From contig NZ_QTZO01000015.1 in assembly GCF_004025585.1 (NCBI RefSeq), positions 1-64,000 of the forward strand: a DNA stretch of 64,000 nucleotides. The letters run 5' to 3'. The notes beneath the pieces are model-generated. The model searched no databases and was not told the DNA's origin. It worked only from the letters and a program-made list of their open reading frames with translations. This DNA comes from Pseudodesulfovibrio sp. S3 (GTDB lineage: Bacteria > Desulfobacterota > Desulfovibrionia > Desulfovibrionales > Desulfovibrionaceae). Below, piece after piece: positions 1 through 64,000 of this stretch (position 1 is the first letter of the stretch; the number at the start of each line of letters is the position of its first letter). The position numbers were made by a program, and so were the translations under genes.

Positions 1-21
1 GTGCGGGAGGGGGTCGGGGAC

Positions 22-62
22 GAGAGCCGCTGTTGGATGCCGTTGGCATCCAAGGCGCTCCA
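22..62 (+). repeat. Dispersed 41-bp repeat, copy 1
   Basis: This 41-nt stretch reappears once more in the window, inverted, at 30722-30762 with a single mismatch. Its core is an inverted repeat, TTGGATGCC followed by GGCATCCAA, so the transcript could fold into a short hairpin. Both copies lie in non-coding spacer. It is probably a fragment of a longer dispersed intergenic element. Confidence 0.75.
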
Positions 63-136
63 CTGGATGCGAAAGGCAATCCGCTTTTTGTGTCCGAACT
101 CGCCACGTCGTTTTTGAAGCATCTTACAGCGATGGG

Positions 137-376
137 CAATTGGAAGCGGGGCTTAGAGCCTGTTGTGCGCGGCGGAACGTGGCCCGGAAAGCGTTCGTTC
201 ACGGACTTTCTTTCCCGGGCAGTGGAGCCGCGCTACAGGCTCTTGGTCCCGATTCCAGGATCACAGCCCAAAAAAGGCGTTTTTGCCTACTTTTGTCGCC
301 TCGGACAAAAGTAGGGCGCTGCAAGAGCGCAACACTTCAAAAGGATATAGAGCCTAACCCTCACCGCGAATGCGCT
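137..376 (+). repeat. Structured ~240-bp repeat, copy A
   Basis: First of three direct copies in the left spacer (others at 497 and 845). The unit begins with CAATTGG and ends with ACCGCGAATGCGCT. The 3' half is nearly identical among copies and holds an 11-bp stem, CCTACTTTTGT paired with ACAAAAGTAGG, then a GCGCT/AGCGC stem. The 5' half is more diverged in this copy than in the other two. Short frames across it encode a Lys-Lys-Gly-Val-Phe-Ala-Tyr-Phe string in each copy; this is the hairpin read as codons, not a protein. Confidence 0.85.
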
Positions 377-496
377 CCTTATCAAACAACAACCCCACCC
401 TGGAGGGGATACGCACTCATCACCACCGCGAATGCGCGCACACCCTCCCTCCAACAAATTCAACAAACCATCCCCACAACCCCTTACAACGCCGAA

Positions 497-735
497 CAAT
501 TGGTCCCGAAGCCTAGAGCCTGTCTCAGGCGGCGAAGCGTGGCCCGATTGAGTCCACAAGGTGGACAATCGTTTCGGGCAGCGAAAGCCGCCTACAGGCT
601 CTTGGCGTCGGGGCCAGGATCACAGCCCAAAAAAGGCGTTTTTGCCTACTTTTGTCGCCTTGAACAAAAGTAGGGCGCTGTATGAGCGCAACACTTCAAA
701 AGGATATAGAGCCTAGCTTCCACCGCGAATGCGCT
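497..735 (+). repeat. Structured ~240-bp repeat, copy B
   Basis: Second copy. The 5' half folds into a long hairpin at 515-602: AGAGCCTGT pairs with ACAGGCTCT, AGGCGGC with GCCGCCT, and the tip is GTCCAC-AAG-GTGGAC. The 3' half has the CCTACTTTTGT/ACAAAAGTAGG stem at 645-655 and 664-674. Paired changes between this copy and the one at 845 keep the helices, for example the three-base tip loop differs while the stem is intact. It resembles a composite REP/BIME-type element; I cannot name a family. Confidence 0.85.
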
Positions 736-844
736 ACGAACAAAACACTCGCCCAAAACCTATGCTGAAGGCTGCCGTCCCGAAAAACCGAAGAACCTAA
801 TCCAACAAAAAAACACCATCCCCATTGCCCCTTACAACGACCGA

Positions 845-1083
845 CAATTGGAACCGAAGCTTAGAGCCTGTCTCGGGCGGCGAAGCGCAGCCCGATTGAG
901 TCCACAGGGTGGACAGTCGTTTCGGGCAGCGAAAGCCGCCTACAGGCTCTTGGCTTCGGGTCCAGGATCACAGCCCAAAAAAGGCGTTTTTGCCTACTTT
1001 TGTCGCCTCGGACAAAAGTAGGGCGCTGTAAGAGCGCAACACTTCAAAAGGATGACGAGCCTAGCTTCCACCGCGAATGCGCT
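845..1083 (+). repeat. Structured ~240-bp repeat, copy C
   Basis: Third copy, close to copy B throughout. The spacing between successive copies is about 360 and 348 nt, so unit plus unrelated linker has been amplified as a loose tandem. The tip of its long hairpin is GTCCAC-AGG-GTGGAC, and the reverse complement of that 15-mer also occurs at 9522-9536 in front of the SpoIIE-type phosphatase gene. Confidence 0.85.
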
Positions 1084-1343
1084 ACCAATCAAACAAATTT
1101 CAACTCTTCATATGGAGAACGCGTTCATCACCACCGCGAATGCGCTACGTCATCAACAAAGAGCACCCCCCGAAGGAAATGCGAGCCTAGCCCCGCTGCG
1201 GATGCGCTCCGAATCAAGAATGATCCCGCAACCGGGAAAGCCACTCGCCGCGCACCCCGCGAAGCGGCGACAAAAAGCCTTGAAAGGGAGTCCAGAGGGG
1301 AAACTTTTGAAAAATTTTCCCCTTTGGCCGCCAGAGGCAAAAA
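1084..1343. other. Non-coding spacer with short repeat remnants
   Basis: No convincing gene is seen. The 14-mer ending the large repeat (ACCGCGAATGCGCT) recurs at about 1132-1145, a shorter form is at about 426-438 between copies A and B, and a degenerate form (CTGCGGATGCGCT) lies near 1200. The glycosyltransferase gene on the minus strand ends at 1344, so this is its downstream region. Confidence 0.5.
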
Positions 1344-2912
1344 CTACAAGGTATCGAGGTAGTCGAGCTTGGCCAGCAGGTCGGCTTCGAGGAACTGCTG
1401 TTCGGCGAGCATGGCGGCCTTGATGGCGGCGGGATCGTGCATGGTCTGCATCTTGTACTTGTTGCCCAGCGCGTTGCCCTCCTCCTGCATGGAGGTTCGG
1501 GAGGCGGCCCCGGTGCGCTTCTTGTGGCGAATGGTCAGGTGGCCCTGATAGACCGGGAACAATCCGGCCTCGCACAAACGCAGATCGTGCTCCATGTCGT
1601 CGTACTGGGACGGCGAGAGCTGGATGGCGAAATCGCCGGAATCGAGCAGGGTTTCGGTGCGGAAGAGATGACAGCATCCGGTGACCGAGGCGCAGGGGCG
1701 CAGGAAATCGAACAGTCCGCTGTCCAAGGTCTGAATATGCAGGTCGGACAGCTTGAACGGATTGGGAGCCATGCGCGCAAGGTCCGTCGGGCTTCCGGGG
1801 CCGGCCAGCAGATGAGTGTCCGCATTCTGGATGAGCAGGGGATTGGAATGGTCCACCACCTTGCAGCCCCATACGCCCGCGTCCGGATATTCGGCCACGG
1901 CCGCGCCGAGCAGCAGAAACCAGTCTTCAGGCAACTCCACGTCGTCATCCAGATAACACACAAATTCGTGCGTCCGAACCGCATCCATGTGCAACAGCCA
2001 GTTGCGGGCCGGGGCCGCCCCGATGTTCACGGGCAGGGTCACCACCGTGAACCGACCCGCTCCCCATTGGTCGGCAAACCGCGATTCCCATCCGGCCAAA
2101 ACCTCGCCTGTGCAGTCAGTGGACCCGTTGTCCAACACAAAAACCGACGCATCGCCGAGATCTGATGCCAAAAGCGAAGCCAGGGTCGCGTCCAGTTCGT
2201 CCGCCTTGTTCCAGGAATAGAGCAGGATCGCCGCAGAACCCGGCACCGGCTGCCGCGCCTTTGCCACGCCCTTGAACAGATCATGGGCACGCAAGGCCAG
2301 GCTCACGTCCCAGGGTCTCTGCCTCAACGTTGCAAGCAGTTGCCCGACATTCGGATCAGCTTTTGGAGAAAAATACGTTTTTGCCACAGACTTTGCAGGA
2401 TAAATTACTTTTTCGACACCTGAAACAGTGTCGAAATCAAGAACTTCGGAAACAAAAACAGAGTCGCCCTCAACCGATCCGACCATCATTGCTTGCTCAC
2501 GCCAAAACAAATTGTCGGGCTGTTCTGCCACAGCCTGCCGCAAAAACCGGCTTATTTCCGAGTACTCACGCCCGGCCAGAAGATGCAAAAACGCCTCAAG
2601 GTCATCCGGTCGGCGCCAGTGGACGGCCAGGGCGTTCAGTCTGTCCAGGGTCTCCGGGGTCAAAAGTGGTCGGGCCGGGCCCGAGGCCAGGAGTTCCCGA
2701 GCCACCCCCCCGTCAAGGGGGTGCTCCCTGACCACGTTATGCAGGGCGTCGGCAGCCACGGGCACGAGCGCCGCAGCGCCCGAACGCAAACACCAGTCCG
2801 CCACGTCGAGAAGATGGCCCTTGCCGGTGAACCCCAGGCGCAGCTTGACCTTGAGTTCTTCCGGCAGGGATCGCCAGAATCCGGTCAGAGAATCAGTGTC
2901 GGCCCTGGTCAT
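1344..2912 (-). CDS. Glycosyltransferase family 2 protein
   Basis: The product is 522 residues. The N-terminal ~190 residues are helical and unrecognised. A GT-A fold family 2 domain follows from about residue 220: AILLYSWNKADEL, then the nucleotide-binding VLDNGSTD, and the metal-binding YLDDDVELP. A C-terminal extension carries Cys and His residues. Such enzymes transfer a sugar from a nucleotide sugar to a surface glycan; donor and acceptor cannot be told here. I chose ATG at 2912 because GGAGGAA lies just upstream. The frame is open further, but that part is antisense-like shadow of the upstream gene. The start overlaps the end of the deacetylase/GT4 gene by 20 nt, suggesting translational coupling. 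Confidence 0.88.
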   Translation of the reverse strand: MTRADTDSLTGFWRSLPEELKVKLRLGFTGKGHLLDVADWCLRSGAAALVPVAADALHNVVREHPLDGGVARELLASGPARPLLTPETLDRLNALAVHWRRPDDLEAFLHLLAGREYSEISRFLRQAVAEQPDNLFWREQAMMVGSVEGDSVFVSEVLDFDTVSGVEKVIYPAKSVAKTYFSPKADPNVGQLLATLRQRPWDVSLALRAHDLFKGVAKARQPVPGSAAILLYSWNKADELDATLASLLASDLGDASVFVLDNGSTDCTGEVLAGWESRFADQWGAGRFTVVTLPVNIGAAPARNWLLHMDAVRTHEFVCYLDDDVELPEDWFLLLGAAVAEYPDAGVWGCKVVDHSNPLLIQNADTHLLAGPGSPTDLARMAPNPFKLSDLHIQTLDSGLFDFLRPCASVTGCCHLFRTETLLDSGDFAIQLSPSQYDDMEHDLRLCEAGLFPVYQGHLTIRHKKRTGAASRTSMQEEGNALGNKYKMQTMHDPAAIKAAMLAEQQFLEADLLAKLDYLDTL

Positions 2913-4998
2913 CCTGATGTTCCTCCGCGCCCGTACAGGAGGCCACGGTCTCCACCGGTAGCGGCTCAAACAGGGTTTCACCCATATAGACGCGCATGAG
3001 ATTGCGCCCCTTGGCTTCAGGGGTGAGCAGCGTGCGCACCACCTTGCGCCCTGCGCAACCCATGTCGAAGCGCTTACCCGGGTCCTCGGCCAGAACGAGC
3101 ATCTTCTCTGCCAGACAAGCGCTGTCCTCCGAATCGCACAGATAGCCGTTGACGCCGTCACGGACCACTTCGGGAATGCCGCCCACGCGGGTGCAGACCG
3201 CAGGCACGCCCAGATCAAACCCTTCGAGCAGGGTGTTGGGCAGACTTTCCATGCGCGACGAGACGACCTGCACGTCCGCGAACCTGAGGGCATCGAGCAC
3301 GTCGGCGTGGGGAATTTCCCCTTCATTCCGGTATCTTTCCCGCACAGCCGGGGTCAACAGGGCGTCGAACTTGTCAAGCTTGTCAGGGGTCACGCCGACA
3401 CCGACGAACTCCACGTCCCGGACTCCGCTCCGGCAAACCTTGTCCGCAGCCGCGAGAAAGACGTCGAACCCTTTGATGTCCGCGGAGTTGCCGATGTAAA
3501 TGAAACGCGTCCCCCGCTTCTTTCGGGGCTTGGGGTCGCCGAAATCCGGACCGGCATAGGCGTTGTACACCACGTTGAGCCGTCCCTTACCGACCCAGTA
3601 CCTGCGCAGCACTTCGGCACACTGGACGGAATTGGCAATGACCCCGTTGGCCAGTGCAGCCCAAAGAAAGAATACGGCGTTGGGCCGGGAGATGACGCCC
3701 CTATTGATGAACAACTTGCATTTCGCGCCCATGAGCCGGGCCAGCACGCCCATCTTGTACGCCCGGTTATGAAAGGTGTGGACCACGTCGATCCCCTTCT
3801 CCTTCACCAATTCCTTGAGGAATTTTCCAGCGCGGCGGTATTCATTGAAGCGGTCATAGTGGATGACTTCCACGTCCAACCCTTCCAATGCGGAATTGAT
3901 GGCCGTATCCGGAGTGACGAGCGCATACACCTTGACACCCATGGCGGCCATGGCCCGGATGTTATTGACCATCTGGCGGCTGCCGCCCGAAAGCTTGTTG
4001 GAATCCGTGGCGTACAGGACCGAGTTGATTTCCGGCCGCTTGGTATAAAATTTGAAGCATATTCTGGCCGCCGGAGTGGAGCCATACATCTTCAGGCGCA
4101 TACGCAGCCACTTGGCATCCTTGTTCCTGCCCACGCCGAGTCGGTTCAGACGAAACGGGTTCGTGCCCTCCTGGTTCGGCCCGCGCTCCAAGGTAAACGC
4201 GCCCGCATAGCCTGCGTTCTTGAGTTCGGCCTCGGAGGCCTTGTCGAACTGCCCCCACGGCCAACAGAACAGTTGCTCGTCATACCCGTTCAGGGCCTGA
4301 ATACGCTTGAAGCTCTTGGCAAAATCCCGGCGGCAGAAATCAAGCCGTTCCTCAGGGGACCGCTTGACGAAACGCGGCCCGTCCAGCCCCTCGAGCCGAG
4401 GCCAGAACCCGTCGTGAACATAGGCGCTGACCGCCTTGAACGTCGGCCACCTGTCATTGTGCCCAGGATATATGGACCATGCTCCCCAATGCGCTCCCTG
4501 ATCCCCCATAGCGGGAAGAGGCTTGAGGTCAATAAAGGCAGCCTGGTGTCGGCAGCCGTGGGAAAAGACCTCCATGCCCTTGGCGAGCATGGCCTTTATC
4601 TCGGATTCGTTGATAAACTGGGAGAAGTCGCCGTCCACGTGCGCAGCCCGAAACACCTGCCTCATGGGCAGCATCTCCGGCGCTGTCGCGACAGTGCGGG
4701 TGTTGCCCGGCACGGTGAAATCCGTGAGCACGAAAAATGTTCCGGTCATGTTCCGTTTTTCCAGTTCCGGCACCACGGTCAGCCAGTTGGACAGGTGACC
4801 GTCATCAAAGGTCAGGACCAGGGATTTTTTCGGAGCCTTGCGCTCCCCGCGCGTCACGGACAAGAGCTCGCGGCAGGAAATGGTCTTCCAGCCAGCATCG
4901 ACAATGGCGTCCAAATGCTCGCGAAACAGTTCGGGCGTATGCCCGTCCACGTCCGAGACGTTGTGATAGCAAAAAACAGGTATGGATGTATTGATCAT
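2893..4998 (-). CDS. Polysaccharide deacetylase-GT4 glycosyltransferase fusion
   Basis: The product is 701 residues with two enzyme domains. Residues 1 to about 310 form a polysaccharide deacetylase (NodB-type, CE4) with FCYHNVS, the metal-binding LTFDDG, the His pair in SHGCRH, and a late WPWGQFD motif. From about residue 330 a GT-B family 4 glycosyltransferase begins (KLSGGSRQMV), with VVHTFH, NVVYNAY and an ESLPNTLLEGFDLGVP donor-site motif. No signal peptide is seen, so the deacetylase domain may be cytoplasmic, as in some glycan-synthesis enzymes. Start ATG at 4998 precedes MINTSIPVF; the longer frame to 5199 overlaps the divergent regulator gene. It probably works with the GT2 enzyme downstream on a surface polysaccharide. 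Confidence 0.88.
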   Translation of the reverse strand: MINTSIPVFCYHNVSDVDGHTPELFREHLDAIVDAGWKTISCRELLSVTRGERKAPKKSLVLTFDDGHLSNWLTVVPELEKRNMTGTFFVLTDFTVPGNTRTVATAPEMLPMRQVFRAAHVDGDFSQFINESEIKAMLAKGMEVFSHGCRHQAAFIDLKPLPAMGDQGAHWGAWSIYPGHNDRWPTFKAVSAYVHDGFWPRLEGLDGPRFVKRSPEERLDFCRRDFAKSFKRIQALNGYDEQLFCWPWGQFDKASEAELKNAGYAGAFTLERGPNQEGTNPFRLNRLGVGRNKDAKWLRMRLKMYGSTPAARICFKFYTKRPEINSVLYATDSNKLSGGSRQMVNNIRAMAAMGVKVYALVTPDTAINSALEGLDVEVIHYDRFNEYRRAGKFLKELVKEKGIDVVHTFHNRAYKMGVLARLMGAKCKLFINRGVISRPNAVFFLWAALANGVIANSVQCAEVLRRYWVGKGRLNVVYNAYAGPDFGDPKPRKKRGTRFIYIGNSADIKGFDVFLAAADKVCRSGVRDVEFVGVGVTPDKLDKFDALLTPAVRERYRNEGEIPHADVLDALRFADVQVVSSRMESLPNTLLEGFDLGVPAVCTRVGGIPEVVRDGVNGYLCDSEDSACLAEKMLVLAEDPGKRFDMGCAGRKVVRTLLTPEAKGRNLMRVYMGETLFEPLPVETVASCTGAEEHQDDQGRH

Positions 4999-5173
4999 TA
5001 TTTTCTCGTTTGCAGTGAAGCAATCGAGAAGTAGCAGATGGGGCAGACCAGGGCAAGAAAGGAAGCCGCCAACCGAGCAAAGGCGGTTTGAAAGGCCTCG
5101 GAAAACCCCACTGCATGGTTTGAGAACGCGAAACTCTTGTAAACCATCCAACTTACCGTTAATAGGTATGGTC

Positions 5174-6595
5174 ATGTCAGCCAGAACTGTCCTTTTCATC
5201 GCGGAACCTCAGTCCGTCACCGCCATCTTTCCGACCTTGCAGAAGGCCGGATTGCAGGCCGGTCTGGCCGACAATCTCAACGGCGCCCTCGGGTTCATAA
5301 AAAAATCCAGCCCGTGCCTGGTCTTCTGCCGACCGGAACTCCAGGGGTTCGATGCCAAGGCATTCCTGCAAAAAGCCCAGGAAACCGAAGGGTTTCCGCC
5401 CGTGGTCATCTTTTCCGTGTCCGGCTCCGCAGAACAGGCCACCGAATACCTTTCGCTCGGCGCACGCGACTATTGGATCGAACCGCTGATATGGGACAAG
5501 ATCAAGCTCATCCTGCCCGAGGACGAACCGGAGCCGGAACCTGTCGAGACAACACCCGCTCCCAGGCCCGCATCCGCAGTGAAGGCCGCACCGAGCAAGT
5601 ACCAGATCATCGGGCGCCACCAGGCCGTACTCCGGGTGCTGGCCCTGGCCAAACAGGTTGCCGGATCCAAGGCCACAGTGCTCATTTCCGGCGAATCCGG
5701 CACCGGCAAGGAGATGTTCGCCCGGTACCTGCACCATAATTCCGACCGCACGGACAAGCCGTTCGTTGCCATCAACTGCGCGGCCCTGCCCGAGCACCTG
5801 CTGGAATCCGAATTGTTCGGCCATGAAAAGGGCGCGTTCACCGGGGCCATCAACCGCAAGCTCGGCAAATTCGAACTGGCCGACGGGGGCACCATCCTCC
5901 TGGACGAAATCACGGAGATGGACCTCGGCCTCCAGGCCAAACTCCTGCGCGTGCTTCAGGAATCCGAGTTCGACCGCGTGGGCGGTGTGGAAACCGTCAA
6001 CATCGACGTGCGCGTGCTGGCCACCACCAACAGGGACATCGAGGCCACGGTCAAGGAAAACAAATTCCGCCAGGACCTCTACTATCGGCTCAACGTCATC
6101 CCCCTCACCCTGCCCGCCCTCAAGGACCGGGGCGACGATGTCCTTCTGCTGGCCGAGTTCTTCACGAACAAATTCACTGCCGCCTACGGCCTGAACCGCC
6201 TCGCCTTCACCGAAGAAGCCAAGAAATGGCTCATGGGCTACGACTGGCCCGGCAACGTGCGTGAACTCCAGAATCTCATGGAACGTGCCGTGCTCCTGGC
6301 AGGCCAGGGCCCCATCAAGCCCAGGCATTTCCTCATGGGCGACGAGCAATGGACCCCCGACGACCTCGTCGGCATCGACGCGGACCAGCAGGCCGCTTCC
6401 GAGGCCGCGCCGCCCTCCACCCCGGGCGAAGCCATGTCCGTCATGCCGCTCCACGAGATGGAGAAACGGCTCATCCTCAAGAGCCTGGAGGAGACCACTG
6501 GCAACCGCACCCGCGCCGCCGAACTGCTCGGCATCTCCGTGCGCACCCTGCGCAACAAGCTCAACGAGTACAAGAAAGACGGCTTCGAGGAATAG
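5174..6595 (+). CDS. Sigma-54-dependent regulator with degenerate receiver
   Basis: NtrC-type activator of 473 residues. Residues 5-115 have a receiver fold, but the phosphoacceptor position is Arg53 (LVFCRPEL), the first acidic pocket is AEP, and the conserved Lys is Glu103 (YWIEPL), so phosphorylation is unlikely. The AAA+ domain is intact: Walker A GESGTGKE at 173-180, the sigma-54 contact GAFTGA at 220-225, and ILLDEI. A Fis-type helix-turn-helix ends the protein (NRTRAAELLGIS, RTLRNKLNEY), as in flagellar FlrC/FleR-like regulators; its regulon cannot be read here. I prefer ATG at 5174, with AGG seven bases upstream, over ATG at 5168. It is divergent from the glycan genes. Confidence 0.92.
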   Translation: MSARTVLFIAEPQSVTAIFPTLQKAGLQAGLADNLNGALGFIKKSSPCLVFCRPELQGFDAKAFLQKAQETEGFPPVVIFSVSGSAEQATEYLSLGARDYWIEPLIWDKIKLILPEDEPEPEPVETTPAPRPASAVKAAPSKYQIIGRHQAVLRVLALAKQVAGSKATVLISGESGTGKEMFARYLHHNSDRTDKPFVAINCAALPEHLLESELFGHEKGAFTGAINRKLGKFELADGGTILLDEITEMDLGLQAKLLRVLQESEFDRVGGVETVNIDVRVLATTNRDIEATVKENKFRQDLYYRLNVIPLTLPALKDRGDDVLLLAEFFTNKFTAAYGLNRLAFTEEAKKWLMGYDWPGNVRELQNLMERAVLLAGQGPIKPRHFLMGDEQWTPDDLVGIDADQQAASEAAPPSTPGEAMSVMPLHEMEKRLILKSLEETTGNRTRAAELLGISVRTLRNKLNEYKKDGFEE

Positions 6596-6648
6596 GGAAC
6601 CACGTTCCTGGATTTGCCTTTTGGGGAAATCGAGGCTAGACAGCGCCT

Positions 6649-6921
6649 ATGAGCTCCTCTTCGCGCAGACGGCCCAGAAAACGGGTCTGCCCACCGCCGC
6701 CGCAATGGTCCGGCCGCACCTACGTGCGCATCGACCCGAGCGACATCGGCATGTTCCGGTTTCTGCTGGAAGGGTACGACAACCTCGGCATCTTCACCGT
6801 GGTCGACAAGTTCAAGGGGATTCTCGTGCTGCGCTACAGCCCGCACCTGAGGCGGGAGGTGCAGCAATTCCTCAAGGCTGCGGCCACGGAGATGGCTGTG
6901 GAAGTGCTGCCCACGCCCTGA
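6649..6921 (+). CDS. Small DUF4911-like protein
   Basis: The product is 90 residues: a basic, proline-rich N-terminus and then a compact alpha/beta region (YVRIDPSDIGMFRFLLEGYD, and a late LRYSPHLR). The pattern resembles the DUF4911 family as I recall it, a small domain common in Desulfovibrio, with no known function. It lies 53 nt downstream of the sigma-54 regulator and may be cotranscribed. The Shine-Dalgarno site is weak, so the exact start is uncertain. Confidence 0.65.
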   Translation: MSSSSRRRPRKRVCPPPPQWSGRTYVRIDPSDIGMFRFLLEGYDNLGIFTVVDKFKGILVLRYSPHLRREVQQFLKAAATEMAVEVLPTP

Positions 6922-6955
6922 CCGTCCACATCAAACCTGCAAGGTGTGTCCCGCC

Positions 6956-7531
6956 ATGGAAATAGTGCTGCAAATATGGGGCGGAGCATCGTACCTCATC
7001 AATAAAGTATGCTTTTCCCGAGCTGAACGAAGCGCGACGTTTCGTGGCAATCGCTCCTGGCGCATCTGGTCATGGGGTATCTATCTGGCAGGGCTTCCCG
7101 CATGGGTCATCGTTTTCGTTTCCGAACACAACTGGATTGCCGCCGCAGTGGAATCAGGCGGGGCCCCGGCCATGACCATAGGCCTGATCATTGCGCTGCG
7201 CGGACAGGGGAATGAACCCAAGTGGCTCGACTACCTCGCCCGTTCAGCCGTATTTGTCGGGTTAGGGGCCAGTCTATACGAATTCGGGGGCATCACTACC
7301 GTCAATCAAATTCTTGAGCTTTGTATCGCCGCAGGATTCCTCATGGGCACCTATCTCATGGCCAAGGACAATATCCATGGCTATTTCTGGCTGATGCTGG
7401 GAAATGTCAGCTGCTCGGCCTTGATGGGAATTCAAAACTACTCCATTCTCATGGTGCAACAATTGATTTCACTGGTTTTCGTTGTCGACGCATACTGGAC
7501 CAGACGCAAGGCGCATCCGAGATCGCGTTAG
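6956..7531 (+). CDS. Predicted inner-membrane protein
   Basis: The product is 191 residues with about six hydrophobic segments and a short basic tail (TRRKAHPRSR). The overall look, a small membrane protein starting with IWGGASYLINKV, recalls YgjV/PnuC-like proteins, but I see no diagnostic motif and do not assign a substrate. ATG at 6956 is preferred because AAGG lies 11 nt upstream; an in-frame GTG at 6944 is the alternative. Confidence 0.75.
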   Translation: MEIVLQIWGGASYLINKVCFSRAERSATFRGNRSWRIWSWGIYLAGLPAWVIVFVSEHNWIAAAVESGGAPAMTIGLIIALRGQGNEPKWLDYLARSAVFVGLGASLYEFGGITTVNQILELCIAAGFLMGTYLMAKDNIHGYFWLMLGNVSCSALMGIQNYSILMVQQLISLVFVVDAYWTRRKAHPRSR

Positions 7532-7595
7532 GCACGCCGGGCAAAACTTCTGGGGCGGGTCCATTTCAGTTATGCGCATTCAGACCGGACAGGCC

Positions 7596-7979
7596 TCACT
7601 TCAGACCGATGATGCCGCGCTGGCCGATGGTCTTGATGAAGGTGGTCACGGACAGTTCGGCCTCGCGGGGCTGGACCTCGTAGGCGTCGGTGAACTCCTG
7701 CGCGATCCGCCTGACCGACCGCACGCCGTCGATGCGCTGCCACACGAACGCCCCCATCTCATCCAGCTCCACCTGCTTGGTCATGGGCCTTTTATCCCAC
7801 ATGCCCACCTTCTCGGCCAGCCGTCCGAACCACGGCTTCACGGCCAGGGGGTAGGCGAGCCGCACCAGACCGTCGGGCAACGGAGTCTCAGACACCTCGG
7901 CATTCTTCACCGGGACCATTTCCAGGGCCTCGGTCCGGGATATGACCGGTTCAGGACGCTGTTTCCGAAACAAGGGCAT
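7596..7979 (-). CDS. PqqD-family peptide-binding protein
   Basis: The product is 127 residues. The C-terminal ~80 residues match the PqqD/RRE winged-helix fold: VELDEMGAFVWQRIDG, RSVRRIAQEFTDAY, then a helix of the sensing wing. Family members bind the leader peptide of a ribosomal peptide and present it to a radical-SAM or other modifying enzyme. No PQQ gene, radical-SAM enzyme or precursor peptide was found near it. It is the last gene of a three-gene minus-strand operon and its start lies inside the end of the preceding gene (29-nt overlap). GGGAG precedes the ATG. Confidence 0.85.
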   Translation of the reverse strand: MPLFRKQRPEPVISRTEALEMVPVKNAEVSETPLPDGLVRLAYPLAVKPWFGRLAEKVGMWDKRPMTKQVELDEMGAFVWQRIDGVRSVRRIAQEFTDAYEVQPREAELSVTTFIKTIGQRGIIGLK

Positions 7980-8880
7980 AACTCCCGCAGATGGCGTTGA
8001 ACACGGATTCGGGCGCAGGCACCGTGCCCTGCGCCGTCACTGACAAAATCGCGTTTCCCGGTTGGACCGCCCAGACCCGGCCGCTGGCGTGCACCTCACG
8101 GCGCAAGGCTCGCCGCAACAGGGAGGTCCTGACCGCACCACGCCATTCCACCCGGCCGGAATCTCCGGCCACAGCCATTTGAGGAGGAGGCGCATCCTCC
8201 ATGCCCTGCCGGACCCAATCGGCCAAGGGCAGGGATTTGAGCACGACCGAAGCCGGGGCGAACCGCTCAAAGATCAGACGGGTACCCGGTCCCTTGCCCG
8301 GAGGCACCCTGCCCGACATCCTGCCGGAAGCGGGCCGCCAGTAGACCACGCGGTAATGGCCGGGCTTGAAGGAAAAGGTGTCCAGGACAAACTCGGCAGG
8401 CACCCGGCCGGCCAGGCCGAACATGGCCCAGGGCACGGTCTTGCCGACGGAGTAATCCCGCAGGCTGGACAGGGTCTCTGCGGCAACGGATTCGTCCTCT
8501 TTGTCATCCACGAAGAACTGGACCAGACAGGCCATCCCGGAACCGGGATTGTGCAGGGCCGCCCCCAATCCCCGACTGCCGTCCTTTTTCCAGAGAAAGC
8601 TCCTGGCGCGCAGACCTGACCCGGCCAGGACGTCCACAGCGCGGGTCCAGGCAGGCGGCGTCTCGGTTTCGGGTACGCCGCGCACGGCTGCTTCCCGGTT
8701 GCCCTTGGTCAACCGCTTGATGTGTTTCTCAAAGGAAAAGGAACCCTGAACCCGATTCCACTTCAGTTCGCAGGCCATCCGCCCGGAACAGGCAAAGATC
8801 AGCCCGTCGCGCTCTATGACGGCAGGCTCCCACCCGCCCGGTGTGGTCAGGCCGACCCCGTTCCAGATGAACTCAGCCAT
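7951..8880 (-). CDS. Hypothetical protein coupled to PqqD-like gene
   Basis: The product is 309 residues with no signal peptide or membrane segment. It is rich in Trp and Arg and opens with MAEFIWNGVGLTTP, with a later short motif WKKDGSRGLGAA. I recognise no catalytic motif. Its stop overlaps the PqqD-like gene by 29 nt and its start is two bases after the stop of the secreted protein gene, so the three form one unit. A partner role for the PqqD-like protein is inferred from context only. Confidence 0.8.
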   Translation of the reverse strand: MAEFIWNGVGLTTPGGWEPAVIERDGLIFACSGRMACELKWNRVQGSFSFEKHIKRLTKGNREAAVRGVPETETPPAWTRAVDVLAGSGLRARSFLWKKDGSRGLGAALHNPGSGMACLVQFFVDDKEDESVAAETLSSLRDYSVGKTVPWAMFGLAGRVPAEFVLDTFSFKPGHYRVVYWRPASGRMSGRVPPGKGPGTRLIFERFAPASVVLKSLPLADWVRQGMEDAPPPQMAVAGDSGRVEWRGAVRTSLLRRALRREVHASGRVWAVQPGNAILSVTAQGTVPAPESVFNAICGSYALVSETAS

Positions 8881-8882
8881 GA

Positions 8883-9488
8883 TCAGCGGGGAACGTAGGC
8901 ATCCAGGGAGCGGATCTTGGTTCTGTGCTGTTTCCGTCCCGCACGGTCACTCTTGGACATATAGCATTGGTACTCTTCGTCCATGAGGGTTTTCTGGGTC
9001 ATCTTGATGGATACGCCGGGCCGGATATCCTGATCCCGGCTCCACATGAGCACCAGGGAAATCTCTTCATTCTTGTCGTTCTTGAACAGCCACTCCCAGG
9101 CAATGACGTTCTTGAAGGCGTCCCCCAGATACCTGTCCGGCTTGCCGAACAAGGTCAAATACTTGGAGTGCAGCTTGTCGAAGAGTTCCTGATCCATCTC
9201 GTAAAATTTGAGCTTGATGCGCACCAGCTTGCCCGGAGCCTTGCAGTTGCCGAAGGTCAGGCTGCCGCCGCGGACGCCGGCCATGGACTCTCCCTTGAGC
9301 AGCGCCTCAGTCAAAAAAGGGTCATCCGACACGGGTATGGCCTTGTCCAGATCGCACAGGTTCGCATACTCTTTGACATCAGCCCCAAGGGTAAACCCCG
9401 CGAGACTCTTGGGAAAACCGTCTGCGGCAAAGACCGAGGTCGCGAAAAACAGCACCAGGAAAAGAACCACCATACGCACTTTCATCAT
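8883..9488 (-). CDS. Secreted hypothetical protein
   Basis: The product is 201 residues with a clear Sec signal peptide (KVRMVVLFLVLFFATSVFA, cleavage after AFA near residue 22). The mature part has two cysteines that might pair (LCDL and GNCK) and a WEW motif, and ends with a basic tail. No known domain is recognised. It is the first gene of the operon with the 309-residue and PqqD-like proteins; GGAAG lies upstream. An in-frame ATG three bases later could equally be the start. Confidence 0.8.
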   Translation of the reverse strand: MMKVRMVVLFLVLFFATSVFAADGFPKSLAGFTLGADVKEYANLCDLDKAIPVSDDPFLTEALLKGESMAGVRGGSLTFGNCKAPGKLVRIKLKFYEMDQELFDKLHSKYLTLFGKPDRYLGDAFKNVIAWEWLFKNDKNEEISLVLMWSRDQDIRPGVSIKMTQKTLMDEEYQCYMSKSDRAGRKQHRTKIRSLDAYVPR

Positions 9489-9520
9489 GTCTTCACTTCC
9501 ATCTTTTCATATTTATGACT

Positions 9521-9537
9521 TGTCCACCCTGTGGACA
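9521..9537. repeat. Short palindrome shared with the left repeat block
   Basis: TGTCCAC-CCT-GTGGACA is a 7-bp stem with a three-base loop in the divergent spacer between the secreted-protein gene and the phosphatase gene. Its inner 15 nt is the reverse complement of the hairpin tip in the repeat at 845-1083. It could be an operator or a fragment of the repeat. Confidence 0.4.
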
Positions 9538-9604
9538 CTGCCCTATGATTAAACGAGATTCCGCCACTTGGCAAAGGGATACGCAACGTAGAGGGAAGGA
9601 CGGA

Positions 9605-11182
9605 ATGCATATGAAATCGACCATGCCCGCATGGCGACCGCTGGCCTATTATATACTCGCCGTGGCAGGCGGGACCATCTACGGCGGCCAGGTCTGACCG
9701 CTCATGGTGCAGCTCCCGGTCTGGGAGCTCGGACTGATCATCCTCATTCCCTTGGCCATGGCGTTCGGGGGGCACGCCTTTCTTCAGCGCAAATGGGTGG
9801 ACGCGGCGCCGCCCATGGACCAGCCCACCTTCCAATTCAGGTTGGAACTGACACTGTTCACCGCTTCCGGGCTGCTCTCCGCATTGATACTCCTTTTTGG
9901 CTACCGCTATCCACTCTTTGAAAGCGGCCTGAAGCTGGTGCTCGGCATCTTTACGGTGGGATTATTCGCCGGACTGGACATGGCCCTGAAACGTGAACGG
10001 ATGATCATCCAAAAAGCCCAGGCAGGACAGGCAACCTATCTCCTGCCCAAGGAAACGACCCCCCTTACCCGCAAATTTTCCGTCCTGGCCTCCCTGATCC
10101 TGCTCCTGATCACGTCCATCATCCTTCTGGTCATCATCAGGGATGTGAACTGGCTGGCTGAACAGGCCCCGGACTTTGCCGCCATAGACATGCTCGGTCG
10201 CTCGGTGTTGACGGAAATCCTCTTTGTCATGGGCTTCCTGCTGGTCATGGTCATGAACCTGATCTTTGCCTATACCAAAAACCTGCGCATTCTTTTCGAC
10301 ATCCAGACCCGGATTCTGGAAAACGTGTCCAGAGGAGACCTGTCCCGGCGCGTGCCGGTAACCACTTCCGACGAGATGGGCGTCATCGCCGGGCACACCA
10401 ACATCATGATCAGCACCCTGCGGGAAGGAATGCGTATGCGCGAAGGACTGCTCATCGCCCAGGAAGTGCAGCAGCATTTTCTGCCCCGCCATCCGCCCGA
10501 GATGCCGGGCCTGGACATTGCCGGAACAAGCCTCTTCTCCGACGAGACGGGCGGCGATTTCTACGATTTCATCCAATGCGAGGCCGACAGTTGCGGCCAG
10601 TTGGCCATCGCCGTGGGCGACGTGTCCGGGCACGGCATCGGCGCCGCCCTGCTCATGACCGCCGGCCGTGCCGTCATCCGGCAGAATGCGGCCACCCCCG
10701 GATCGGCCACCGAAAACATCCGCCGGGCCAACAAACACCTGACCCGCGACATCGGCGACACGGGCCGGTTCATGACCCTGTTCTTCATGGTCGTGGACCC
10801 CGTAAACGTGCAGGCCACCTGGGTCAATGCGGGCCACCTGCCGCCCCAGTTCTACGACCCGGAAACGGACCGGTTCAGCGAACTCAAGGGCGAAGACATC
10901 CCCTTGGGCGTGGAGGCCGAATGGCATTACCACGAGCAGATCATGGATCTGCCCGGCCCAGGCCAAATCCTGCTCATCTCCACGGACGGGCTGTGGGAGG
11001 AACACAACCCCAATGGGGAGATGTTCGGCCGGGACCGCATCAGGGCGATCCTGCGGAACCACGCGAAAGAAAGCGCACAGGACATCCTGAAAAGCCTTTG
11101 TGACGCCGTCCGTGAATTCTCCGGCTCCGGCAGGCGGGAAGACGATCTGACTATTGTGGTGGTCAAGGGCGTGGAGCGGTGA
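9605..11182 (+). CDS. Membrane SpoIIE-type PP2C phosphatase with in-frame UGA
   Basis: Read through, the frame gives 525 residues. Codon 31 (9695-9697) is TGA, in the first membrane segment between GGTIYGGQV and PLMVQLPVWE. A strong ribosome site (GGAAGGA) and hydrophobic coding sequence precede it, while no good site precedes the next ATG at 9704, which would give a 492-residue product. Downstream come several more membrane segments, a HAMP-like linker (RILENVSRGDLSRRVP), and a PP2C/SpoIIE domain with GGDFYDF, VGDVSGHGIGAALLM and DGLWE metal-site motifs. Such enzymes dephosphorylate anti-sigma-factor antagonists. The UGA could be selenocysteine, a nonsense change of a Trp codon, or a sequence error; see the hairpin entry. 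Confidence 0.8.
9695..9732 (+). promoter_or_regulatory. Candidate bacterial SECIS element after in-frame UGA
   Basis: The in-frame TGA at 9695-9697 is followed by a perfect 7-bp stem, AGCTCCC (9711-9717) with GGGAGCT (9723-9729), closing a five-base loop GGTCT. The loop starts 20 nt after the UGA. The E. coli fdhF SECIS, from memory, also has GGUCU in its loop about 18 nt after the UGA, though with a bulged U that is absent here. The hairpin fits the general bacterial SECIS pattern. Chance is possible, since the stem also encodes ordinary residues. Confidence 0.35.
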
Positions 11183-11336
11183 CCCATCCCGGCAAGCACA
11201 CAAGGACGTTCCATCCAACCGACATTTCGGTTATTTTTGCACACTCATTCCTATTTATCATTGTCAGAGTCACGGGTTAAGCATATTGTCGGGAGAATGT
11301 AGTAATTCAGCGCCCTATCAACTATTCAGGATGTCC

Positions 11337-11996
11337 ATGACCCAACCAGAACGACTCATTTCGCTTCCGTTTTCGAAGTCGCTCGAGATCAGTTTCAAGA
11401 GCCTCAAGGTCCGGTTTTCCCGGTCCATGATCACCGTGTCCAGCCTGATGCTGGCCGTGTCGTTCCTGAGTTTCGTCCTGGTGAATCTGAACATCGCCGA
11501 AGGACTGCTCGTCCACGGCGGTCCGGATGCGGCCCGGGCCCTGTCCCAGGCAGGTTATGACGTGGACCTGGCACAGGGGATCGTGGCCATGTCCGCCAAG
11601 GAGCGCTGGATCGTCATCCTCTCCCTGCTCGTCTGCACCGTAGGCATCATCAACGCCCAACTCATGTCCGTGACCGAACGTTTTTCCGAAATCGGGGTCA
11701 TGAAATGCCTGGGCGCCCTGGACTCCATGATCTTGCGCCTGTTCCTCCTGGAAGCGGCCATGCAAGGACTTCTCGGTGCGACCGTAGGCGCGTTTATCGG
11801 CTGTTTATTCTCTCTGCTGACCGGCGGCATACGCTTCGGCTTCGCCACCCTGGGAGACCTCTCCCTGCTCTCCATGTTCGGTTCCGTGGGGCTGGCCACC
11901 CTCGGCGGATGCTGCCTGAGCCTGCTCGGCGTCCTGTATCCGGCCTGGCTCGCGGCGCGCATGGAACCGATCAATGCCATCCGGGCAGAACATTAA
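11337..11996 (+). CDS. Minimal FtsX-family ABC transporter permease
   Basis: The product is 219 residues. An amphipathic start (KSLEISFKSLKVRFSR) leads into a first membrane helix, a short loop of only ~50 residues, then three further helices with the FtsX signature ERFSEIGVMKCLGA and a terminal YPAWLAARMEPINAIRAE. The large periplasmic MacB-type domain is absent, so this is a stripped permease. It overlaps no gene but sits 10 nt before the LolD-type ATPase and is the first gene of the six-gene run. ATG at 11337 is chosen because AGGA is five bases upstream; an ATG at 11331 lies on top of the site. Confidence 0.88.
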   Translation: MTQPERLISLPFSKSLEISFKSLKVRFSRSMITVSSLMLAVSFLSFVLVNLNIAEGLLVHGGPDAARALSQAGYDVDLAQGIVAMSAKERWIVILSLLVCTVGIINAQLMSVTERFSEIGVMKCLGALDSMILRLFLLEAAMQGLLGATVGAFIGCLFSLLTGGIRFGFATLGDLSLLSMFGSVGLATLGGCCLSLLGVLYPAWLAARMEPINAIRAEH

Positions 11997-12006
11997 GGAT
12001 AATTCC

Positions 12007-12771
12007 ATGACAGATGAAAAACGAACCATTGTCCGCGTCATCGGCGTGAAAAAGACCTTCACCATGGGCAAGGTGGAACTCCAGGCCCTCAAGGGCGTGG
12101 ACCTGGAAATTTTTGCCGGGGAATACATCTCCATCATGGGCCCTTCCGGCTCGGGGAAATCCACCCTGTTCAACATGATCGGCGGTCTGGACAAGCCCAC
12201 CGAAGGCAAGGTCTTCATCGACGAGGTGGACATTTCCCAACTGGACGCCTTCGAGTTGGCCTGGCTCCGCAACCGCAAGATCGGCTACATCTTTCAGACC
12301 TTCAACCTCATCCCGGTCATGACCGCCCTGGAAAACGTGACCCTGCCCATGACCTTTGCCGGCATGAACGCAGACGATGCCCAGGACAAGGGCATCGAAC
12401 TGCTCAAACTGGTCGGACTGGGCGAGCGTCACCAGCACAAGCCCCTGGAACTGTCCGGCGGCCAGCAGCAGCGCGTGGCCGTGGCCCGATCCCTGGCCAA
12501 CGACCCGGCCATTGTCCTGGCCGACGAGCCAACCGGGAACCTGGACCTGTCCACGGGCGAGGAAATCATCGAACTGTTGCAGATGCTCTCCCGGGATCGC
12601 GGCGTGACCGTCATCTCCGCCACCCACGACTACAAGATGCTCAACGTATCAGACCGGGTGGTCTGGGTGCGCGACGGCCAGGTGGACCGGGTGGAGAAAC
12701 GCGAAGAGCTGGACATCACCATCGGCGGCATAGGGGAAAAGCTCACCGGCCGCAAAGAGGCCGGAGCGTAA
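12007..12771 (+). CDS. LolD/MacB-type ABC transporter ATPase
   Basis: The product is 254 residues, usual size for the family. It has Walker A GPSGSGKST, the Q-loop in GYIFQTFNLIP, signature LSGGQQQRVAVARSLA, Walker B IVLADEPTGNLD and the switch His in SATHDYKM. Family members drive mechanotransmission permeases that extract lipoproteins, export peptides or activate envelope hydrolases. It is the only ATPase in the operon and probably serves both FtsX permeases on either side. AAGGA lies seven bases before the ATG. Confidence 0.95.
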   Translation: MTDEKRTIVRVIGVKKTFTMGKVELQALKGVDLEIFAGEYISIMGPSGSGKSTLFNMIGGLDKPTEGKVFIDEVDISQLDAFELAWLRNRKIGYIFQTFNLIPVMTALENVTLPMTFAGMNADDAQDKGIELLKLVGLGERHQHKPLELSGGQQQRVAVARSLANDPAIVLADEPTGNLDLSTGEEIIELLQMLSRDRGVTVISATHDYKMLNVSDRVVWVRDGQVDRVEKREELDITIGGIGEKLTGRKEAGA

Positions 12772-12774
12772 CCC

Positions 12775-15700
12775 ATGGTCCGGCGCGGGTTGCACATACT
12801 GTTTTTCATCGCCCTGACCCTGGCGATGACCGCCCCGGCCCTTGCGGACGGGAAAGACTTCCTGCATATGCTCAGCCAGATCGCCGACCGTTCGCCCGGC
12901 AGCCCCGGCGCGGCCAAGGCTGCGGACATGGTGGAAATCGAATTCAAGGCCCTGTTCCCGAACAGCGTCACCGGACGGCAGAGCTTTCACCTCCCCGTTC
13001 CCGTCAGGCACGGGGCGCAGTTGATCCTGGCCGGTTCCGGCCGGACCGAGAATCTCCGGCAACTCCGGGCCAATGCCCTGTCCCCCGGTGCCGTGGCCCC
13101 GCCCGGCATCAACGGACCGCTCATCTACGTAGGCCAGGGCCGGGTGGCCGATTTCAACAATCTTTCCGTGGAAGGATCCGTGGTCCTGATGGACATGGAT
13201 TCCGGCAAGAACTGGAACAACGCGGCCATGCTCGGCGCACGCGGCCTGATCTTCGTCGGCGCGGGCGGCGACGGCGGCCTGGCTCCCAGGCCCCGGTTCG
13301 AAACCAAATTCGAGCTGACCCCGGTGGACTTTCCCATTTTCTGGATCTCCCGCGAACGGGCCAAAGCCCTGTTCGGCTCAGGACTCATCCAAATGGGACC
13401 GCACAAACTGGGCGAAGCCCGGCTGACCTCCACGGGTGCCTGGCGCAACGTACGCGGCGAAAACATATACTGCCGCATCCCCGGAACCGATCCCGAACTG
13501 TCGGGGCAGACCGTCATCCTCGAAGCTTTCTACGATTCAACCGCCCTGGTGGACGGGGACTCTCCGGGCGCAGACGAGGGCGCTTCCATCGCCACCCTCA
13601 TGGACGTGGCCAAACATCTTTCCGAAAACCCGCCGAAACGGTCGGTGCTGTTGCTGGCCACCGCAGGAAAATCCTCGGCTCAGGCCGGCATGCGGGAGTT
13701 CACCTGGGCTTTGGTCAGCAAAGGCAAGCGGCTCAAGGAACGCAAGACCGAACTGGAGAAACTGGTCCTGAATACCGGGCAAACCCTGGATCTCCTGCGG
13801 TCGCCCGAGCCGCTCGACCAGAAGAAACTGGACAACGCCGACACCCAGACCCTGCTCAGGAAGGCACTCAAGTCCGTGGTTCGCAACCGTGAGGACGACA
13901 TTACCGGGGAACTGATGCGCCTTCGGCTCATGGTTCAGCAGGATGCAGCCGAATCCGAAGAGGCAAAGACGGAACGAGCCGAACGGATCAAGCAACTGGC
14001 CGCAAAACGCATGAAACTGAAACGGCTGAACTGGGTCAACTCCACGGTTGACGACTTCCCCCTCCCGGACAGGGAACGATCCTTCTTGAGCGGATTCTTC
14101 CCGACTGCAATTAAGGACCAGACAGCCATTCTCGAAGATGCCACCGGCCAGCTCAAGGACTTAAGCTCCGCCAAAAAACTGCGCGACACCCTGGGCGAGA
14201 CCTCCATCGCGGCCCACGTCTCCCTCTATCTTTCCAGTCACGGTTCAGGGCTGGGAGGATTCGACCAGGGGTGGCTCATCGACCTCAAGCCCGACGTCAA
14301 CCGGACCGCTTTTTTCCGCCCTCTGGATACGGTCATGAAAGACGCTGTTGCCAAGCTGAGTGACGTTGCCCCCGGCACGGCCAGCCTGTTCAGGGACACC
14401 CTCAGGCCCGGCAAGCGCGCATGGCAGAGCTACCTGCCGGACAGACCCGAACTGGGCGGCGAACCCATGGCCCTGGCCGGACTGCCCGGCTTCACCCTGG
14501 CCACGGTGCACGATGTCCGACCGGTCTGGGGAACGCCTTACGACCGGCTGCAACGGGTGGACTTCAACTTCCTGGACAAACAGACCAAGCTGGCCACGAC
14601 CCTGATCGAAGCGCTGGCCAATGATCCCATCTCGGATGCGGGCGAGCGCGGCCAGAACAATTTCGTGACCGTGGAAGGCCGCGCCAACCTCCTGCGCAAG
14701 GGCGAGATATTCCCGGATCGGCCCGGCACCGGCCTGGTGGTCCTGGCCTTCCAATGGCAGACCCGCAATTACGGCATGGTGGACTCTCTGGGCCATTTCC
14801 GCATTCCGGGACTGGCCAGCAAAAAAATCAGCTACCACAAGGCCGTGATCGAGGCTTTCAAATTCAATGAAGAAACCGGCCTGGCCGACTGGGCCATCGA
14901 CAAGCCCAAAACAGGCAAGGACGCCTACCGCATCAAGCTCAACCGGGCCGTGCAGGCCACGGATCTGATCCTCTTCTCCTGCACCCAGACCACCCTGTTC
15001 GACATGTTCGACCCGAGGACCTTCAAGTACCTCTACCGGCCCACGCTCATCGACGGGCGCACCGAAGCCCCGCCCGTGAGCTACTGGTACAGCCGCCTGG
15101 ACACCCGCAAATCCACTCTGGGCACCCTTTTTCTGGAACCGGACACGCCCATCAAGCTGACCCTGTCCGACACGGTGCTGGACAAGAAGGTCCTGCTCCT
15201 GAACGCGGACAAGAAACATCCTCAGGGACTGGGGTACATTGCCCGTCAGTGGCCGGTCATCCCCATGACCGAATTCCAGGCCGCCAGGGACATGTGGATG
15301 CTGCTCGGCCCGCGCATCGACAACCTTGAAGGGAAAGGCATCGTCAACGACCGCATCCGGCTCCTGCGCAGACTGGGCGACCAAGACCTGGCCAAGGCCA
15401 TCCATTTCAAAGAGACCAGGCAGTGGGACAAATTCGTGGAATCGTCCCGCGCATCCCTGTCCAGGGCAAGCCGGGTCTACAACGATGTGGACAAGACCCA
15501 AAAGGACGTCCTCTTCGGCGTGCTCTTCTACGTGGCCCTGTTCGTGCCGTTCGCCTACTGCATGGAGCGCCTTTTCTTTTCCTTTGTCGACATCAAGAAA
15601 CGCATCAGCGCCTTCCTCGGCTTCCTCGGCCTGATCATCGGCGTGATCTACACGGTGCACCCCGCCTTCCAGCTGACCTATTCGCCCCTGGTGGTCATCC

Positions 15701-17673
15701 TGGCCTTCTTCATCCTGGCCCTGTCACTGCTGGTGTCGATGATCATCTTCTTCCGCTTCGAGCGCGAGATGGTCGAGCTGCAAAAGCGCAGCTCCCACGT
15801 CAAGCTGACAGGCATCAGTCCCATGGCCGCCTTCAGCGCGGCCTTCGTGCTCGGCGTGGGCAACCTGAAACGGCGGCCAGTGCGGACCTTCCTGACCTTT
15901 GCCACATTGGTCATCCTGACCTTCACCATCATGAACTTCACCACGGTCAAGTCCGTACGCCAGGCAGGGTGGGCCAACTTCAGCGACCACGCCTCCTACC
16001 AGGGGCTGATGATCAAATACTTCAACTGGCAGGACATTCCCGAGGAAGCCCTGTCCGTGGTCAGAAACAGTTTTTCCGGCACGGGCACGGTGGCCCCGCG
16101 CGTCTGGTACGACACCGGATTCACTTCGGACAAATCCCGCGCCCCGCTCATCCCGGTGGCCCTTGGCGACAAAAAGGCCCAGGGACGCGGCATGATCGGC
16201 CTCTCCTACCTGGAACCGCAGGTCAGCGGACTGGATCGCATCCTGATCAAGGGACGCTGGTTCAAGGAGGGCGAGCGCCATGCCATCCTGCTGCCCCGGC
16301 GCATGGCCGAGCAGATCGGCGTGGACCTGGACGACCCCGAACGCAGCACGGTCATGTTGTGGGGACTCAAGGTGCCGGTGATCGGCATATTTGACGACGA
16401 CGGGCTGCGCGACTCCCCGGACCTCGACGGGGAACCGATCACCCCCATCATTTTCCCCAACCAGGCGGCCACGCAACTTTCCGAGGTGGAGGCCGAGGCC
16501 ATCGAAAACGGCGAAGACGTGGTCTCCACCGAGTCCCGTTACCAGCACATCCCCGGCTATGAAACCGTGATCATCCCGGCCGAGACCCTGCTCTCCATCG
16601 GGGCAGGCAGGCTCAAGGGCATCGCAGTCAAGCCGGACGTGGGACACAGGGTGGGCGACGATCTGGGCGACCGGTTCGGCATGCTCCTCTTCAAGGGAGG
16701 CCCGGACGGCACGTCCCTGTACTATGCCTCGGATGCGGTCAACTATTCAGGCATGGCCAACATTCTGATACCGCTTTGCATCTCCATCCTCATTGTACTC
16801 AACACCATGATCGGTTCGGTCTATGAACGCAAACCCGAGATCGCGGTCTACACCTCGGTGGGGCTGGCCCCGCCCCATGTAGCCTTTCTGTTCATTGCCG
16901 AGGCCCTCGCCTTTGCGGTCATTTCCGTAGTGGTCGGCTACCTCCTGGCCCAAACTTCCAGCACCTTCCTGGCCGGGACGCCGCTGTGGGCCGGCATGAC
17001 CGCCAACTACTCTTCCACCGCAGGCGTAGCCGCCATGATTCTGGTCATCGGCGTCGTCCTGATCTCGGCCATCTATCCGGCCAAGGTGGCGGCCAACATC
17101 GCCATCCCGGACGTTAACAAGTCCTGGACCATGCCCAAGGCCCAAGGCGACGAACTGACCGTGATCCTTCCCTTCCTCATCAAGATGAAGGAAATGACTT
17201 CCGCCGGAGGGTTCCTGCACCAATACTACATGGCTCACCACGATGTTTCCCATGGCGACTTCTGCACCGATGACATGCAGTGCAACTTCCTGGACCTGGA
17301 GCAACTCGAAAACAAGGCCGAACTTCTCAGCGGCGTGAACCAGGACATTCCTCTGCCCGACGAATTGTGCTTCTCCATGGACCTGCGCGTCTGGCTGGCT
17401 CCCTTCGATTTCGGGGTACGGCAAAAGGTCAAGCTCGTATTCTGCCCTTCGGATATCTACCGAGGGTTCCGGCAGATCAAGGTCATTCTGCGCCGGGAAG
17501 CTGGCGAACTCAAGGCGTGGGAAAACCTGAACAAAAACTTTCTCAACGACCTGCGCAAGCAACTGCTGGTCTGGCGTTCCCTGGATGACGATGCAGTGCA
17601 CAAGTATCATCGGGACATGAACGAAACCATGGAAAAACAACTGGGCCCCATCCCCGAGGAAGGTGCGGCATGA
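12775..17673 (+). CDS. M28-pseudopeptidase/FtsX permease fusion
   Basis: The product is 1632 residues. A signal peptide (1-24) is followed by a PA-like region (about 100-165) and an M28 aminopeptidase-like region (about 229-315). Its metal-site motifs are altered: FYDS at 252-255 where family members have HYDS, ADEGAS at 266-271 instead of ADDxAS, and TAGKSSAQAG in place of the EE-containing strand, so it is probably catalytically dead. A long linker with a coiled stretch follows. Membrane helices occur at about 911-930, 945-995, 1035-1060, 1325-1395 and 1420-1443, with an FtsX core (NLKRRPVRTFLTFATL; ERKPEIAVYTSVGLAP). A ~170-residue cytoplasmic tail ends it. It starts three bases after the ATPase stop and overlaps the next gene by ATGA. 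Confidence 0.9.
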   Translation: MVRRGLHILFFIALTLAMTAPALADGKDFLHMLSQIADRSPGSPGAAKAADMVEIEFKALFPNSVTGRQSFHLPVPVRHGAQLILAGSGRTENLRQLRANALSPGAVAPPGINGPLIYVGQGRVADFNNLSVEGSVVLMDMDSGKNWNNAAMLGARGLIFVGAGGDGGLAPRPRFETKFELTPVDFPIFWISRERAKALFGSGLIQMGPHKLGEARLTSTGAWRNVRGENIYCRIPGTDPELSGQTVILEAFYDSTALVDGDSPGADEGASIATLMDVAKHLSENPPKRSVLLLATAGKSSAQAGMREFTWALVSKGKRLKERKTELEKLVLNTGQTLDLLRSPEPLDQKKLDNADTQTLLRKALKSVVRNREDDITGELMRLRLMVQQDAAESEEAKTERAERIKQLAAKRMKLKRLNWVNSTVDDFPLPDRERSFLSGFFPTAIKDQTAILEDATGQLKDLSSAKKLRDTLGETSIAAHVSLYLSSHGSGLGGFDQGWLIDLKPDVNRTAFFRPLDTVMKDAVAKLSDVAPGTASLFRDTLRPGKRAWQSYLPDRPELGGEPMALAGLPGFTLATVHDVRPVWGTPYDRLQRVDFNFLDKQTKLATTLIEALANDPISDAGERGQNNFVTVEGRANLLRKGEIFPDRPGTGLVVLAFQWQTRNYGMVDSLGHFRIPGLASKKISYHKAVIEAFKFNEETGLADWAIDKPKTGKDAYRIKLNRAVQATDLILFSCTQTTLFDMFDPRTFKYLYRPTLIDGRTEAPPVSYWYSRLDTRKSTLGTLFLEPDTPIKLTLSDTVLDKKVLLLNADKKHPQGLGYIARQWPVIPMTEFQAARDMWMLLGPRIDNLEGKGIVNDRIRLLRRLGDQDLAKAIHFKETRQWDKFVESSRASLSRASRVYNDVDKTQKDVLFGVLFYVALFVPFAYCMERLFFSFVDIKKRISAFLGFLGLIIGVIYTVHPAFQLTYSPLVVILAFFILALSLLVSMIIFFRFEREMVELQKRSSHVKLTGISPMAAFSAAFVLGVGNLKRRPVRTFLTFATLVILTFTIMNFTTVKSVRQAGWANFSDHASYQGLMIKYFNWQDIPEEALSVVRNSFSGTGTVAPRVWYDTGFTSDKSRAPLIPVALGDKKAQGRGMIGLSYLEPQVSGLDRILIKGRWFKEGERHAILLPRRMAEQIGVDLDDPERSTVMLWGLKVPVIGIFDDDGLRDSPDLDGEPITPIIFPNQAATQLSEVEAEAIENGEDVVSTESRYQHIPGYETVIIPAETLLSIGAGRLKGIAVKPDVGHRVGDDLGDRFGMLLFKGGPDGTSLYYASDAVNYSGMANILIPLCISILIVLNTMIGSVYERKPEIAVYTSVGLAPPHVAFLFIAEALAFAVISVVVGYLLAQTSSTFLAGTPLWAGMTANYSSTAGVAAMILVIGVVLISAIYPAKVAANIAIPDVNKSWTMPKAQGDELTVILPFLIKMKEMTSAGGFLHQYYMAHHDVSHGDFCTDDMQCNFLDLEQLENKAELLSGVNQDIPLPDELCFSMDLRVWLAPFDFGVRQKVKLVFCPSDIYRGFRQIKVILRREAGELKAWENLNKNFLNDLRKQLLVWRSLDDDAVHKYHRDMNETMEKQLGPIPEEGAA

Positions 17674-19670
17674 ACGGACGACTGCGGCTACGCGCACTCC
17701 TGACAGGACTGGTCCTCGGACTGTTCTTGTGTGTTTTCACCCCGTACAATAACGCGGTCCTGGGCGGTGCACCCTTGGGCGGCGGGCATTTCCCACTGGC
17801 CCCGTTCTTCATCCTGGCCTGGATGTTCGTGGCGGATGCGGGAGTGTCCCGCCTGACCGGCAGGCCCCCGATCTTTTCGGGCGTGGAGTTGCTGGTCATC
17901 TGGTTGATGATGGTCCTGTTCACGGCCATCGGTTTCGCCGGGCTGACCGAGACCTTTTTTGTCAACATCACCGCGCCGGAACGATTCGCCAAGGACGCCT
18001 ACCGCTGGACCGAAGTCCTGACCCCGCTCTTGCCCGATTCCTGGTTCCCCCACTCCTCCGAAGCGGTGACCCAATTGTTCCAGGGACTTCAGGACGGACG
18101 GGACATGTCCGTAACCGATATCCTGGCCGCCATCCCGTGGGGCGTATGGCTGCCACCCCTCGCTATTTGGTCCCTGTTCATCCTGGGCGCGTTCTTCGTC
18201 ATGATCTGCCTCATGGCCCTGTTCGGCCGCCAGTGGGTGGTCAACGAACGGGTCAACTTCCCCTTGCTGCGCGTGCCCACACTCATGGGCGAGGCTCTGG
18301 ACCAGAAACAGTTTATCTCCTGGTGGTCCAACCGTTTCCTGCTCATCGGCCTGGTATTGTCCGGGGCCCTGCACCTGCTCAACGGGCTGCACTTCTACTA
18401 CCCGTCCGTGCCTGAAATGCCGACACTCATCCTGGCCGGGTCCTATTTCCCCAAATTCGGCCTCTTTTCCGGCTTCTACAAGCTGAAGCTCTATTTCATC
18501 CCGGCCTTTGTCGGGTTCGCCTTCCTGACCACCCGGCAGATTTCCTTTTCCATGTGGGCTTTTCATCTGCTCGTGGGGCTGCTCTTCGGCCTGCTCTACG
18601 TGCTCGGCTGGCAACTGCCGGAGGCCGCGCTCGGCACCACGCTCGGCCCTGATCTGGCCCGGCCCGAAGGCGCACAGACCATCGGGGCCTACGCCGTGTT
18701 CTTCGTCTTCCTCATATGGCTGGCCAGGCACCACCTCAAGGAGACCGTGCTCTGCTCCCTGCGCCCGGTCTGCACGGGCAGCGACGCGGACACCAACGCC
18801 ACCCTGCATCCTGCAGAATGGGGACCGCCCGTATGGCCCCTGTGGGGACTGCTCCTGGGCATGATTTTTCTCATGACCTGGTGCTGGTGGTTCGGTCTGC
18901 CCCTGCTTGCCGCCATACTGCTGCCCTGCGCCTTCCTGATCATCATACTGGTCACCAGCCGATTGGTCTGTCAGGGCGGCTTGCCCTATTTCACCCTGAC
19001 AGCCGCCCCTTCGGACGGCCTCATGGGACTCTTCGGCACCGGATTCTTCGGTTCCGTGGGCGTGGCCGCCGCTGCGGTCATGCAGAAAGTGCTCTTCCTG
19101 GATGTGCGCGAGGCCATTGCCCCGACGCTCTTCCACGGCTCCAAGATCCGTCAGGAGTCGAGCAACCGCAATCTGGTCCTCCTGGCCATCGGGCTGTCCC
19201 TGGTCCTGGCCCTGGCCACCGCCTTTGTGACCATGCTTTACCTCGGCCACCGCTACGGGCTGCGGGAGCTCCGCCTTGACTGGGCCACCCAGACCGTGCT
19301 GGCCAACTTTGAAAACGCTCAAAGGCTGGTGGATCAACCCGTCGGTCCCAACGAATGGCTCGTCACTTACGCCGGATTCGGGGCATTGGTCATGGGCGTG
19401 CTCATCTACTGCTACTACAAGCTGCCCTGGTGGCCGCTGCATCCGCTGGGCTATCTGGCCGCCTATTCCGCGGGCATGAAAATCCTGTGGTACCCGTTCT
19501 TCCTGGGCTGGCTGTGCAACCACCTGGTCCTCCACTACGGCGGCACAAGACTCTTCAACAAGGTACGCTTCCTGTTCATCGGACTCATCCTCGGCGATTT
19601 CCTCATGGGTGGCGTGTTCGCTGTGGTCGGCCTGTTCCACGATCAAACCTATACCGTCTTTCCCTTGTAA
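17670..19670 (+). CDS. DUF6785-type polytopic membrane protein (OPT-like)
   Basis: The product is 666 residues with about 14 or more hydrophobic helices. It looks like the DUF6785/DUF6784 membrane family, distantly related to oligopeptide (OPT) transporters: a conserved N-terminal TPYNNAVLGGAPLGGGHFPL, VVNERVNFPLLRVP, and a C-terminal PLHPLGYLAAYS followed by GGTRLFNK. Substrate unknown. Its ATG overlaps the stop of the giant FtsX fusion, so the two are translationally coupled. A second, more OPT-like protein is encoded two genes downstream. Confidence 0.85.
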   Translation: MNGRLRLRALLTGLVLGLFLCVFTPYNNAVLGGAPLGGGHFPLAPFFILAWMFVADAGVSRLTGRPPIFSGVELLVIWLMMVLFTAIGFAGLTETFFVNITAPERFAKDAYRWTEVLTPLLPDSWFPHSSEAVTQLFQGLQDGRDMSVTDILAAIPWGVWLPPLAIWSLFILGAFFVMICLMALFGRQWVVNERVNFPLLRVPTLMGEALDQKQFISWWSNRFLLIGLVLSGALHLLNGLHFYYPSVPEMPTLILAGSYFPKFGLFSGFYKLKLYFIPAFVGFAFLTTRQISFSMWAFHLLVGLLFGLLYVLGWQLPEAALGTTLGPDLARPEGAQTIGAYAVFFVFLIWLARHHLKETVLCSLRPVCTGSDADTNATLHPAEWGPPVWPLWGLLLGMIFLMTWCWWFGLPLLAAILLPCAFLIIILVTSRLVCQGGLPYFTLTAAPSDGLMGLFGTGFFGSVGVAAAAVMQKVLFLDVREAIAPTLFHGSKIRQESSNRNLVLLAIGLSLVLALATAFVTMLYLGHRYGLRELRLDWATQTVLANFENAQRLVDQPVGPNEWLVTYAGFGALVMGVLIYCYYKLPWWPLHPLGYLAAYSAGMKILWYPFFLGWLCNHLVLHYGGTRLFNKVRFLFIGLILGDFLMGGVFAVVGLFHDQTYTVFPL

Positions 19671-19673
19671 ATC

Positions 19674-20498
19674 ATGATGATACACGACACGTACGAACAG
19701 ATGAAACAGAGATTGCTCATTCCATCCATCATCCTCGCCATGGCTGTCCAGACCATGGCCCTTCTGGCCGCTCCCTGCGCCGCCCGTGACGAGGCCGACA
19801 ACAGCACACCCGAAAAAGAACTGGACATGTTCATAGCCCACGCGGATGTGTCGCCCTACTATATGGAAGTCCCTGAATTCCAGGGCCGCGGCATCCTGCT
19901 GGACGTCCTCAAAGCCCTGGTCGAACCTCTGAACTATACCGTCACCGTCAACCGGCTGCCTGACAAGCGAGGTTGGCAAATGCTCGAAAACGGCGAGTTG
20001 AGCGTCTACGCCAGCGCCCGGGAATGGGTTGCCCAGCCGGACAAATTCCTCTGGACAGACCCTTTCATGCTCAATGAAGACGTGCTCCTCTTCCGCGCGG
20101 ACAGCATACTTGAATACACCAAACCCGAAGACCTCTACGGTAAGACCGTGGCGGGCATAAAGGATTTTGTCTACCCTGCCCTGGAACCCCATTTCGGACC
20201 GGGCATGATCACCAGGCTGGACACGACTTCGCCCGATGTCATGCTGAAACTGCTCTCGTTTGGAAGGGCGGACGCCGTTCTGGTCAACCACACGGAAATC
20301 CTGTGGATGTTCCGCAATCGACCGGAAATCCGCCCCGAACTCTTCCGCCTGGAAAAGCCCCCCTTTGACCGGGCCTGGTTCCGCTTCCTCTTTCCCAAGG
20401 GCCATGGTTGGGAACCCGTGGTCGAACAAATCAACCATCGCCTCAAGGTGATGAAAGAGGACGGCAGCCTCAAGGCCATCCTTGATCAGTACAGGTAA
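19674..20498 (+). CDS. Periplasmic family 3 solute-binding-like protein
   Basis: The product is 274 residues. A signal peptide (LLIPSIILAMAVQTMALLAA) ends near residue 40. The mature part fits the SBP_bac_3 fold: DVSPYYMEVPEFQGRGILLD, a hinge near DVLLFRAD, and a late GRADAVLVNHTE. Family 3 proteins bind amino acids or similar small molecules, but no amino-acid ABC permease is present; it sits between two OPT-like membrane proteins. It begins three bases after the preceding stop. The ATG at 19701 is an alternative start because neither has a strong ribosome site. Confidence 0.85.
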   Translation: MMIHDTYEQMKQRLLIPSIILAMAVQTMALLAAPCAARDEADNSTPEKELDMFIAHADVSPYYMEVPEFQGRGILLDVLKALVEPLNYTVTVNRLPDKRGWQMLENGELSVYASAREWVAQPDKFLWTDPFMLNEDVLLFRADSILEYTKPEDLYGKTVAGIKDFVYPALEPHFGPGMITRLDTTSPDVMLKLLSFGRADAVLVNHTEILWMFRNRPEIRPELFRLEKPPFDRAWFRFLFPKGHGWEPVVEQINHRLKVMKEDGSLKAILDQYR

Positions 20499-20524
20499 CA
20501 GCCGCAGCCGCCGGAGCCACACAT

Positions 20525-22483
20525 ATGTATGATGATAAGGAACTGAAAGAATACAGGGATCTCCTGAAACCACCCGACAAGTTCGAGGAAGGTTTCGACT
20601 GGAAGACCGTTGTCGGGGCCGTGTTCATCGGGTTCCTGATGATGCCCGGCTCCATGTACCTGCAACTGGTCATCGGCCAGGGCATCGGGCCGGCCGCCCG
20701 ATGGGTGACCATCATCCTCTTTGCCGAGATCGCCAAACGATCGTACACCCACCTGAAACAACAGGAAATTTTCCTGCTCTACTACATGGCGGGCGCCGCC
20801 CTGGCCTCCCCGTTCCAAGGTCTGCTCTGGAACCAGTACCTGGTCCAGTCGGACGCGGCGCGCATGCTCGGCCTGACCGAATTCATTCCCCATTGGGTCG
20901 CCCCGGCATTGGGGTCCGGCTCCTACCTGGAGCGTACCTTCATGCACCCGGACTGGCTGGTGCCGATCCTGCTCCTCGTGGGGGCGCAACTGGTCCAGCG
21001 CATCGACCATTTCGGATTGGGCTATTCCCTGTACCGCATCACCTCGGACGTGGAAAAACTGCCCTTTCCCATGGCCCCTGTGGGCGCACTGGGCACCATG
21101 GCCCTGGCCGAATCCACCGAGGACAAGAAAACCGGCTGGAAGTGGCGGGTGTTCTCCATCGGCGGGGTCATCGGGCTGGCCTTCGGCTTCTTCTACGTGC
21201 TGCTGCCCGCGCTCTCAGGACTGCTCTTCACCGAACCCATCCGGCTCATCCCCATCCCTTGGATCGAGCTGACCCAGTACACCGAAGGCACACTGCCCGC
21301 CGTGGCCACCGGCCTGCAATTCGATCTCGGCCTGGTCTTCATCGGCATGGTCCTGCCGTTCTGGGCGGTCATCGGCGGCCTGGTCGGCCTGATCGTGACC
21401 ATCGTGGCCAATCCCATCCTGTATGCCCAGGGCATCCTGCACCGCTGGCATCCGGGCATGGCCACGGTCGAGACGGTCTTTGCCAACAATTTCGATTTCT
21501 ACATGAGCTTCGGCATCGGGCTGGGCCTGGCCATCGGCGCGGTAGGCATCTACTACGTGGTCAAATCATTCAGGAGTACCGGCGGCAACGGCCCGGATTT
21601 CTCCGTCCTGTTCAATCCCCCGGAAGGGCGCGGCGACATCAATTTCTGGGTGTCCATCGGCATCTACGTCTTTTCCACGCTCTGCTACATCGCCTTCTGC
21701 GTCTGGCTGGTACCCAGCTTTCCGTGGATTTTCTTCGTGCTCTACGGCTTCATCTACACCCCGGTCATCTCCTATATCACCGCGCGCATGGAGGGTGTGG
21801 CCGGACAGTTCATCGCCCTGCCCATGGTGCGAGAATTCTCGTTCATCGCCGGGGCCAAGTTCTTCGGCTACCAGGGACTGGAAATCTGGTACGCGCCCAT
21901 CCCCATCCACAACTACGGCGAGGCCACGGTCCAGTTCCGCCAGATCGAACTGACCGGAACGAGTTTGCGCGGCATCATCAAGGCGGAGATCATCGTCTTC
22001 CCCATCGTCATGATATCCAGCCTGTTCTTCTCCCAATTCCTGTGGCAGCTCGCGCCCATCCCGTCCCCGGAATACCCGTTCGCCCAAGAACTGTGGCACC
22101 TCCAGGCCCTGAACACCCTGCTCATGCAGACCTCCACCCTGGAAGGCAACTCGCTCTTTTTCGAGGCATTGTCCGGGCCGGTGGTCATGTCCGGCCTGGG
22201 GCTGGGATTGATCCTCTATTCCGTACTCAACGTGCTCGGCCTGCCCGTCCTGCTCGTCTACGGCGTGGTCCGCGGCCTGGGCCAGTCCACACCCCACGGC
22301 ATGCTCCTGGAAGTGGCGGGCGCATTGCTCGGCCGCTTCTATTTCATGAAGAAATACGGTGCCCAGTGGCGGCACTACGCCCCGGTGCTCCTGGCCGGAT
22401 TCTCCTGCGGCATGGGTCTGACCGGCATGTTTGCCATGGGCTGCACCCTGATCATGAAGTCACTGGGACGATTGGCGTATTAA
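20525..22483 (+). CDS. OPT-like peptide transporter
   Basis: The product is 652 residues with about 14-16 membrane helices. It has an N-terminal FDWKTVVGAVFIGFLMMPGS and the internal KLPFPMAPVGALGTMALAE segment, patterns seen in OPT-family and related proteins that move oligopeptides or metal chelates. It is similar in length and layout to the DUF6785-type protein two genes upstream, but the two are clearly diverged. CGGAG lies eight bases before the ATG. It is the last gene of the operon. Substrate is not deducible. Confidence 0.88.
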   Translation: MYDDKELKEYRDLLKPPDKFEEGFDWKTVVGAVFIGFLMMPGSMYLQLVIGQGIGPAARWVTIILFAEIAKRSYTHLKQQEIFLLYYMAGAALASPFQGLLWNQYLVQSDAARMLGLTEFIPHWVAPALGSGSYLERTFMHPDWLVPILLLVGAQLVQRIDHFGLGYSLYRITSDVEKLPFPMAPVGALGTMALAESTEDKKTGWKWRVFSIGGVIGLAFGFFYVLLPALSGLLFTEPIRLIPIPWIELTQYTEGTLPAVATGLQFDLGLVFIGMVLPFWAVIGGLVGLIVTIVANPILYAQGILHRWHPGMATVETVFANNFDFYMSFGIGLGLAIGAVGIYYVVKSFRSTGGNGPDFSVLFNPPEGRGDINFWVSIGIYVFSTLCYIAFCVWLVPSFPWIFFVLYGFIYTPVISYITARMEGVAGQFIALPMVREFSFIAGAKFFGYQGLEIWYAPIPIHNYGEATVQFRQIELTGTSLRGIIKAEIIVFPIVMISSLFFSQFLWQLAPIPSPEYPFAQELWHLQALNTLLMQTSTLEGNSLFFEALSGPVVMSGLGLGLILYSVLNVLGLPVLLVYGVVRGLGQSTPHGMLLEVAGALLGRFYFMKKYGAQWRHYAPVLLAGFSCGMGLTGMFAMGCTLIMKSLGRLAY

Positions 22484-22507
22484 AAAGCCGGGGGAAGGAG
22501 AGAACGT

Positions 22508-22538
22508 AAAAAGCCCGCTGGCTAGCGCGGCCTTTGTT
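22508..22538. terminator. Convergent terminator after the OPT operon
   Basis: GCCCGCT and AGCGCGGC form an imperfect stem with flanking A and T runs, in the 38-nt space between the converging OPT-like gene and the minus-strand gene ending at 22522. It overlaps the last codons of that minus-strand gene. It could stop transcription from both sides. Confidence 0.5.
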
Positions 22539-23133
22539 TGGGTAAGTTCTTGAGGAGAACGTCCCGGCATGGGTCGCTTTTGAAGAGTTCCATGCGGTCG
22601 ATCTTCGGAAGCTGAATCTGCTTACCATCTATTTCCGAAAGCACAAGCTTGCCGAAAGCTCCTTGGTTTTCCGGATCAACGGCCCTATGGAACGAGAGCA
22701 GTTTGCCTCCAACTTCGGCGGTCACAAGAACATATGACATTACCCCGTCAGGCCCCTTTTCAACTATTATCGAATCCGGCTTCGCATTGGGTATGAGTCC
22801 AGCCAACGCCGCAAGATAATATGATCTTACCTCGTCCACCAAATGTGCCCGACAGCGGGAATAGGCGATGCACGCCTCTGAATTCCCTTCAAAATCCAAT
22901 GAAGTGCAAACCCCTATCATCAACTCAAGGTCCGATTCTCTGTTTGGCCCATAGAAATATTGATACTTGGCCAGACTCTGAGAGCCATGCACGGCTTGAA
23001 TGAATCTCCCCACGTCCTCGCGTATCGCCTGCATGTCATACGCAGAGGAGTCCCTGAAGGCGAAAAAGAGGGCAACCACAACAGCCAAAACTGCCCCTGT
23101 ATTATTTAACAAGCACTTTTTGACCTTTAACAT
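22522..23133 (-). CDS. Hypothetical membrane-anchored or secreted protein
   Basis: The product from ATG at 23133 is 203 residues. It opens with a basic stretch and one hydrophobic segment (NNTGAVLAVVVALFFAF), a signal peptide or anchor, followed by a mature part with four cysteines (GVCTS, EACIAY, SRCRAH, DPCRD). No family is recognised. Codon use and base composition are visibly less GC-rich than neighbours, suggesting acquisition. AAAGG lies 11 nt upstream. The frame stays open upstream into an L,D-transpeptidase-like fragment, so a longer fused product from a TTG at 23361 cannot be excluded. Confidence 0.65.
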   Translation of the reverse strand: MLKVKKCLLNNTGAVLAVVVALFFAFRDSSAYDMQAIREDVGRFIQAVHGSQSLAKYQYFYGPNRESDLELMIGVCTSLDFEGNSEACIAYSRCRAHLVDEVRSYYLAALAGLIPNAKPDSIIVEKGPDGVMSYVLVTAEVGGKLLSFHRAVDPENQGAFGKLVLSEIDGKQIQLPKIDRMELFKSDPCRDVLLKNLPKQRPR

Positions 23134-23361
23134 TCTTAAAAAAACCTTTGCGATACTGGTATCGGGTCCGGTTAGGCCAATGCAACCATTGGTCCCAGGA
23201 ATATTGCCGTCAGGATGGATGCCGAAATGGCCACGCCCTTTGGCATCGAAATCCGGCTCAATCGGAACCCACCAGCAGTTTCCGGCCGCCCCCCTGTGCG
23301 TCGGCAAACGACAGGGAAAAGCATTTGATTGGTAGAAAAAAGCAACTTGACGCCTTTTCAA
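23134..23361 (-). pseudogene. L,D-transpeptidase-like C-terminal fragment
   Basis: In the same frame as the hypothetical gene downstream lie ~75 codons containing CWWVPIEPDFDAKGR, FGIHPDGNIPGTNGCIGL and GPDTS. The His followed by Gly-x-x-Gly-Cys-Ile resembles the active site of YkuD-like L,D-transpeptidases and related peptidoglycan enzymes. No ATG or good ribosome site precedes it and the N-terminal part of such a domain is missing. It is best read as a remnant joined in frame to the next gene; a functional short protein starting at TTG is less likely. Confidence 0.5.
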
Positions 23362-23441
23362 AAACGCCTCTTGTTCTTTCCTGTGCGAGCAGGTAATTTG
23401 AACGCGGCAAACCAGCGAACAAAACCCGATACGGAGTATAT

Positions 23442-24815
23442 ATGCCCGACAAGAACATCACTGCCCTGGTCCTGGCCGCAGGCAAGGGGACCCGAATGCA
23501 CTCTGCCAAGGCCAAGGTCTTGCAGACCATACTCAACGAACCCATGCTCTTTTACGTGTACGAGGCGCTCAAGCCGATCATGAAGGAGAACATCCTGACC
23601 GTGGTCGGCCATGGCGTTGACGAAGTGAAAAAGGAATTCCCGGACATGGCGAACCGGTTCGTCATGCAGAAAGAACAGCTCGGCACGGGACACGCCCTGC
23701 AAGAGGCCTGGGCCGAGGTGGAAAAAACCAACTCCACCCACTGCCTGGTCATCAACGGCGACACCCCCCTGGTCACGGTGGAAGCCCTGGACCGGCTGGT
23801 GGCCGCACAGGGATGCTGCGACCTCGCCTTCATGACCATCACCCCGCGCGATACCGCCGCCTTCGGCCGCGTGGTGCGCGATCCCGAACGCAGGATCAAG
23901 GCCATCGTCGAGGCCAAGGACTATGATTTTTCCGTGCACGGACCGGTCACGGGCGAAGTCAACGCGGGCATCTACCTGCTCAAGATCGAGACCATCGGCC
24001 CGCTGCTCGGGCGGCTGGAAAACGAAAACAACTCCGGCGAATACTACATCACCGACCTGGTGGAACTGGCCGTGAACCAAGGCTTGTCCGTGGACGGCGT
24101 CCAGGCGGGCAACGACATCTCGCTCATGGGCATCAATTCACCGCGAGAACTGCTCACAGCGGAGAACACGCTCAAGAGACAGATCGTAGACGAACTCATC
24201 GACGCCGGAGTGATCATCCACAACCCGGACACCGTAACCATCGGCCCCAAGGTAACCGTGGAGCCGGGCGCCGAAATCTTCGGCCATTGTGAAATCTACG
24301 GAAAATCCTTTGTGGCCGCCGGGGCGCGCATGGGATCCTACAACTTCATCAAGGATTCGACCTTTGCGGCCGGGTGCGTTGTCCGCGAATTCAACCACAT
24401 CGAAGGCGCGCAGGTTGGCGAGGGAGTGTCCGTGGGCCCCTACTCCCGGCTCAGGCCGGATGCCGTGCTGGCAAAGAATTCGCGCATCGGCAATTTCGTG
24501 GAAATGAAAAAGGCCACCCTGGGCGAAGGGGCCAAGGCCAGCCACCTGACCTATCTCGGCGATGCCGAGGTCGGGGCCGGGGCCAACATCGGCGCAGGCA
24601 CCATCACCTGCAACTACGACGGCAGGAACAAATTCGTCACCAAAATCGGCGAAGGCGCTTTCATCGGTTCCAACACCGCCCTGGTGGCTCCTGTTTCGGT
24701 GGGCAAACATGCGCTCATAGGTGCCGGCTCCACCATCACCAAGGATGTGCCGGACAACCAGACAGGCATCGCCCGAGGCAAACAGACCAATCTCAAACGC
24801 ACTCTGAAGAAATAA
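23442..24815 (+). CDS. glmU: Bifunctional GlmU, UDP-GlcNAc synthesis
   Basis: The product is 457 residues, the usual GlmU length. The N-terminal half is a uridylyltransferase (LVLAAGKGTRM, QKEQLGTGHALQEA, INGDTPLVT), and the C-terminal half is a left-handed beta-helix acetyltransferase (VGPYSRLRPDAVLA, GTITCNYDG, LTYLGDAEVG). It acetylates glucosamine-1-phosphate and then couples it to UTP, giving UDP-GlcNAc for peptidoglycan and lipopolysaccharide. GGAG lies upstream of the ATG. It opens the run leading to the zap genes, 6S RNA and rny. Confidence 0.97.
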   Translation: MPDKNITALVLAAGKGTRMHSAKAKVLQTILNEPMLFYVYEALKPIMKENILTVVGHGVDEVKKEFPDMANRFVMQKEQLGTGHALQEAWAEVEKTNSTHCLVINGDTPLVTVEALDRLVAAQGCCDLAFMTITPRDTAAFGRVVRDPERRIKAIVEAKDYDFSVHGPVTGEVNAGIYLLKIETIGPLLGRLENENNSGEYYITDLVELAVNQGLSVDGVQAGNDISLMGINSPRELLTAENTLKRQIVDELIDAGVIIHNPDTVTIGPKVTVEPGAEIFGHCEIYGKSFVAAGARMGSYNFIKDSTFAAGCVVREFNHIEGAQVGEGVSVGPYSRLRPDAVLAKNSRIGNFVEMKKATLGEGAKASHLTYLGDAEVGAGANIGAGTITCNYDGRNKFVTKIGEGAFIGSNTALVAPVSVGKHALIGAGSTITKDVPDNQTGIARGKQTNLKRTLKK

Positions 24816-24892
24816 TTGTTACCGGATAAAGATCCGCTTCGGCATAGGAAAGAAATCTTGCTTTGCACAAAGAAAAAGAATAGATAAGAGGT

Positions 24893-25069
24893 ATGGAATT
24901 AGTTACCCAACTTGAAGAGCGCTTCAACAGATTACTGAATAAAGTTAGTGAATTGAAAGAAGAAAATCAGCGCTTGAGGGAGGAGATCGAGGCCGAGAAG
25001 CAGAAACGCCACGACATCGAATCTCGCATCGACACGCTGCTCGAAAAAATTCAAAACGAGCTGGAATGA
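24893..25069 (+). CDS. zapB: ZapB-like cell-division coiled-coil protein
   Basis: The product is 58 residues and almost wholly coiled coil, rich in Glu, Lys and Leu in heptads (LEERFNRLLNKVSELKEENQ). AAGAGG directly precedes the ATG. It sits 12 nt upstream of zapA, an arrangement expected for ZapB-like proteins that bind ZapA at the Z-ring and link it to the chromosome terminus. Sequence alone cannot separate ZapB from other short coiled coils, so the name rests on context. Confidence 0.75.
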   Translation: MELVTQLEERFNRLLNKVSELKEENQRLREEIEAEKQKRHDIESRIDTLLEKIQNELE

Positions 25070-25081
25070 TAGCGTTTTACG

Positions 25082-25351
25082 ATGCCTCGTTACACGTTGA
25101 CCCTGCTGGGACTCGAGATATCCTTCAAGACCGATGCGGACAATGTCCGTATCGAAGCCGCGCAGGCATTTATTGAGAACAAGCATAAAGAGCTTGTTGG
25201 CGGAGCAGGCGACATCAGCAAGGAAAAATTGCTCACGTACCTGCTTTTAAGCCTCGCGGACGACTATCTGGTCGCGGAAGACAAACTGAAGCGGCTGGAA
25301 GGGAAGATCGGAGAGATTTTGGAAAAGACCTCAACGGAGCCGGGCCGATAA
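25082..25351 (+). CDS. zapA: Cell division protein ZapA
   Basis: The product is 89 residues. The N-terminal half has the ZapA fold (YTLTLLGLEISFKTDADN, then AAQAFIENKHKEL) and the C-terminal half is a coiled coil with LTYLLLSLADDYL. ZapA binds and bundles FtsZ protofilaments. The gene is followed directly by 6S RNA, as in many proteobacteria. Confidence 0.92.
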   Translation: MPRYTLTLLGLEISFKTDADNVRIEAAQAFIENKHKELVGGAGDISKEKLLTYLLLSLADDYLVAEDKLKRLEGKIGEILEKTSTEPGR

Positions 25352-25375
25352 CTGGACGGCACCGAGGTTGGCAAG

Positions 25376-25560
25376 GAATTACCCTGGGGCGTTTGTGATT
25401 GCCCGGAGTGTTATTGAGCCAATGCTCTGAATAAGGGCGACGACTCCAGTGAACTGGTGAGCAAGCCCGGTCCGACCGGGAAGCCTGAAGGTTCACGAGT
25501 CATGCCCACCTGGATATGCCAGGTTCAAAACATACAGGCAACACGGCTTCCCGGGGCTAA
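25376..25560 (+). ncRNA. ssrS: 6S RNA
   Basis: Directly downstream of zapA, the usual place. The stretch at 25454-25488 (GGTGAGCA, then CCCGGTCCGACCGGGAAGCCT) matches the conserved E. coli 6S segment as I remember it. The ends pair: CCCTGGGG near 25383 with TCCCGGGG near 25549. An open central bubble between gives the rod shape by which 6S RNA mimics an open promoter and sequesters the housekeeping RNA polymerase. Exact ends are estimates. Confidence 0.87.
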
Positions 25561-25606
25561 ATATTCGTCTGACCGGTCAGAACCGGCGTTTTCAGACGAG
25601 AATATA
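25560..25606 (+). terminator. Hairpin after 6S RNA
   Basis: ATATTCGTCTGA and TCAGACGAGAATAT pair through a small bulge, with a nested ACCGG/CCGGT element. It starts where the 6S RNA ends. There is no T-run, so it may be a processing or stabilising structure rather than an intrinsic terminator. The remaining ~140 nt up to rny is AT-rich with no gene seen. Confidence 0.45.
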
Positions 25607-25749
25607 ACCCTACAGCCATACCTTCCTGAATCCCCTCCCACCTTCTCTTCAAAGAGTGAGTGCGTTTTATTGCGTGCTTTTCAAGTTGTCGTTTGGCGAA
25701 AACAGGCCGCCCGTTTAAAGCCTGTTAATATAAATAAGGAGTAAACCCC

Positions 25750-27309
25750 ATGCAGCTATTCGATATAGCCATGGTCGGCGGTGGAGTGGTTGCCGGCCTC
25801 GGAGCCGGAATATTTCTCTTCAAATATATCTCCGATAAAAAAGTTTCAGATTCCAAGGGGCTGGCAGAACGCATTGTCTCGGAAGCCAGAAAGGAAAGCG
25901 AGGCCCTGAAAAAGGAAGCCCGTCTCCAGGCTCAGGATGAAATATTCAACCAGAAAAAGGAACTGGAACGGGAATCCAAGGACCGCGAAAGCCAACTCAA
26001 GAGTGAAGAAAAACGCCTCCATTCCAAGGAAGAGCGTCTCGACGCCAAACGAGAAAAAGTCGCGGACAAGGAGGCCCAGGTAGTCGAGCTGGAAAAACAG
26101 CTCATCAAACAGGAAAAGCACCTGAGCGAACTTGAGGAAGAACTCGAACACAAGGCGGACGAGCACGAGCGCAAACTCCAGGAAATCTCCGGCCTGACGG
26201 TCGAAGAAGCCAAGGAAAACCTGCTCAAGGAAATCGAATCACGGACGCGCCACGAAGCCGCCAAGATGATCCGCAACATCGAGATGGAGGCCAAGGAAAA
26301 CGCCTCCAAGAAGGCCAAGGAAATTCTTTCCCTGGCCCTGCAGCGGTATGCGGGCGACTATGCGGGCGAACAGACCGTCACCGCGGTAGCCCTGCCCTCC
26401 GAGGACATGAAGGGCCGCATCATCGGCCGCGAAGGCCGCAATATCCGGGCGCTCGAAGCCGCCACCGGCGTGGACCTGATCATCGACGACACCCCGGAGA
26501 CCGTGGTTCTGTCAGCCTTCAGTCCCCTCAAGCGCGAAGTGGCCAAACAGGCCCTGGAGCGCCTCATCCACGACGGACGCATCCACCCCGCCCGCATCGA
26601 AGAAGTCGTACGCAAGGTGGAAGGCGAGATGGACACAAAACTCAAGGAGATCGGCGAACAGGCCACCTTTGACGTCGGCGTCCACGGCATTCACCCGGAA
26701 CTCATCAATTTGCTCGGCCGGTTGCATTACCGGACCAGCTTCTCCCAAAATGTGCTCCAACATTCCATGGAAGTCGCCTTCCTGTGCGGCGTCATGGCTG
26801 CGGAACTCGGCCTCAACGAAAAAGAAGCCAAGCGCGCCGGCCTGCTGCACGACATAGGAAAGGCCGTAGACCACGAAATCGAAGGGCCCCATGCCGTCAT
26901 CGGTGCGGACCTGGCCAAAAAGCACGGCGAAACCAAGGAGATCATCCACTCCATAGCCGCACACCATGAGGATGTCGCGCCCACAACCATCCTGGCCAAT
27001 CTGGTCCAGGCGGCGGACTCCCTTTCCGGTGCCCGTCCCGGCGCACGCAAGGAACTGCTTGAGAACTACGTCAAGCGGCTGGAGGAGCTTGAAGGATTGG
27101 CCACCGGATTCGAAGGCGTGCAAAAGGCCTACGCCATCCAGGCCGGTCGTGAGATTCGCGTCATGGTGGATTCCGAAAAGGTCGGTGACGAGAGCACCTA
27201 CGTTCTCTGCAAGGACATCGCCGAGAAGATCGAGAACAACATGACCTACCCGGGCCAGATACGGGTCACGGTCATCAGGGAAAAACGGGCAGTCGGTTAC
27301 GCAAAATAA
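25750..27309 (+). CDS. rny: Ribonuclease Y
   Basis: The product is 519 residues, the usual length. It has an N-terminal membrane anchor ([17 protein letters not shown]), a long coiled coil (about 30-200), a KH domain ([15 protein letters not shown]), and an HD domain with [12 protein letters not shown] and a following His pair ([10 protein letters not shown]). RNase Y is the membrane-bound endonuclease that begins mRNA decay. AAGGAG precedes the ATG. A strong terminator follows it. Confidence 0.97.
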
Positions 27310-27320
27310 GACAAACCGCA

Positions 27321-27362
27321 GAGGGTACCCGGACGCCACACGCCCCCGGGTACCCGCTGTTT
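27321..27362 (+). terminator. Rho-independent terminator after rny
   Basis: GGGTACCCGG (27323-27332) pairs perfectly with CCGGGTACCC (27346-27355), with a short T-rich tail. It separates rny from cheR. Confidence 0.75.
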
Positions 27363-27463
27363 ATGACGCAGTTTTGCAGATGAAAAAAAATCATGGCCCG
27401 CAACAATCAAAATTTCGTATGGTGACGAGCCTGCACTAAACAGGAAATGGAGCGCCAAAAGAA

Positions 27464-28372
27464 ATGAACCGGGACAGCAAGCAAGACTCTCGCACTGAAA
27501 CCAACGGCCTCAACTTCAAAAAAAAGATGAGCAGTTCCTTAGATATAGTTCGTTCAGAAATGGGCGATGCCGAATTCAAGCGATTCAGCGCTCTCATCCA
27601 CTCGGAGTTCGGCATCAAGATGCCGCCCACCAAAAAGGTATTGCTGCAATCCCGTTTCCAGAAAAGATTACGCGCACTTGGTATGTCCAGCTACAAGGAA
27701 TACTGCGACTACGTATTCTCCCCCGAGGGGCATGAAGCGGAACGCATGCACCTGATAGACGTGGTCACCACCAACACCACCCATTTCTTTCGCGAGCCCA
27801 AGCACTGGGACATCATGAACAACACCGTCCTGCCCGAGCTTTGGAGCCGGGGCATCGGCCGAAACGGAAACCTGAACCTCTGGTCCGCAGGCTGTTCAAG
27901 CGGCGAAGAACCCTACACCCTGGCCATGGTCCTCCATGAGTGGAGCACCTCGCACCAGGGATTCGGGTTCAAAATCATGGCGACTGACATCTCCCAGAAG
28001 ATTCTGGCCGAGGCCAAACGGGCCGTCTACTCCATGGAAAAAGTGGAAGACGTGCCCATGCAATACAAGAAGAAGTACATGCTCAAGTCAAAAAACCAGC
28101 AACTGGTCAAGATGGACGATGTCTTGCGCAACAAAATTTCCTTCCAACGGCTCAACTTCATGGGTGATTTCCGCCTGCCCCAAAAGCAGGACATCATTTT
28201 CTGCCGCAACGTGGTCATCTATTTCGACCGGGCCACCCAGGAGATACTGTTCCAGAAATTCTGCAACAATCTGCAATCCGGCGGCTACCTCTTCATCGGT
28301 CACTCGGAGAGTTTGTCCGGTATGCCGCTGCCCATCAAGCAGGTGGCCCCCACGGTCTTCCAGCGGAATTGA
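27464..28372 (+). CDS. cheR: CheR-family chemoreceptor methyltransferase
   Basis: The product is 302 residues. It has the N-terminal four-helix CheR region, TNTTHFFREP, the SAM-binding WSAGCSSGEEPYTLA, MATDISQ and IIFCRNVVIYF, and a late GHSESLSG. CheR methylates glutamates on chemoreceptors to set adaptation. An N-terminal extension of ~35 polar residues precedes the domain. GGAG lies 11 nt upstream of the ATG. It stands apart from other chemotaxis genes, between rny and ymdB. Confidence 0.93.
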   Translation: MNRDSKQDSRTETNGLNFKKKMSSSLDIVRSEMGDAEFKRFSALIHSEFGIKMPPTKKVLLQSRFQKRLRALGMSSYKEYCDYVFSPEGHEAERMHLIDVVTTNTTHFFREPKHWDIMNNTVLPELWSRGIGRNGNLNLWSAGCSSGEEPYTLAMVLHEWSTSHQGFGFKIMATDISQKILAEAKRAVYSMEKVEDVPMQYKKKYMLKSKNQQLVKMDDVLRNKISFQRLNFMGDFRLPQKQDIIFCRNVVIYFDRATQEILFQKFCNNLQSGGYLFIGHSESLSGMPLPIKQVAPTVFQRN

Positions 28373-28436
28373 TCCCTGACGCCATCTTTACCGATTACTC
28401 CAAAGACTGAAGCCCTGATTCATCCAAAGGAGCGTC

Positions 28437-29222
28437 ATGCGCATACTCTTTCTCGGCGACATCGTAGGTCGCCCCGGCCGCCGGGCGGTCATGGACAACC
28501 TCGCCCGAATCAAGGCCGAAGAATCCATTGATCTGGCCTTTGCCAACGGTGAAAACGCCAGCTCCGGCTACGGGCTGAAGGCCAAACATGCCAAGGAACT
28601 GTTCAAGGCGGGCGTGGACGGCATTACCGGCGGCAACCACACATGGAAATACAAGGATCTCTACTCCCTGCTCGACTCCGATGGACGGTTGCTCAGGCCT
28701 CACAACTACCCCGATCAGCTGCCCGGCAGGGGCGTCCAGGTCTTCAGGAAGGACAACCTGCCGCCCGTGGCCGTCATCAACGTCATCGGCCGCACCTTCA
28801 TGCCGCCCATCGACTGTCCCTTTGCCTCCATTGAAACCATTGTCGACGGACTTCCTGCTGACATCCCGATCCAGGTAGTGGATTTCCACGCCGAGGCCAC
28901 GGGCGAAAAGATCGCCATGGGCTATTTCCTGGAAGGCAAGGTCTCCGCCGTGGTCGGCACCCACACTCATGTACAGACCAATGATGCCAAAATCCTGCCC
29001 GGCGGCACGGCCTACCTGACCGATCTCGGCATGTGCGGCGCAACGGATTCCTGCCTTGGCATGAAGCCTGAAATCATCCTGGACCGATACCTGACCGGCC
29101 TGCCCCGACGGCTGGAGGCGGCCTCGGGTCCAGGGGTTTTACAAGGCGCGATTTTTGACATAGATGATACCACCGGCAAGGCGGTAACCATGGCCACGTT
29201 CAACCAGGACAGCCGGTCGTGA
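28437..29222 (+). CDS. ymdB: YmdB-family metallophosphoesterase
   Basis: The product is 261 residues and matches the TIGR00282/YmdB family: FLGDIVGRPGRRAV, NGENASSGYGLK, GGNHTWKYKD, VDFHAEATGEK and GTHTHVQTND supply the two-metal site. B. subtilis YmdB cleaves cyclic nucleotides and, with RNase Y, affects biofilm gene expression, which fits its place near rny. AAAGGAG precedes the ATG. Confidence 0.93.
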   Translation: MRILFLGDIVGRPGRRAVMDNLARIKAEESIDLAFANGENASSGYGLKAKHAKELFKAGVDGITGGNHTWKYKDLYSLLDSDGRLLRPHNYPDQLPGRGVQVFRKDNLPPVAVINVIGRTFMPPIDCPFASIETIVDGLPADIPIQVVDFHAEATGEKIAMGYFLEGKVSAVVGTHTHVQTNDAKILPGGTAYLTDLGMCGATDSCLGMKPEIILDRYLTGLPRRLEAASGPGVLQGAIFDIDDTTGKAVTMATFNQDSRS

Positions 29223-29258
29223 ACCCTTGTAAAACGCTGACCGAGAATGAGGAAGAAA

Positions 29259-30539
29259 GTGAATATCTACGATGACTTGAAGTGGCGAGGGCTGATTCAT
29301 CAGGTGTCCGACGAAGACAAGGTACGCGAGTATCTCGCCACGCCGGGAGCCACCATGTATTGCGGCTTCGACCCCACCGCAGAATCGCTGCACATAGGCA
29401 ATCTGGTCCCCCTGCTCTGTCTGGTCCGCATGAAACGTGCCGACCTCCATCCGCTCTACCTCATGGGCGGCGCCACCGGACGCATCGGCGACCCGTCCGG
29501 CAAGGACAAGGAACGCGAACTGTCCGATCCCGGCCTCATGGAAGAGCGCCTTGAAAAGATCAAGGGCCAGGTCCGCCGCTTTGTTGAACGCAATACGGGC
29601 GACCGTCCGGAGATCGTCAACAACTACGATTGGACCAAGGACATGACCGCCATTGAGCTGCTGCGTGACGTGGGCAAACACTTCACCGTCAACGGGATGC
29701 TCCAGAAGGAATCTGTCAAAGGACGCATCGGCCGTGAAGAAACCGGTATTTCCTATACCGAATTTTCCTACATGATTCTTCAGAGTTACGATTTTTACCA
29801 TCTGTACAAGACCCGCAAATGCAGGTTGCAGATCGGTGGCGGCGACCAATGGGGCAACATCACCGCCGGATGCGAATTCACCCGCCGTCGCTGCGCCCAC
29901 GAAGGCGAACCGGCCGAGGTCTATGCCCTGACTTTCCCGCTCATAACCACTGCGTCCGGCAAAAAATTCGGCAAATCCGAAAAGGGTGCCATCTACCTCA
30001 ACGCCGAGATCACCTCGCCCTACGCATTCTATCAGTATTTCATGAACACCGATGATGCGGACGTCATCAAATTCCTTAAGCTCTTCACCTTCCTCGACCA
30101 GGAAGCAATCGCCGAAATCGAGAAGCAGATGCAGGAGGCCCCGCACCTTCGCGCCGCCCAGAAACGGCTTGCGGAAGAGGTAACCACCATGATCCACGGC
30201 AAGCACGAACTTGAACGCGTACTGGCCACCACCGAAGCCCTGTTCGGGAAAGGCGACCTCAAGACCATCGACCCGGTCACACTGCGTGCCGCGCTCGAAT
30301 CCGCCCCTGCCTCTCACTACGCCCCCGGCGACGTGCCTGACCTGCCCCAGATGCTGGTGGACCTGAACCTGGTCCAGTCCAAGGGCCAGGCCCGCAAGGA
30401 CATCCAGGGCGGCGGCGTGTACATCAATGGTGACCGCGTCGAGGACGGCCACGAAATCAGCGATCACGACTTTATCGCCGGTGAACTGCTCGTCATCCGC
30501 AAGGGCAAGAAGCACTACGGGCTGATCACAAGAAGTTAG
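29259..30539 (+). CDS. tyrS: Tyrosyl-tRNA synthetase
   Basis: The product is 426 residues. It has the class I HIGH motif (SLHIGNLVP), a KFGKSEKG version of KMSKS, DFYHLYKTRKCRLQIGGGDQWGN in the tyrosine pocket, and a C-terminal S4 domain (SKGQARKDIQGGGVYING). I prefer GTG at 29259 because AGGA sits five bases upstream and the protein then begins with MNIYDDLKWRGL as usual; ATG at 29247 is the alternative and would add four residues. Confidence 0.95.
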   Translation: MNIYDDLKWRGLIHQVSDEDKVREYLATPGATMYCGFDPTAESLHIGNLVPLLCLVRMKRADLHPLYLMGGATGRIGDPSGKDKERELSDPGLMEERLEKIKGQVRRFVERNTGDRPEIVNNYDWTKDMTAIELLRDVGKHFTVNGMLQKESVKGRIGREETGISYTEFSYMILQSYDFYHLYKTRKCRLQIGGGDQWGNITAGCEFTRRRCAHEGEPAEVYALTFPLITTASGKKFGKSEKGAIYLNAEITSPYAFYQYFMNTDDADVIKFLKLFTFLDQEAIAEIEKQMQEAPHLRAAQKRLAEEVTTMIHGKHELERVLATTEALFGKGDLKTIDPVTLRAALESAPASHYAPGDVPDLPQMLVDLNLVQSKGQARKDIQGGGVYINGDRVEDGHEISDHDFIAGELLVIRKGKKHYGLITRS

Positions 30540-30558
30540 TGACAGCTACAGACATTCA

Positions 30559-30587
30559 AAAAGGCCGGACAACCGGCCTTTTTTTTG
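30559..30587 (+). terminator. Rho-independent terminator after tyrS
   Basis: AAGGCCGG (30561-30568), loop ACAA, CCGGCCTT (30573-30580), followed by a run of T. A textbook intrinsic terminator. Confidence 0.92.
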
Positions 30588-30606
30588 CCTCCGGCGGCCG
30601 GGGGAA

Positions 30607-30650
30607 GGGGAGAGGGAAACCCTTTGAAAAGGGCTTTGCCTCTCCCTTCC
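30607..30650 (+). repeat. Nested hairpin in tyrS-yhhQ spacer
   Basis: GGAGAGG (30609-30615) pairs with CCTCTCC (30639-30645) and encloses AAACCCTTT/AAAGGG. I recall similar AACCCTTTGAAAAGGG hairpins as frequent intergenic elements in Desulfovibrio. The rest of the spacer to 30949 holds the 41-bp dispersed repeat and a second GGATGCC/GGCA motif; no gene is seen. Confidence 0.6.
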
Positions 30651-30721
30651 GAAACCTTTTATATCGCTGGACCTTCATGGAGCGACTCGGATGCCAAAGG
30701 CACCCCCCGCTTTAACCCAAT

Positions 30722-30762
30722 TGGAGCGCCTTGGATGCCAAAGGCATCCAACAGCGGCTCTC
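30722..30762 (-). repeat. Dispersed 41-bp repeat, copy 2
   Basis: Inverted second copy of the element at 22-62, one mismatch in 41 nt. The core TGGATGCC-AAA-GGCATCCA is fully palindromic. It lies ~190 nt upstream of the transporter gene and may add a hairpin to that leader. Confidence 0.75.
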
Positions 30763-30949
30763 CTCGATAACGCGACAAGGCTTGGGAGAGTGGGTCAGGT
30801 GTGCATTTCCCGAGGGGGGATTTGACCGCAGCGTAGCTTTCTACGTGAGGATCAAATTCCCCCTCGGAAAATGTGCAGATGGCCCGCTATCCCGAGCCGC
30901 CCCCCCTCCAGGCTTGACCTTCCTCAAAATTCGGGGCAAACCTCCCTCC

Positions 30950-31642
30950 ATGAACGAAACATTATGGATACTTTTTGCCTTGGTGGACCTGTCCATGGTC
31001 CTGGTGGTTTACCGGCTGTTCGGTCGGGTGGGGTTGTACGGCCTGATGGTCTTCAACCTGCTTCTGTGCAACATTCAGGTGCTCAAGACCGTGGAACTGT
31101 TCGGCCTGACCACCACGCTGGGGAATGTGCTCTATGCCAGCGTGTTCCTGGCAACGGACCTGCTCAGCGAATTTTACGGCAAGCATGAAGCGCGCAAAGG
31201 GGTTCTGCTCGGGTTCGTGGCCCTGGTCATGATGGTGGTCTACATGCAGATCGCCCTCTATTTCGTACCTGCCGCCGACGATTTCGCCCAGCCGCATCTT
31301 TCCGCACTCTTCGGCTTCATGCCGCGCATCGCCCTGGCCAGCATGGTCGCCTACCTGGTCTCCCAACTGCATGACGTCTGGGCTTTCCACGCCATCAAGG
31401 AACGCACGGGCGGCAGACTCCTTTGGCTGCGCAACAATGCCTCCACCATGGTCAGCCAGTTGCTGGATTCGGCCATCTTCTGCACCATCGCCTTCTGGGG
31501 CATGTTTCCCATGAACGTGTTCATGGAGATCCTGCTTTCGACCTATATCATCAAGGTCATCGTGGCCGGACTGGACACCCCGTTCATCTACCTGGCCAAA
31601 CGGATATTCTCCAAACGGCACACTGCAGACAGCGGCGCGTAA
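30950..31642 (+). CDS. Queuosine precursor transporter (YhhQ/DUF165)
   Basis: The product is 230 residues with six or seven hydrophobic helices and the YhhQ/VUT signatures: LFATDLLSEFYGKHEARKG-like ATDLLSEFYGK, LVSQLHDVWAF, WLRNNASTMVSQLLDS and a late YIIKV. Family members import queuosine precursors such as preQ0 or preQ1. The ATG at 30950 begins the hydrophobic core; longer in-frame sequence runs into the spacer repeat and is not protein-like. No preQ1 riboswitch was recognisable upstream. Confidence 0.88.
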   Translation: MNETLWILFALVDLSMVLVVYRLFGRVGLYGLMVFNLLLCNIQVLKTVELFGLTTTLGNVLYASVFLATDLLSEFYGKHEARKGVLLGFVALVMMVVYMQIALYFVPAADDFAQPHLSALFGFMPRIALASMVAYLVSQLHDVWAFHAIKERTGGRLLWLRNNASTMVSQLLDSAIFCTIAFWGMFPMNVFMEILLSTYIIKVIVAGLDTPFIYLAKRIFSKRHTADSGA

Positions 31643-31662
31643 CGCGCACTCGACACCACAAG

Positions 31663-31694
31663 AAAAGGCGACCCGTTCGGGCCGCCTTTTTTTT
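31663..31694. terminator. Bidirectional terminator
   Basis: AAAAGGCG and CGCCTTTT flank an inner CCCG/CGGG stem between the converging transporter gene and the SPOR gene ending at 31716. T-runs occur on both strands. Confidence 0.85.
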
Positions 31695-31715
31695 ATCGGT
31701 CAAAAAAGGCACGGA

Positions 31716-32417
31716 CTATTTTGCCGGTGTCTTCTTCTTCAAGAGCGGTTTGCCTATGCCGTGTTTGGCCAGCACCGCCTTCATCTCGTTGGTGGAGGAC
31801 GGCGTACCGTGGTGCAGCACCCGCAGCCGATGCCAGGTGGAACCTTTGGCTTGGCCGTCTTCGATGGAGACTCGCAGACCGGCAGCTTCCAACTTCTTAC
31901 CCAGATCTTTGGCCATCTCTATCTTCTTGAACGAAGCGACCTGATAGACGTAATCAAAGACCTCTTCACCGGCATTGGCCGGGGCGGACTCGGGCTTGGA
32001 TTTGGCAACAGGTTCGGGTTTGGCGACAGGGTCCGGCTTGGCGACAGGTTCGGGCTTGACAACAGGCGCAGGTTTGGGTGCCTGTGTCTGGTCATCCATG
32101 ATCTGCTGCGGCGACGCCTTCAGCCTATCCTGGTAATCCAGTTCCTCGGACGTGAGCACGCCGGGCGCAGACTGTTCTTGCGCCATTTGCCCATGGATTC
32201 TATCCGGCATGATCTGCCCAAGGGGCGGTACGTCCGCCTCGGGCCGATAGCCACGCCCGATGAGGATGCCCATCACAAAGAAGAACGTCAGGGCCAACAC
32301 CCCGGCACCAACCGCGCTGATCATGCCGGGAAGGGACAGGGAAAAATCGAACTTCTTCTTGACGGCATTGAGCTTTGGCACTTTGACCTTGTATTTCGGT
32401 TCTATGGTTTCAGGCAT
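31716..32417 (-). CDS. SPOR-domain membrane protein
   Basis: The product is 233 residues: a basic cytoplasmic N-terminus, one membrane helix (about 33-52, VGAGVLALTFFFVMGILIG), a Pro/Lys-rich linker of VAKPEPVAKP-like repeats (about 110-140), and a C-terminal SPOR domain (YVYQVASFKKIEMAKDLGKK). SPOR domains bind denuded peptidoglycan at division sites. It follows argS by 36 nt in the same direction, so the two are likely cotranscribed. Confidence 0.9.
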   Translation of the reverse strand: MPETIEPKYKVKVPKLNAVKKKFDFSLSLPGMISAVGAGVLALTFFFVMGILIGRGYRPEADVPPLGQIMPDRIHGQMAQEQSAPGVLTSEELDYQDRLKASPQQIMDDQTQAPKPAPVVKPEPVAKPDPVAKPEPVAKSKPESAPANAGEEVFDYVYQVASFKKIEMAKDLGKKLEAAGLRVSIEDGQAKGSTWHRLRVLHHGTPSSTNEMKAVLAKHGIGKPLLKKKTPAK

Positions 32418-32453
32418 GGTTCCACTTGTTGTTGAGACCTGACAAGGCGTCCT

Positions 32454-34097
32454 CTACATGGACTCCGGGGCATTCACGCCCAGCAATCCAAGACCGTTCT
32501 TCACGACACCGGCCACGCAACCGAGCAGCATAAGCCGGGCCGCGGCCACATCATCCTCTGCGCTGAGCACGTGACAATTGGTATAGTATCTGTGGAGCGT
32601 GGATGCAAGCTCCTGCAAAAACATCGATATCATATGCGGACTCTGCGTACGGGCAGCCGCCTCCACAAAATCGGGATACTGATCAAGAAGTTGAAGTATT
32701 TCCATGTCATAATCAGTATTCAGCAGAGCCAATGACTCCACGCCGACAACGGCTGCGGATTTGCCTGCTTCGCTCGCCTTCTTTTTCAGCGAACAAATAC
32801 GGGCATGTGCGTACTGCACATAGTAGACCGGGTTGTCCATGGTCTTCTGCTTGACCAGTTCCAGGTCGAAATCCAGCTTGGAGTCGGATTTACGGGACAA
32901 AAACATGAACCGGGCCGCATCGGAGCCAACCTCGTCAACCACGTCCTTCAGGGTCTCAAACTGCCCCGCACGCGTACTCATGGCAATGGGCTGACCGTCG
33001 CGCAGCAGGTTGACCAGGTTGACCAGGATGACATGCAGCCCGTCCTTCTTGCCGAGCGCTTCGCAGGCGGCCATCATGCGGGGGATATACCCGTGATGGT
33101 CCGCACCCCAGATGTCCACCACGAGATCAAAACCGCGCTTGAACTTGTTGTCATGATAGGCGATGTCCGAGGCGAAATAGGTGGTGTCGCCGTTGGATTT
33201 GCGCAACACGCGATCCTTGTCGTCGCCCAGTTCCGTGGACTTGAACCAGAACGCGCCGTCCGCCGCATAGCCCATGCCCGACCTGGTCAGGTCCGCAAAG
33301 GTCTCGTCCACCTTGCCGTCCTCGACCAGGGACGTCTCCGAAAACCAGACATCATGGCGCACGCCGAACGCGGCCAGATCTTCCTTGATGCCGTCCAGGA
33401 TCACATCCTTGCCGTATTCCTTGCATATCTCGGTGGCCTCTGCCGCATCCATGTCCAGCAGGCCGGGGTTGGCGGCCATGACATCCCTGGCGATATCGGT
33501 GATATAGTCGCCCTTGTAGAAATCTTCAGGCTCGGGCACGTCCTGTCCGCCCAACAGTCGGGCGCGGTACAGGATGGACCCGCCCAGGATGAGCATCTGG
33601 CGGCCCGCATCGTTGATGTAGTACTCGGCCTCGACCTCATACCCGGCCTTCTCGAGAATCCGGGTCAGGGAGTCGCCCAATGCCGCACCTCGACCATGGC
33701 CGATGTGCAGCGGCCCGGTGGGGTTGGCGGACACGTATTCCACCTGTACCCTGGTGCCGTTGCCCAGGGTGGAGGAGCCGTATTCCTCGCCCGCATTCAG
33801 GATGACGCCTACGGTTTCCTGCCAGAAGGTCGGCGCAAAGGTGAAATTCAAAAAGCCCGGACCGGCGATATCGATCTTCTCGATAAGCGGGTCACCGGAC
33901 AGCGCACCCTGAATGTCTTCGGCAATGGCGCGGGGGGCTTTCCTGGCCTGCTTGGACAGCATCATGGCCACGTTGGCGGACATGTCGCCGAAACTCTTGT
34001 CCTTGGGCGGCTCGATGACCGCTTTTTCCGGCCATTCCCAGCCGAAATCGCCCAGCACCTTCTTCAGTGCGCCTTCCAAATGTATCTTCGCTCTCAT
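32454..34097 (-). CDS. argS: Arginyl-tRNA synthetase
   Basis: The product is 547 residues. It has the N-terminal Add-1 domain, [21 protein letters not shown] with the HIGH motif, and [11 protein letters not shown] in the place of KMSKS, as in many ArgRS enzymes. The C-terminal anticodon-binding domain includes [21 protein letters not shown] precedes the ATG. The SPOR gene follows directly. Confidence 0.97.
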
Positions 34098-34202
34098 GTG
34101 TTGCCTATCTCCTTAAACAAAGCTCGTGGCGAAGCCTCTAGCACGAAAGGCAACGCAATCCAAGCGGCTATTCTCCCCCTGCCCCTGCCAAACCGGGCAG
34201 GC

Positions 34203-35237
34203 CTAGCCCCTGTTCATCGGAAGGGAACGCCTGATGAAGGGAGGCAGCAAGAGGACCGCTTTTTCCTCTATGGTTTTGCGGTGCCTGTGATACTGAAGCC
34301 CTGCAAAAATAACGATCAGTCCAAGGGCGCTCAGGGCAAAGGTGAAGGTCAGTGTATCCTCGAACACATCCCCGGCCAGATGCCCCAGATAGCCGAACAC
34401 CCCCATGGAGCCGAACACGATGAAGACACGGCGTTGCAGCACCACCGACACGCCCATGAGCAAAAGGTTGATGCAGCAGTAGAGGAACTTCCCCAACTCC
34501 GAGTCGCTGTCAAGGCTGGTCAATCCGCCCCAAAAGGCAAACATGCCGAACAGGTAGCCCCAAAAGGCGAAATCCTCCCTGGTCCGGCGGTCCGCCAGGT
34601 AGCTGGCCACAAGCATGCAGAGGCCGAACCACAGGGAAACGATCTCCCGTTGATCCCAGGAAAAGTCCGGGCCGTAGAGGATTGCCGACATATCCATGGA
34701 AAGGAACCACAGGCTGAAGGCTATGGGCAGGGTGATGAAGGGGAACCTGTAGCGCCACAAGGCGAGACACCCCACCGCCACCGTGCCGATCTCCATGAAA
34801 AACCATCCGCCACGAATCCACCGGTAGAAGTCCCTGTACATGCCCGGTTCGTCCCACATCCACCAACCGGACAGTTCCTGAAGACCGAATACGGCCATGG
34901 GCGTCAGGCAGACTGCGGCCGTGACCAGGATGCCGCCGGGAATGCGTTGCCCCTTGCCGTGCCACAGCCAGTTGCCGGTCAGCAAAAGAGTCAGGCCATA
35001 GCCTACGGCAACCAGCAGGTGGCCCAGGCCGCCCAGCTCCGCCCATGCAGAAGTCGCGTAAAAGGTCATGGCACTGATGACGATAAGGCCGCCCAGGTAG
35101 TAAAGCACGTTGGCCATGGAGAACGAGGGGCCGCTCTCCGGCCTCCCTTCGAAAAAGGCCGCAAGGGCGTCACGCGTCTCCGAAGAGATGATTCCGGCCC
35201 CCATGGCCAAGTCCAAGTCTTTCCGGGAAAATTTCAT
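34203..35237 (-). CDS. DUF2157-like polytopic membrane protein
   Basis: The product is 344 residues. A short N-terminal soluble part (ISSETRDALAAFFEGRPES, like the DUF2157 start) is followed by about nine membrane helices and a basic tail. Function unknown. The gene begins opposite the AraC regulator gene, so the ~95-nt spacer to 35332 should hold promoters for both. Confidence 0.75.
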   Translation of the reverse strand: MKFSRKDLDLAMGAGIISSETRDALAAFFEGRPESGPSFSMANVLYYLGGLIVISAMTFYATSAWAELGGLGHLLVAVGYGLTLLLTGNWLWHGKGQRIPGGILVTAAVCLTPMAVFGLQELSGWWMWDEPGMYRDFYRWIRGGWFFMEIGTVAVGCLALWRYRFPFITLPIAFSLWFLSMDMSAILYGPDFSWDQREIVSLWFGLCMLVASYLADRRTREDFAFWGYLFGMFAFWGGLTSLDSDSELGKFLYCCINLLLMGVSVVLQRRVFIVFGSMGVFGYLGHLAGDVFEDTLTFTFALSALGLIVIFAGLQYHRHRKTIEEKAVLLLPPFIRRSLPMNRG

Positions 35238-35332
35238 TGCACATCCTTATTTGCATCGTGGTTGTCAGAAATGGTCCGGCCCGTCAACATACACCATTTG
35301 CTTTTTCCGCCGCCCTTGACGATGATACACCC

Positions 35333-36172
35333 ATGGCGCGCACCACGACAAAGGAAACCTCCCATGTCTCTACCCTCCCCTTTCTGGGCGGGGTGGACAT
35401 GTTGCATGCGCGGTTCGTGACCCAAACCTTTTCCAGACATTTCCACGACGGATTCGCGGTGGGATGCATCGAATCCGGCGCCATGCGCTTCAACTACCGG
35501 GGTGAAAGCGTGGTCGCGGCCAAGGGCCAGGTCAACCTGGTGGTGCCGGGCGAGGCGCACGACGGGCACGGCGCGGACCGGGACGGCTGGGCCTACCGCA
35601 TGTTCTACCTCAGGCCCGAGGCGCTCCTGGACGCAGCAGGGACGCTCATGACCCGACCGGGCCTGCCCCATTTCCGAGCCGGGGTCATTGACGACTCCGA
35701 GCTGGCCCGATGCATCGCACAGACCCACCGGCTGCTGGAAAGCCCGGACGCATCGGCCATCGAGAAGGAAACGCGGCTGTTACAACTGCTGACCCACTGG
35801 ATTTCCCGGCATGCGGACAAACGTGGCCAATGGCCGGAAGGCGGGCATGAGCACAGGGCCGTGAACCGGGCGCGTGAAATCATCGAGGACCGATACTCCG
35901 AGGATGTTTCCCTGACCGAACTGTCGCGGCTGGCCGGTCTGTCGCCCTTTCACCTGGTGCGCGTGTTCGAAAAACAGTTGGGAGTGACGCCCCACGGATA
36001 CCTGACCCAGACCAGGGTGGAGCGCGCCCGGCAGCGGCTGGCCGGGACTGACCGCATGGTCGATATCGCCCTTGAGTGCGGCTTTTCGGACCAGGCCCAT
36101 CTGACCCGGCTGTTCAAGCGGCAGACCGGGGTCACGCCGGGCAAATACCGCAAGATTCTTCAAAACTCCTGA
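35333..36172 (+). CDS. AraC-family transcriptional regulator
   Basis: The product is 279 residues. The N-terminal half is an AraC-type cupin sensor (FSRHFHDGFAVGCIESGAM, LVVPGEAHDGHGAD), and the C-terminal ~100 residues are two helix-turn-helix motifs (LTELSRLAGLSPFHLVRVF, and ECGFSDQAHLTRLFKRQTG). It is 24 nt upstream of an EamA exporter in the same direction, so control of that exporter is likely. The ribosome site at ATG 35333 is weak; longer in-frame sequence upstream lacks cupin similarity. Confidence 0.9.
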   Translation: MARTTTKETSHVSTLPFLGGVDMLHARFVTQTFSRHFHDGFAVGCIESGAMRFNYRGESVVAAKGQVNLVVPGEAHDGHGADRDGWAYRMFYLRPEALLDAAGTLMTRPGLPHFRAGVIDDSELARCIAQTHRLLESPDASAIEKETRLLQLLTHWISRHADKRGQWPEGGHEHRAVNRAREIIEDRYSEDVSLTELSRLAGLSPFHLVRVFEKQLGVTPHGYLTQTRVERARQRLAGTDRMVDIALECGFSDQAHLTRLFKRQTGVTPGKYRKILQNS

Positions 36173-36196
36173 CGCCGACTCGGGCATGGTCCCACC

Positions 36197-37072
36197 ATGT
36201 CCCAAAAATCCTACGCCTATATCAACCTCAGTCTGGCCATGATCCTGGTGGGCAGTTCGGTGGTGGCCGGGAAGATCATGGTGGCCGAACTGCCGATTTT
36301 CCTGGCCTCGGCCCTGCGCTTCATCCTGGCTCTCGCGATCCTCATCCCCATCGTCTTCATGCGCGAAGGCGGGTTGCCGCGCATATCAAGACGCTCCTGG
36401 CTGATGATTGCCGGACAATCCCTGTGCGGCTCGTTCCTGTTCACGGTATTCCTGCTCTACGGCCTGACCCTGACCGGTCCGGCCTCGGCAGGCATCATCA
36501 CCTCCACCACCCCGGCCTGCATGGGCATCATCGCATGGTTCTTCCTCAAGGACCGCCCCTCGACCAGAACCGGACTCGGCATCCTTCTGTCCGTGCTCGG
36601 CGTGCTGGTCATCAATCTGGTGCAGGGCAACGGCGTGACCGGAGCAAATCCGCTGGCCGGGAACCTGCTGGTCCTGTGCGCGGTCATCTTCGAATCCCTG
36701 TTCCTGCTCATCCGCAAGACCGTACCCGAGCCGCTGTCACCCCTGGCCGTATCCACCATCATCTCCCTGTTCGGACTGCTCTGGTTCCTGCCCATGGGCG
36801 TGATCGAGGCGGTTTCCACTGATTTTACGGCCATCTCCATGACCGGCTGGCTGGTAGTTCTCTATTACGGCGCGTTCGTCACGGTCCTGGCCTACCTCTT
36901 CTGGTTCGCGGGCATCACCAGGGTCTCCCCGTCCACGGCAGGCGTCTTCACGGCCATCATGCCGGTCTCGGCACTGGTTCTGTCAGCCCTTATCCTTGAT
37001 GAACCTCTAGGGTGGCAACAGTTGACGGGCTGCGGGTGCGTGCTGGGAGGCATAGTCCTTATTTCGAAATGA
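36197..37072 (+). CDS. EamA-family (DMT) exporter
   Basis: The product is 291 residues with ten predicted helices in two EamA repeats (each ~140 residues: INLSLAMILVGSSVVAGKI in the first; LLVLCAVIFESLFLLI in the second). EamA proteins export amino acids, other metabolites or drugs. The AraC gene upstream probably regulates it; together they resemble small inducible efflux modules. Confidence 0.9.
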   Translation: MSQKSYAYINLSLAMILVGSSVVAGKIMVAELPIFLASALRFILALAILIPIVFMREGGLPRISRRSWLMIAGQSLCGSFLFTVFLLYGLTLTGPASAGIITSTTPACMGIIAWFFLKDRPSTRTGLGILLSVLGVLVINLVQGNGVTGANPLAGNLLVLCAVIFESLFLLIRKTVPEPLSPLAVSTIISLFGLLWFLPMGVIEAVSTDFTAISMTGWLVVLYYGAFVTVLAYLFWFAGITRVSPSTAGVFTAIMPVSALVLSALILDEPLGWQQLTGCGCVLGGIVLISK

Positions 37073-37078
37073 AGACAC

Positions 37079-37096
37079 GGGAGTCCACTGACTCCC
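37079..37096. terminator. Hairpin between convergent genes
   Basis: GGGAGTC (37079-37085), loop CACT, GACTCCC (37090-37096) lies between the EamA gene and the converging receiver-TPR gene. There is no clear T-run, so this is a weak terminator candidate. Confidence 0.4.
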
Positions 37097-37142
37097 TGAA
37101 AAGTCTGGGGTGGACAAAGGGATGGAGGGCCGGGAGAGGCCT

Positions 37143-38618
37143 CTATATCTCCAGGTTGGTGAAGGGCTTGCGCTTCTTCTTTTTCTTTTTCTTCTTGGGC
37201 GGTTCGGGCAGCCCTTCCAGGTTGAGAACCCGGTCGTCTTCGCTTTTGGAAGCGGTCTTCCTGACCACCGGTTCATGACCGGTCTCGGCCAGGGAGCGGG
37301 CCTTGGCAAGCTTTGTCCGGGCCATTTCGTTTTTCGGGTCCAGTTCGAGAACATGCATGAAGAATGGCTGGGCGTCCTCATAGTAGCGCAAATCCATATA
37401 GAGGGAGCCTATGTTCAAAGCTGCCCCGACACTCCCTGCATAGAACTGCGGATCTATGGACAGGGCCTTTTCAAAACAACCCATGGCAACCATGCGCTCA
37501 TTGCCTTCCCAGTGAGCCAACCCCATGTTGTAGTGAATGACAGGATCTTCCGGGGCGATGGTCACGGCCTTCCTGTAGACCTCCACCGCCTCGGCCCATC
37601 GACCTTCGCCGCGCAGAATAATGCCCAGCCGGTTGAAATGGACCAGATCATCACGGCCCAGAGTGCGTTTGGTCTCAATGACCCGATTGAGATATTTCAC
37701 GGCCAGGTTGGGGGCCACGGTGGAGACCGCATCGACGATCCGCTGGGTCAAATCACCCACCATGCTTCGGACCTCTTTCTCCGCAGTCTTCATGCCCTGG
37801 TCGAGATAACGTTCGGCCTGCTCGTGTTCGCCCTTGCGCAAATGTTCCTCGGCTATGTCGATCTTGCGCTCGGGGTTGAGCGGACTGATGTCGTCCAGTT
37901 GTTTCAGATATGCCAAGGCGCGTTCATCCTCCATTTCACGGAAGGCCTCGGCCAGCTTGATCAGCGGGGCCATGAAAATGGGATTGGCCTCGTGCGCGGC
38001 CATATAAGCCTGAACCGCATTGTCCACCTTGCCGATGCCCATGAAGGCATCTCCGCGCATGGCCAGACCGCGCGCACTGTCAGGTCGAACCATGAGGATA
38101 TGATCCGAAGCCTCCAGGGCCGCGTCATACTCACGGTTTTCCAACAGCTCCCGGCAACGATCCATCTGCTGCTTGAACTCCATGGGCGGAGAAATGGCCT
38201 CGGCCAGTTCCTCGATGACATTATTGGCCGAAGCAGGCTTGACCAGCACCCGGCTCACTCCCAACTCGAAGAAGTAGGCCACGGTCTCCTGGGTGGCCTC
38301 CCAGGTCAGGACAATCTTCTTGGCCTGGGGAAATTCGCGACCAAGCCAGATGATGAAATCCGTGGACGGACGGTTATTGATCATGCGTTCGATGAATACC
38401 ACGCAGGGGACGTCCTGATCCTTGAGTTCCGTACACTTTCTCATGGCCGCTTCCGTGGTGGTGAACGGCATGAGCACCTCGCCCCTGAGGCCTATGAGAC
38501 GGGAGACCATGTTGCGCAGGGCGCGGGTGAAGCCGAAATCGTCGGAAAGGTAGACGATGACGCCCTGATCCTTTTCGATGAAATCACGTACTATGGTGTC
38601 AGCAGTTTCGCCCGGCAT
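37143..38618 (-). CDS. Receiver-TPR protein with Glu at phosphosite
   Basis: The product is 491 residues. Residues 18-140 have a receiver fold with the first acidic pair (LSDDF), and Lys127 (VLVKPAS), but the acceptor position is Glu77 (CVVFIERM), so it may sit in a permanently 'on'-like state or bind without phosphate. Residues ~165-440 hold several tetratricopeptide repeats (NPIFMAPLIKLAEAF, IHYNMGLAHWEG). The C-terminus has a run of nine lysines in ten residues before a short tail. AGGGG precedes ATG 38618. The next gene upstream is a paralog, so the pair arose by tandem duplication. Confidence 0.88.
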   Translation of the reverse strand: MPGETADTIVRDFIEKDQGVIVYLSDDFGFTRALRNMVSRLIGLRGEVLMPFTTTEAAMRKCTELKDQDVPCVVFIERMINNRPSTDFIIWLGREFPQAKKIVLTWEATQETVAYFFELGVSRVLVKPASANNVIEELAEAISPPMEFKQQMDRCRELLENREYDAALEASDHILMVRPDSARGLAMRGDAFMGIGKVDNAVQAYMAAHEANPIFMAPLIKLAEAFREMEDERALAYLKQLDDISPLNPERKIDIAEEHLRKGEHEQAERYLDQGMKTAEKEVRSMVGDLTQRIVDAVSTVAPNLAVKYLNRVIETKRTLGRDDLVHFNRLGIILRGEGRWAEAVEVYRKAVTIAPEDPVIHYNMGLAHWEGNERMVAMGCFEKALSIDPQFYAGSVGAALNIGSLYMDLRYYEDAQPFFMHVLELDPKNEMARTKLAKARSLAETGHEPVVRKTASKSEDDRVLNLEGLPEPPKKKKKKKKRKPFTNLEI

Positions 38619-38709
38619 GAGTGTACCCCTTTGGCCTGTTGCATGGCAGCCTGTTTCTGCACATCTCAACGATACGTGACGAAGGGGAAACGGGTCAACC
38701 CACCAAAGA

Positions 38710-38745
38710 AGACTCCCGGAAGGCTATGAGCCGTTCCGGGAGTCT
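38710..38745 (-). terminator. Hairpin terminator between the paralogs
   Basis: AGACTCCCGGAA (38710-38721) pairs perfectly over 12 bp with TTCCGGGAGTCT (38734-38745). On the minus strand it follows the stop at 38769 and is trailed by a TCTTCTTT tract, so it probably ends the upstream paralog's transcript before the next gene. Confidence 0.65.
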
Positions 38746-38768
38746 GATGCATCCGTATCGCGCCGAGA

Positions 38769-40103
38769 CTACTCGATCACTGTCCTCAAAGCCGCAAGCT
38801 TTCGCTTGGCCGTGGCGTTGTCCGGGTTTACTTTGAGTGCGCTTTCAAAACAGGGCAAGGCCTTCTCGAAATCCCGCATTTCACTGAACAGGGTGCCTAC
38901 ATTCATGGAAACGTTCTCGCTGCCCCGATAAAACACGGGATTAATGACAAGGGCATTCTCAAAACACTTGGCAGCCATACGTTTTTCTCCGCCGTCGGAA
39001 TAGGCCATGCCCATGTTGTAATGCAGCCCCTCGTCGTTGGGCGAGATACGCAGGGCCATGGCATAATTGTCGATGGCTTCCTTCCACTTGCCTTGTCCGC
39101 GCAAGGCGATGCCGAGCCTGTTGAAGAGGACGATGTCGTCAGGACCGAGATGGTTGGCTTTGGCATCCAGCACCTTGGTCAGATATTTTTCGGCCATGGC
39201 CGGGGTCCCGGACACCGCCTCCGAGATATTGTTGGCCACGGAACTGATCAACCCCATGGCCTCCTTGGTGATCGTCTCAATGGCCTGGTCAAAATAGACT
39301 TCTGCCTCTTCCATCTGGTCCCGTCTGACATGCAACTTGCCGATCTCGGTTTTTCGATAGGCATTCAAAGGGCTTAGCTTATCAAGCTTTTTCATGTACT
39401 TGAGAGCCTCATCGTCGTCGACTCCCTCATACACGCCCACAAGCTTTTTGATGGGTTCCAGATAGATTTTAGAACTGTCATGCGCCCGGTGATAGCTCTC
39501 CAGGGCCTTGTCCCGCTCATTCTGAGCCAGATGGATGTCGCCCTTGAGCATCAGTCCGGCCGGACTTTCAGGTTTGAGCTTGAGTATCTTGTCGGCTATC
39601 TGCATGGCCTCCATGAGCTTGCCCGCAGCCAGGCACCGCTTGCCGATGCCCATGTACTCGCTGAGTTTGCCCTGGGGCTTGATGGTGAAGGCCAGCTTTT
39701 CGATGATGTTGTTCATGGAAGCGGGCTTGGAAATGACGTTGTTGACGCCGATTTCATAAAAATAGGCGATATTTTCCCGCTTGGTTTCCCCGACGAGTAC
39801 GATAATCTTGAGATCCGGCATCAACCGCTTGAGCGTAACAATGGTTTCGGTAGTGGTATTCCCGTTGACCCAGCGCTCGATGAACAAGATGCAGTCGACG
39901 GACTTCTTTTGCAGAGACTGAACTTTCCGCAACCCCGACTGAATCTCTTCAAAGGCGAAAAGACAATCGCGTTTGGTGCCGATTATCTTGAAAATAGTCG
40001 AGGACAACATGCGCTTGAACAGCTGGTCTTCGCTGACAAGCACGATGCATCCATTGGTCTTTTCAAAATATTCAAATAGGATAAGATCATATTTTCCTGA
40101 CAT
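38769..40103 (-). CDS. Receiver-TPR protein, paralog of next gene
   Basis: The product is 444 residues and aligns along its length with the downstream gene's product: SEDQLF at the acidic pocket, Glu76 at the phosphoacceptor position (CILFIERWV), Lys126 (VISKPAS), then TPRs (LHYNMGMAYSDGGEKRM). It lacks the polylysine tail. The shared Asp-to-Glu change shows the substitution came before the duplication and has been kept. ATG 40103 has AGGGG upstream; a GTG at 40106 is adjacent. No output domain other than TPR is present, so it probably acts by binding a partner. Confidence 0.88.
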   Translation of the reverse strand: MSGKYDLILFEYFEKTNGCIVLVSEDQLFKRMLSSTIFKIIGTKRDCLFAFEEIQSGLRKVQSLQKKSVDCILFIERWVNGNTTTETIVTLKRLMPDLKIIVLVGETKRENIAYFYEIGVNNVISKPASMNNIIEKLAFTIKPQGKLSEYMGIGKRCLAAGKLMEAMQIADKILKLKPESPAGLMLKGDIHLAQNERDKALESYHRAHDSSKIYLEPIKKLVGVYEGVDDDEALKYMKKLDKLSPLNAYRKTEIGKLHVRRDQMEEAEVYFDQAIETITKEAMGLISSVANNISEAVSGTPAMAEKYLTKVLDAKANHLGPDDIVLFNRLGIALRGQGKWKEAIDNYAMALRISPNDEGLHYNMGMAYSDGGEKRMAAKCFENALVINPVFYRGSENVSMNVGTLFSEMRDFEKALPCFESALKVNPDNATAKRKLAALRTVIE

Positions 40104-40240
40104 CACTTCCCCTGTTTCCCGGTATCGCCAATGTCGTCACATTGCGGATTTCGCATATGCTAAACCCGTGTGGAAATGCCAGCAATTGATCAAAAAAGAT
40201 ATAATAATCAGGTTAAGAAAAATTAAGTCATCCGGCGGAA

Positions 40241-40993
40241 TCAGATTGTGTGCACGTCTCCGGGTTCCGGCAAAAAGGCGTTGACCTCAGGCACCGTGTC
40301 AATGGCCATTTTGATCATGTCCATCATTGTATGTCGGACCGAACGCTTCATATGCACCAAAGCGCACGACTTGGCTCGCACTCTGCGGGCAAACTCAAGG
40401 GAAGACCCTACGTCCCCGTGGCCAAGGGTGATCTCGTCCAGAGTAAACGCTTCATGGATCACCATGTCGCACCCCATGGCCAGTTCAAGGGTGTCATCCG
40501 TGGGCTTTCCGTCACCCGAATAATAGAGGGACTTGCCGTTTGCGTCCAGCCGTATCGACAGGCAGGGCATGGAATGATTGTTGAGAGCGAATCCGAACTT
40601 GAAGCCGCTGTGCTTGAAATCCTCGCCCGGCTCGCATTCGATGTAGAACACCTCGAACTTCGCCTGGGCCAGGGCATTGGAATAGGCCATCTCAATAAGC
40701 CGGGTGATGCGCGATTCAATGCCGCTTGGACCCATGATGGTCAGCCGTTTTGAACGGCCTTCCTCAATGGACCGGACTATCAGGGCCGGAATGCCGAAAT
40801 AATGGTCTGCATGAAAATGGGAAACGTACACGGCATCCAGCGCGAGCGGATTTTCCGCTTGCCCCCAGAACCTGCAAGAGGCGGAAAACCCGCAATCCAA
40901 AAGGATTGAAGAAGACCCGGATTCAACGAGTATGGAAGTATTTGGCAACAGGTCGTCAAAGGCTTCACCCACTCCGGTGAATGTCACTCGCAT
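40241..40993 (-). CDS. MBL-fold metallo-hydrolase, RNase Z-like
   Basis: The product is 250 residues with the metallo-beta-lactamase metal motif SHFHADHYFG, LLDCGFS, a later SGDGKPTDD, and the final His (CALVHMKRS). It resembles RNase Z/AtsA-type members. The substrate is unknown. It is 137 nt upstream of the receiver-TPR paralogs on the same strand. Confidence 0.85.
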   Translation of the reverse strand: MRVTFTGVGEAFDDLLPNTSILVESGSSSILLDCGFSASCRFWGQAENPLALDAVYVSHFHADHYFGIPALIVRSIEEGRSKRLTIMGPSGIESRITRLIEMAYSNALAQAKFEVFYIECEPGEDFKHSGFKFGFALNNHSMPCLSIRLDANGKSLYYSGDGKPTDDTLELAMGCDMVIHEAFTLDEITLGHGDVGSSLEFARRVRAKSCALVHMKRSVRHTMMDMIKMAIDTVPEVNAFLPEPGDVHTI

Positions 40994-41031
40994 GAAAGCT
41001 CCATCGTCTTATGTTTTAGAGACAAGCGGAA

Positions 41032-41059
41032 CTATTATATAAAAGACGTTTTTGGGCAA
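41032..41059 (-). promoter_or_regulatory. Candidate sigma-70 promoter for MBL gene
   Basis: On the minus strand TTGCCC is followed after 16 bases by TAATAG, embedded in TATAATAG, about 40 nt upstream of the MBL start. A plain housekeeping-type promoter by eye only. Confidence 0.35.
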
Positions 41060-41071
41060 GAGCGAAAGCGT

Positions 41072-41323
41072 TTAATCCTCATCACGATTGCGCACATCCT
41101 CCCGCCAGGAGTTGAGCGGGGCATAGCATCCCTGCCCCGCATGCTGGGACTGCTTCATCTGTTCGGCGGTTTCAGGGGCAAGCATGAGACCACAAAGGTA
41201 TCGCCCTGCCGCCTCGTCCCAGAACAGGTCGGGACATCGGCGCATGTAGCCGTATTTCCTGTGTGACTCCATGCAGGGGTCCTGAAGGCAGCACCACCCG
41301 CAGCCGACGCACGGTTTGGACAT
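41072..41323 (-). CDS. Cysteine-cluster protein, YkgJ-like
   Basis: The product is 83 residues with MSKPCVGCGWCCLQDPC, then RRCPDL and YLCGLM, a pattern of clustered cysteines like the YkgJ zinc/iron-chelating family. Such proteins may carry a metal centre; no role is established. ATG at 41323 has AGGAG about ten bases upstream. The frame runs further upstream but has no ribosome site and lacks cysteine pattern. Confidence 0.8.
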   Translation of the reverse strand: MSKPCVGCGWCCLQDPCMESHRKYGYMRRCPDLFWDEAAGRYLCGLMLAPETAEQMKQSQHAGQGCYAPLNSWREDVRNRDED

Positions 41324-41394
41324 GATATTCTTTCTCCTGATTCTTCTGGGCCAAGGGATACCTGCGGTCCGAGCGAATGGCAAGTACATGAATC

Positions 41395-41423
41395 TTGACA
41401 AAGACTTGGATATGGTGTCATAT
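41395..41423 (+). promoter_or_regulatory. Candidate sigma-70 promoter for SpoIIAA-like gene
   Basis: A perfect -35 TTGACA (41395-41400), 17-nt spacer, and TCATAT (41418-41423), with the ATG 23 nt further on. It helps fix the start of the next gene at 41446 instead of an upstream in-frame TTG. Confidence 0.5.
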
Positions 41424-41445
41424 CTTTGTAGAGTTAAAAGACATA

Positions 41446-41817
41446 ATGTCATACACTGCCACCATACAATATTTTGATAACTATATCAGGGTTACGACTT
41501 CGGGGTCTATCGATTCCATCGAAGAGCTGTTCGAATATGCGGCACTACTCGCCCAGAAGGGGGAGGAATATGCCACCACAAGAGCGTTGCTCGACGAACG
41601 CACCCTTGTGAACCGCACTGACGTTATGGACGCATACACCCTCAGCGAATCAAACATCACAGCCGAATCGGCCATGAAGGGCGTCCGTATCGCCAGCCTC
41701 ATCACCCCTGAAAGCATGGAGCTTGGCACTGTCTTTGAGACCATCCTGCGCAACCGATCCCTCAACTTCAAGATCTTCACCGACGAAAAAAAGGCCATCG
41801 CCTGGCTCACGGCCTGA
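41446..41817 (+). CDS. SpoIIAA/STAS-like small protein
   Basis: The product is 123 residues with the alternating strand/helix pattern of STAS/SpoIIAA-like proteins: YIRVTTSGSIDSIEELFEYA, TRALLDERTLVNRTDV, RIASLITPES, and FKIFTDEKKAIAWL at the end. The conserved Ser of true anti-anti-sigma factors is not obvious. It may act as a signalling adaptor; no partner gene is adjacent. Confidence 0.8.
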   Translation: MSYTATIQYFDNYIRVTTSGSIDSIEELFEYAALLAQKGEEYATTRALLDERTLVNRTDVMDAYTLSESNITAESAMKGVRIASLITPESMELGTVFETILRNRSLNFKIFTDEKKAIAWLTA

Positions 41818-41903
41818 ATCGGCAATATCCATCCATAGGCAAAAAGAATTGGACCATATGCGGACATCCCCTGCATAAGGGGAAAAAACGCGTGGAGTAT
41901 CCC

Positions 41904-42755
41904 ATGACCATATTCACAGAGTCCGTCCCCTTCTACAAGATGCAGGGGTGCGGCAACGACTTCGTCGTCATAGACAACCGGAAGCTCGGCGTCCCGGAAT
42001 CCGCCATGGCTGAATGGGCAAAGGCCGTGTGCGCCCGCGCCTTCGGGGTCTATGCGGACGGCCTCTTCTTCCTTGAGGACACCGACGCCCCGAATCTCGA
42101 CTACCGCTGGCATTTCTACAACTCCGACGGCTCCCGTGCCGAGATGTGCGGCAATGCCTCGCGTTGCGCGGGCAAGCTCGCCCATGCCCTGGGCCTGGCC
42201 CCGGCAGAGCACACCTTCGGCACCGACGCCGGTCCCATCAAGGCAAAAGTCCTGCTGGACGGCCCGGACCAGGGCCGCGTCAAAGTGCAGCTCACTCCGC
42301 CCCGGAACACGCAGACCGATATCGTCCTCACTGTCGACGGCCAGCCGGTGACCGTCCATTTCACCGACACCGGCGTACCGCACACCGTGGTGTTCCTGAG
42401 CGACGTCACGGCCCTAGACATCATGGATCTCGGTCCGAAAATACGCTACCATGAGCACTTCGCACCCGCCGGAACCAACGTGAACTTCGCCCAGATCGTG
42501 GACCGGAACACCATGCTCCTGCGCACCTATGAGCGCGGCGTGGAAGCCGAGACCTATGCCTGCGGCACCGGAGCGGCCGCCACCCAACTGCTTGCCAACA
42601 CCCTTGGCCTGACCGACGAGTTCGCCAATCTGACGACCTCCGGCAACGAGGTGCTGACCATCTTCCTCGAAAAGGACAACGTCTTTCTCCAGGGAGCAGC
42701 GGAACTGACCTTCAAGGGAGAACTCTACCTCAAGCCCCTGGGCCTGAGCCTCTAA
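41904..42755 (+). CDS. dapF: Diaminopimelate epimerase
   Basis: The product is 283 residues. Both catalytic cysteines are present: Cys82 in EMCGNASRCA and the second in TYACGTGAAA. It converts LL- to meso-diaminopimelate for lysine and peptidoglycan. ATG at 41904 has GGAG seven bases upstream; a GTG at 41892 is part of that region. A perfect palindrome follows the stop. Confidence 0.96.
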   Translation: MTIFTESVPFYKMQGCGNDFVVIDNRKLGVPESAMAEWAKAVCARAFGVYADGLFFLEDTDAPNLDYRWHFYNSDGSRAEMCGNASRCAGKLAHALGLAPAEHTFGTDAGPIKAKVLLDGPDQGRVKVQLTPPRNTQTDIVLTVDGQPVTVHFTDTGVPHTVVFLSDVTALDIMDLGPKIRYHEHFAPAGTNVNFAQIVDRNTMLLRTYERGVEAETYACGTGAAATQLLANTLGLTDEFANLTTSGNEVLTIFLEKDNVFLQGAAELTFKGELYLKPLGLSL

Positions 42756-42756
42756 C

Positions 42757-42816
42757 CCATGAATACGCAAAAAAGCGCGCCATGGATCCATGGCGCGCTT
42801 TTTTGCGTATTCATGG
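42757..42816. terminator. 60-bp perfect palindrome, bidirectional terminator
   Basis: Every base from 42757 to 42816 pairs with its mirror about the GGATCC centre at 42786/42787, giving a 30-bp stem with no loop. The stem includes a six-base A run and its T run, so either strand gives a terminator with a T-tail. It lies between dapF and the converging thioesterase gene (stop at 42823). Confidence 0.93.
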
Positions 42817-42822
42817 TCCGGG

Positions 42823-43269
42823 CTAGCCTGCCACCATGGACTCGAACTGTTCCCTGCCGACCATACGGTACTCCCCCTTGACCGAGGTGCAGACCTTGCC
42901 ATCGGAATTGAGGATGCGCCCCTTGAGTCTGATGGACTGCCCCTCGTTGGACGCCACTGCGCAGACCACCCGGATGGGTGCGCCAATATACACGGGTCGC
43001 AGAAAACGGAAGCTGGCGCTGACCGTGACCGCCTCCATGACGCCCGTGGCCGCGTAGCCAGCCCACCACATGGCCTCGTCGAGCAGCCCCATCTGCATGC
43101 CGCCGTGAAAGATGTTGCCCTGGCCGCAGAATTTGGCCTCGGGCGTATACTCGGCGTACACCCCGCCGTTCCCGTCGCGGTGAAAGACCAATTTCAACCC
43201 CGACGGGTTGTTCGGACCACAGAAAAAGCAGGTTCCGTCGGCAAAGGGATTGGCGATTTCGCTGTTCAT
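42823..43269 (-). CDS. PaaI-family hotdog thioesterase
   Basis: The product is 148 residues. A short N-terminal Cys pair (CFFCGPNNPSG) precedes a hotdog fold with NIFHGGMQMGLLDEAMWWAG. Members hydrolyse acyl-CoA thioesters; substrate unknown. It lies next to acs but has its own start, with GGAGAG upstream, downstream of the acs terminator, so a shared acyl-CoA role is only suggestive. Confidence 0.88.
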   Translation of the reverse strand: MNSEIANPFADGTCFFCGPNNPSGLKLVFHRDGNGGVYAEYTPEAKFCGQGNIFHGGMQMGLLDEAMWWAGYAATGVMEAVTVSASFRFLRPVYIGAPIRVVCAVASNEGQSIRLKGRILNSDGKVCTSVKGEYRMVGREQFESMVAG

Positions 43270-43316
43270 ATTCTCTCCGTGTTTGACCACTGCATACACC
43301 ACCAAACACCAAACCA

Positions 43317-43347
43317 AAAGGCCCCCGCAACCAGTGCGGGGGCCTTT
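43317..43347 (-). terminator. Terminator after acs
   Basis: AAAGGCCCCCGCA (43317-43329) and TGCGGGGGCCTTT (43335-43347) form a 13-bp stem. It is downstream of acs on the minus strand and ahead of the thioesterase gene. Confidence 0.85.
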
Positions 43348-43415
43348 CATGAATCACCAATAAAGACTTTCGATCGTGGCGTAGCTCTAGAGATGCGCCG
43401 CTATCAGAAGCCGAA

Positions 43416-45398
<1,983 letters not shown>

Positions 45399-45542
45399 TG
45401 AGATTCTCCTGATCTGTTCGTTGTGTTCGCCACGTCCCGCCTGCCACGGGCCGCAACCCTCTGAAATATTGTGCCCGATGCGCAAGGCTCAACGGACTCG
45501 TTACCATTTATAGGAACAAATGCGCAACCGCGTCCTTTTTTA

Positions 45543-45613
45543 GGTGAACGGTTTAAAATGGCCCGGTGAACGGCGAACCGGCATGAAGGGCGACGCAACA
45601 TCCCGGTAAACGG
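45543..45613 (-). repeat. GGTGAACGG direct repeats upstream of acs
   Basis: GGTGAACGG occurs at 45543-45551 and 45565-45573, and GGTAAACGG at 45605-45613, with a looser GGTTGGAACGG at 45633. They lie 145-215 nt before the acs start in a spacer with no gene seen. They may be operator sites; the count is small and chance is possible. Confidence 0.35.
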
Positions 45614-45667
45614 CACGATTTTCACTCCTGACGGTTGGAACGGTTTTCCCGCACCTGGTACAACGTG

Positions 45668-45706
45668 CAAAAAAAAGGACACAGTGCCCAATGACACTGT
45701 GTCCTG
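45668..45706 (-). terminator. Rho-independent terminator after chemoreceptor
   Basis: AGGACACAGTG (45676-45686) and CACTGTGTCCT (45695-45705) form an 11-bp stem; on the minus strand a run of T follows. It ends the chemoreceptor transcript. Confidence 0.92.
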
Positions 45707-45729
45707 AACGTGTTTGGATTTTCTTCAGG

Positions 45730-47541
45730 CTAGGCAGAATCGCTTGCAAGCCTGTCGATGACAGCCTGCAACTCAGCCATCTGCGTGGTCATCTCGTCCA
45801 AGGCTTGTGAGGACTCGGTCACTCCCTGAGAGGTTTCCAGCGAAATCGCGTTGACCTCCTCGATGGCCTGGTTGATCTCCTCGGAAGCGGCTGACTGCTC
45901 TTCGGCTGCAGCGGCGATGCTGTTGATCTGACCTGCGGATTCTTCAACGCCTTCGACAATGTCCTTGAGGACCTCCCCGGACTTGCTGGACAACTCCACG
46001 GCAATGCCAAGGTCGCTCAACGCCTTGTCCATGCCGGTGACATTCTGCTTCGCCACCTCCTGAACGGCGGCGATGGAATCCCCCACCTCCTTGGTGGCCT
46101 GCATGGTTTTTTCGGCCAATTTTCGGACCTCGTCGGCAACAACGGCAAAACCGCGTCCAGCTTCTCCTGCGCGGGCGGCCTCGATGGCCGCGTTCAGGGC
46201 GAGCAGATTGGTCTGATCGGCGATGTCGGTGATGACTTCCAGGACCTTGCCTATATCATGCGCCTGGGCTTCCAGCCGGTTCATACCGGACTTGAGACCT
46301 TCAGCAGCCGAATAGGTCGTATCCATGGCGGCCACGGATTTGCTGACGATCTCGGCACCTTCCACAGCCAGGTCCTTGGCCCGGATGCCCATGGAAGACG
46401 CCTCGGCGGCATTGCGGGCGACCTCCAGAACCGTGGCGTTCATCTGGTTCATGGCAGTGGCCGTACCCTGGATGCGGTCCCGCTGCACCGTTGTCCCCTC
46501 GTCGATGATACTGGCCTGCCGGGACATTTGCTCGGCTGCGGCAGAAACCCTGTTGACCACTTCCTGAATACGGGAGACGGCCTGATGGGCACCTTCCCTG
46601 CGAGCTCTTTCCGCCTCGGCCTTGGCCATGTCAGCCTCTTTCAGGGCCATTTCCGCAGCCTTGGTCTTTTCATTGGCCTCGGCGGAACGGGCGGTGATCT
46701 CCGCGATATTTTCGCGCAAGGTTTTCGCCATCACATTGAGGGACATCTGCAACTGCGCAGCTTCGTCCCGTCCCTTGACATTCAGCTCCATGGTATAGTC
46801 GCCGTGGGCAATGGCATCGGCAATGGCCGTGGCTTCCCTGATGGGCGAGGTGATGCTCCGGATGATGAAAAGACTCAAGACCAATACGAAAATCAGGGCC
46901 ACCGCAAAAGACACCCCGATGATCATCACGCTTTCCTGAACGATAACATCCATGGTCAGTTCAATCTGCTGCTTGGCCATGTCGATATTGTCGATATAGA
47001 CCCCCGTGCCGATAAAATACTCCGTGCCGGGAATTCTGGTGGCGTAACTGAGCTTGGGCTGCTCGCCCGCACCGGGTTTGGGCCAGATATACCTGACAAA
47101 ACCGCCGCCCTTGGCTGCGATTTCAGCCAATTCCCGTATCATGTAGATTCCGTTGGAATCCTTCAGCGTGCCGAGATCCTTGCCGTTGAGGGAAGGTTTG
47201 GCCGCATGGGCCACGGTCATGGTGCCCTTGAAGACAAAAAAGTAGCCCGACTTGTCCTCCTCGAACCGGTAACCGTTGATGGCCTTGCGGATAACGTCCA
47301 CCCTTGCCGCCTCATCGGGCAGCTCCCCGATCAATTCTGACAAGGCCATGGCCATGGCATCGCTGGCAACCTTGAGCTTGTCCTTCTCCCCCTCCAGCAT
47401 CATGCCGGCAGCCGTGCTTATCCCGACATGCTCAATCGATTTTGTGGAGAACCAGAAGCCCGCACTCATAGCCGCTATAAAAAGCCCCATTATCACCAGT
47501 ATTGTGATAATCCTGTTGCCTATAGATAACGATCTGAACAT
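45730..47541 (-). CDS. Methyl-accepting chemotaxis protein, Cache sensor
   Basis: The product is 603 residues. One membrane helix (about 12-30), a periplasmic sCache-like sensor (about 35-185, with [17 protein letters not shown] and [13 protein letters not shown]), a second helix near 195-218, a HAMP domain, and a cytoplasmic signalling domain with the hairpin tip [20 protein letters not shown]. The sensor type often binds small organic acids; the ligand is unknown. GGGGGAAG precedes ATG 47541. No C-terminal CheR-tethering pentapeptide is seen. Confidence 0.94.
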
Positions 47542-47667
47542 TCTTCCCCCTATAAAATAATCAGGACCCTGAAGTATTCGCCACTCGATAAATCGAAAAA
47601 TACAATAAACCATATCCTATTCAGATAACCATATGAAGCCCAATAAGCAATCACCCCGGCCGACTCT

Positions 47668-49032
47668 CTAGCAACCGCCTCCCACGGCCCGTGCAAAGAA
47701 CCGGCAGGTGCGATCCTGCCACCAGACAAAACCTAGCTCGGCGTCCGCGTACCATGCTGCGGTAAAGGCCTTGGTGTCCGAAGACCAGAGTCGCGCCTTG
47801 CGCGGGTCAAATGCGGACTGAAGGCAAAGTTCACCCGGCTCGGTGCGACCGGTGAACAGGGTGGCGAGTTCGTCCACAGTGGGTAGCCGCCAATCGGTAC
47901 GACCCGCAAACGCATTCTCGTTCAAGCGGACCACATGGGCATGGGCGCGCTCCCAGGTGAGCGGATAGCGAGAACCTTCCTTTTCCCACTGCAAACCCGT
48001 GGACCGGTCCAGGACCGTGCCGTCGGCATTGTCCTCCAGTTCTCCCTGGCCATACTTGTTGGGCCGCCAGAGCTCATCCAAGGCAAAAGTACTGCGCCCC
48101 TGCTTCACGCCGACCTTCAGGGACACATGACGCGGCAGCCATCCCCTTGTGTGGTGGTGCGGCTCCAGCAACAGGTCCGGGGCTGCGCAGACGGCGTCGA
48201 GCTGCTCCCGCCATTGCGTTTCCAACACGTCCAAGGCTTCGATCATGGCCGTCCCATCCGGGAACCGGCCCTCCGGATCAGATGCCAGTGCACATTCGAA
48301 AAAGGCGTCCCACCGGCAGTCGAGATCGGCGTGGATGTCACAGAGGGACTTCCTGCCGCCCTCTTCGGGCAGCCGTCCGGTAAGCATACGGTAAAGGGTC
48401 ACTCCCACGGAATAGAGATCGGCGCGGAGGTCGGCGGACTCGGGGTCGGCCTCCTGCTCGGGGGCGGCATAGTAGGGAGAACCCACGACCATGCCCTTGG
48501 GCCCCGGCTCCTTTTCGCCACGCAGCTTGCTCAGGCCGAAGTCGATGAGCTTGACCGTGCCGGGACCGCCCTGGTCCTCGGCCAGCATGACGTTGAACGG
48601 TTTGACGTCGCGATGAATGATGCCTTCATAGTGCAGCCGATCCAGGCCGGAAAGCAATTCGCGGGCAATGTGCAGGGAAGTTTCCACGCCCAGGCGGCGG
48701 GACTCGTGCTCCACCTCGTAGGTCTCACCCATGAGCACGCCGAGATTGCCGCAGAAATATTCCATGGTGAAATGCGGAGGCGTGTGCGCATCGCCCCTAT
48801 TCACGTCCAGGATGGAAGCGACATTGGCGTGGCTGATGGAGGCCATGGTGGCCGCTTCCTTGAAAAACATTTCCCTGAGTGCGGCCTCGCCCACCAGGTC
48901 CTCCAGGATCTCGGCGGGCCTGAGGACCTTCAGGGCCACGATACGGCCGGTCACGGGCATGGCCACCTTGTACACCGCACCCATGCCGCCCCGGCCCAGC
49001 AGGCCCCGTATCTCGTACCGTCCAATGCGCAT
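47668..49032 (-). CDS. Ser/Thr protein kinase fused to DUF1566 domain
   Basis: The product is 454 residues. The kinase domain (about 5-275) has GRGGMGAVYK, VALKVL, IIHRDVKPFNVM, LIDFGLSK and APEQEAD, all catalytic positions intact. From about 335 follows a DUF1566/Lcl-type domain (DGTVLDRSTGLQWEKEG, WRLPTVDELATLF, WWQDRT), usually found in secreted or surface proteins. There is no membrane helix between them, so both are cytoplasmic. The DUF1566 part may be a substrate-recognition or ligand-sensing module. It is divergent from the K+ channel gene. Confidence 0.88.
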   Translation of the reverse strand: MRIGRYEIRGLLGRGGMGAVYKVAMPVTGRIVALKVLRPAEILEDLVGEAALREMFFKEAATMASISHANVASILDVNRGDAHTPPHFTMEYFCGNLGVLMGETYEVEHESRRLGVETSLHIARELLSGLDRLHYEGIIHRDVKPFNVMLAEDQGGPGTVKLIDFGLSKLRGEKEPGPKGMVVGSPYYAAPEQEADPESADLRADLYSVGVTLYRMLTGRLPEEGGRKSLCDIHADLDCRWDAFFECALASDPEGRFPDGTAMIEALDVLETQWREQLDAVCAAPDLLLEPHHHTRGWLPRHVSLKVGVKQGRSTFALDELWRPNKYGQGELEDNADGTVLDRSTGLQWEKEGSRYPLTWERAHAHVVRLNENAFAGRTDWRLPTVDELATLFTGRTEPGELCLQSAFDPRKARLWSSDTKAFTAAWYADAELGFVWWQDRTCRFFARAVGGGC

Positions 49033-49116
49033 TCCGCCACGTTAGCCCATGCACGCACCTTCCGTCCATCCCCCGTGTTTGACTCGCAGTGCATTGTTGG
49101 TCATAGAAGGGAGGAT

Positions 49117-50319
49117 ATGAAACATGCGGATGGCCGAAATCTCTTTCCGACCCTGCGGGACACCCTCCTCGGATGGTGCCGCAACCCGTTCGTGAAACTG
49201 ACCTTACTCATCATCGTCCTGCTGCTTTTCGCCACCGGGGGATTCTGGTTCTTCGAACTCTATCCCAAGGGCGACATTCAGAGCGCGTTCGGCGCCCTGT
49301 GGTGGGCGGTGGTCACCCTGACCACCGTGGGCTACGGAGATGTGGTTCCCGCCACCACCGGCGGCAAAATCATGGGGCTGGTCGTGATGGTCTGCGGCAT
49401 CGGACTGGTCTCCACACTGACAGGAAACCTGGCCTCCATGCTCGTGGAGCACAAGGCCAAAAAGCGCAAGGGGCTGCTCAAGGTGAACCTGACACACCAC
49501 GTCATCATCGTCGGCTGGAACGACTTCGGCCTGGAACTCATCAGCGCCCTGCGCGACAACGGCGTCTTCAACGCCAAGGAAGGAGGCCACCAGTCGGACC
49601 TCGTGCTGGTCAATACCCTCTCATCCGATGAGCGCGAGACCCTGGCCCTGCAAATCGACATGGAGGAACGCCTCCGATTCGTCTGGGGAGCCATCACCCA
49701 CGAATCCGTGCTGCTCAAGGCCCAACCCGACCGCGCCAAGGTGGTCTACCTCCTGTCGCAGCACCGGGGCCGTGAGGCCAAGGATGCGGATCAGGAAACC
49801 CTGTACTGTGCCTTGAGTCTGCGCGAGCTTGCCCCGCAAGTGCCCATATACGGCGAGGTGGCCCTGCCCGAGAATCGCAAGCACCTGCTGCGGGCCGGAG
49901 TCAACGAAATCCTTGTCCATGGCCAGCTCACCTCGTCGATTCTGGGACTCATCGGGGTCAACCCGTCCCTGTGGACCTTTGTCCAGGAGCTGCTCGGCAT
50001 GCGCGGTTCCAATCATCTCCAGATCCAAAACCTCGGCAGCGAAGAAAAGACCCTGACCTGGGGCGAACTCACAGCCCGCTTCAGGAATGACGGCCGCCTG
50101 CCCCTGGCCCTGTGCCAGATCAGCAAACAACTTTCCCTGGAAGACGTACTCGACGAAGGTTCCGCCCTGGACCAGTTCATCCTGGAACTCTTCGAGTCCT
50201 CGGGCCAGGAAACCCGCCTGGGCGACACCGGTCCCCGCGTGCTGGCCAACCCCCCAGACGCTGAACGGCTGGATCAGTTCGATGCCGTGCTGTTCCTCAA
50301 AGCGGGGGAGACACGATGA
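49117..50319 (+). CDS. Two-helix K+ channel with RCK domain
   Basis: The product is 400 residues. Two membrane helices flank a pore loop with the K+ filter TVGYGD at 70-75. A cytoplasmic RCK/TrkA-N domain follows (HHVIIVGWNDFGLELI), then a helical region and a TrkA-C-like end. It resembles MthK-type ligand-gated channels. GGAGG precedes the ATG. Its stop overlaps the next gene's start as ATGA, so a cyclic-nucleotide-binding protein is made alongside. Confidence 0.92.
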   Translation: MKHADGRNLFPTLRDTLLGWCRNPFVKLTLLIIVLLLFATGGFWFFELYPKGDIQSAFGALWWAVVTLTTVGYGDVVPATTGGKIMGLVVMVCGIGLVSTLTGNLASMLVEHKAKKRKGLLKVNLTHHVIIVGWNDFGLELISALRDNGVFNAKEGGHQSDLVLVNTLSSDERETLALQIDMEERLRFVWGAITHESVLLKAQPDRAKVVYLLSQHRGREAKDADQETLYCALSLRELAPQVPIYGEVALPENRKHLLRAGVNEILVHGQLTSSILGLIGVNPSLWTFVQELLGMRGSNHLQIQNLGSEEKTLTWGELTARFRNDGRLPLALCQISKQLSLEDVLDEGSALDQFILELFESSGQETRLGDTGPRVLANPPDAERLDQFDAVLFLKAGETR

Positions 50320-50846
50320 ACAAAGGCGACATAAAGTGGGAGGACATCTCCTTGTTCCAAGATATCCCGGCCGCGGCCATGGACAGGGTCAAGGCCATCT
50401 TCGAAATCCGCACCCTGGAGCCGGGCGTAAACCTGATCACCGAGGGCGAGGAAGGGGACGAGATGTTCATCCTCATCGAAGGACGGGTACGGATCAGCAA
50501 ATCCATGCTCATCGAGGGCATGAATCTGCCCATTCTTGAAGTGGACAACCCCCGCAAGGTTCTGGCAACCTTGGACGAATCCGAATTTCCCCTGTTCGGC
50601 GAGATAGCGCTCATGGACCGCGACACCCGATCCGCCACGGTCCAGGTACTCGCCCAGTCCAGTTTCCTGGTCACCAACCGCCTCAGATTCTACGATCTTC
50701 TTGAACACGAACCTGCCATCGGCGTCAAAATATTCAAGAAACTGGCCAGCCGCATGGCCTCCACCATCCGCAAGAACAACAGCGAGCTGGTCAAGCTGTC
50801 CACGGCCCTGGCTCTGGCCCTCAGCCGATACAAGGCCGCACCGTAA
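50316..50846 (+). CDS. Cyclic nucleotide-binding domain protein
   Basis: The product is 176 residues, a stand-alone cNMP-binding domain: LEPGVNLITEGEEGDEMFIL, the phosphate-binding FGEIALMDRDTRSATV with the conserved Arg, and C-terminal helices. No DNA-binding domain is present. Overlap with the channel gene by ATGA suggests it is a soluble gating or assembly partner of that channel, as CNBD domains are fused to channels elsewhere. Confidence 0.88.
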   Translation: MNKGDIKWEDISLFQDIPAAAMDRVKAIFEIRTLEPGVNLITEGEEGDEMFILIEGRVRISKSMLIEGMNLPILEVDNPRKVLATLDESEFPLFGEIALMDRDTRSATVQVLAQSSFLVTNRLRFYDLLEHEPAIGVKIFKKLASRMASTIRKNNSELVKLSTALALALSRYKAAP

Positions 50847-50875
50847 ATACCGCCCTCATGTCTTTTTCGCCAAGA

Positions 50876-50955
50876 TAGGGGCGGGACCACAGTCCCGCCC
50901 CTGAACCGGGATGGTATCCCGGAGCCGACCTCCGGGATTCCGGGTAACCTTACAC
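50876..50955 (+). terminator. Hairpin cluster after channel operon
   Basis: AGGGGCGGGAC (50876-50886) pairs perfectly with GTCCCGCCCCT (50891-50901). A second stem, CCGGGAT-GGT-ATCCCGG, and a third CGGAG/CTCCG-like stem follow within 50 nt. No T-run follows the first stem. The remaining spacer to 51165 contains no gene that I can see; it turns AT-rich near 51110 in front of the lipoprotein. Confidence 0.55.
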
Positions 50956-51165
50956 CGTTTTTTCGAGCAAACCCGTTTTCGGGAGAGAATGTATGGAAAA
51001 AACACTTCAGGGGTATAAAAAAACAACTTGACGGGGTTTCAAAACAGCATTTTTTTCGCTTGAAAATGATTCAGGTCTGACATGACTTGCCAGTCCGCCT
51101 GTAAGCGTATATTTTAGATATATTCTAGACTCGCAGCCCGTGTTGACGGAAAAGAGGATTTTCCC

Positions 51166-51819
51166 ATGAAAAAAAACCTGCTGATGTTGTTGATATTGAC
51201 TGCGGCCACGCTGGCTCTGAGCGGATGCTTCCGCAAACACATCGAGTCCTCGCCTCCCGCAAAAACCCCCTCCCATACGATGGGTTCCGGTTCCGAACCC
51301 GGACTCATCGAAGAGACGCATGAAGTGGGCACATCCTCGGCACCATTGGATAAGCCCATAGAAGAAGTCTATGAGGTGGACGCCCCACAGAATGCCGAAC
51401 CGGTTGCCGTGGGAGAAAAGGAACTGGCTGAAGAGCCTCTGCCCGAGGCCGGACAGTTGCAGAGGGAGGCAGAGGCCGCAGCGGCTGAAACAGCCACTGA
51501 ACCCGCCATGATTGAATCCGCCCCTGAAACCGGACAGGTTGCGGAAACCCCGGATGCGCCTGAAGCAGACACCCCGGAAAACACGACCGTATCCGGGCAA
51601 TACTATGTACAGGTGGGGGCGTTCTCTGATCTAGAAAACGCAAACAGAGTCCTCGCACGCCTCATTGCTGACGGGTACAAGGACTCTGTGCTGATCCGAA
51701 CTGACGGGGGGCTGTTCCGCGTGCAGGCAGGCTCATTCCCGGACGAATCTTCGGCCGAGGATGCGCTCACCAGTCTTGTGGTGGACTACCCCAAGGGATT
51801 CGTACTGAAAAAACCGTAA
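51166..51819 (+). CDS. SPOR-domain lipoprotein
   Basis: The product is 217 residues. A lipoprotein signal peptide with lipobox LSGC (Cys21) is followed by a long acidic, Glu/Ala/Pro-rich linker and a C-terminal SPOR domain (YYVQVGAFSDLENANRVLARL, then LFRVQAGSFPDES). It is probably anchored in the outer membrane and binds septal peptidoglycan. It is the second SPOR protein in the window, the other being the membrane protein downstream of argS. Confidence 0.92.
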   Translation: MKKNLLMLLILTAATLALSGCFRKHIESSPPAKTPSHTMGSGSEPGLIEETHEVGTSSAPLDKPIEEVYEVDAPQNAEPVAVGEKELAEEPLPEAGQLQREAEAAAAETATEPAMIESAPETGQVAETPDAPEADTPENTTVSGQYYVQVGAFSDLENANRVLARLIADGYKDSVLIRTDGGLFRVQAGSFPDESSAEDALTSLVVDYPKGFVLKKP

Positions 51820-51841
51820 TCCCTTTCTCGCTGATGGAATC

Positions 51842-51870
51842 GGGCCGGGTGTCGTCACTCGGCCCTTTTT
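51842..51870 (+). terminator. Rho-independent terminator after SPOR lipoprotein
   Basis: GGGCCGGGTG (51842-51851) and CACTCGGCCC (51856-51865) pair with one G-U, followed by TTTTT. It also lies just beyond the end of the converging HU/IHF gene. Confidence 0.85.
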
Positions 51871-51876
51871 GATTCA

Positions 51877-52170
51877 TCAGACCAGGAAAGGATTGAGTTC
51901 AGCACGGAATTTGCGGGACAGCCTGAAGACGACCACCTTGCGAGGGGGCAGGGTGATGGTCTGGGTCGTCTGGGGATTGCGCCCCTTGCGAGCCCGCTTG
52001 TCATATGCTTCAAACTTGCCGAAACCAGAAATCAGCAGGGCGTGATCTTTTTTCACTGCCGTCTTCATGATCTCAAGGATGGATTCAACCATATCCTTTA
52101 TCTCGGCGCGGTTCTTGTCGGTGCGTTCGTAGATGTAGTCCACGATGCCGGCTTTGGTGAGGGTGCTCAT
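51877..52170 (-). CDS. HU/IHF-family DNA-binding protein
   Basis: The product is 97 residues with LTKAGIVDYIYERT, SGFGKFEAYDKRARKGRNPQT, and the DNA-clamp arm TITLPPRKVVVFRLSRKF. The arm and GRNPQT favour IHF-alpha-like over HU, but the split is not firm. GGAGGCGATCA precedes the ATG. It follows the HIT gene on the same strand with a 30-nt gap. Confidence 0.9.
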   Translation of the reverse strand: MSTLTKAGIVDYIYERTDKNRAEIKDMVESILEIMKTAVKKDHALLISGFGKFEAYDKRARKGRNPQTTQTITLPPRKVVVFRLSRKFRAELNPFLV

Positions 52171-52200
52171 TGATCGCCTCCAAAAAAGGTTTCCAAAAAC

Positions 52201-52623
52201 TTACTTCAGCAATTCCGCGATACTGGTCGCGATTCTCTTCATCTCGTCCTGTTCGTACGAGGATTGGGGCCACAGTCGCAGGCCGTCATCCGCGAACCGG
52301 GGAATGAGATGGTAATGCGCATGATGGACCAACTGGCCTGCCGCCTCATGGTTGTTCTGCATGAGGTTCAGCCCGTCTGCGCCCGTGGCCTCCATGACCG
52401 CCCTGCCCACCGAGGACAAGGCCTGGAGCAATTCGTTTCCCAGCTCCACAGGAATGTCCATGAGCGTGGGGTAATGCCCCTTGGGCAGGACCAGGGCATG
52501 CCCGGCGTTCACAGGCGCTATGTCCAGAAAAGCCAAGATGTTTTCCGATTCGAAAACCTTGGCGCAGGGAATGTCCCCGGCCACGATTTTGCAGAAAATA
52601 CAATCGGAATCCACTTTCACCAT
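52201..52623 (-). CDS. HIT-family hydrolase
   Basis: The product is 140 residues. An N-terminal CIFCKIVAGDIPC is followed by the histidine triad VHHAHYHLIPRF. HIT proteins of this kind hydrolyse purine nucleoside phosphoramidates or dinucleotides. GGAGAGGAG precedes the ATG. Confidence 0.93.
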   Translation of the reverse strand: MVKVDSDCIFCKIVAGDIPCAKVFESENILAFLDIAPVNAGHALVLPKGHYPTLMDIPVELGNELLQALSSVGRAVMEATGADGLNLMQNNHEAAGQLVHHAHYHLIPRFADDGLRLWPQSSYEQDEMKRIATSIAELLK

Positions 52624-52951
52624 TTGTTTTCTCCTCTCCGCCTGGATTGATTCCCAAGGGTTTCAACCGCATGGGAAAAACTGCCACTGACAGAGATTTT
52701 TCGACAGTTACACGTATTCATACGCGGGAAATCCAGTTAAATCAAGTCTGTTCGTGTGAATTTCTAGAAACCTATACGCCACAACGGTTGCCGCGAAATC
52801 TAGATATATTCTGGAAAATCGGTCAGTTGGTCCGGCTTAAGTGACTGAAATAAATGTTACAAATATTAAAACAACAATTCCAATAGGTTGAATACTGAAA
52901 GATGGCAAAACCCAACCATTGCAGACAAATGGACGAGTTCCGCCGGAAAAA
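52624..52951. other. AT-rich spacer, possible 57-codon ORF
   Basis: The spacer between the HIT and acyltransferase genes is visibly richer in A+T than either side. It contains a plus-strand frame at 52671-52844 (57 codons plus stop) with AAGGG 11 nt upstream. The peptide has no recognised motif and could be chance. No other gene, tRNA or clear terminator is seen. Confidence 0.3.
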
Positions 52952-53569
52952 TCAGGTTTTCGGCCTGGCAGGAACGCCCATGACCATCTGCCTAGGGGGA
53001 ACATCATCAACGACAACGGCTCCCGCACCCACGACCGCCTCCTCGCCGATGAGCACCGAGGGGATGACAGAGGCGCCGACGCCGACAAGGGCACCCGCGC
53101 CCACCACGACATTGCCGGCCAGTTTCACACCGGGTGCCACATGTGCGTGGCCGCTGATCGTGCAATCGTGATCCACCACGCACCCCGTATTGAGGATGAC
53201 GTTATCTCCGACAATGGTGCCCGTGTTGACGATGGCCCCGGCGCAGACCATACAGCCCACCCCCATCTCCACGTCCCTGGCAATGATCGCCGAGGGATGC
53301 ACCGCGTTGACAAGAGTTTCGCCCGCACCCACGAGCCGGGCAAATATCCGATGCCGCAAGCGATTGTCGCCCACGGCCACGACTACGCCGTCGTGGTCCA
53401 ACCCGGCCACGCAGGTATCGTCGCCCAGCACGGCCAGTCCCAGGGGTCCCAAGGTACCGGGGCAGGCGTCCGGAGTCACATATCCCAACGGTTCCATGTC
53501 CTCCATGGAGAGCAGGATATCCGCCACCACCCGCGCATGACCGCCGCCGCCAATGATCAATATATTCAT
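52952..53569 (-). CDS. NeuD-like sugar O-acyltransferase
   Basis: The product is 205 residues. A Rossmann-like PglB_N start (ILIIGGGGHARVVADILL) is followed by a left-handed beta-helix of hexapeptide repeats (AGAIVNTGTIVGDNV, GVKLAGNVVVGAGALVGVGA) and a catalytic-type VDHDCTISGHAHVAP. It acetylates a nucleotide sugar or sialic-acid type sugar. No other surface-sugar gene is next to it, and the ~330-nt flank is AT-rich. Confidence 0.88.
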   Translation of the reverse strand: MNILIIGGGGHARVVADILLSMEDMEPLGYVTPDACPGTLGPLGLAVLGDDTCVAGLDHDGVVVAVGDNRLRHRIFARLVGAGETLVNAVHPSAIIARDVEMGVGCMVCAGAIVNTGTIVGDNVILNTGCVVDHDCTISGHAHVAPGVKLAGNVVVGAGALVGVGASVIPSVLIGEEAVVGAGAVVVDDVPPRQMVMGVPARPKT

Positions 53570-53793
53570 CTCAAGGATCTCCGACCGTCCTGTCCGGGGC
53601 GAAATGCCATGAATTCCGAGACGGTGATCATGCCATAACCCCTACCTGTTTTACTTTTTTACTGTCAACAGACAGACATGGGCCGCCGATGAGCTTGACG
53701 CATGCTTTGCCCACACGATATCCCCATACCCACAGAAACACGACACCACCGTGCGGGCGAACGCTGCCTGCCATGCATACCAAGGAGATATCT

Positions 53794-54720
53794 ATGACCA
53801 AAATCGGCATTCTCTTTCCGGGACAGGGTTCCCAGGAAAAAGGCATGGGCCGCGACGTGGCCGAGGCTGACGGTGCCGCCCTGGACCTGTGGAAACTCGC
53901 CGAAAGGGAATCCGGCCTGCCCCTGCGTGAAATATACTGGGACGGCGAGCCCGAGGACATGGCCGACACCCGCGCCCTGCAACCCGCACTGACCGTGGTC
54001 AATCTCACTCTCTGGCTGGCGGTGAAGGACAAGCTCACACCTGCGGCCACGGCAGGACACTCCCTGGGCGAATTCGCCTCTCTGGGCGCGGCAGGCGTGC
54101 TCAGCCTGACGGACTGCGTCCGGGCGGTCACCCTGCGGGGCAGGCTCATGGCCGACTCCGGCGGCGCGGGCCACGGCATGGCCGCCGTGGTCAAGCTCTC
54201 CCAGGATCAGGTCGAGGCCATAGTGGAATCTGCGGCCAAGGAATCCGGCAAGGAGCTGCGCATCGCCAACTACAATACCCCGGCCCAGTTCGTCATCTCC
54301 GGCGAAAAGGAAGCCTTGGACGCAGCCGAAGCGCTGGTCAAGGAAGCCAAGGGGCGGGCCATTCCCCTGGCCGTGTCCGGCGCATTCCACAGCCCGCTCA
54401 TCCAGGAGGCCGCCGACGAGTTCGGCGCATTCCTGGCCACCCTGGACTGGAACGCCCCGGCCTTTCCCGTCCACCACAATGCCACGGCCCTGCCCCAGCC
54501 CGACCCGGCCGAGATCATGGCCACCATGCAGCGCCAGATGACTTCATCCGTTCTATGGATACAGACCATGCAGGCCATGTGGGCCATGGGCATAAACGAA
54601 TTCATCGAGGTAGGCCCCAAGGGCGTGCTCTTCAAGATGCTCAAGGCCAACCTCGGTTCCATGGAAGAGAAATGGTCCGGCCTGAACATCGGCAGCCTGG
54701 CCCAGGCCGGGGAGCTGTAA
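53794..54720 (+). CDS. fabD: Malonyl-CoA:ACP transacylase FabD
   Basis: The product is 308 residues. It has FPGQGSQEKGMG, the nucleophile Ser90 in TAGHSLGEF, and the catalytic His in VSGAFHSPLI. It loads malonyl groups on acyl-carrier protein for fatty-acid synthesis. AAGGAG precedes ATG 53794. Four bases separate it from aroE. Confidence 0.94.
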   Translation: MTKIGILFPGQGSQEKGMGRDVAEADGAALDLWKLAERESGLPLREIYWDGEPEDMADTRALQPALTVVNLTLWLAVKDKLTPAATAGHSLGEFASLGAAGVLSLTDCVRAVTLRGRLMADSGGAGHGMAAVVKLSQDQVEAIVESAAKESGKELRIANYNTPAQFVISGEKEALDAAEALVKEAKGRAIPLAVSGAFHSPLIQEAADEFGAFLATLDWNAPAFPVHHNATALPQPDPAEIMATMQRQMTSSVLWIQTMQAMWAMGINEFIEVGPKGVLFKMLKANLGSMEEKWSGLNIGSLAQAGEL

Positions 54721-54723
54721 CCC

Positions 54724-55533
54724 ATGACCAAGTCGTTGGGCATCATCGGCTGGCCGCTGGGGCACACCATGAGTCCGACCCTGCACAATTGGGGGTTCGG
54801 CCAACTGGGCATTGACGCGCGCTACGAAGCCTGGCCCCTTGAGCCAAAGGATCTGCCCGCCTTCATGACCCGTGTCCGGGAAACGCCCATCTTCGGCCTG
54901 AGCGTGACCATTCCGCACAAACAGGCAATCATGGATCACCTCGACGCGATCTCCGAACGGGCAAGAACTATCGGGGCGGTCAACACCGTGCATTGGGACG
55001 GGGAAGTCCTGCGGGGCGAGAACACCGACGTCATCGGCGTAGTCGCCCCCTTGCACGGGCTGGAGATACTCCCGGACTCAGCCATAGTGCTGGGGGCAGG
55101 CGGCGCGGCCAGGGCGGCCGTGGCCGGATTCAGGGAACTCGGCATCCGATCCATCGCAGTCTCCAACCGGACTCGGGACAAAGGCCAAGCCCTGGCTGCG
55201 GATTTCGACGTGGAGTGCATACCCTGGGAGAAGCGCATGGACAGGCCCTGGGAATTGATCTGCAACACCACACCGCTGGGCATGTCCGGCGACATGGTGC
55301 ATATCAGCCCGTGGGACGCAGACCGTTTCCCCCCGAATGCCGTGGCCTATGACATTGTATACAATCCCCTGCGAACGGCATTCCTGACCCAGGCCCGACA
55401 AGCCGGGTGCCGAACCATTTCCGGACTGGAGATGTTCCTGCACCAGGGATTGGCCCAATTCAGGCTTTGGACCGGCCGGGAAATGGATGAAGCCGGAGCC
55501 AGAGACCTGCTGCTCGCGGCGTTGAAAAAATGA
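54724..55533 (+). CDS. aroE: Shikimate dehydrogenase
   Basis: The product is 269 residues with GWPLGHTMSPTLHN, LSVTIPHKQAIM, the NADP loop VLGAGGAARAAVAG and a late GLEMFLHQGLAQF. It reduces 3-dehydroshikimate in aromatic amino-acid synthesis. It follows fabD at three bases and precedes an isomerase gene at 22 nt, so they look like one transcript. Confidence 0.94.
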   Translation: MTKSLGIIGWPLGHTMSPTLHNWGFGQLGIDARYEAWPLEPKDLPAFMTRVRETPIFGLSVTIPHKQAIMDHLDAISERARTIGAVNTVHWDGEVLRGENTDVIGVVAPLHGLEILPDSAIVLGAGGAARAAVAGFRELGIRSIAVSNRTRDKGQALAADFDVECIPWEKRMDRPWELICNTTPLGMSGDMVHISPWDADRFPPNAVAYDIVYNPLRTAFLTQARQAGCRTISGLEMFLHQGLAQFRLWTGREMDEAGARDLLLAALKK

Positions 55534-55555
55534 CCTCACCCAAAAGGACTTTTCC

Positions 55556-56209
55556 ATGAAAACGGTACTCTCGACACTGACGGCAACCATCCTGGCCTGC
55601 GGGCTGATCTTCTCCACCATGACCGGCACGGCCGAGGCCGGGCCCAACCCCGTGGTCATCATGGACACCTCCATGGGCCGCATCATGATCATGCTCTATC
55701 CCAAAGACGCCCCCGAGACCGTGGCCAATTTCCTGAAATACGTGGACTCGGGATTCTACGACAAAACCATCTTCCACCGGGTCATCCGTCAGCGCAATAG
55801 CGGGGATGACGACGACAAGAGCATGAATATCGTCCAGGGCGGCGGGTACACCTTTCCCATCAAGAGAAAGCAGACCATGGCACCCATCCCCAACGAGGCG
55901 GCAACAGGCTTGATCAATGCAAAGGGGACCATTGCCATGGCCCGCGGCAACGCCTCGGATTCAGCCACCTGCGAGTTCTTCTTCAACGTGGAGGACAACC
56001 CGGTGCTTGACTACAAACAGTCCTCGAAGCAGATCGGCGCCGGGTCATACAGCGGCAACACCAGTATGGGATACTGCGCCTTCGGCAAGGTCATCCGGGG
56101 CATGGAAGTGATCGAAAAGATTCACCAGGTCGAGACTGCCCGGTCCGGCAGGATGGAGGACGTGCCGGTTACGCCCGTCTTCATAAAGAAGGCCTACCTG
56201 GCTAAATAA
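55556..56209 (+). CDS. Periplasmic cyclophilin-type peptidylprolyl isomerase
   Basis: The product is 217 residues. A signal peptide ends at AEA near residue 27. The cyclophilin fold has ETVANFLKYVDSGFYDKTIF, FHRVIRQ, and MARGNASDSATCEFFFNV. It speeds proline isomerisation of exported proteins. A short insert (GDDDDKS) follows the HRVI strand. AAGGA lies eight bases before the ATG. Confidence 0.92.
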   Translation: MKTVLSTLTATILACGLIFSTMTGTAEAGPNPVVIMDTSMGRIMIMLYPKDAPETVANFLKYVDSGFYDKTIFHRVIRQRNSGDDDDKSMNIVQGGGYTFPIKRKQTMAPIPNEAATGLINAKGTIAMARGNASDSATCEFFFNVEDNPVLDYKQSSKQIGAGSYSGNTSMGYCAFGKVIRGMEVIEKIHQVETARSGRMEDVPVTPVFIKKAYLAK

Positions 56210-56237
56210 AAGACCGTTTCAACGGGAGCTGGCGGGA

Positions 56238-57107
56238 TCAAAGGGCGCAGGAATCATCAGCGCATTCAAGGAACAGATCCCAGAGGGAGTTCATCTCGAT
56301 CACAACGTTTGCCGAAGCCGTATCCAGCGCGGCGGACGTGATGCCCAACCTTGCGACCACGTTGTTCGAGACCTCATAGTTGAGACCGTCGGCACCGAGT
56401 CCGACACCGATCATCTTGGCCAGCACGTTGCCAATATGAACCAGATCCAGGACGATATCCTGGCCATCGAACTCGTCCGGCCTGAGGTGATGTCTGACCA
56501 CGTTGGTGATGGACGGAGGCAGGCCCCACTTGGCCAACAGCCTGCCGCCAAGCTCAGCGTGGTTTATGCCGAGCACGGCTTCTTCGGCCCGGTCAAACGA
56601 AAGGTTCTCGTCGAAGACCAGACGGAGCAACGCGCGCATGTCCACCTCGACAAAGGAACCAAGCAGGAGCTTACCCACCCCGGACAGGAGTCCGGCCGTG
56701 AACGTATGTCTCGGAGCGTCCACCCCAAGGGCGTGGGCCAGCTCGACAGAGGCCACGGCCACCGTGGTCGAATGTTGCAGAAACATGCCGGGAGCCTGGT
56801 CGTATCCCGCTATCACGCGGCAATAGGTGGGGGCCACGCCGGTGGAAATCACGAACCTGAAAATCTCGGGAGATTCCAGCCAGGTCAGGGCGTCGCGAGC
56901 CGTCAGAATGGGCCGTTTGCGGGCGATGGCTGACGCGTTGACCACCTTGAGCAGGTTGGCTGTCAATCCCGGATCATATTCGATGATGCGTGTCAGCTTC
57001 TGGATGCCCGCGTCAAGATCGTCCAGAAGAGCACTGGCCTTGCGAACACAGGTCGGCATGGCGACCACCTTGTCGCACACTGAAAGAATTTCTTCGCGCC
57101 GGGTCAT
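56238..57107 (-). CDS. HDOD-domain signalling protein
   Basis: The product is 289 residues and consists of an HDOD domain: CVRKASALLDDLDAGIQKLT, EYDPGLTANLLKVVNAS, FTAGLLSGVGKLLL, and GINHAELGGRLLAKWGLPP. HDOD proteins are non-enzymatic relatives of HD phosphohydrolases that act in signalling and motility. The ATG at 57107 overlaps the cheD stop, so it is coupled to cheD. GGAG lies eight bases upstream; the GTG at 57116 is less likely. Confidence 0.9.
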   Translation of the reverse strand: MTRREEILSVCDKVVAMPTCVRKASALLDDLDAGIQKLTRIIEYDPGLTANLLKVVNASAIARKRPILTARDALTWLESPEIFRFVISTGVAPTYCRVIAGYDQAPGMFLQHSTTVAVASVELAHALGVDAPRHTFTAGLLSGVGKLLLGSFVEVDMRALLRLVFDENLSFDRAEEAVLGINHAELGGRLLAKWGLPPSITNVVRHHLRPDEFDGQDIVLDLVHIGNVLAKMIGVGLGADGLNYEVSNNVVARLGITSAALDTASANVVIEMNSLWDLFLECADDSCAL

Positions 57108-57634
57108 ATGTCCCACTCCTTTCCCATTGACCTCACTACCACACGACCGGTGTCGAGGTACAGGAAGAGTGTTCTGGGAATTGTGCCCCCAACTTCACTG
57201 GCAGCAAGGGACTTGTGGTTCCGCTCCATCAGTTTTTTGAGTGCCTCGAAATTGCGGACGCCGGTGTCGAACAAGCGGTCGTTGCGCATGTTTGCACATC
57301 CGGCCGCCTTGAACACCAGCCGTCCCCTGTCCGCCCCGTTCTCAACCAGTCTGCGCACCATCATGGCCACACCGGTATTCACGAACATGAACGGATTGGA
57401 ACGGGCCTTTTCCTTGGCGGCCAAGGCAGAGGGCAGCAGACAGTGGACCATCCCGCCGATACGGGCCTTGGGATCATAGACCGAGACGCCAAGGCAGGAA
57501 CCCAGCGAATAGGTAACAATGACCTCTTCGGGGTTCTTGGAAAATTTCATGTCCGAAATGCCGACGACAACGAGGTTATTGGGAATGACTGCTCTCCTGC
57601 TCGGACCGTTTCCGACCCAAATCCTTTGATGCAC
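57104..57634 (-). CDS. cheD: Chemoreceptor deamidase CheD
   Basis: The product is up to 176 residues. The catalytic Cys is in VTYSLGSCLGVSVYD and the His in GGMVHCLLPSA. CheD deamidates receptor glutamines and couples to CheC. The start is unclear: GTG at 57634 has only AAAG upstream, while an AGGAG near 57595 points at an ATT codon a few bases on; the conserved fold begins near VVGISDMK, after both. The HDOD gene overlaps its end by four bases. Confidence 0.9.
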   Translation of the reverse strand: MHQRIWVGNGPSRRAVIPNNLVVVGISDMKFSKNPEEVIVTYSLGSCLGVSVYDPKARIGGMVHCLLPSALAAKEKARSNPFMFVNTGVAMMVRRLVENGADRGRLVFKAAGCANMRNDRLFDTGVRNFEALKKLMERNHKSLAASEVGGTIPRTLFLYLDTGRVVVRSMGKEWDI

Positions 57635-57693
57635 CTTTACGGGGTTGAGGCCGGTTAGTAAAGTCCTGCCTCTTCCTTGCCTTTAGGACTGTT

Positions 57694-58458
57694 TTGACCA
57701 ATAATTCCCAGATGCGAAACAAGGAACTGGTCGTCCTGGCCGACATCCACGGCAACTCCCTGGCCCTTGCGGCCGTGTTGGCCCACGCGAAAGAACGCGG
57801 CCGGACCCGCTTTTTCAACCTGGGCGACACCTTCTACGGCCCCCTGGACCCGGCCGGAACATGGCGCATCCTCAGGGAACTGGACATGCCAGCCGTGCTC
57901 GGCAATCAGGACCGCATCCTTCTTCAGGGCGGTCAGCAATGGAGCGGCATCCCTGTCTTTGGCCGGACCCTTGAGGCCATCGGCAGAGAAGGACTCGACT
58001 GGCTCGGTTCCCTGCCTGAGACACTCAGGCCGGAGCCGGACATCCTGCTCTGCCACGGCACGCCTCGAAACGACACGGCGTATCTGCTTGAGGACGTGTC
58101 CACGGGACTGCCTGCCATGCGCCCCTGCCGCCAGATGCTGGACGACCTGCTGCCCGAGGCAGCGGGCTGCTCGCTCGTCCTGACGGGCCACAGCCACCAC
58201 GCCGGGCTGGCTTCCTGCGACGACATCACCGTGGTCAATCCCGGCAGTGTGGGTCTGCCGGCCTACGACGACATTGATCCGCCGCACATAATGGCCAGCG
58301 GTTCGCCCCACGCCAGCTACGCCGTGCTGACCCGGACTGAGAATGGATGGAATGCGGAGTTCTCCGAGGTAGAGTACGACTGGGAAGCCGCGGCCGCACA
58401 GGCCCGTGCCAACGGCCGGGAAGATTGGGCCCGATGGCTCGCCACCGGCATGGCCTAG
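57694..58458 (+). CDS. Calcineurin-like metallophosphoesterase
   Basis: The product is 254 residues with the metal-site motifs LADIHGN, NLGDTFYG, GNQD, CHGTPR and TGHSHH. It resembles YfcE/MJ0936-like phosphodiesterases; substrate unknown. The start may be TTG at 57694, which has AGGA five bases upstream, or ATG at 57712, which lacks a ribosome site; the conserved sequence begins shortly after the latter. Confidence 0.88.
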   Translation: MTNNSQMRNKELVVLADIHGNSLALAAVLAHAKERGRTRFFNLGDTFYGPLDPAGTWRILRELDMPAVLGNQDRILLQGGQQWSGIPVFGRTLEAIGREGLDWLGSLPETLRPEPDILLCHGTPRNDTAYLLEDVSTGLPAMRPCRQMLDDLLPEAAGCSLVLTGHSHHAGLASCDDITVVNPGSVGLPAYDDIDPPHIMASGSPHASYAVLTRTENGWNAEFSEVEYDWEAAAAQARANGREDWARWLATGMA

Positions 58459-58606
58459 ATGCCCCCAAGTATCTTGGCAACCAACTGCATTCTTTTCTGG
58501 ACTTTTTTTAGATTTTTCTGAAAAATGCTCCTAACTTTATATATCAGACATGTGCCTGACAGATGGCCATATCGGATGCAACGACCATAACACCGGCCCA
58601 AAGGAC

Positions 58607-60430
58607 ATGAAGCAGCACACTGCCGCACATATACGCACCCTGTTTGCCCTGGCGCTCTGCGCTGTTGCGGCCCTATTCCTCTGTACTCCCCAGGCCGAGG
58701 CAGTCTCGGCCAAATCCTACTTCGTTGTCGGCCATTCCGAATTCCATGCCCTGATCAAGAACAGCAGAAAAGCCAAATACCGCTCCAATTGGGAAAAAGT
58801 GGAGGCATCGTTCACCCGGTGCCTCAAGGCCTCGCCCAACGGCTCTTATGCCCCCAAGGCCCTGTATTACATCGGCCGTACCCACGAGGAGCTCGGAGCG
58901 CGAAGCGGCATGAAGTCCGACTTCCGGCAGGCAGTGGATTATTACGGCAGGGTGCTCGCCCGCTACCCGCGTCACGGATGGGCCGACGACTGCCTTTTCC
59001 ATCGGGCCGAAATCTATTCCAAACGACTGAAGGAAACAAACTCGGCCAGGTTGGACTTGGCGCGTATCATTGTTGATTATCCGCGCTCGGACATGCATGC
59101 CAAGGCCGTGGCCGCCCTCAAAAGCCTGGGCAAATACAACTGGGCCATTGCCGAAGTCTCCGGGGACAAGCAATCCCGGGACACAAGCCTTGACCAGGTG
59201 GCAACACAAGCGGCTCGGACGTCCAAATCACAGCCCAAACCGGTGAAACAACAGAGCGTTGGCGCCAAGGTCAAAGACCCGTCCGACATGGCGCACCTGG
59301 ACGTTGTCCGCTTTACCTCAAGCGACGAATATACCAGAGTCGTCCTGGAACTGGATGCCCAGGTCAAATTCCGCTATCAGGTACTTGCCCCCAACCCGGA
59401 AGTGGGCCGTCCCCACCGTCTGTATGTCGACATGGAAGGCTCCAAACTGGGTCACGACGTGACAGCCGCCACCACCGTGTCAGATGGCATCCTGCGTTCC
59501 ATCCGTGCGGGCCAGTACTCCAAGGACACCACCCGCGTGGTCCTCGATTTTCTGGACATGCAGGAGTACAAGGTCTTTCCCCTGCAAAACCCCTATCGCA
59601 TCGTCATCGATGTCTATGCCCCCGACAAGAACGCGCCTGTTGCTTCGGCCGCTCCCAGTCAGGAACCCAGGAAAACGACCGGGAATTCCACCTACCGCCC
59701 CCCCAGCGGCAGCAAGAAGATGGCCGGCGACCTCCTTGAGCAGCTCGGCTTGACGGTCAAGACCATCATGATCGACCCGGGTCATGGCGGGAAAGATCCT
59801 GGAGCCGTAGCCAACGGACTGCGAGAGAAGGACATAAATCTGAAGTTTGCCAAGCTGCTCGGCGGGAAGCTCCAGGGACAAGGTTTCAACGTGATCTACA
59901 CCCGGACCACGGACGTGTTCATCCCCCTGGAAAAGCGCACGGCCATGGCCAATGTCCAGAAGGCGGATCTGTTTCTGTCAGTCCACTGCAATGCCAACCG
60001 CAGCCGCAGCGTCAACGGGCTGGAGACCTACAGCCTGAACCTGGCAAAAACCGATGCGGCAGTGCGTATCGCGGCCCGAGAAAACGCCGTGGACCCACGG
60101 GCCATCTCGGACCTGCAATTCATTCTGACCGACCTGATGGTCAATTCCAAGATCAAGGAGTCGCGCGACCTGGCAGCGGACGTGCAGTCCAACACCGTCA
60201 ACCGCGTCAGGAAGAAATACACGGTCACGAACAAAGGCACCCGCGAAGCCCCCTTCTATGTGCTCATGGGCGCAAAAATGCCTTCCGTACTGGTGGAACT
60301 CGGCTACATGACCAACAAGACCGAGGCGAGCCGCCTCAAGTCAAACGCCTATCTCGAATACCTTGCCAACGGCATCGTTGAAGGGATTCTTGCCTACAAA
60401 AGCAAAATTGAAAGATACGCAATGATTTAG
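58607..60430 (+). CDS. AmiC-type N-acetylmuramoyl-L-alanine amidase
   Basis: The product is 607 residues. After a signal peptide (to about residue 33) comes a TPR-like region (about 60-170), an AMIN domain (about 230-350; VVRFTSSDEYTRVVLEL), and an Amidase_3 catalytic domain from about 385 with zinc ligands in DPGHGGKDPGA, NGLREKDINL, LSVHCNAN and VELGYMTN. It cleaves septal peptidoglycan to separate daughter cells. The N-terminal TPR-like module is an addition to the standard AmiC layout. ATG 58607 begins the signal peptide; 58550 is an alternative start. Confidence 0.93.
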   Translation: MKQHTAAHIRTLFALALCAVAALFLCTPQAEAVSAKSYFVVGHSEFHALIKNSRKAKYRSNWEKVEASFTRCLKASPNGSYAPKALYYIGRTHEELGARSGMKSDFRQAVDYYGRVLARYPRHGWADDCLFHRAEIYSKRLKETNSARLDLARIIVDYPRSDMHAKAVAALKSLGKYNWAIAEVSGDKQSRDTSLDQVATQAARTSKSQPKPVKQQSVGAKVKDPSDMAHLDVVRFTSSDEYTRVVLELDAQVKFRYQVLAPNPEVGRPHRLYVDMEGSKLGHDVTAATTVSDGILRSIRAGQYSKDTTRVVLDFLDMQEYKVFPLQNPYRIVIDVYAPDKNAPVASAAPSQEPRKTTGNSTYRPPSGSKKMAGDLLEQLGLTVKTIMIDPGHGGKDPGAVANGLREKDINLKFAKLLGGKLQGQGFNVIYTRTTDVFIPLEKRTAMANVQKADLFLSVHCNANRSRSVNGLETYSLNLAKTDAAVRIAARENAVDPRAISDLQFILTDLMVNSKIKESRDLAADVQSNTVNRVRKKYTVTNKGTREAPFYVLMGAKMPSVLVELGYMTNKTEASRLKSNAYLEYLANGIVEGILAYKSKIERYAMI

Positions 60431-60515
60431 AACGGCTTTCGGCAGCGGCGCATCTGCTTTTTCCCGGCCAGCTTCCCTGAAGAAAACAGACTGCCGGATT
60501 CGCAAGCGCCGGACC

Positions 60516-61280
60516 TTACTTGCCCCGGACTTCCAACCACAGATTGGCCCTTGCAGCGGCTTCATCCATCTCTGCGCGGGTCATGTACTTGACGATTTCC
60601 ACGAGGTTGTCATTGGCCTTGGGATTGCCCTTGGTTCCGGCAATGGCGAACCATTTGCATGCCTCGACATAATCCGGCTCCTGGTCCACGCCCCTGACCA
60701 GCAGTTCACCCAGGGTGTTCTGGGCATCCGTGTACCCCTGCTCCGCGGACTTCTCGAGCCAGGCCCGGGCCTCGGATACGTCCCGCTCGACCAGACTGCC
60801 GGACAGACGCAGGATGGCCATGTTGAACTGGCTCTGGGCATCGCCGTTCTTTGCGGCCCGTTGCACCCAGTACAGGAAACCGGCGACATCCCGTTCCACG
60901 CCGATCCCCTTGCCATAGGCATGGGCCAAAAAGACCTGAGCCGGCGGGTAATCCTGCTTTGCCGCTGCACGAATCAATGAAAAGCCCCTGTCCTGATCCT
61001 TTTTCACGCCCACGCCCGAGACATAGAACTGACCAAGAATATGCTGGGCGTCCGGATATCCCTGGTCAACGGCCTTGTGCAGCCAGAAGAGCACCTTGTC
61101 CATGTCGTGCACGCCCAGGCTGCCGTCATAATACATGCGGGCCATCTCCACCTGGGCCGCAGGATCGCCTGACCGGGCAGCGGCCTTTGTTTCGTGCCCC
61201 AACTCGGGCAACGCCAGGAAAAAAGACGACAAGACGAGCAGCACAGGGATGCTAACGGCCAGTATGGATCTGTGGAGCAT
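60516..61280 (-). CDS. Exported Sel1-repeat protein
   Basis: The product is 254 residues with an N-terminal hydrophobic segment (ILAVSIPVLLVLSSFFLA) and about five Sel1-like repeats (AQVEMARMYYDGSLGV, AQHILGQFYVSGVGV, AQVFLAHAYGKGIGV). Such repeats mediate protein contacts in the envelope. AAAGG precedes the ATG. It converges with the amidase gene and diverges from the DJ-1 gene. Confidence 0.9.
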   Translation of the reverse strand: MLHRSILAVSIPVLLVLSSFFLALPELGHETKAAARSGDPAAQVEMARMYYDGSLGVHDMDKVLFWLHKAVDQGYPDAQHILGQFYVSGVGVKKDQDRGFSLIRAAAKQDYPPAQVFLAHAYGKGIGVERDVAGFLYWVQRAAKNGDAQSQFNMAILRLSGSLVERDVSEARAWLEKSAEQGYTDAQNTLGELLVRGVDQEPDYVEACKWFAIAGTKGNPKANDNLVEIVKYMTRAEMDEAAARANLWLEVRGK

Positions 61281-61336
61281 GGTTGACGACCTTTGTACCG
61301 GTTGAAAAGGAGTGTCTGATCACCATGTACAACTTG

Positions 61337-61365
61337 TCAGATATTGTCAAAAGCGGTATGGCCGA
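61337..61365 (+). promoter_or_regulatory. Candidate promoter for DJ-1 gene
   Basis: TTGTCA, a 17-nt spacer and TATGGC lie about 50-70 nt upstream of the DJ-1/PfpI start in the divergent spacer. A weak housekeeping-type promoter by eye. Confidence 0.3.
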
Positions 61366-61410
61366 TTGCAGGTAAAAACGTGTCTGCATCATTCCAACTC
61401 GAGGTGACCA

Positions 61411-62010
61411 ATGCGTAACATTATCCCAGCCGTTTTCGGATTTATTGCCCTCCTGACCCTTGTCCTGTCGGTATCCCCGAACGCCCTGGCCGATGCGCAA
61501 GGGAAAAAAGCGCTGCTCATCGTGGCTCCCAGCGACTTTGAGCCCACGGAATACTCCACAACGCGTTCGACCCTCGAATCGGGCGGCATGACCTGCACCG
61601 TGGCCTCCACGAAAACCGGCTCACTGAAGAGCGCCAAGGGCACGCGGGCCCAATCCGATCTCGTTCTCAGCGAAGTTCAGACCGGAGACTACGACGCCAT
61701 CGTCATCATCGGCGGCAACGGCATAAAGAGGCTGTGGATGAACGAGGATGCCCACCGCATCGTGCGTGAAGCCGCAGAGCAGGACAAGGTCGTGGCCGCC
61801 ATCTGCGCCGGCCCAGGCGTTCTGGCATACTCCGGCGTCATGCAGGGCAAAAAGGGCACGGCCCACCCCAAGAGCGGCGCACCCGGCGCCCTCAAGGAAA
61901 ACGGTTGCGAATACACCGGCAACAGGGTTGAAGTGGACAACAAATTCATCACTGCAAACGGTCCACAGGCAGCCAAATCTTTCGGACAGGCCATTGTGGC
62001 CGCATTCTGA
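61411..62010 (+). CDS. Exported DJ-1/PfpI-family protein
   Basis: The product is 199 residues. A signal peptide (VFGFIALLTLVLSVSPNALA) is followed by a DJ-1/PfpI fold with KALLIVAPSDFEP, VIIGGNGIKRLW and the nucleophile-elbow Cys in AAICAGPGVLA. Members include glyoxalases and chaperones; an exported form is unusual because most are cytoplasmic. GAGG precedes the ATG. Confidence 0.9.
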   Translation: MRNIIPAVFGFIALLTLVLSVSPNALADAQGKKALLIVAPSDFEPTEYSTTRSTLESGGMTCTVASTKTGSLKSAKGTRAQSDLVLSEVQTGDYDAIVIIGGNGIKRLWMNEDAHRIVREAAEQDKVVAAICAGPGVLAYSGVMQGKKGTAHPKSGAPGALKENGCEYTGNRVEVDNKFITANGPQAAKSFGQAIVAAF

Positions 62011-62032
62011 GTTTCACCGTCAGCCCACAGGC

Positions 62033-62066
62033 AAAAAGCCCCGGCCCCAACGGTCCGGGGTTTTTT
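62033..62066 (+). terminator. Terminator after DJ-1 gene
   Basis: CCCCGG (62039-62044) and CCGGGG (62055-62060) are flanked by A and T runs, ending in six T. It also lies just beyond the end of the converging helicase gene at 62108. Confidence 0.85.
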
Positions 62067-62107
62067 CAATGACGCAATGGGACTGAAAAAAACTCACGGA
62101 AGCCGCG

Positions 62108-64000
62108 CTACCAGTCCACGGGCAGCTTCACCTTCTGAGCTGCCTTGTTCGAAAAAAGTATGTGACCGTGCTCCCTGCCGAAAAGATACACATCCCGCGT
62201 CACGGACACGTCCTGGCGGCAATACTCGGTGATCAGGTCGAGCCGACCTTCCTTCCACCACTTGAGCGCCTGCAATCCGTCGGCGGACTTGCCCACGTCC
62301 AGGGTGGCCGAGGCGATGTTGTCGAGCTTGACCCTGTAGCCGAGCCGGTTGTGCACCTCCATCAACAGGTCGAGATTCGGCAATGAACGGAAGCCGAAGG
62401 GATGCAACCCGCCCAGCACGGCGTAGTCGAACTTGACATGGTTGAACCCGATGACCAGATCGAACTGCTTGAGATGGTCCACCAACTCGTTCATCTGATC
62501 CTGCTCATAGTCATGCATGGCACCGTCTTTCGAATCAAAGATGCAGGCAATGGACACGCCCATGCGGTCGGCGCGATTCCAGCCCCCCACCTCGTCCGCG
62601 GAAAAACGGGTTTCGATGTCGATGACGCCGTACCGCTTTGGCGCGGGCTTCTTCATGTCGATTCCTGGCAGTGTGTTCACATCGATGTCCTTTGCTTCAA
62701 TGGATTTCGGATCGCCCGAACGGATGGCCTCCAGAACGAAACGAGCAGCGCGCTTGTCAATGGGCCGGTTACCCGAGCCGCACTTGGGCGAATGGACGCA
62801 GGACGGACAGCCCAGCTCGCACGGGCAGTCCCGGATGGTCTTCAGGGTGGTCTCGACCAGGTCGTCGGCCCGCTCAAAGGCCTGCCGGGTCAACCCCGCA
62901 CCGCCGGGCATGCCGTCGTAGATGAAGACCGCCGGACCTTCCACCTGCGGATGCATGGGTGTAGAAATGCCGCCCAGATCATTGCGATCAGTCATGACCA
63001 ACAGCGGCAACATGCCGATGGCCGCGTGTTCAAAGGCGTGGATGCCGCCCATGAAATGCAGGAACTCCTCCTCGCAACGGCGGCGGATGTCGTGACCCAC
63101 CTCGAACCAGATCGCTTCGGTCTCGAAAACCAGGGGCGGCAGATCAAGGGGGATGATGCCGAGCAGTTTGCCGCCGCGAACCGACCGCTTCTCGTACCCG
63201 GTGATCTGTTCCGTGACCCGGACCCGGCCGAAATAGACGCGGGTGCCGAAGCTCGCCTTCCGGCCGAGCACTTCCAAGATCTCGGTGTCCTTGTTGCCGC
63301 GCGGACGGGTATAGTAGCCCACGCGCTCGCTCCTGGCGTGGACGGCCCCGGAGCCGAGGTCCAGTTCGGTGATGACGAAGGTCTTGCCCCGGTGCAGGTA
63401 GACCGCACCCGGATGGGTCTCGCGATAGGCCCGGTGCTCGTCGATGGTGCCGATGACAGGTGCTTTTTCCTGACCAAGGGAATTGTCCTCGATGTGCATC
63501 TGGCGCCCAGCCCCGCGCAGGTCAACGTCCCGGTGGGGCCGCTTCAGATGGGACACGATCTCAAACGGGTGGCCGGACCGGTCCGGCTCGACCTCGTAAA
63601 GCTGTCCCATGGACACCAGCTCTTCCACCCGCGTTCCCACTGCCTCCTCGCGCAGGAAAGGCTCCCCCCGGCGCAGGGTCAGTTCCACGGCGGCGCATAT
63701 GAGGTGCCGGTCCATGATCACCGAGTTGTACGGATTGAGCATGGCCGACTCGGGCGGACGGGAAAAGAAATCATCGGGGTTGCGCATGAAATACTGATCC
63801 AGGGCGTCTTCCTGGGCAATGAGGGCCACGGCCGAAGCCCGCTGGCTGCGGCCCACGCGCCCCCCCCGTTGCAGGGTGGCCATGATGGAGCCGGGGTAAC
63901 CTACCATGATGCAGACATCCAGGCCGCCGATGTCGATGCCCAGCTCCAGGGCCGAGGTGGAGATGACCGCCAACAGATCGCCGTCGGCCATGCGCGTTTC
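62108..64000 (-). CDS. MrfA-like helicase with C-terminal MrfB-like exonuclease domain, partial
   Basis: The frame is open to the window edge, so the N-terminal helicase lobe is missing. The visible 630 residues begin in the second RecA-like lobe (TSALELGIDIGGLD, GRVGRSQRAS), followed by an MrfA/YprA-type DUF1998 region with a cysteine cluster, CELGCPSCVHSPKCGSGN. From about residue 455 of the visible part a DnaQ/RNase-H-like domain begins (YGVIDIETRF, GFNHVKFDYAVL, EYCRQDVSVTRDVY), with acidic residues at all three expected places, similar to B. subtilis YprB/MrfB. In B. subtilis the two are separate proteins of mitomycin-damage repair. Confidence 0.9.
   Translation of the reverse strand, partial: ETRMADGDLLAVISTSALELGIDIGGLDVCIMVGYPGSIMATLQRGGRVGRSQRASAVALIAQEDALDQYFMRNPDDFFSRPPESAMLNPYNSVIMDRHLICAAVELTLRRGEPFLREEAVGTRVEELVSMGQLYEVEPDRSGHPFEIVSHLKRPHRDVDLRGAGRQMHIEDNSLGQEKAPVIGTIDEHRAYRETHPGAVYLHRGKTFVITELDLGSGAVHARSERVGYYTRPRGNKDTEILEVLGRKASFGTRVYFGRVRVTEQITGYEKRSVRGGKLLGIIPLDLPPLVFETEAIWFEVGHDIRRRCEEEFLHFMGGIHAFEHAAIGMLPLLVMTDRNDLGGISTPMHPQVEGPAVFIYDGMPGGAGLTRQAFERADDLVETTLKTIRDCPCELGCPSCVHSPKCGSGNRPIDKRAARFVLEAIRSGDPKSIEAKDIDVNTLPGIDMKKPAPKRYGVIDIETRFSADEVGGWNRADRMGVSIACIFDSKDGAMHDYEQDQMNELVDHLKQFDLVIGFNHVKFDYAVLGGLHPFGFRSLPNLDLLMEVHNRLGYRVKLDNIASATLDVGKSADGLQALKWWKEGRLDLITEYCRQDVSVTRDVYLFGREHGHILFSNKAAQKVKLPVDW

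Follow-up and report, generated by a model that had tools for sequence, protein, structure and literature searches.

An In-Frame UGA in a Membrane Phosphatase Gene

A gene for a SpoIIE-type phosphatase in Pseudodesulfovibrio sp. S3 carries a single in-frame UGA near its 5′ end, which raises the question of whether this codon terminates translation or specifies selenocysteine (Sec). The gene is located in a stretch of 64,000 nucleotides (contig NZ_QTZO01000015.1, positions 1 to 64,000, referred to here as the window) of a genome of 3.68 Mb. The frame from the ATG at 9605 has 30 codons, the in-frame TGA at 9695–9697 (codon 31), and another 494 codons up to the TGA at 11180–11182. These coordinates, and the hairpin distances given below, are exactly those of the original prediction. 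The features of the locus are as follows.

9596..9600, + strand: AAGGA, probable ribosome binding site (from the sequence)
9605..11182, + strand: MASE10-HAMP-SpoIIE phosphatase gene, 525 amino acids with the UGA putatively read as Sec (open reading frame, Pfam, homologs, conserved upstream neighbors)
9650..10225, + strand: MASE10 membrane sensor domain, residues 16–207, holding the putative Sec codon (Pfam PF20970, E 5.3e-36; AlphaFold model)
9695..9697, + strand: putative Sec codon UGA, codon 31 (alignment of 148 distinct loci)
9711..9729, + strand: SECIS-like hairpin, 7-bp stem, loop GGUCU (sequence, conservation, pair covariation, synonymous constraint)
10316..10423, + strand: HAMP signal relay, residues 238–273 (Pfam PF00672, E 2.2e-4, 21.9 bits, under the curated cut-off of 25)
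10595..11167, + strand: SpoIIE/PP2C-type phosphatase domain, residues 331–521 (Pfam PF07228, E 1.4e-44)

The AAGGA segment upstream of ATG 9605 is a probable ribosome site, in line with the one that had been claimed. Two additional in-frame ATGs are present, at 9611 and 9623, and either could be the start instead. The 30 codons ahead of the UGA, described in the original prediction as hydrophobic, are indeed in frame, but they are not a mere leader, as this stretch is part of MASE10. The matches to MASE10 (124.7 bits against a curated cut-off of 27, profile positions 2–186 of 186) and to the phosphatase domain (152.8 bits against a cut-off of 25, positions 3–190 of 192) are nearly complete. 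For this gene, the list of open reading frames under translation table 11 has only 9704–11182, with the Sec form cut at the UGA. Gene calls that treat UGA as a stop thus place the start of the receptor past this codon, and the first transmembrane helix (TM1) is lost.

On the minus strand (7599–9488), head-to-head with the receptor gene, are genes for a 201-residue protein with a signal-like N-terminus, a 309-residue protein, and then a PqqD-like protein. Three of the five neighbors scanned with Pfam have a match (PqqD, FtsX, ABC transporter); the 201- and 309-residue proteins have none. These two genes are conserved upstream of the receptor in all 28 loci of the genus that were examined (L013–L040), in UGA and Cys forms alike, which indicates that the exchange between Sec and Cys occurs in place.

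Codon 31 in Homologs

The read-through protein was searched in 98 genomes, including that of the window. Matches at E ≤ 1e-100 were found in 39 of them, mostly carrying one in-frame TGA, and codon 31 in these aligned genes is TGA or TGC/TGT. The phylum yielded 148 distinct MASE10 loci, of which 97 have UGA at the aligned codon, 47 a Cys codon, three Ser and one Tyr; none has Trp. The alignment of homologs at this codon, proposed in the original prediction, therefore favors Sec, with UGA or Cys in 144 of the 148.

These loci were collected with our own profile (E ≤ 1e-4), with one kept for every different DNA sequence surrounding the codon. The count excludes exact duplicates, rows that are gapped at this column, and two truncated copies; of the copies, L065 is from the same gene as L129, and L108 is at a contig end and identical around the codon to L107. 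A partial domain in genome G824 and a match below the cut-off, with TAG, in G1024 are also not among the 148. Two Pseudodesulfovibrio loci (L042 and L043) are identical around the codon to L014 and L035, which are genes of relatives in the genus. In L129 (G005:C20:14300-16700) the MASE10 and phosphatase parts are in different frames, which is a frameshift or an assembly error. The one locus with Tyr (L139) scores below the family cut-off. Ser is found in L054 (TCC), L114 (AGT) and L128 (TCT), and a chalcogen is therefore not absolutely required; these three receptors may sense nothing or be tuned in another way.

In searches with the domain itself, MASE10 was found in 10 of 395 genomes of the phylum and 77 of 348 genomes of the order, as well as in 12 of 85 and 49 of 291 genomes of two further orders (11 and 48 of these over the curated cut-off). 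It is absent from all 14 control genomes searched.

Codons 15–30, upstream of the UGA, have a pN/pS of 0.295 in 19 UGA genes of the genus, a sign of purifying selection. One of the most conserved stretches of MASE10, the motif Y-G-G-x-V-[U/C]-P, extends across the UGA. By this comparison, the segments on both sides of the UGA are translated protein.

The UGA could instead be a true stop, ending a 30-residue leader, with translation restarting at the AUG at 9704 (codon 34) to give a 492-residue sensor without TM1 and the hairpin tuning the restart. An AUG is present 6 nt past the UGA in 17 of 19 UGA genes of the genus, that of the window included. However, it is replaced (by Leu, Ile or Val) in many UGA members outside the genus and in two inside it, there is no clear ribosome site ahead of AUG 9704, and in the Cys members the frame runs on uninterrupted at this point. 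A restart would also remove one of the most conserved motifs of MASE10. This arrangement is very unlikely, and AUG 9704 as the start of the main product was rejected, since its position is not conserved. When a long open frame holds a lone UGA, the usual cause is a nonsense change or an error, and a recent pseudogene or sequencing error in what was once TGG (Trp) or another sense codon had been rated at least as likely as Sec. For practical purposes this can be ruled out: 97 distinct loci, spread over many genera and independent assemblies, share the UGA, none of the 148 loci has Trp, and both sides are under purifying selection. A genome-wide reading of UGA as sense was also considered and rejected, as the gene itself ends in TGA and its homologs carry Cys.

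Selenocysteine Machinery

The genome of the window carries selA, selB, selD and a tRNA-Sec (anticodon TCA), so that the sel genes named for checking in the original prediction are all present. Its selD (L060, G000:C33:16572-17501) itself has an in-frame UGA, in the context MVKAAGUAAK. Across the order, selA matches are found in 280 of 348 genomes (276 over the cut-off) and in 76 of the 77 genomes with MASE10 (Fisher p 1.7e-7, with kinship ignored). The only MASE10 genome of the order without selA is 63% complete. The selA sampling covered a set of 79 genomes (78 positive) and the set of 348; MASE10 genomes of the two further orders were left out. In one relative from the genus, selA is split into two overlapping matches (G009:C50:17659-19025), which suggests a frameshift or an assembly error.

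The Hairpin Downstream of the UGA

The hairpin consists of the stem AGCTCCC (9711–9717), the loop GGTCT (9718–9722) and the arm GGGAGCT (9723–9729). The stem begins 13 nt and the loop 20 nt after the TGA. By itself the hairpin is weak evidence and is not rare in the window. Counting both strands, there are 2050 TGAs, and a perfect 7-bp hairpin is found at a similar distance past 24 of them (two of the 24 being the hairpin of 9711–9729 itself, read on the other strand). The case must therefore rest on homologs, and it is conservation across them that raises the hairpin far above chance.

A stem of at least 5 bp follows 96 of the 97 UGAs, and the loop starts 18, 22 or 24 nt from the UGA in 88 of the 97. 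Three types of hairpin can be distinguished: CUCCC-GGUCU-GGGAG, which is that of the window; GCCCCC-CGUGnnnCU-GGGGGC (loop CGUGnnnCU/UU); and GGCCU-CGGGU...-AGGCC (loop CGGGUnnnnnn). The best hairpin is weak in one UGA gene (L180, 4 bp) and oddly placed in two (L133 and L135). A stem of at least 5 bp is found somewhere in 34 of the 47 Cys genes, with scattered places and none fixed. The conservation of the hairpin, another point that the original prediction left to be compared, is thus seen in the UGA members, with no fixed place in the Cys members.

When synonymous codons were shuffled, the mean z-score was 1.74 for 51 UGA genes, compared to 0.36 for 37 Cys genes (Mann-Whitney p 1.6e-9, an optimistic value as the sequences are related). 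For single genes the result is marginal. The window gene alone has z = 2.2 (p = 0.055), and only one of the 51 UGA genes reaches p ≤ 0.01; all 51 z-scores are above zero. Two Cys genes match the scores of UGA genes (L033, z 3.1; L102, z 3.0).

Covariation was assessed in 22 hand-chosen UGA genes of the window type, and 90.9% of the cells are paired, compared to 87.2% in shuffles. Stem pair 21-31 covaries (CG 14, UA 6, GC 1, UG 1). It is the only one of the seven pairs that changes on both sides, which was equaled by 461 of 500 shuffles. The outermost pair is unpaired in 14 of the 22 sequences.

Synonymous diversity (pS) collapses at codons +5 to +11. It is 0.208 in 20 UGA genes of the genus, 0.236 in 44 UGA genes with the second hairpin type, and 0.219 in 16 UGA cyclases, with flanking values of 0.48–0.78 in the three groups. 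In eight Cys genes of the genus the same codons have a pS of 0.531, with no collapse. A separate codon test with 19 UGA genes of the genus gave a pS of 0.172, compared to 0.55–0.68. The collapse indicates a constraint at the nucleotide level exactly at the hairpin site, seen only where the codon is UGA. An Rfam scan of 9600–9800 gave four matches, all far under the gathering scores.

With the codon, the machinery and the hairpin considered together, the UGA at 9695–9697 almost certainly inserts Sec in the MASE10 sensor. This conclusion is drawn from comparison of sequences, and there is no peptide, 75Se or reporter evidence. A new selenoprotein with Sec in a membrane segment, as originally proposed, is supported to this extent, while selenium in the protein remains unproven.

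Structure and Position of Residue 31

An AlphaFold model of residues 1–282, produced from 77 sequences, has a mean pLDDT of 93.6. It contains six helices, covering residues 10–30, 39–66, 70–100, 104–142, 154–186 and 191–242. The loop with Sec has 0.08 Lys and Arg residues per sequence, compared to 4.95 in loop 2 and 6.40 in loop 4. This charge bias indicates that the Sec loop is outside. Together with the model, it puts Sec31 at the outer, periplasmic end of the first transmembrane helix.

The conserved columns close to Sec31 are Tyr26, Gly27 and Pro32; column 31 itself was fixed to Sec or Cys by the choice of rows for this alignment. Arg occupies position 57, on the inner side, in 94% of the sequences, and the window protein has His there. 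There is no second Cys conserved in more than 30% of the 77 aligned sequences, Cys115 being present in 30%. A disulfide-type switch with a resolving Cys is therefore unsupported by the alignment, and an intersubunit Sec-Sec bond is not excluded. A widely conserved His that could be a co-ligand was not found either, with His264 (near the HAMP end) in 55% and His15 in 34%.

No solved relative of the membrane part of MASE10 was found in structure and sequence searches of the Protein Data Bank. Foldseek gave no match at E ≤ 0.001. The best VIA-align match is to a designed helical pore, with a middling Z score of 8.3, and the rows for NarQ and a chemoreceptor begin near model residues 149–151; these matches to the predicted structure show no function. 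A profile search of the PDB sequences gave one histidine kinase entry, at profile positions 210–264, which is the HAMP end.

Output Domains and Exchange of Sec and Cys

The original prediction dealt with a single gene and missed a family that spans two kinds of output domain. Relatives join the Sec or Cys form of the MASE10 sensor to class III cyclases, and the Cys form to HD-GYP domains. All the loci were classed by output with small profiles of our own, and Pfam agreed for eight representatives. The Sec loci comprise 80 with SpoIIE, 16 with a class III cyclase and one fragment, and the Cys loci 18 with SpoIIE, 14 with a cyclase, 13 with HD-GYP and two fragments. The four remaining loci have HD-GYP (two) or a cyclase (two). 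None of the 15 HD-GYP forms has Sec, and Sec is present in 80 of the 98 SpoIIE members with a Sec or Cys codon. The output of L182 is a cyclase by Pfam.

Twelve changes of the Sec label are required on a tree of 90 loci, at least nine of them forced by well-supported branches; shuffled labels require 29.4. The tree includes 90 of the 91 loci then known (L130, a fragment, and loci found later were left out), and the direction of change is not fixed. By this phylogenetic inference, Sec and Cys forms have been traded repeatedly, and clearly many times.

Five genomes have one Sec and one Cys receptor each: G001 (L026, L077), G019 (L028, L076), G020 (L027, L072), G021 (L036, L073) and G920 (L144, L168). 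In four of them the Sec copy is a phosphatase and the Cys copy a cyclase, and in G920 both are phosphatases. In L019 (genome G002), a TGC is followed within 40 nt by an almost intact hairpin of the window type (GGCTCCCGGCCTGGGAGCT). Judging from its sequence, this looks like a recent replacement of Sec by Cys, with the hairpin not yet decayed.

A Possible Mechanism and the Role of Sec31

We consider it highly probable that the gene encodes a MASE10-HAMP-SpoIIE selenoprotein, for which the role of Sec31 is inferred and proof at the protein level is lacking. A six-helix membrane sensor, MASE10, would be joined through HAMP to a protein phosphatase of the SpoIIE/RsbU type. At UGA31 the ribosome would insert Sec by means of SelB and tRNA-Sec, under the direction of the hairpin that begins 13 nt further on; the evidence for this is comparative and not chemical. 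Sec31 may be a reactive or ligand-binding residue of the sensor, and its oxidation, or the capture of an electrophile or ligand, may shift the helices. HAMP would pass this shift on, changing the activity of the phosphatase (or cyclase). From what is known of RsbU and SpoIIE, the target of the phosphatase is probably a phosphorylated STAS-type anti-anti-sigma protein. Possible signals, also inferred, are an oxidant, sulfide or polysulfide, or an electrophile.

The broader proposal, that MASE10 is a class of sensors using a periplasm-facing Sec with no resolving Cys to detect an external redox, sulfur or electrophile signal, with at least two outputs and in at least three orders of the phylum, is only slightly favored.

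Sec may also be inserted for something other than signal detection, as a metal or cofactor ligand or as a structural contact in the membrane domain. The absence of a second conserved Cys, the repeated exchange of Sec and Cys, and the Ser in three loci are all consistent with such a role. However, Sec is kept in most SpoIIE members with a Sec or Cys codon, its motif is highly conserved within a sensor domain that is common to unrelated outputs, and a co-ligand His with wide conservation is lacking. A role outside signal detection is doubtful on balance, and a metal or cofactor ligand at Sec31 remains a live rival to a sensing residue.

In a further possibility, Sec would mainly limit the signaling protein to conditions of selenium availability, the residue itself being secondary. 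From known Sec decoding, scarce Sec-tRNA would be expected to cause early termination at codon 31. However, Sec and Cys have been swapped many times and the Cys-form genomes tested keep selA, which shows that such a gate is dispensable, and it is an improbable main function.

Comparison with Known Systems

By its mechanism of Sec insertion, the window protein is an ordinary selenoprotein. The loop of its hairpin, GGUCU at about 20 nt from the UGA, is also that of the E. coli fdhF SECIS. The two other MASE10 hairpin types differ from it, with the loops CGUGnnnCU/UU and CGGGUnnnnnn. The window protein shares the catalytic domain of the partner-switching phosphatases SpoIIE, RsbU and SiaA, although its match to these named proteins is under the cut-off. 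The sensors of those phosphatases differ from MASE10. The window protein and all eight UGA or Cys relatives scanned match nearly the whole of the Pfam MASE10 domain (PF20970). A text search of the literature for the name MASE10 returned only unrelated locus tags, and no described ligand was found.

An inventory of prokaryotic selenoproteins from May 2026 contains 119 families and subfamilies (PMC13188914). UGA/Cys exchange and a bacterial SECIS-type hairpin, which serve as criteria for such families, are also seen in the case of MASE10. Its Table 1 has no entry for MASE10, SpoIIE, HAMP or a nucleotide cyclase. Sec-Pro is found there in two motifs of unrelated families (UPGQ and DxxUP), and a putative regulatory protein, of the FmdB family, is among the named entries. 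The authors of the inventory consider that redox functions are served by most uncharacterized prokaryotic selenoproteins. Term searches of the accessible text of PMC13188914, PMC5029168, PMC8318568, PMC9312934 and PMC1794560 gave no such protein. Nine new families from deep-Sep have no match by name, and three of them are unnamed hypotheticals that cannot be excluded by name (PMC12013277). In NCBIfam release 20.0, which may not include every NF model of Table 1, nothing matches the MASE10 portion of the window protein; the matches obtained are to phosphatase, cyclase, kinase or HAMP-type models, far under the cut-off.

The nearest precedent in the literature searched is a fusion of a Sec-containing peroxiredoxin with PP2C_SIG (PLoS Genet 2008, PMC2398784). 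It also has a selenoprotein module and a PP2C-type phosphatase, distantly related to SpoIIE/RsbU, in one chain. There is one difference, however. The Sec part of the fusion is a known redox enzyme, whereas the Sec of the window protein would be in a transmembrane sensor domain. The open-licence literature, covered mostly at the level of listings, gave no account of Sec in MASE10, in SpoIIE receptors or in cyclases. Within the literature searched, the MASE10 Sec receptors are apparently an undescribed family of selenium-containing sensors.

One-piece membrane receptors that carry Sec in their sensing domain would bring selenium directly into bacterial signal transduction. For MASE10, which has no solved structure or described ligand that we could find, Sec31 provides a candidate active residue. 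The effect of replacing Sec by Cys, a change repeated within the family, becomes a question that can be tested. If the proposed sensing role is correct, this would be a selenoprotein family that receives a signal rather than one that catalyzes a redox reaction.
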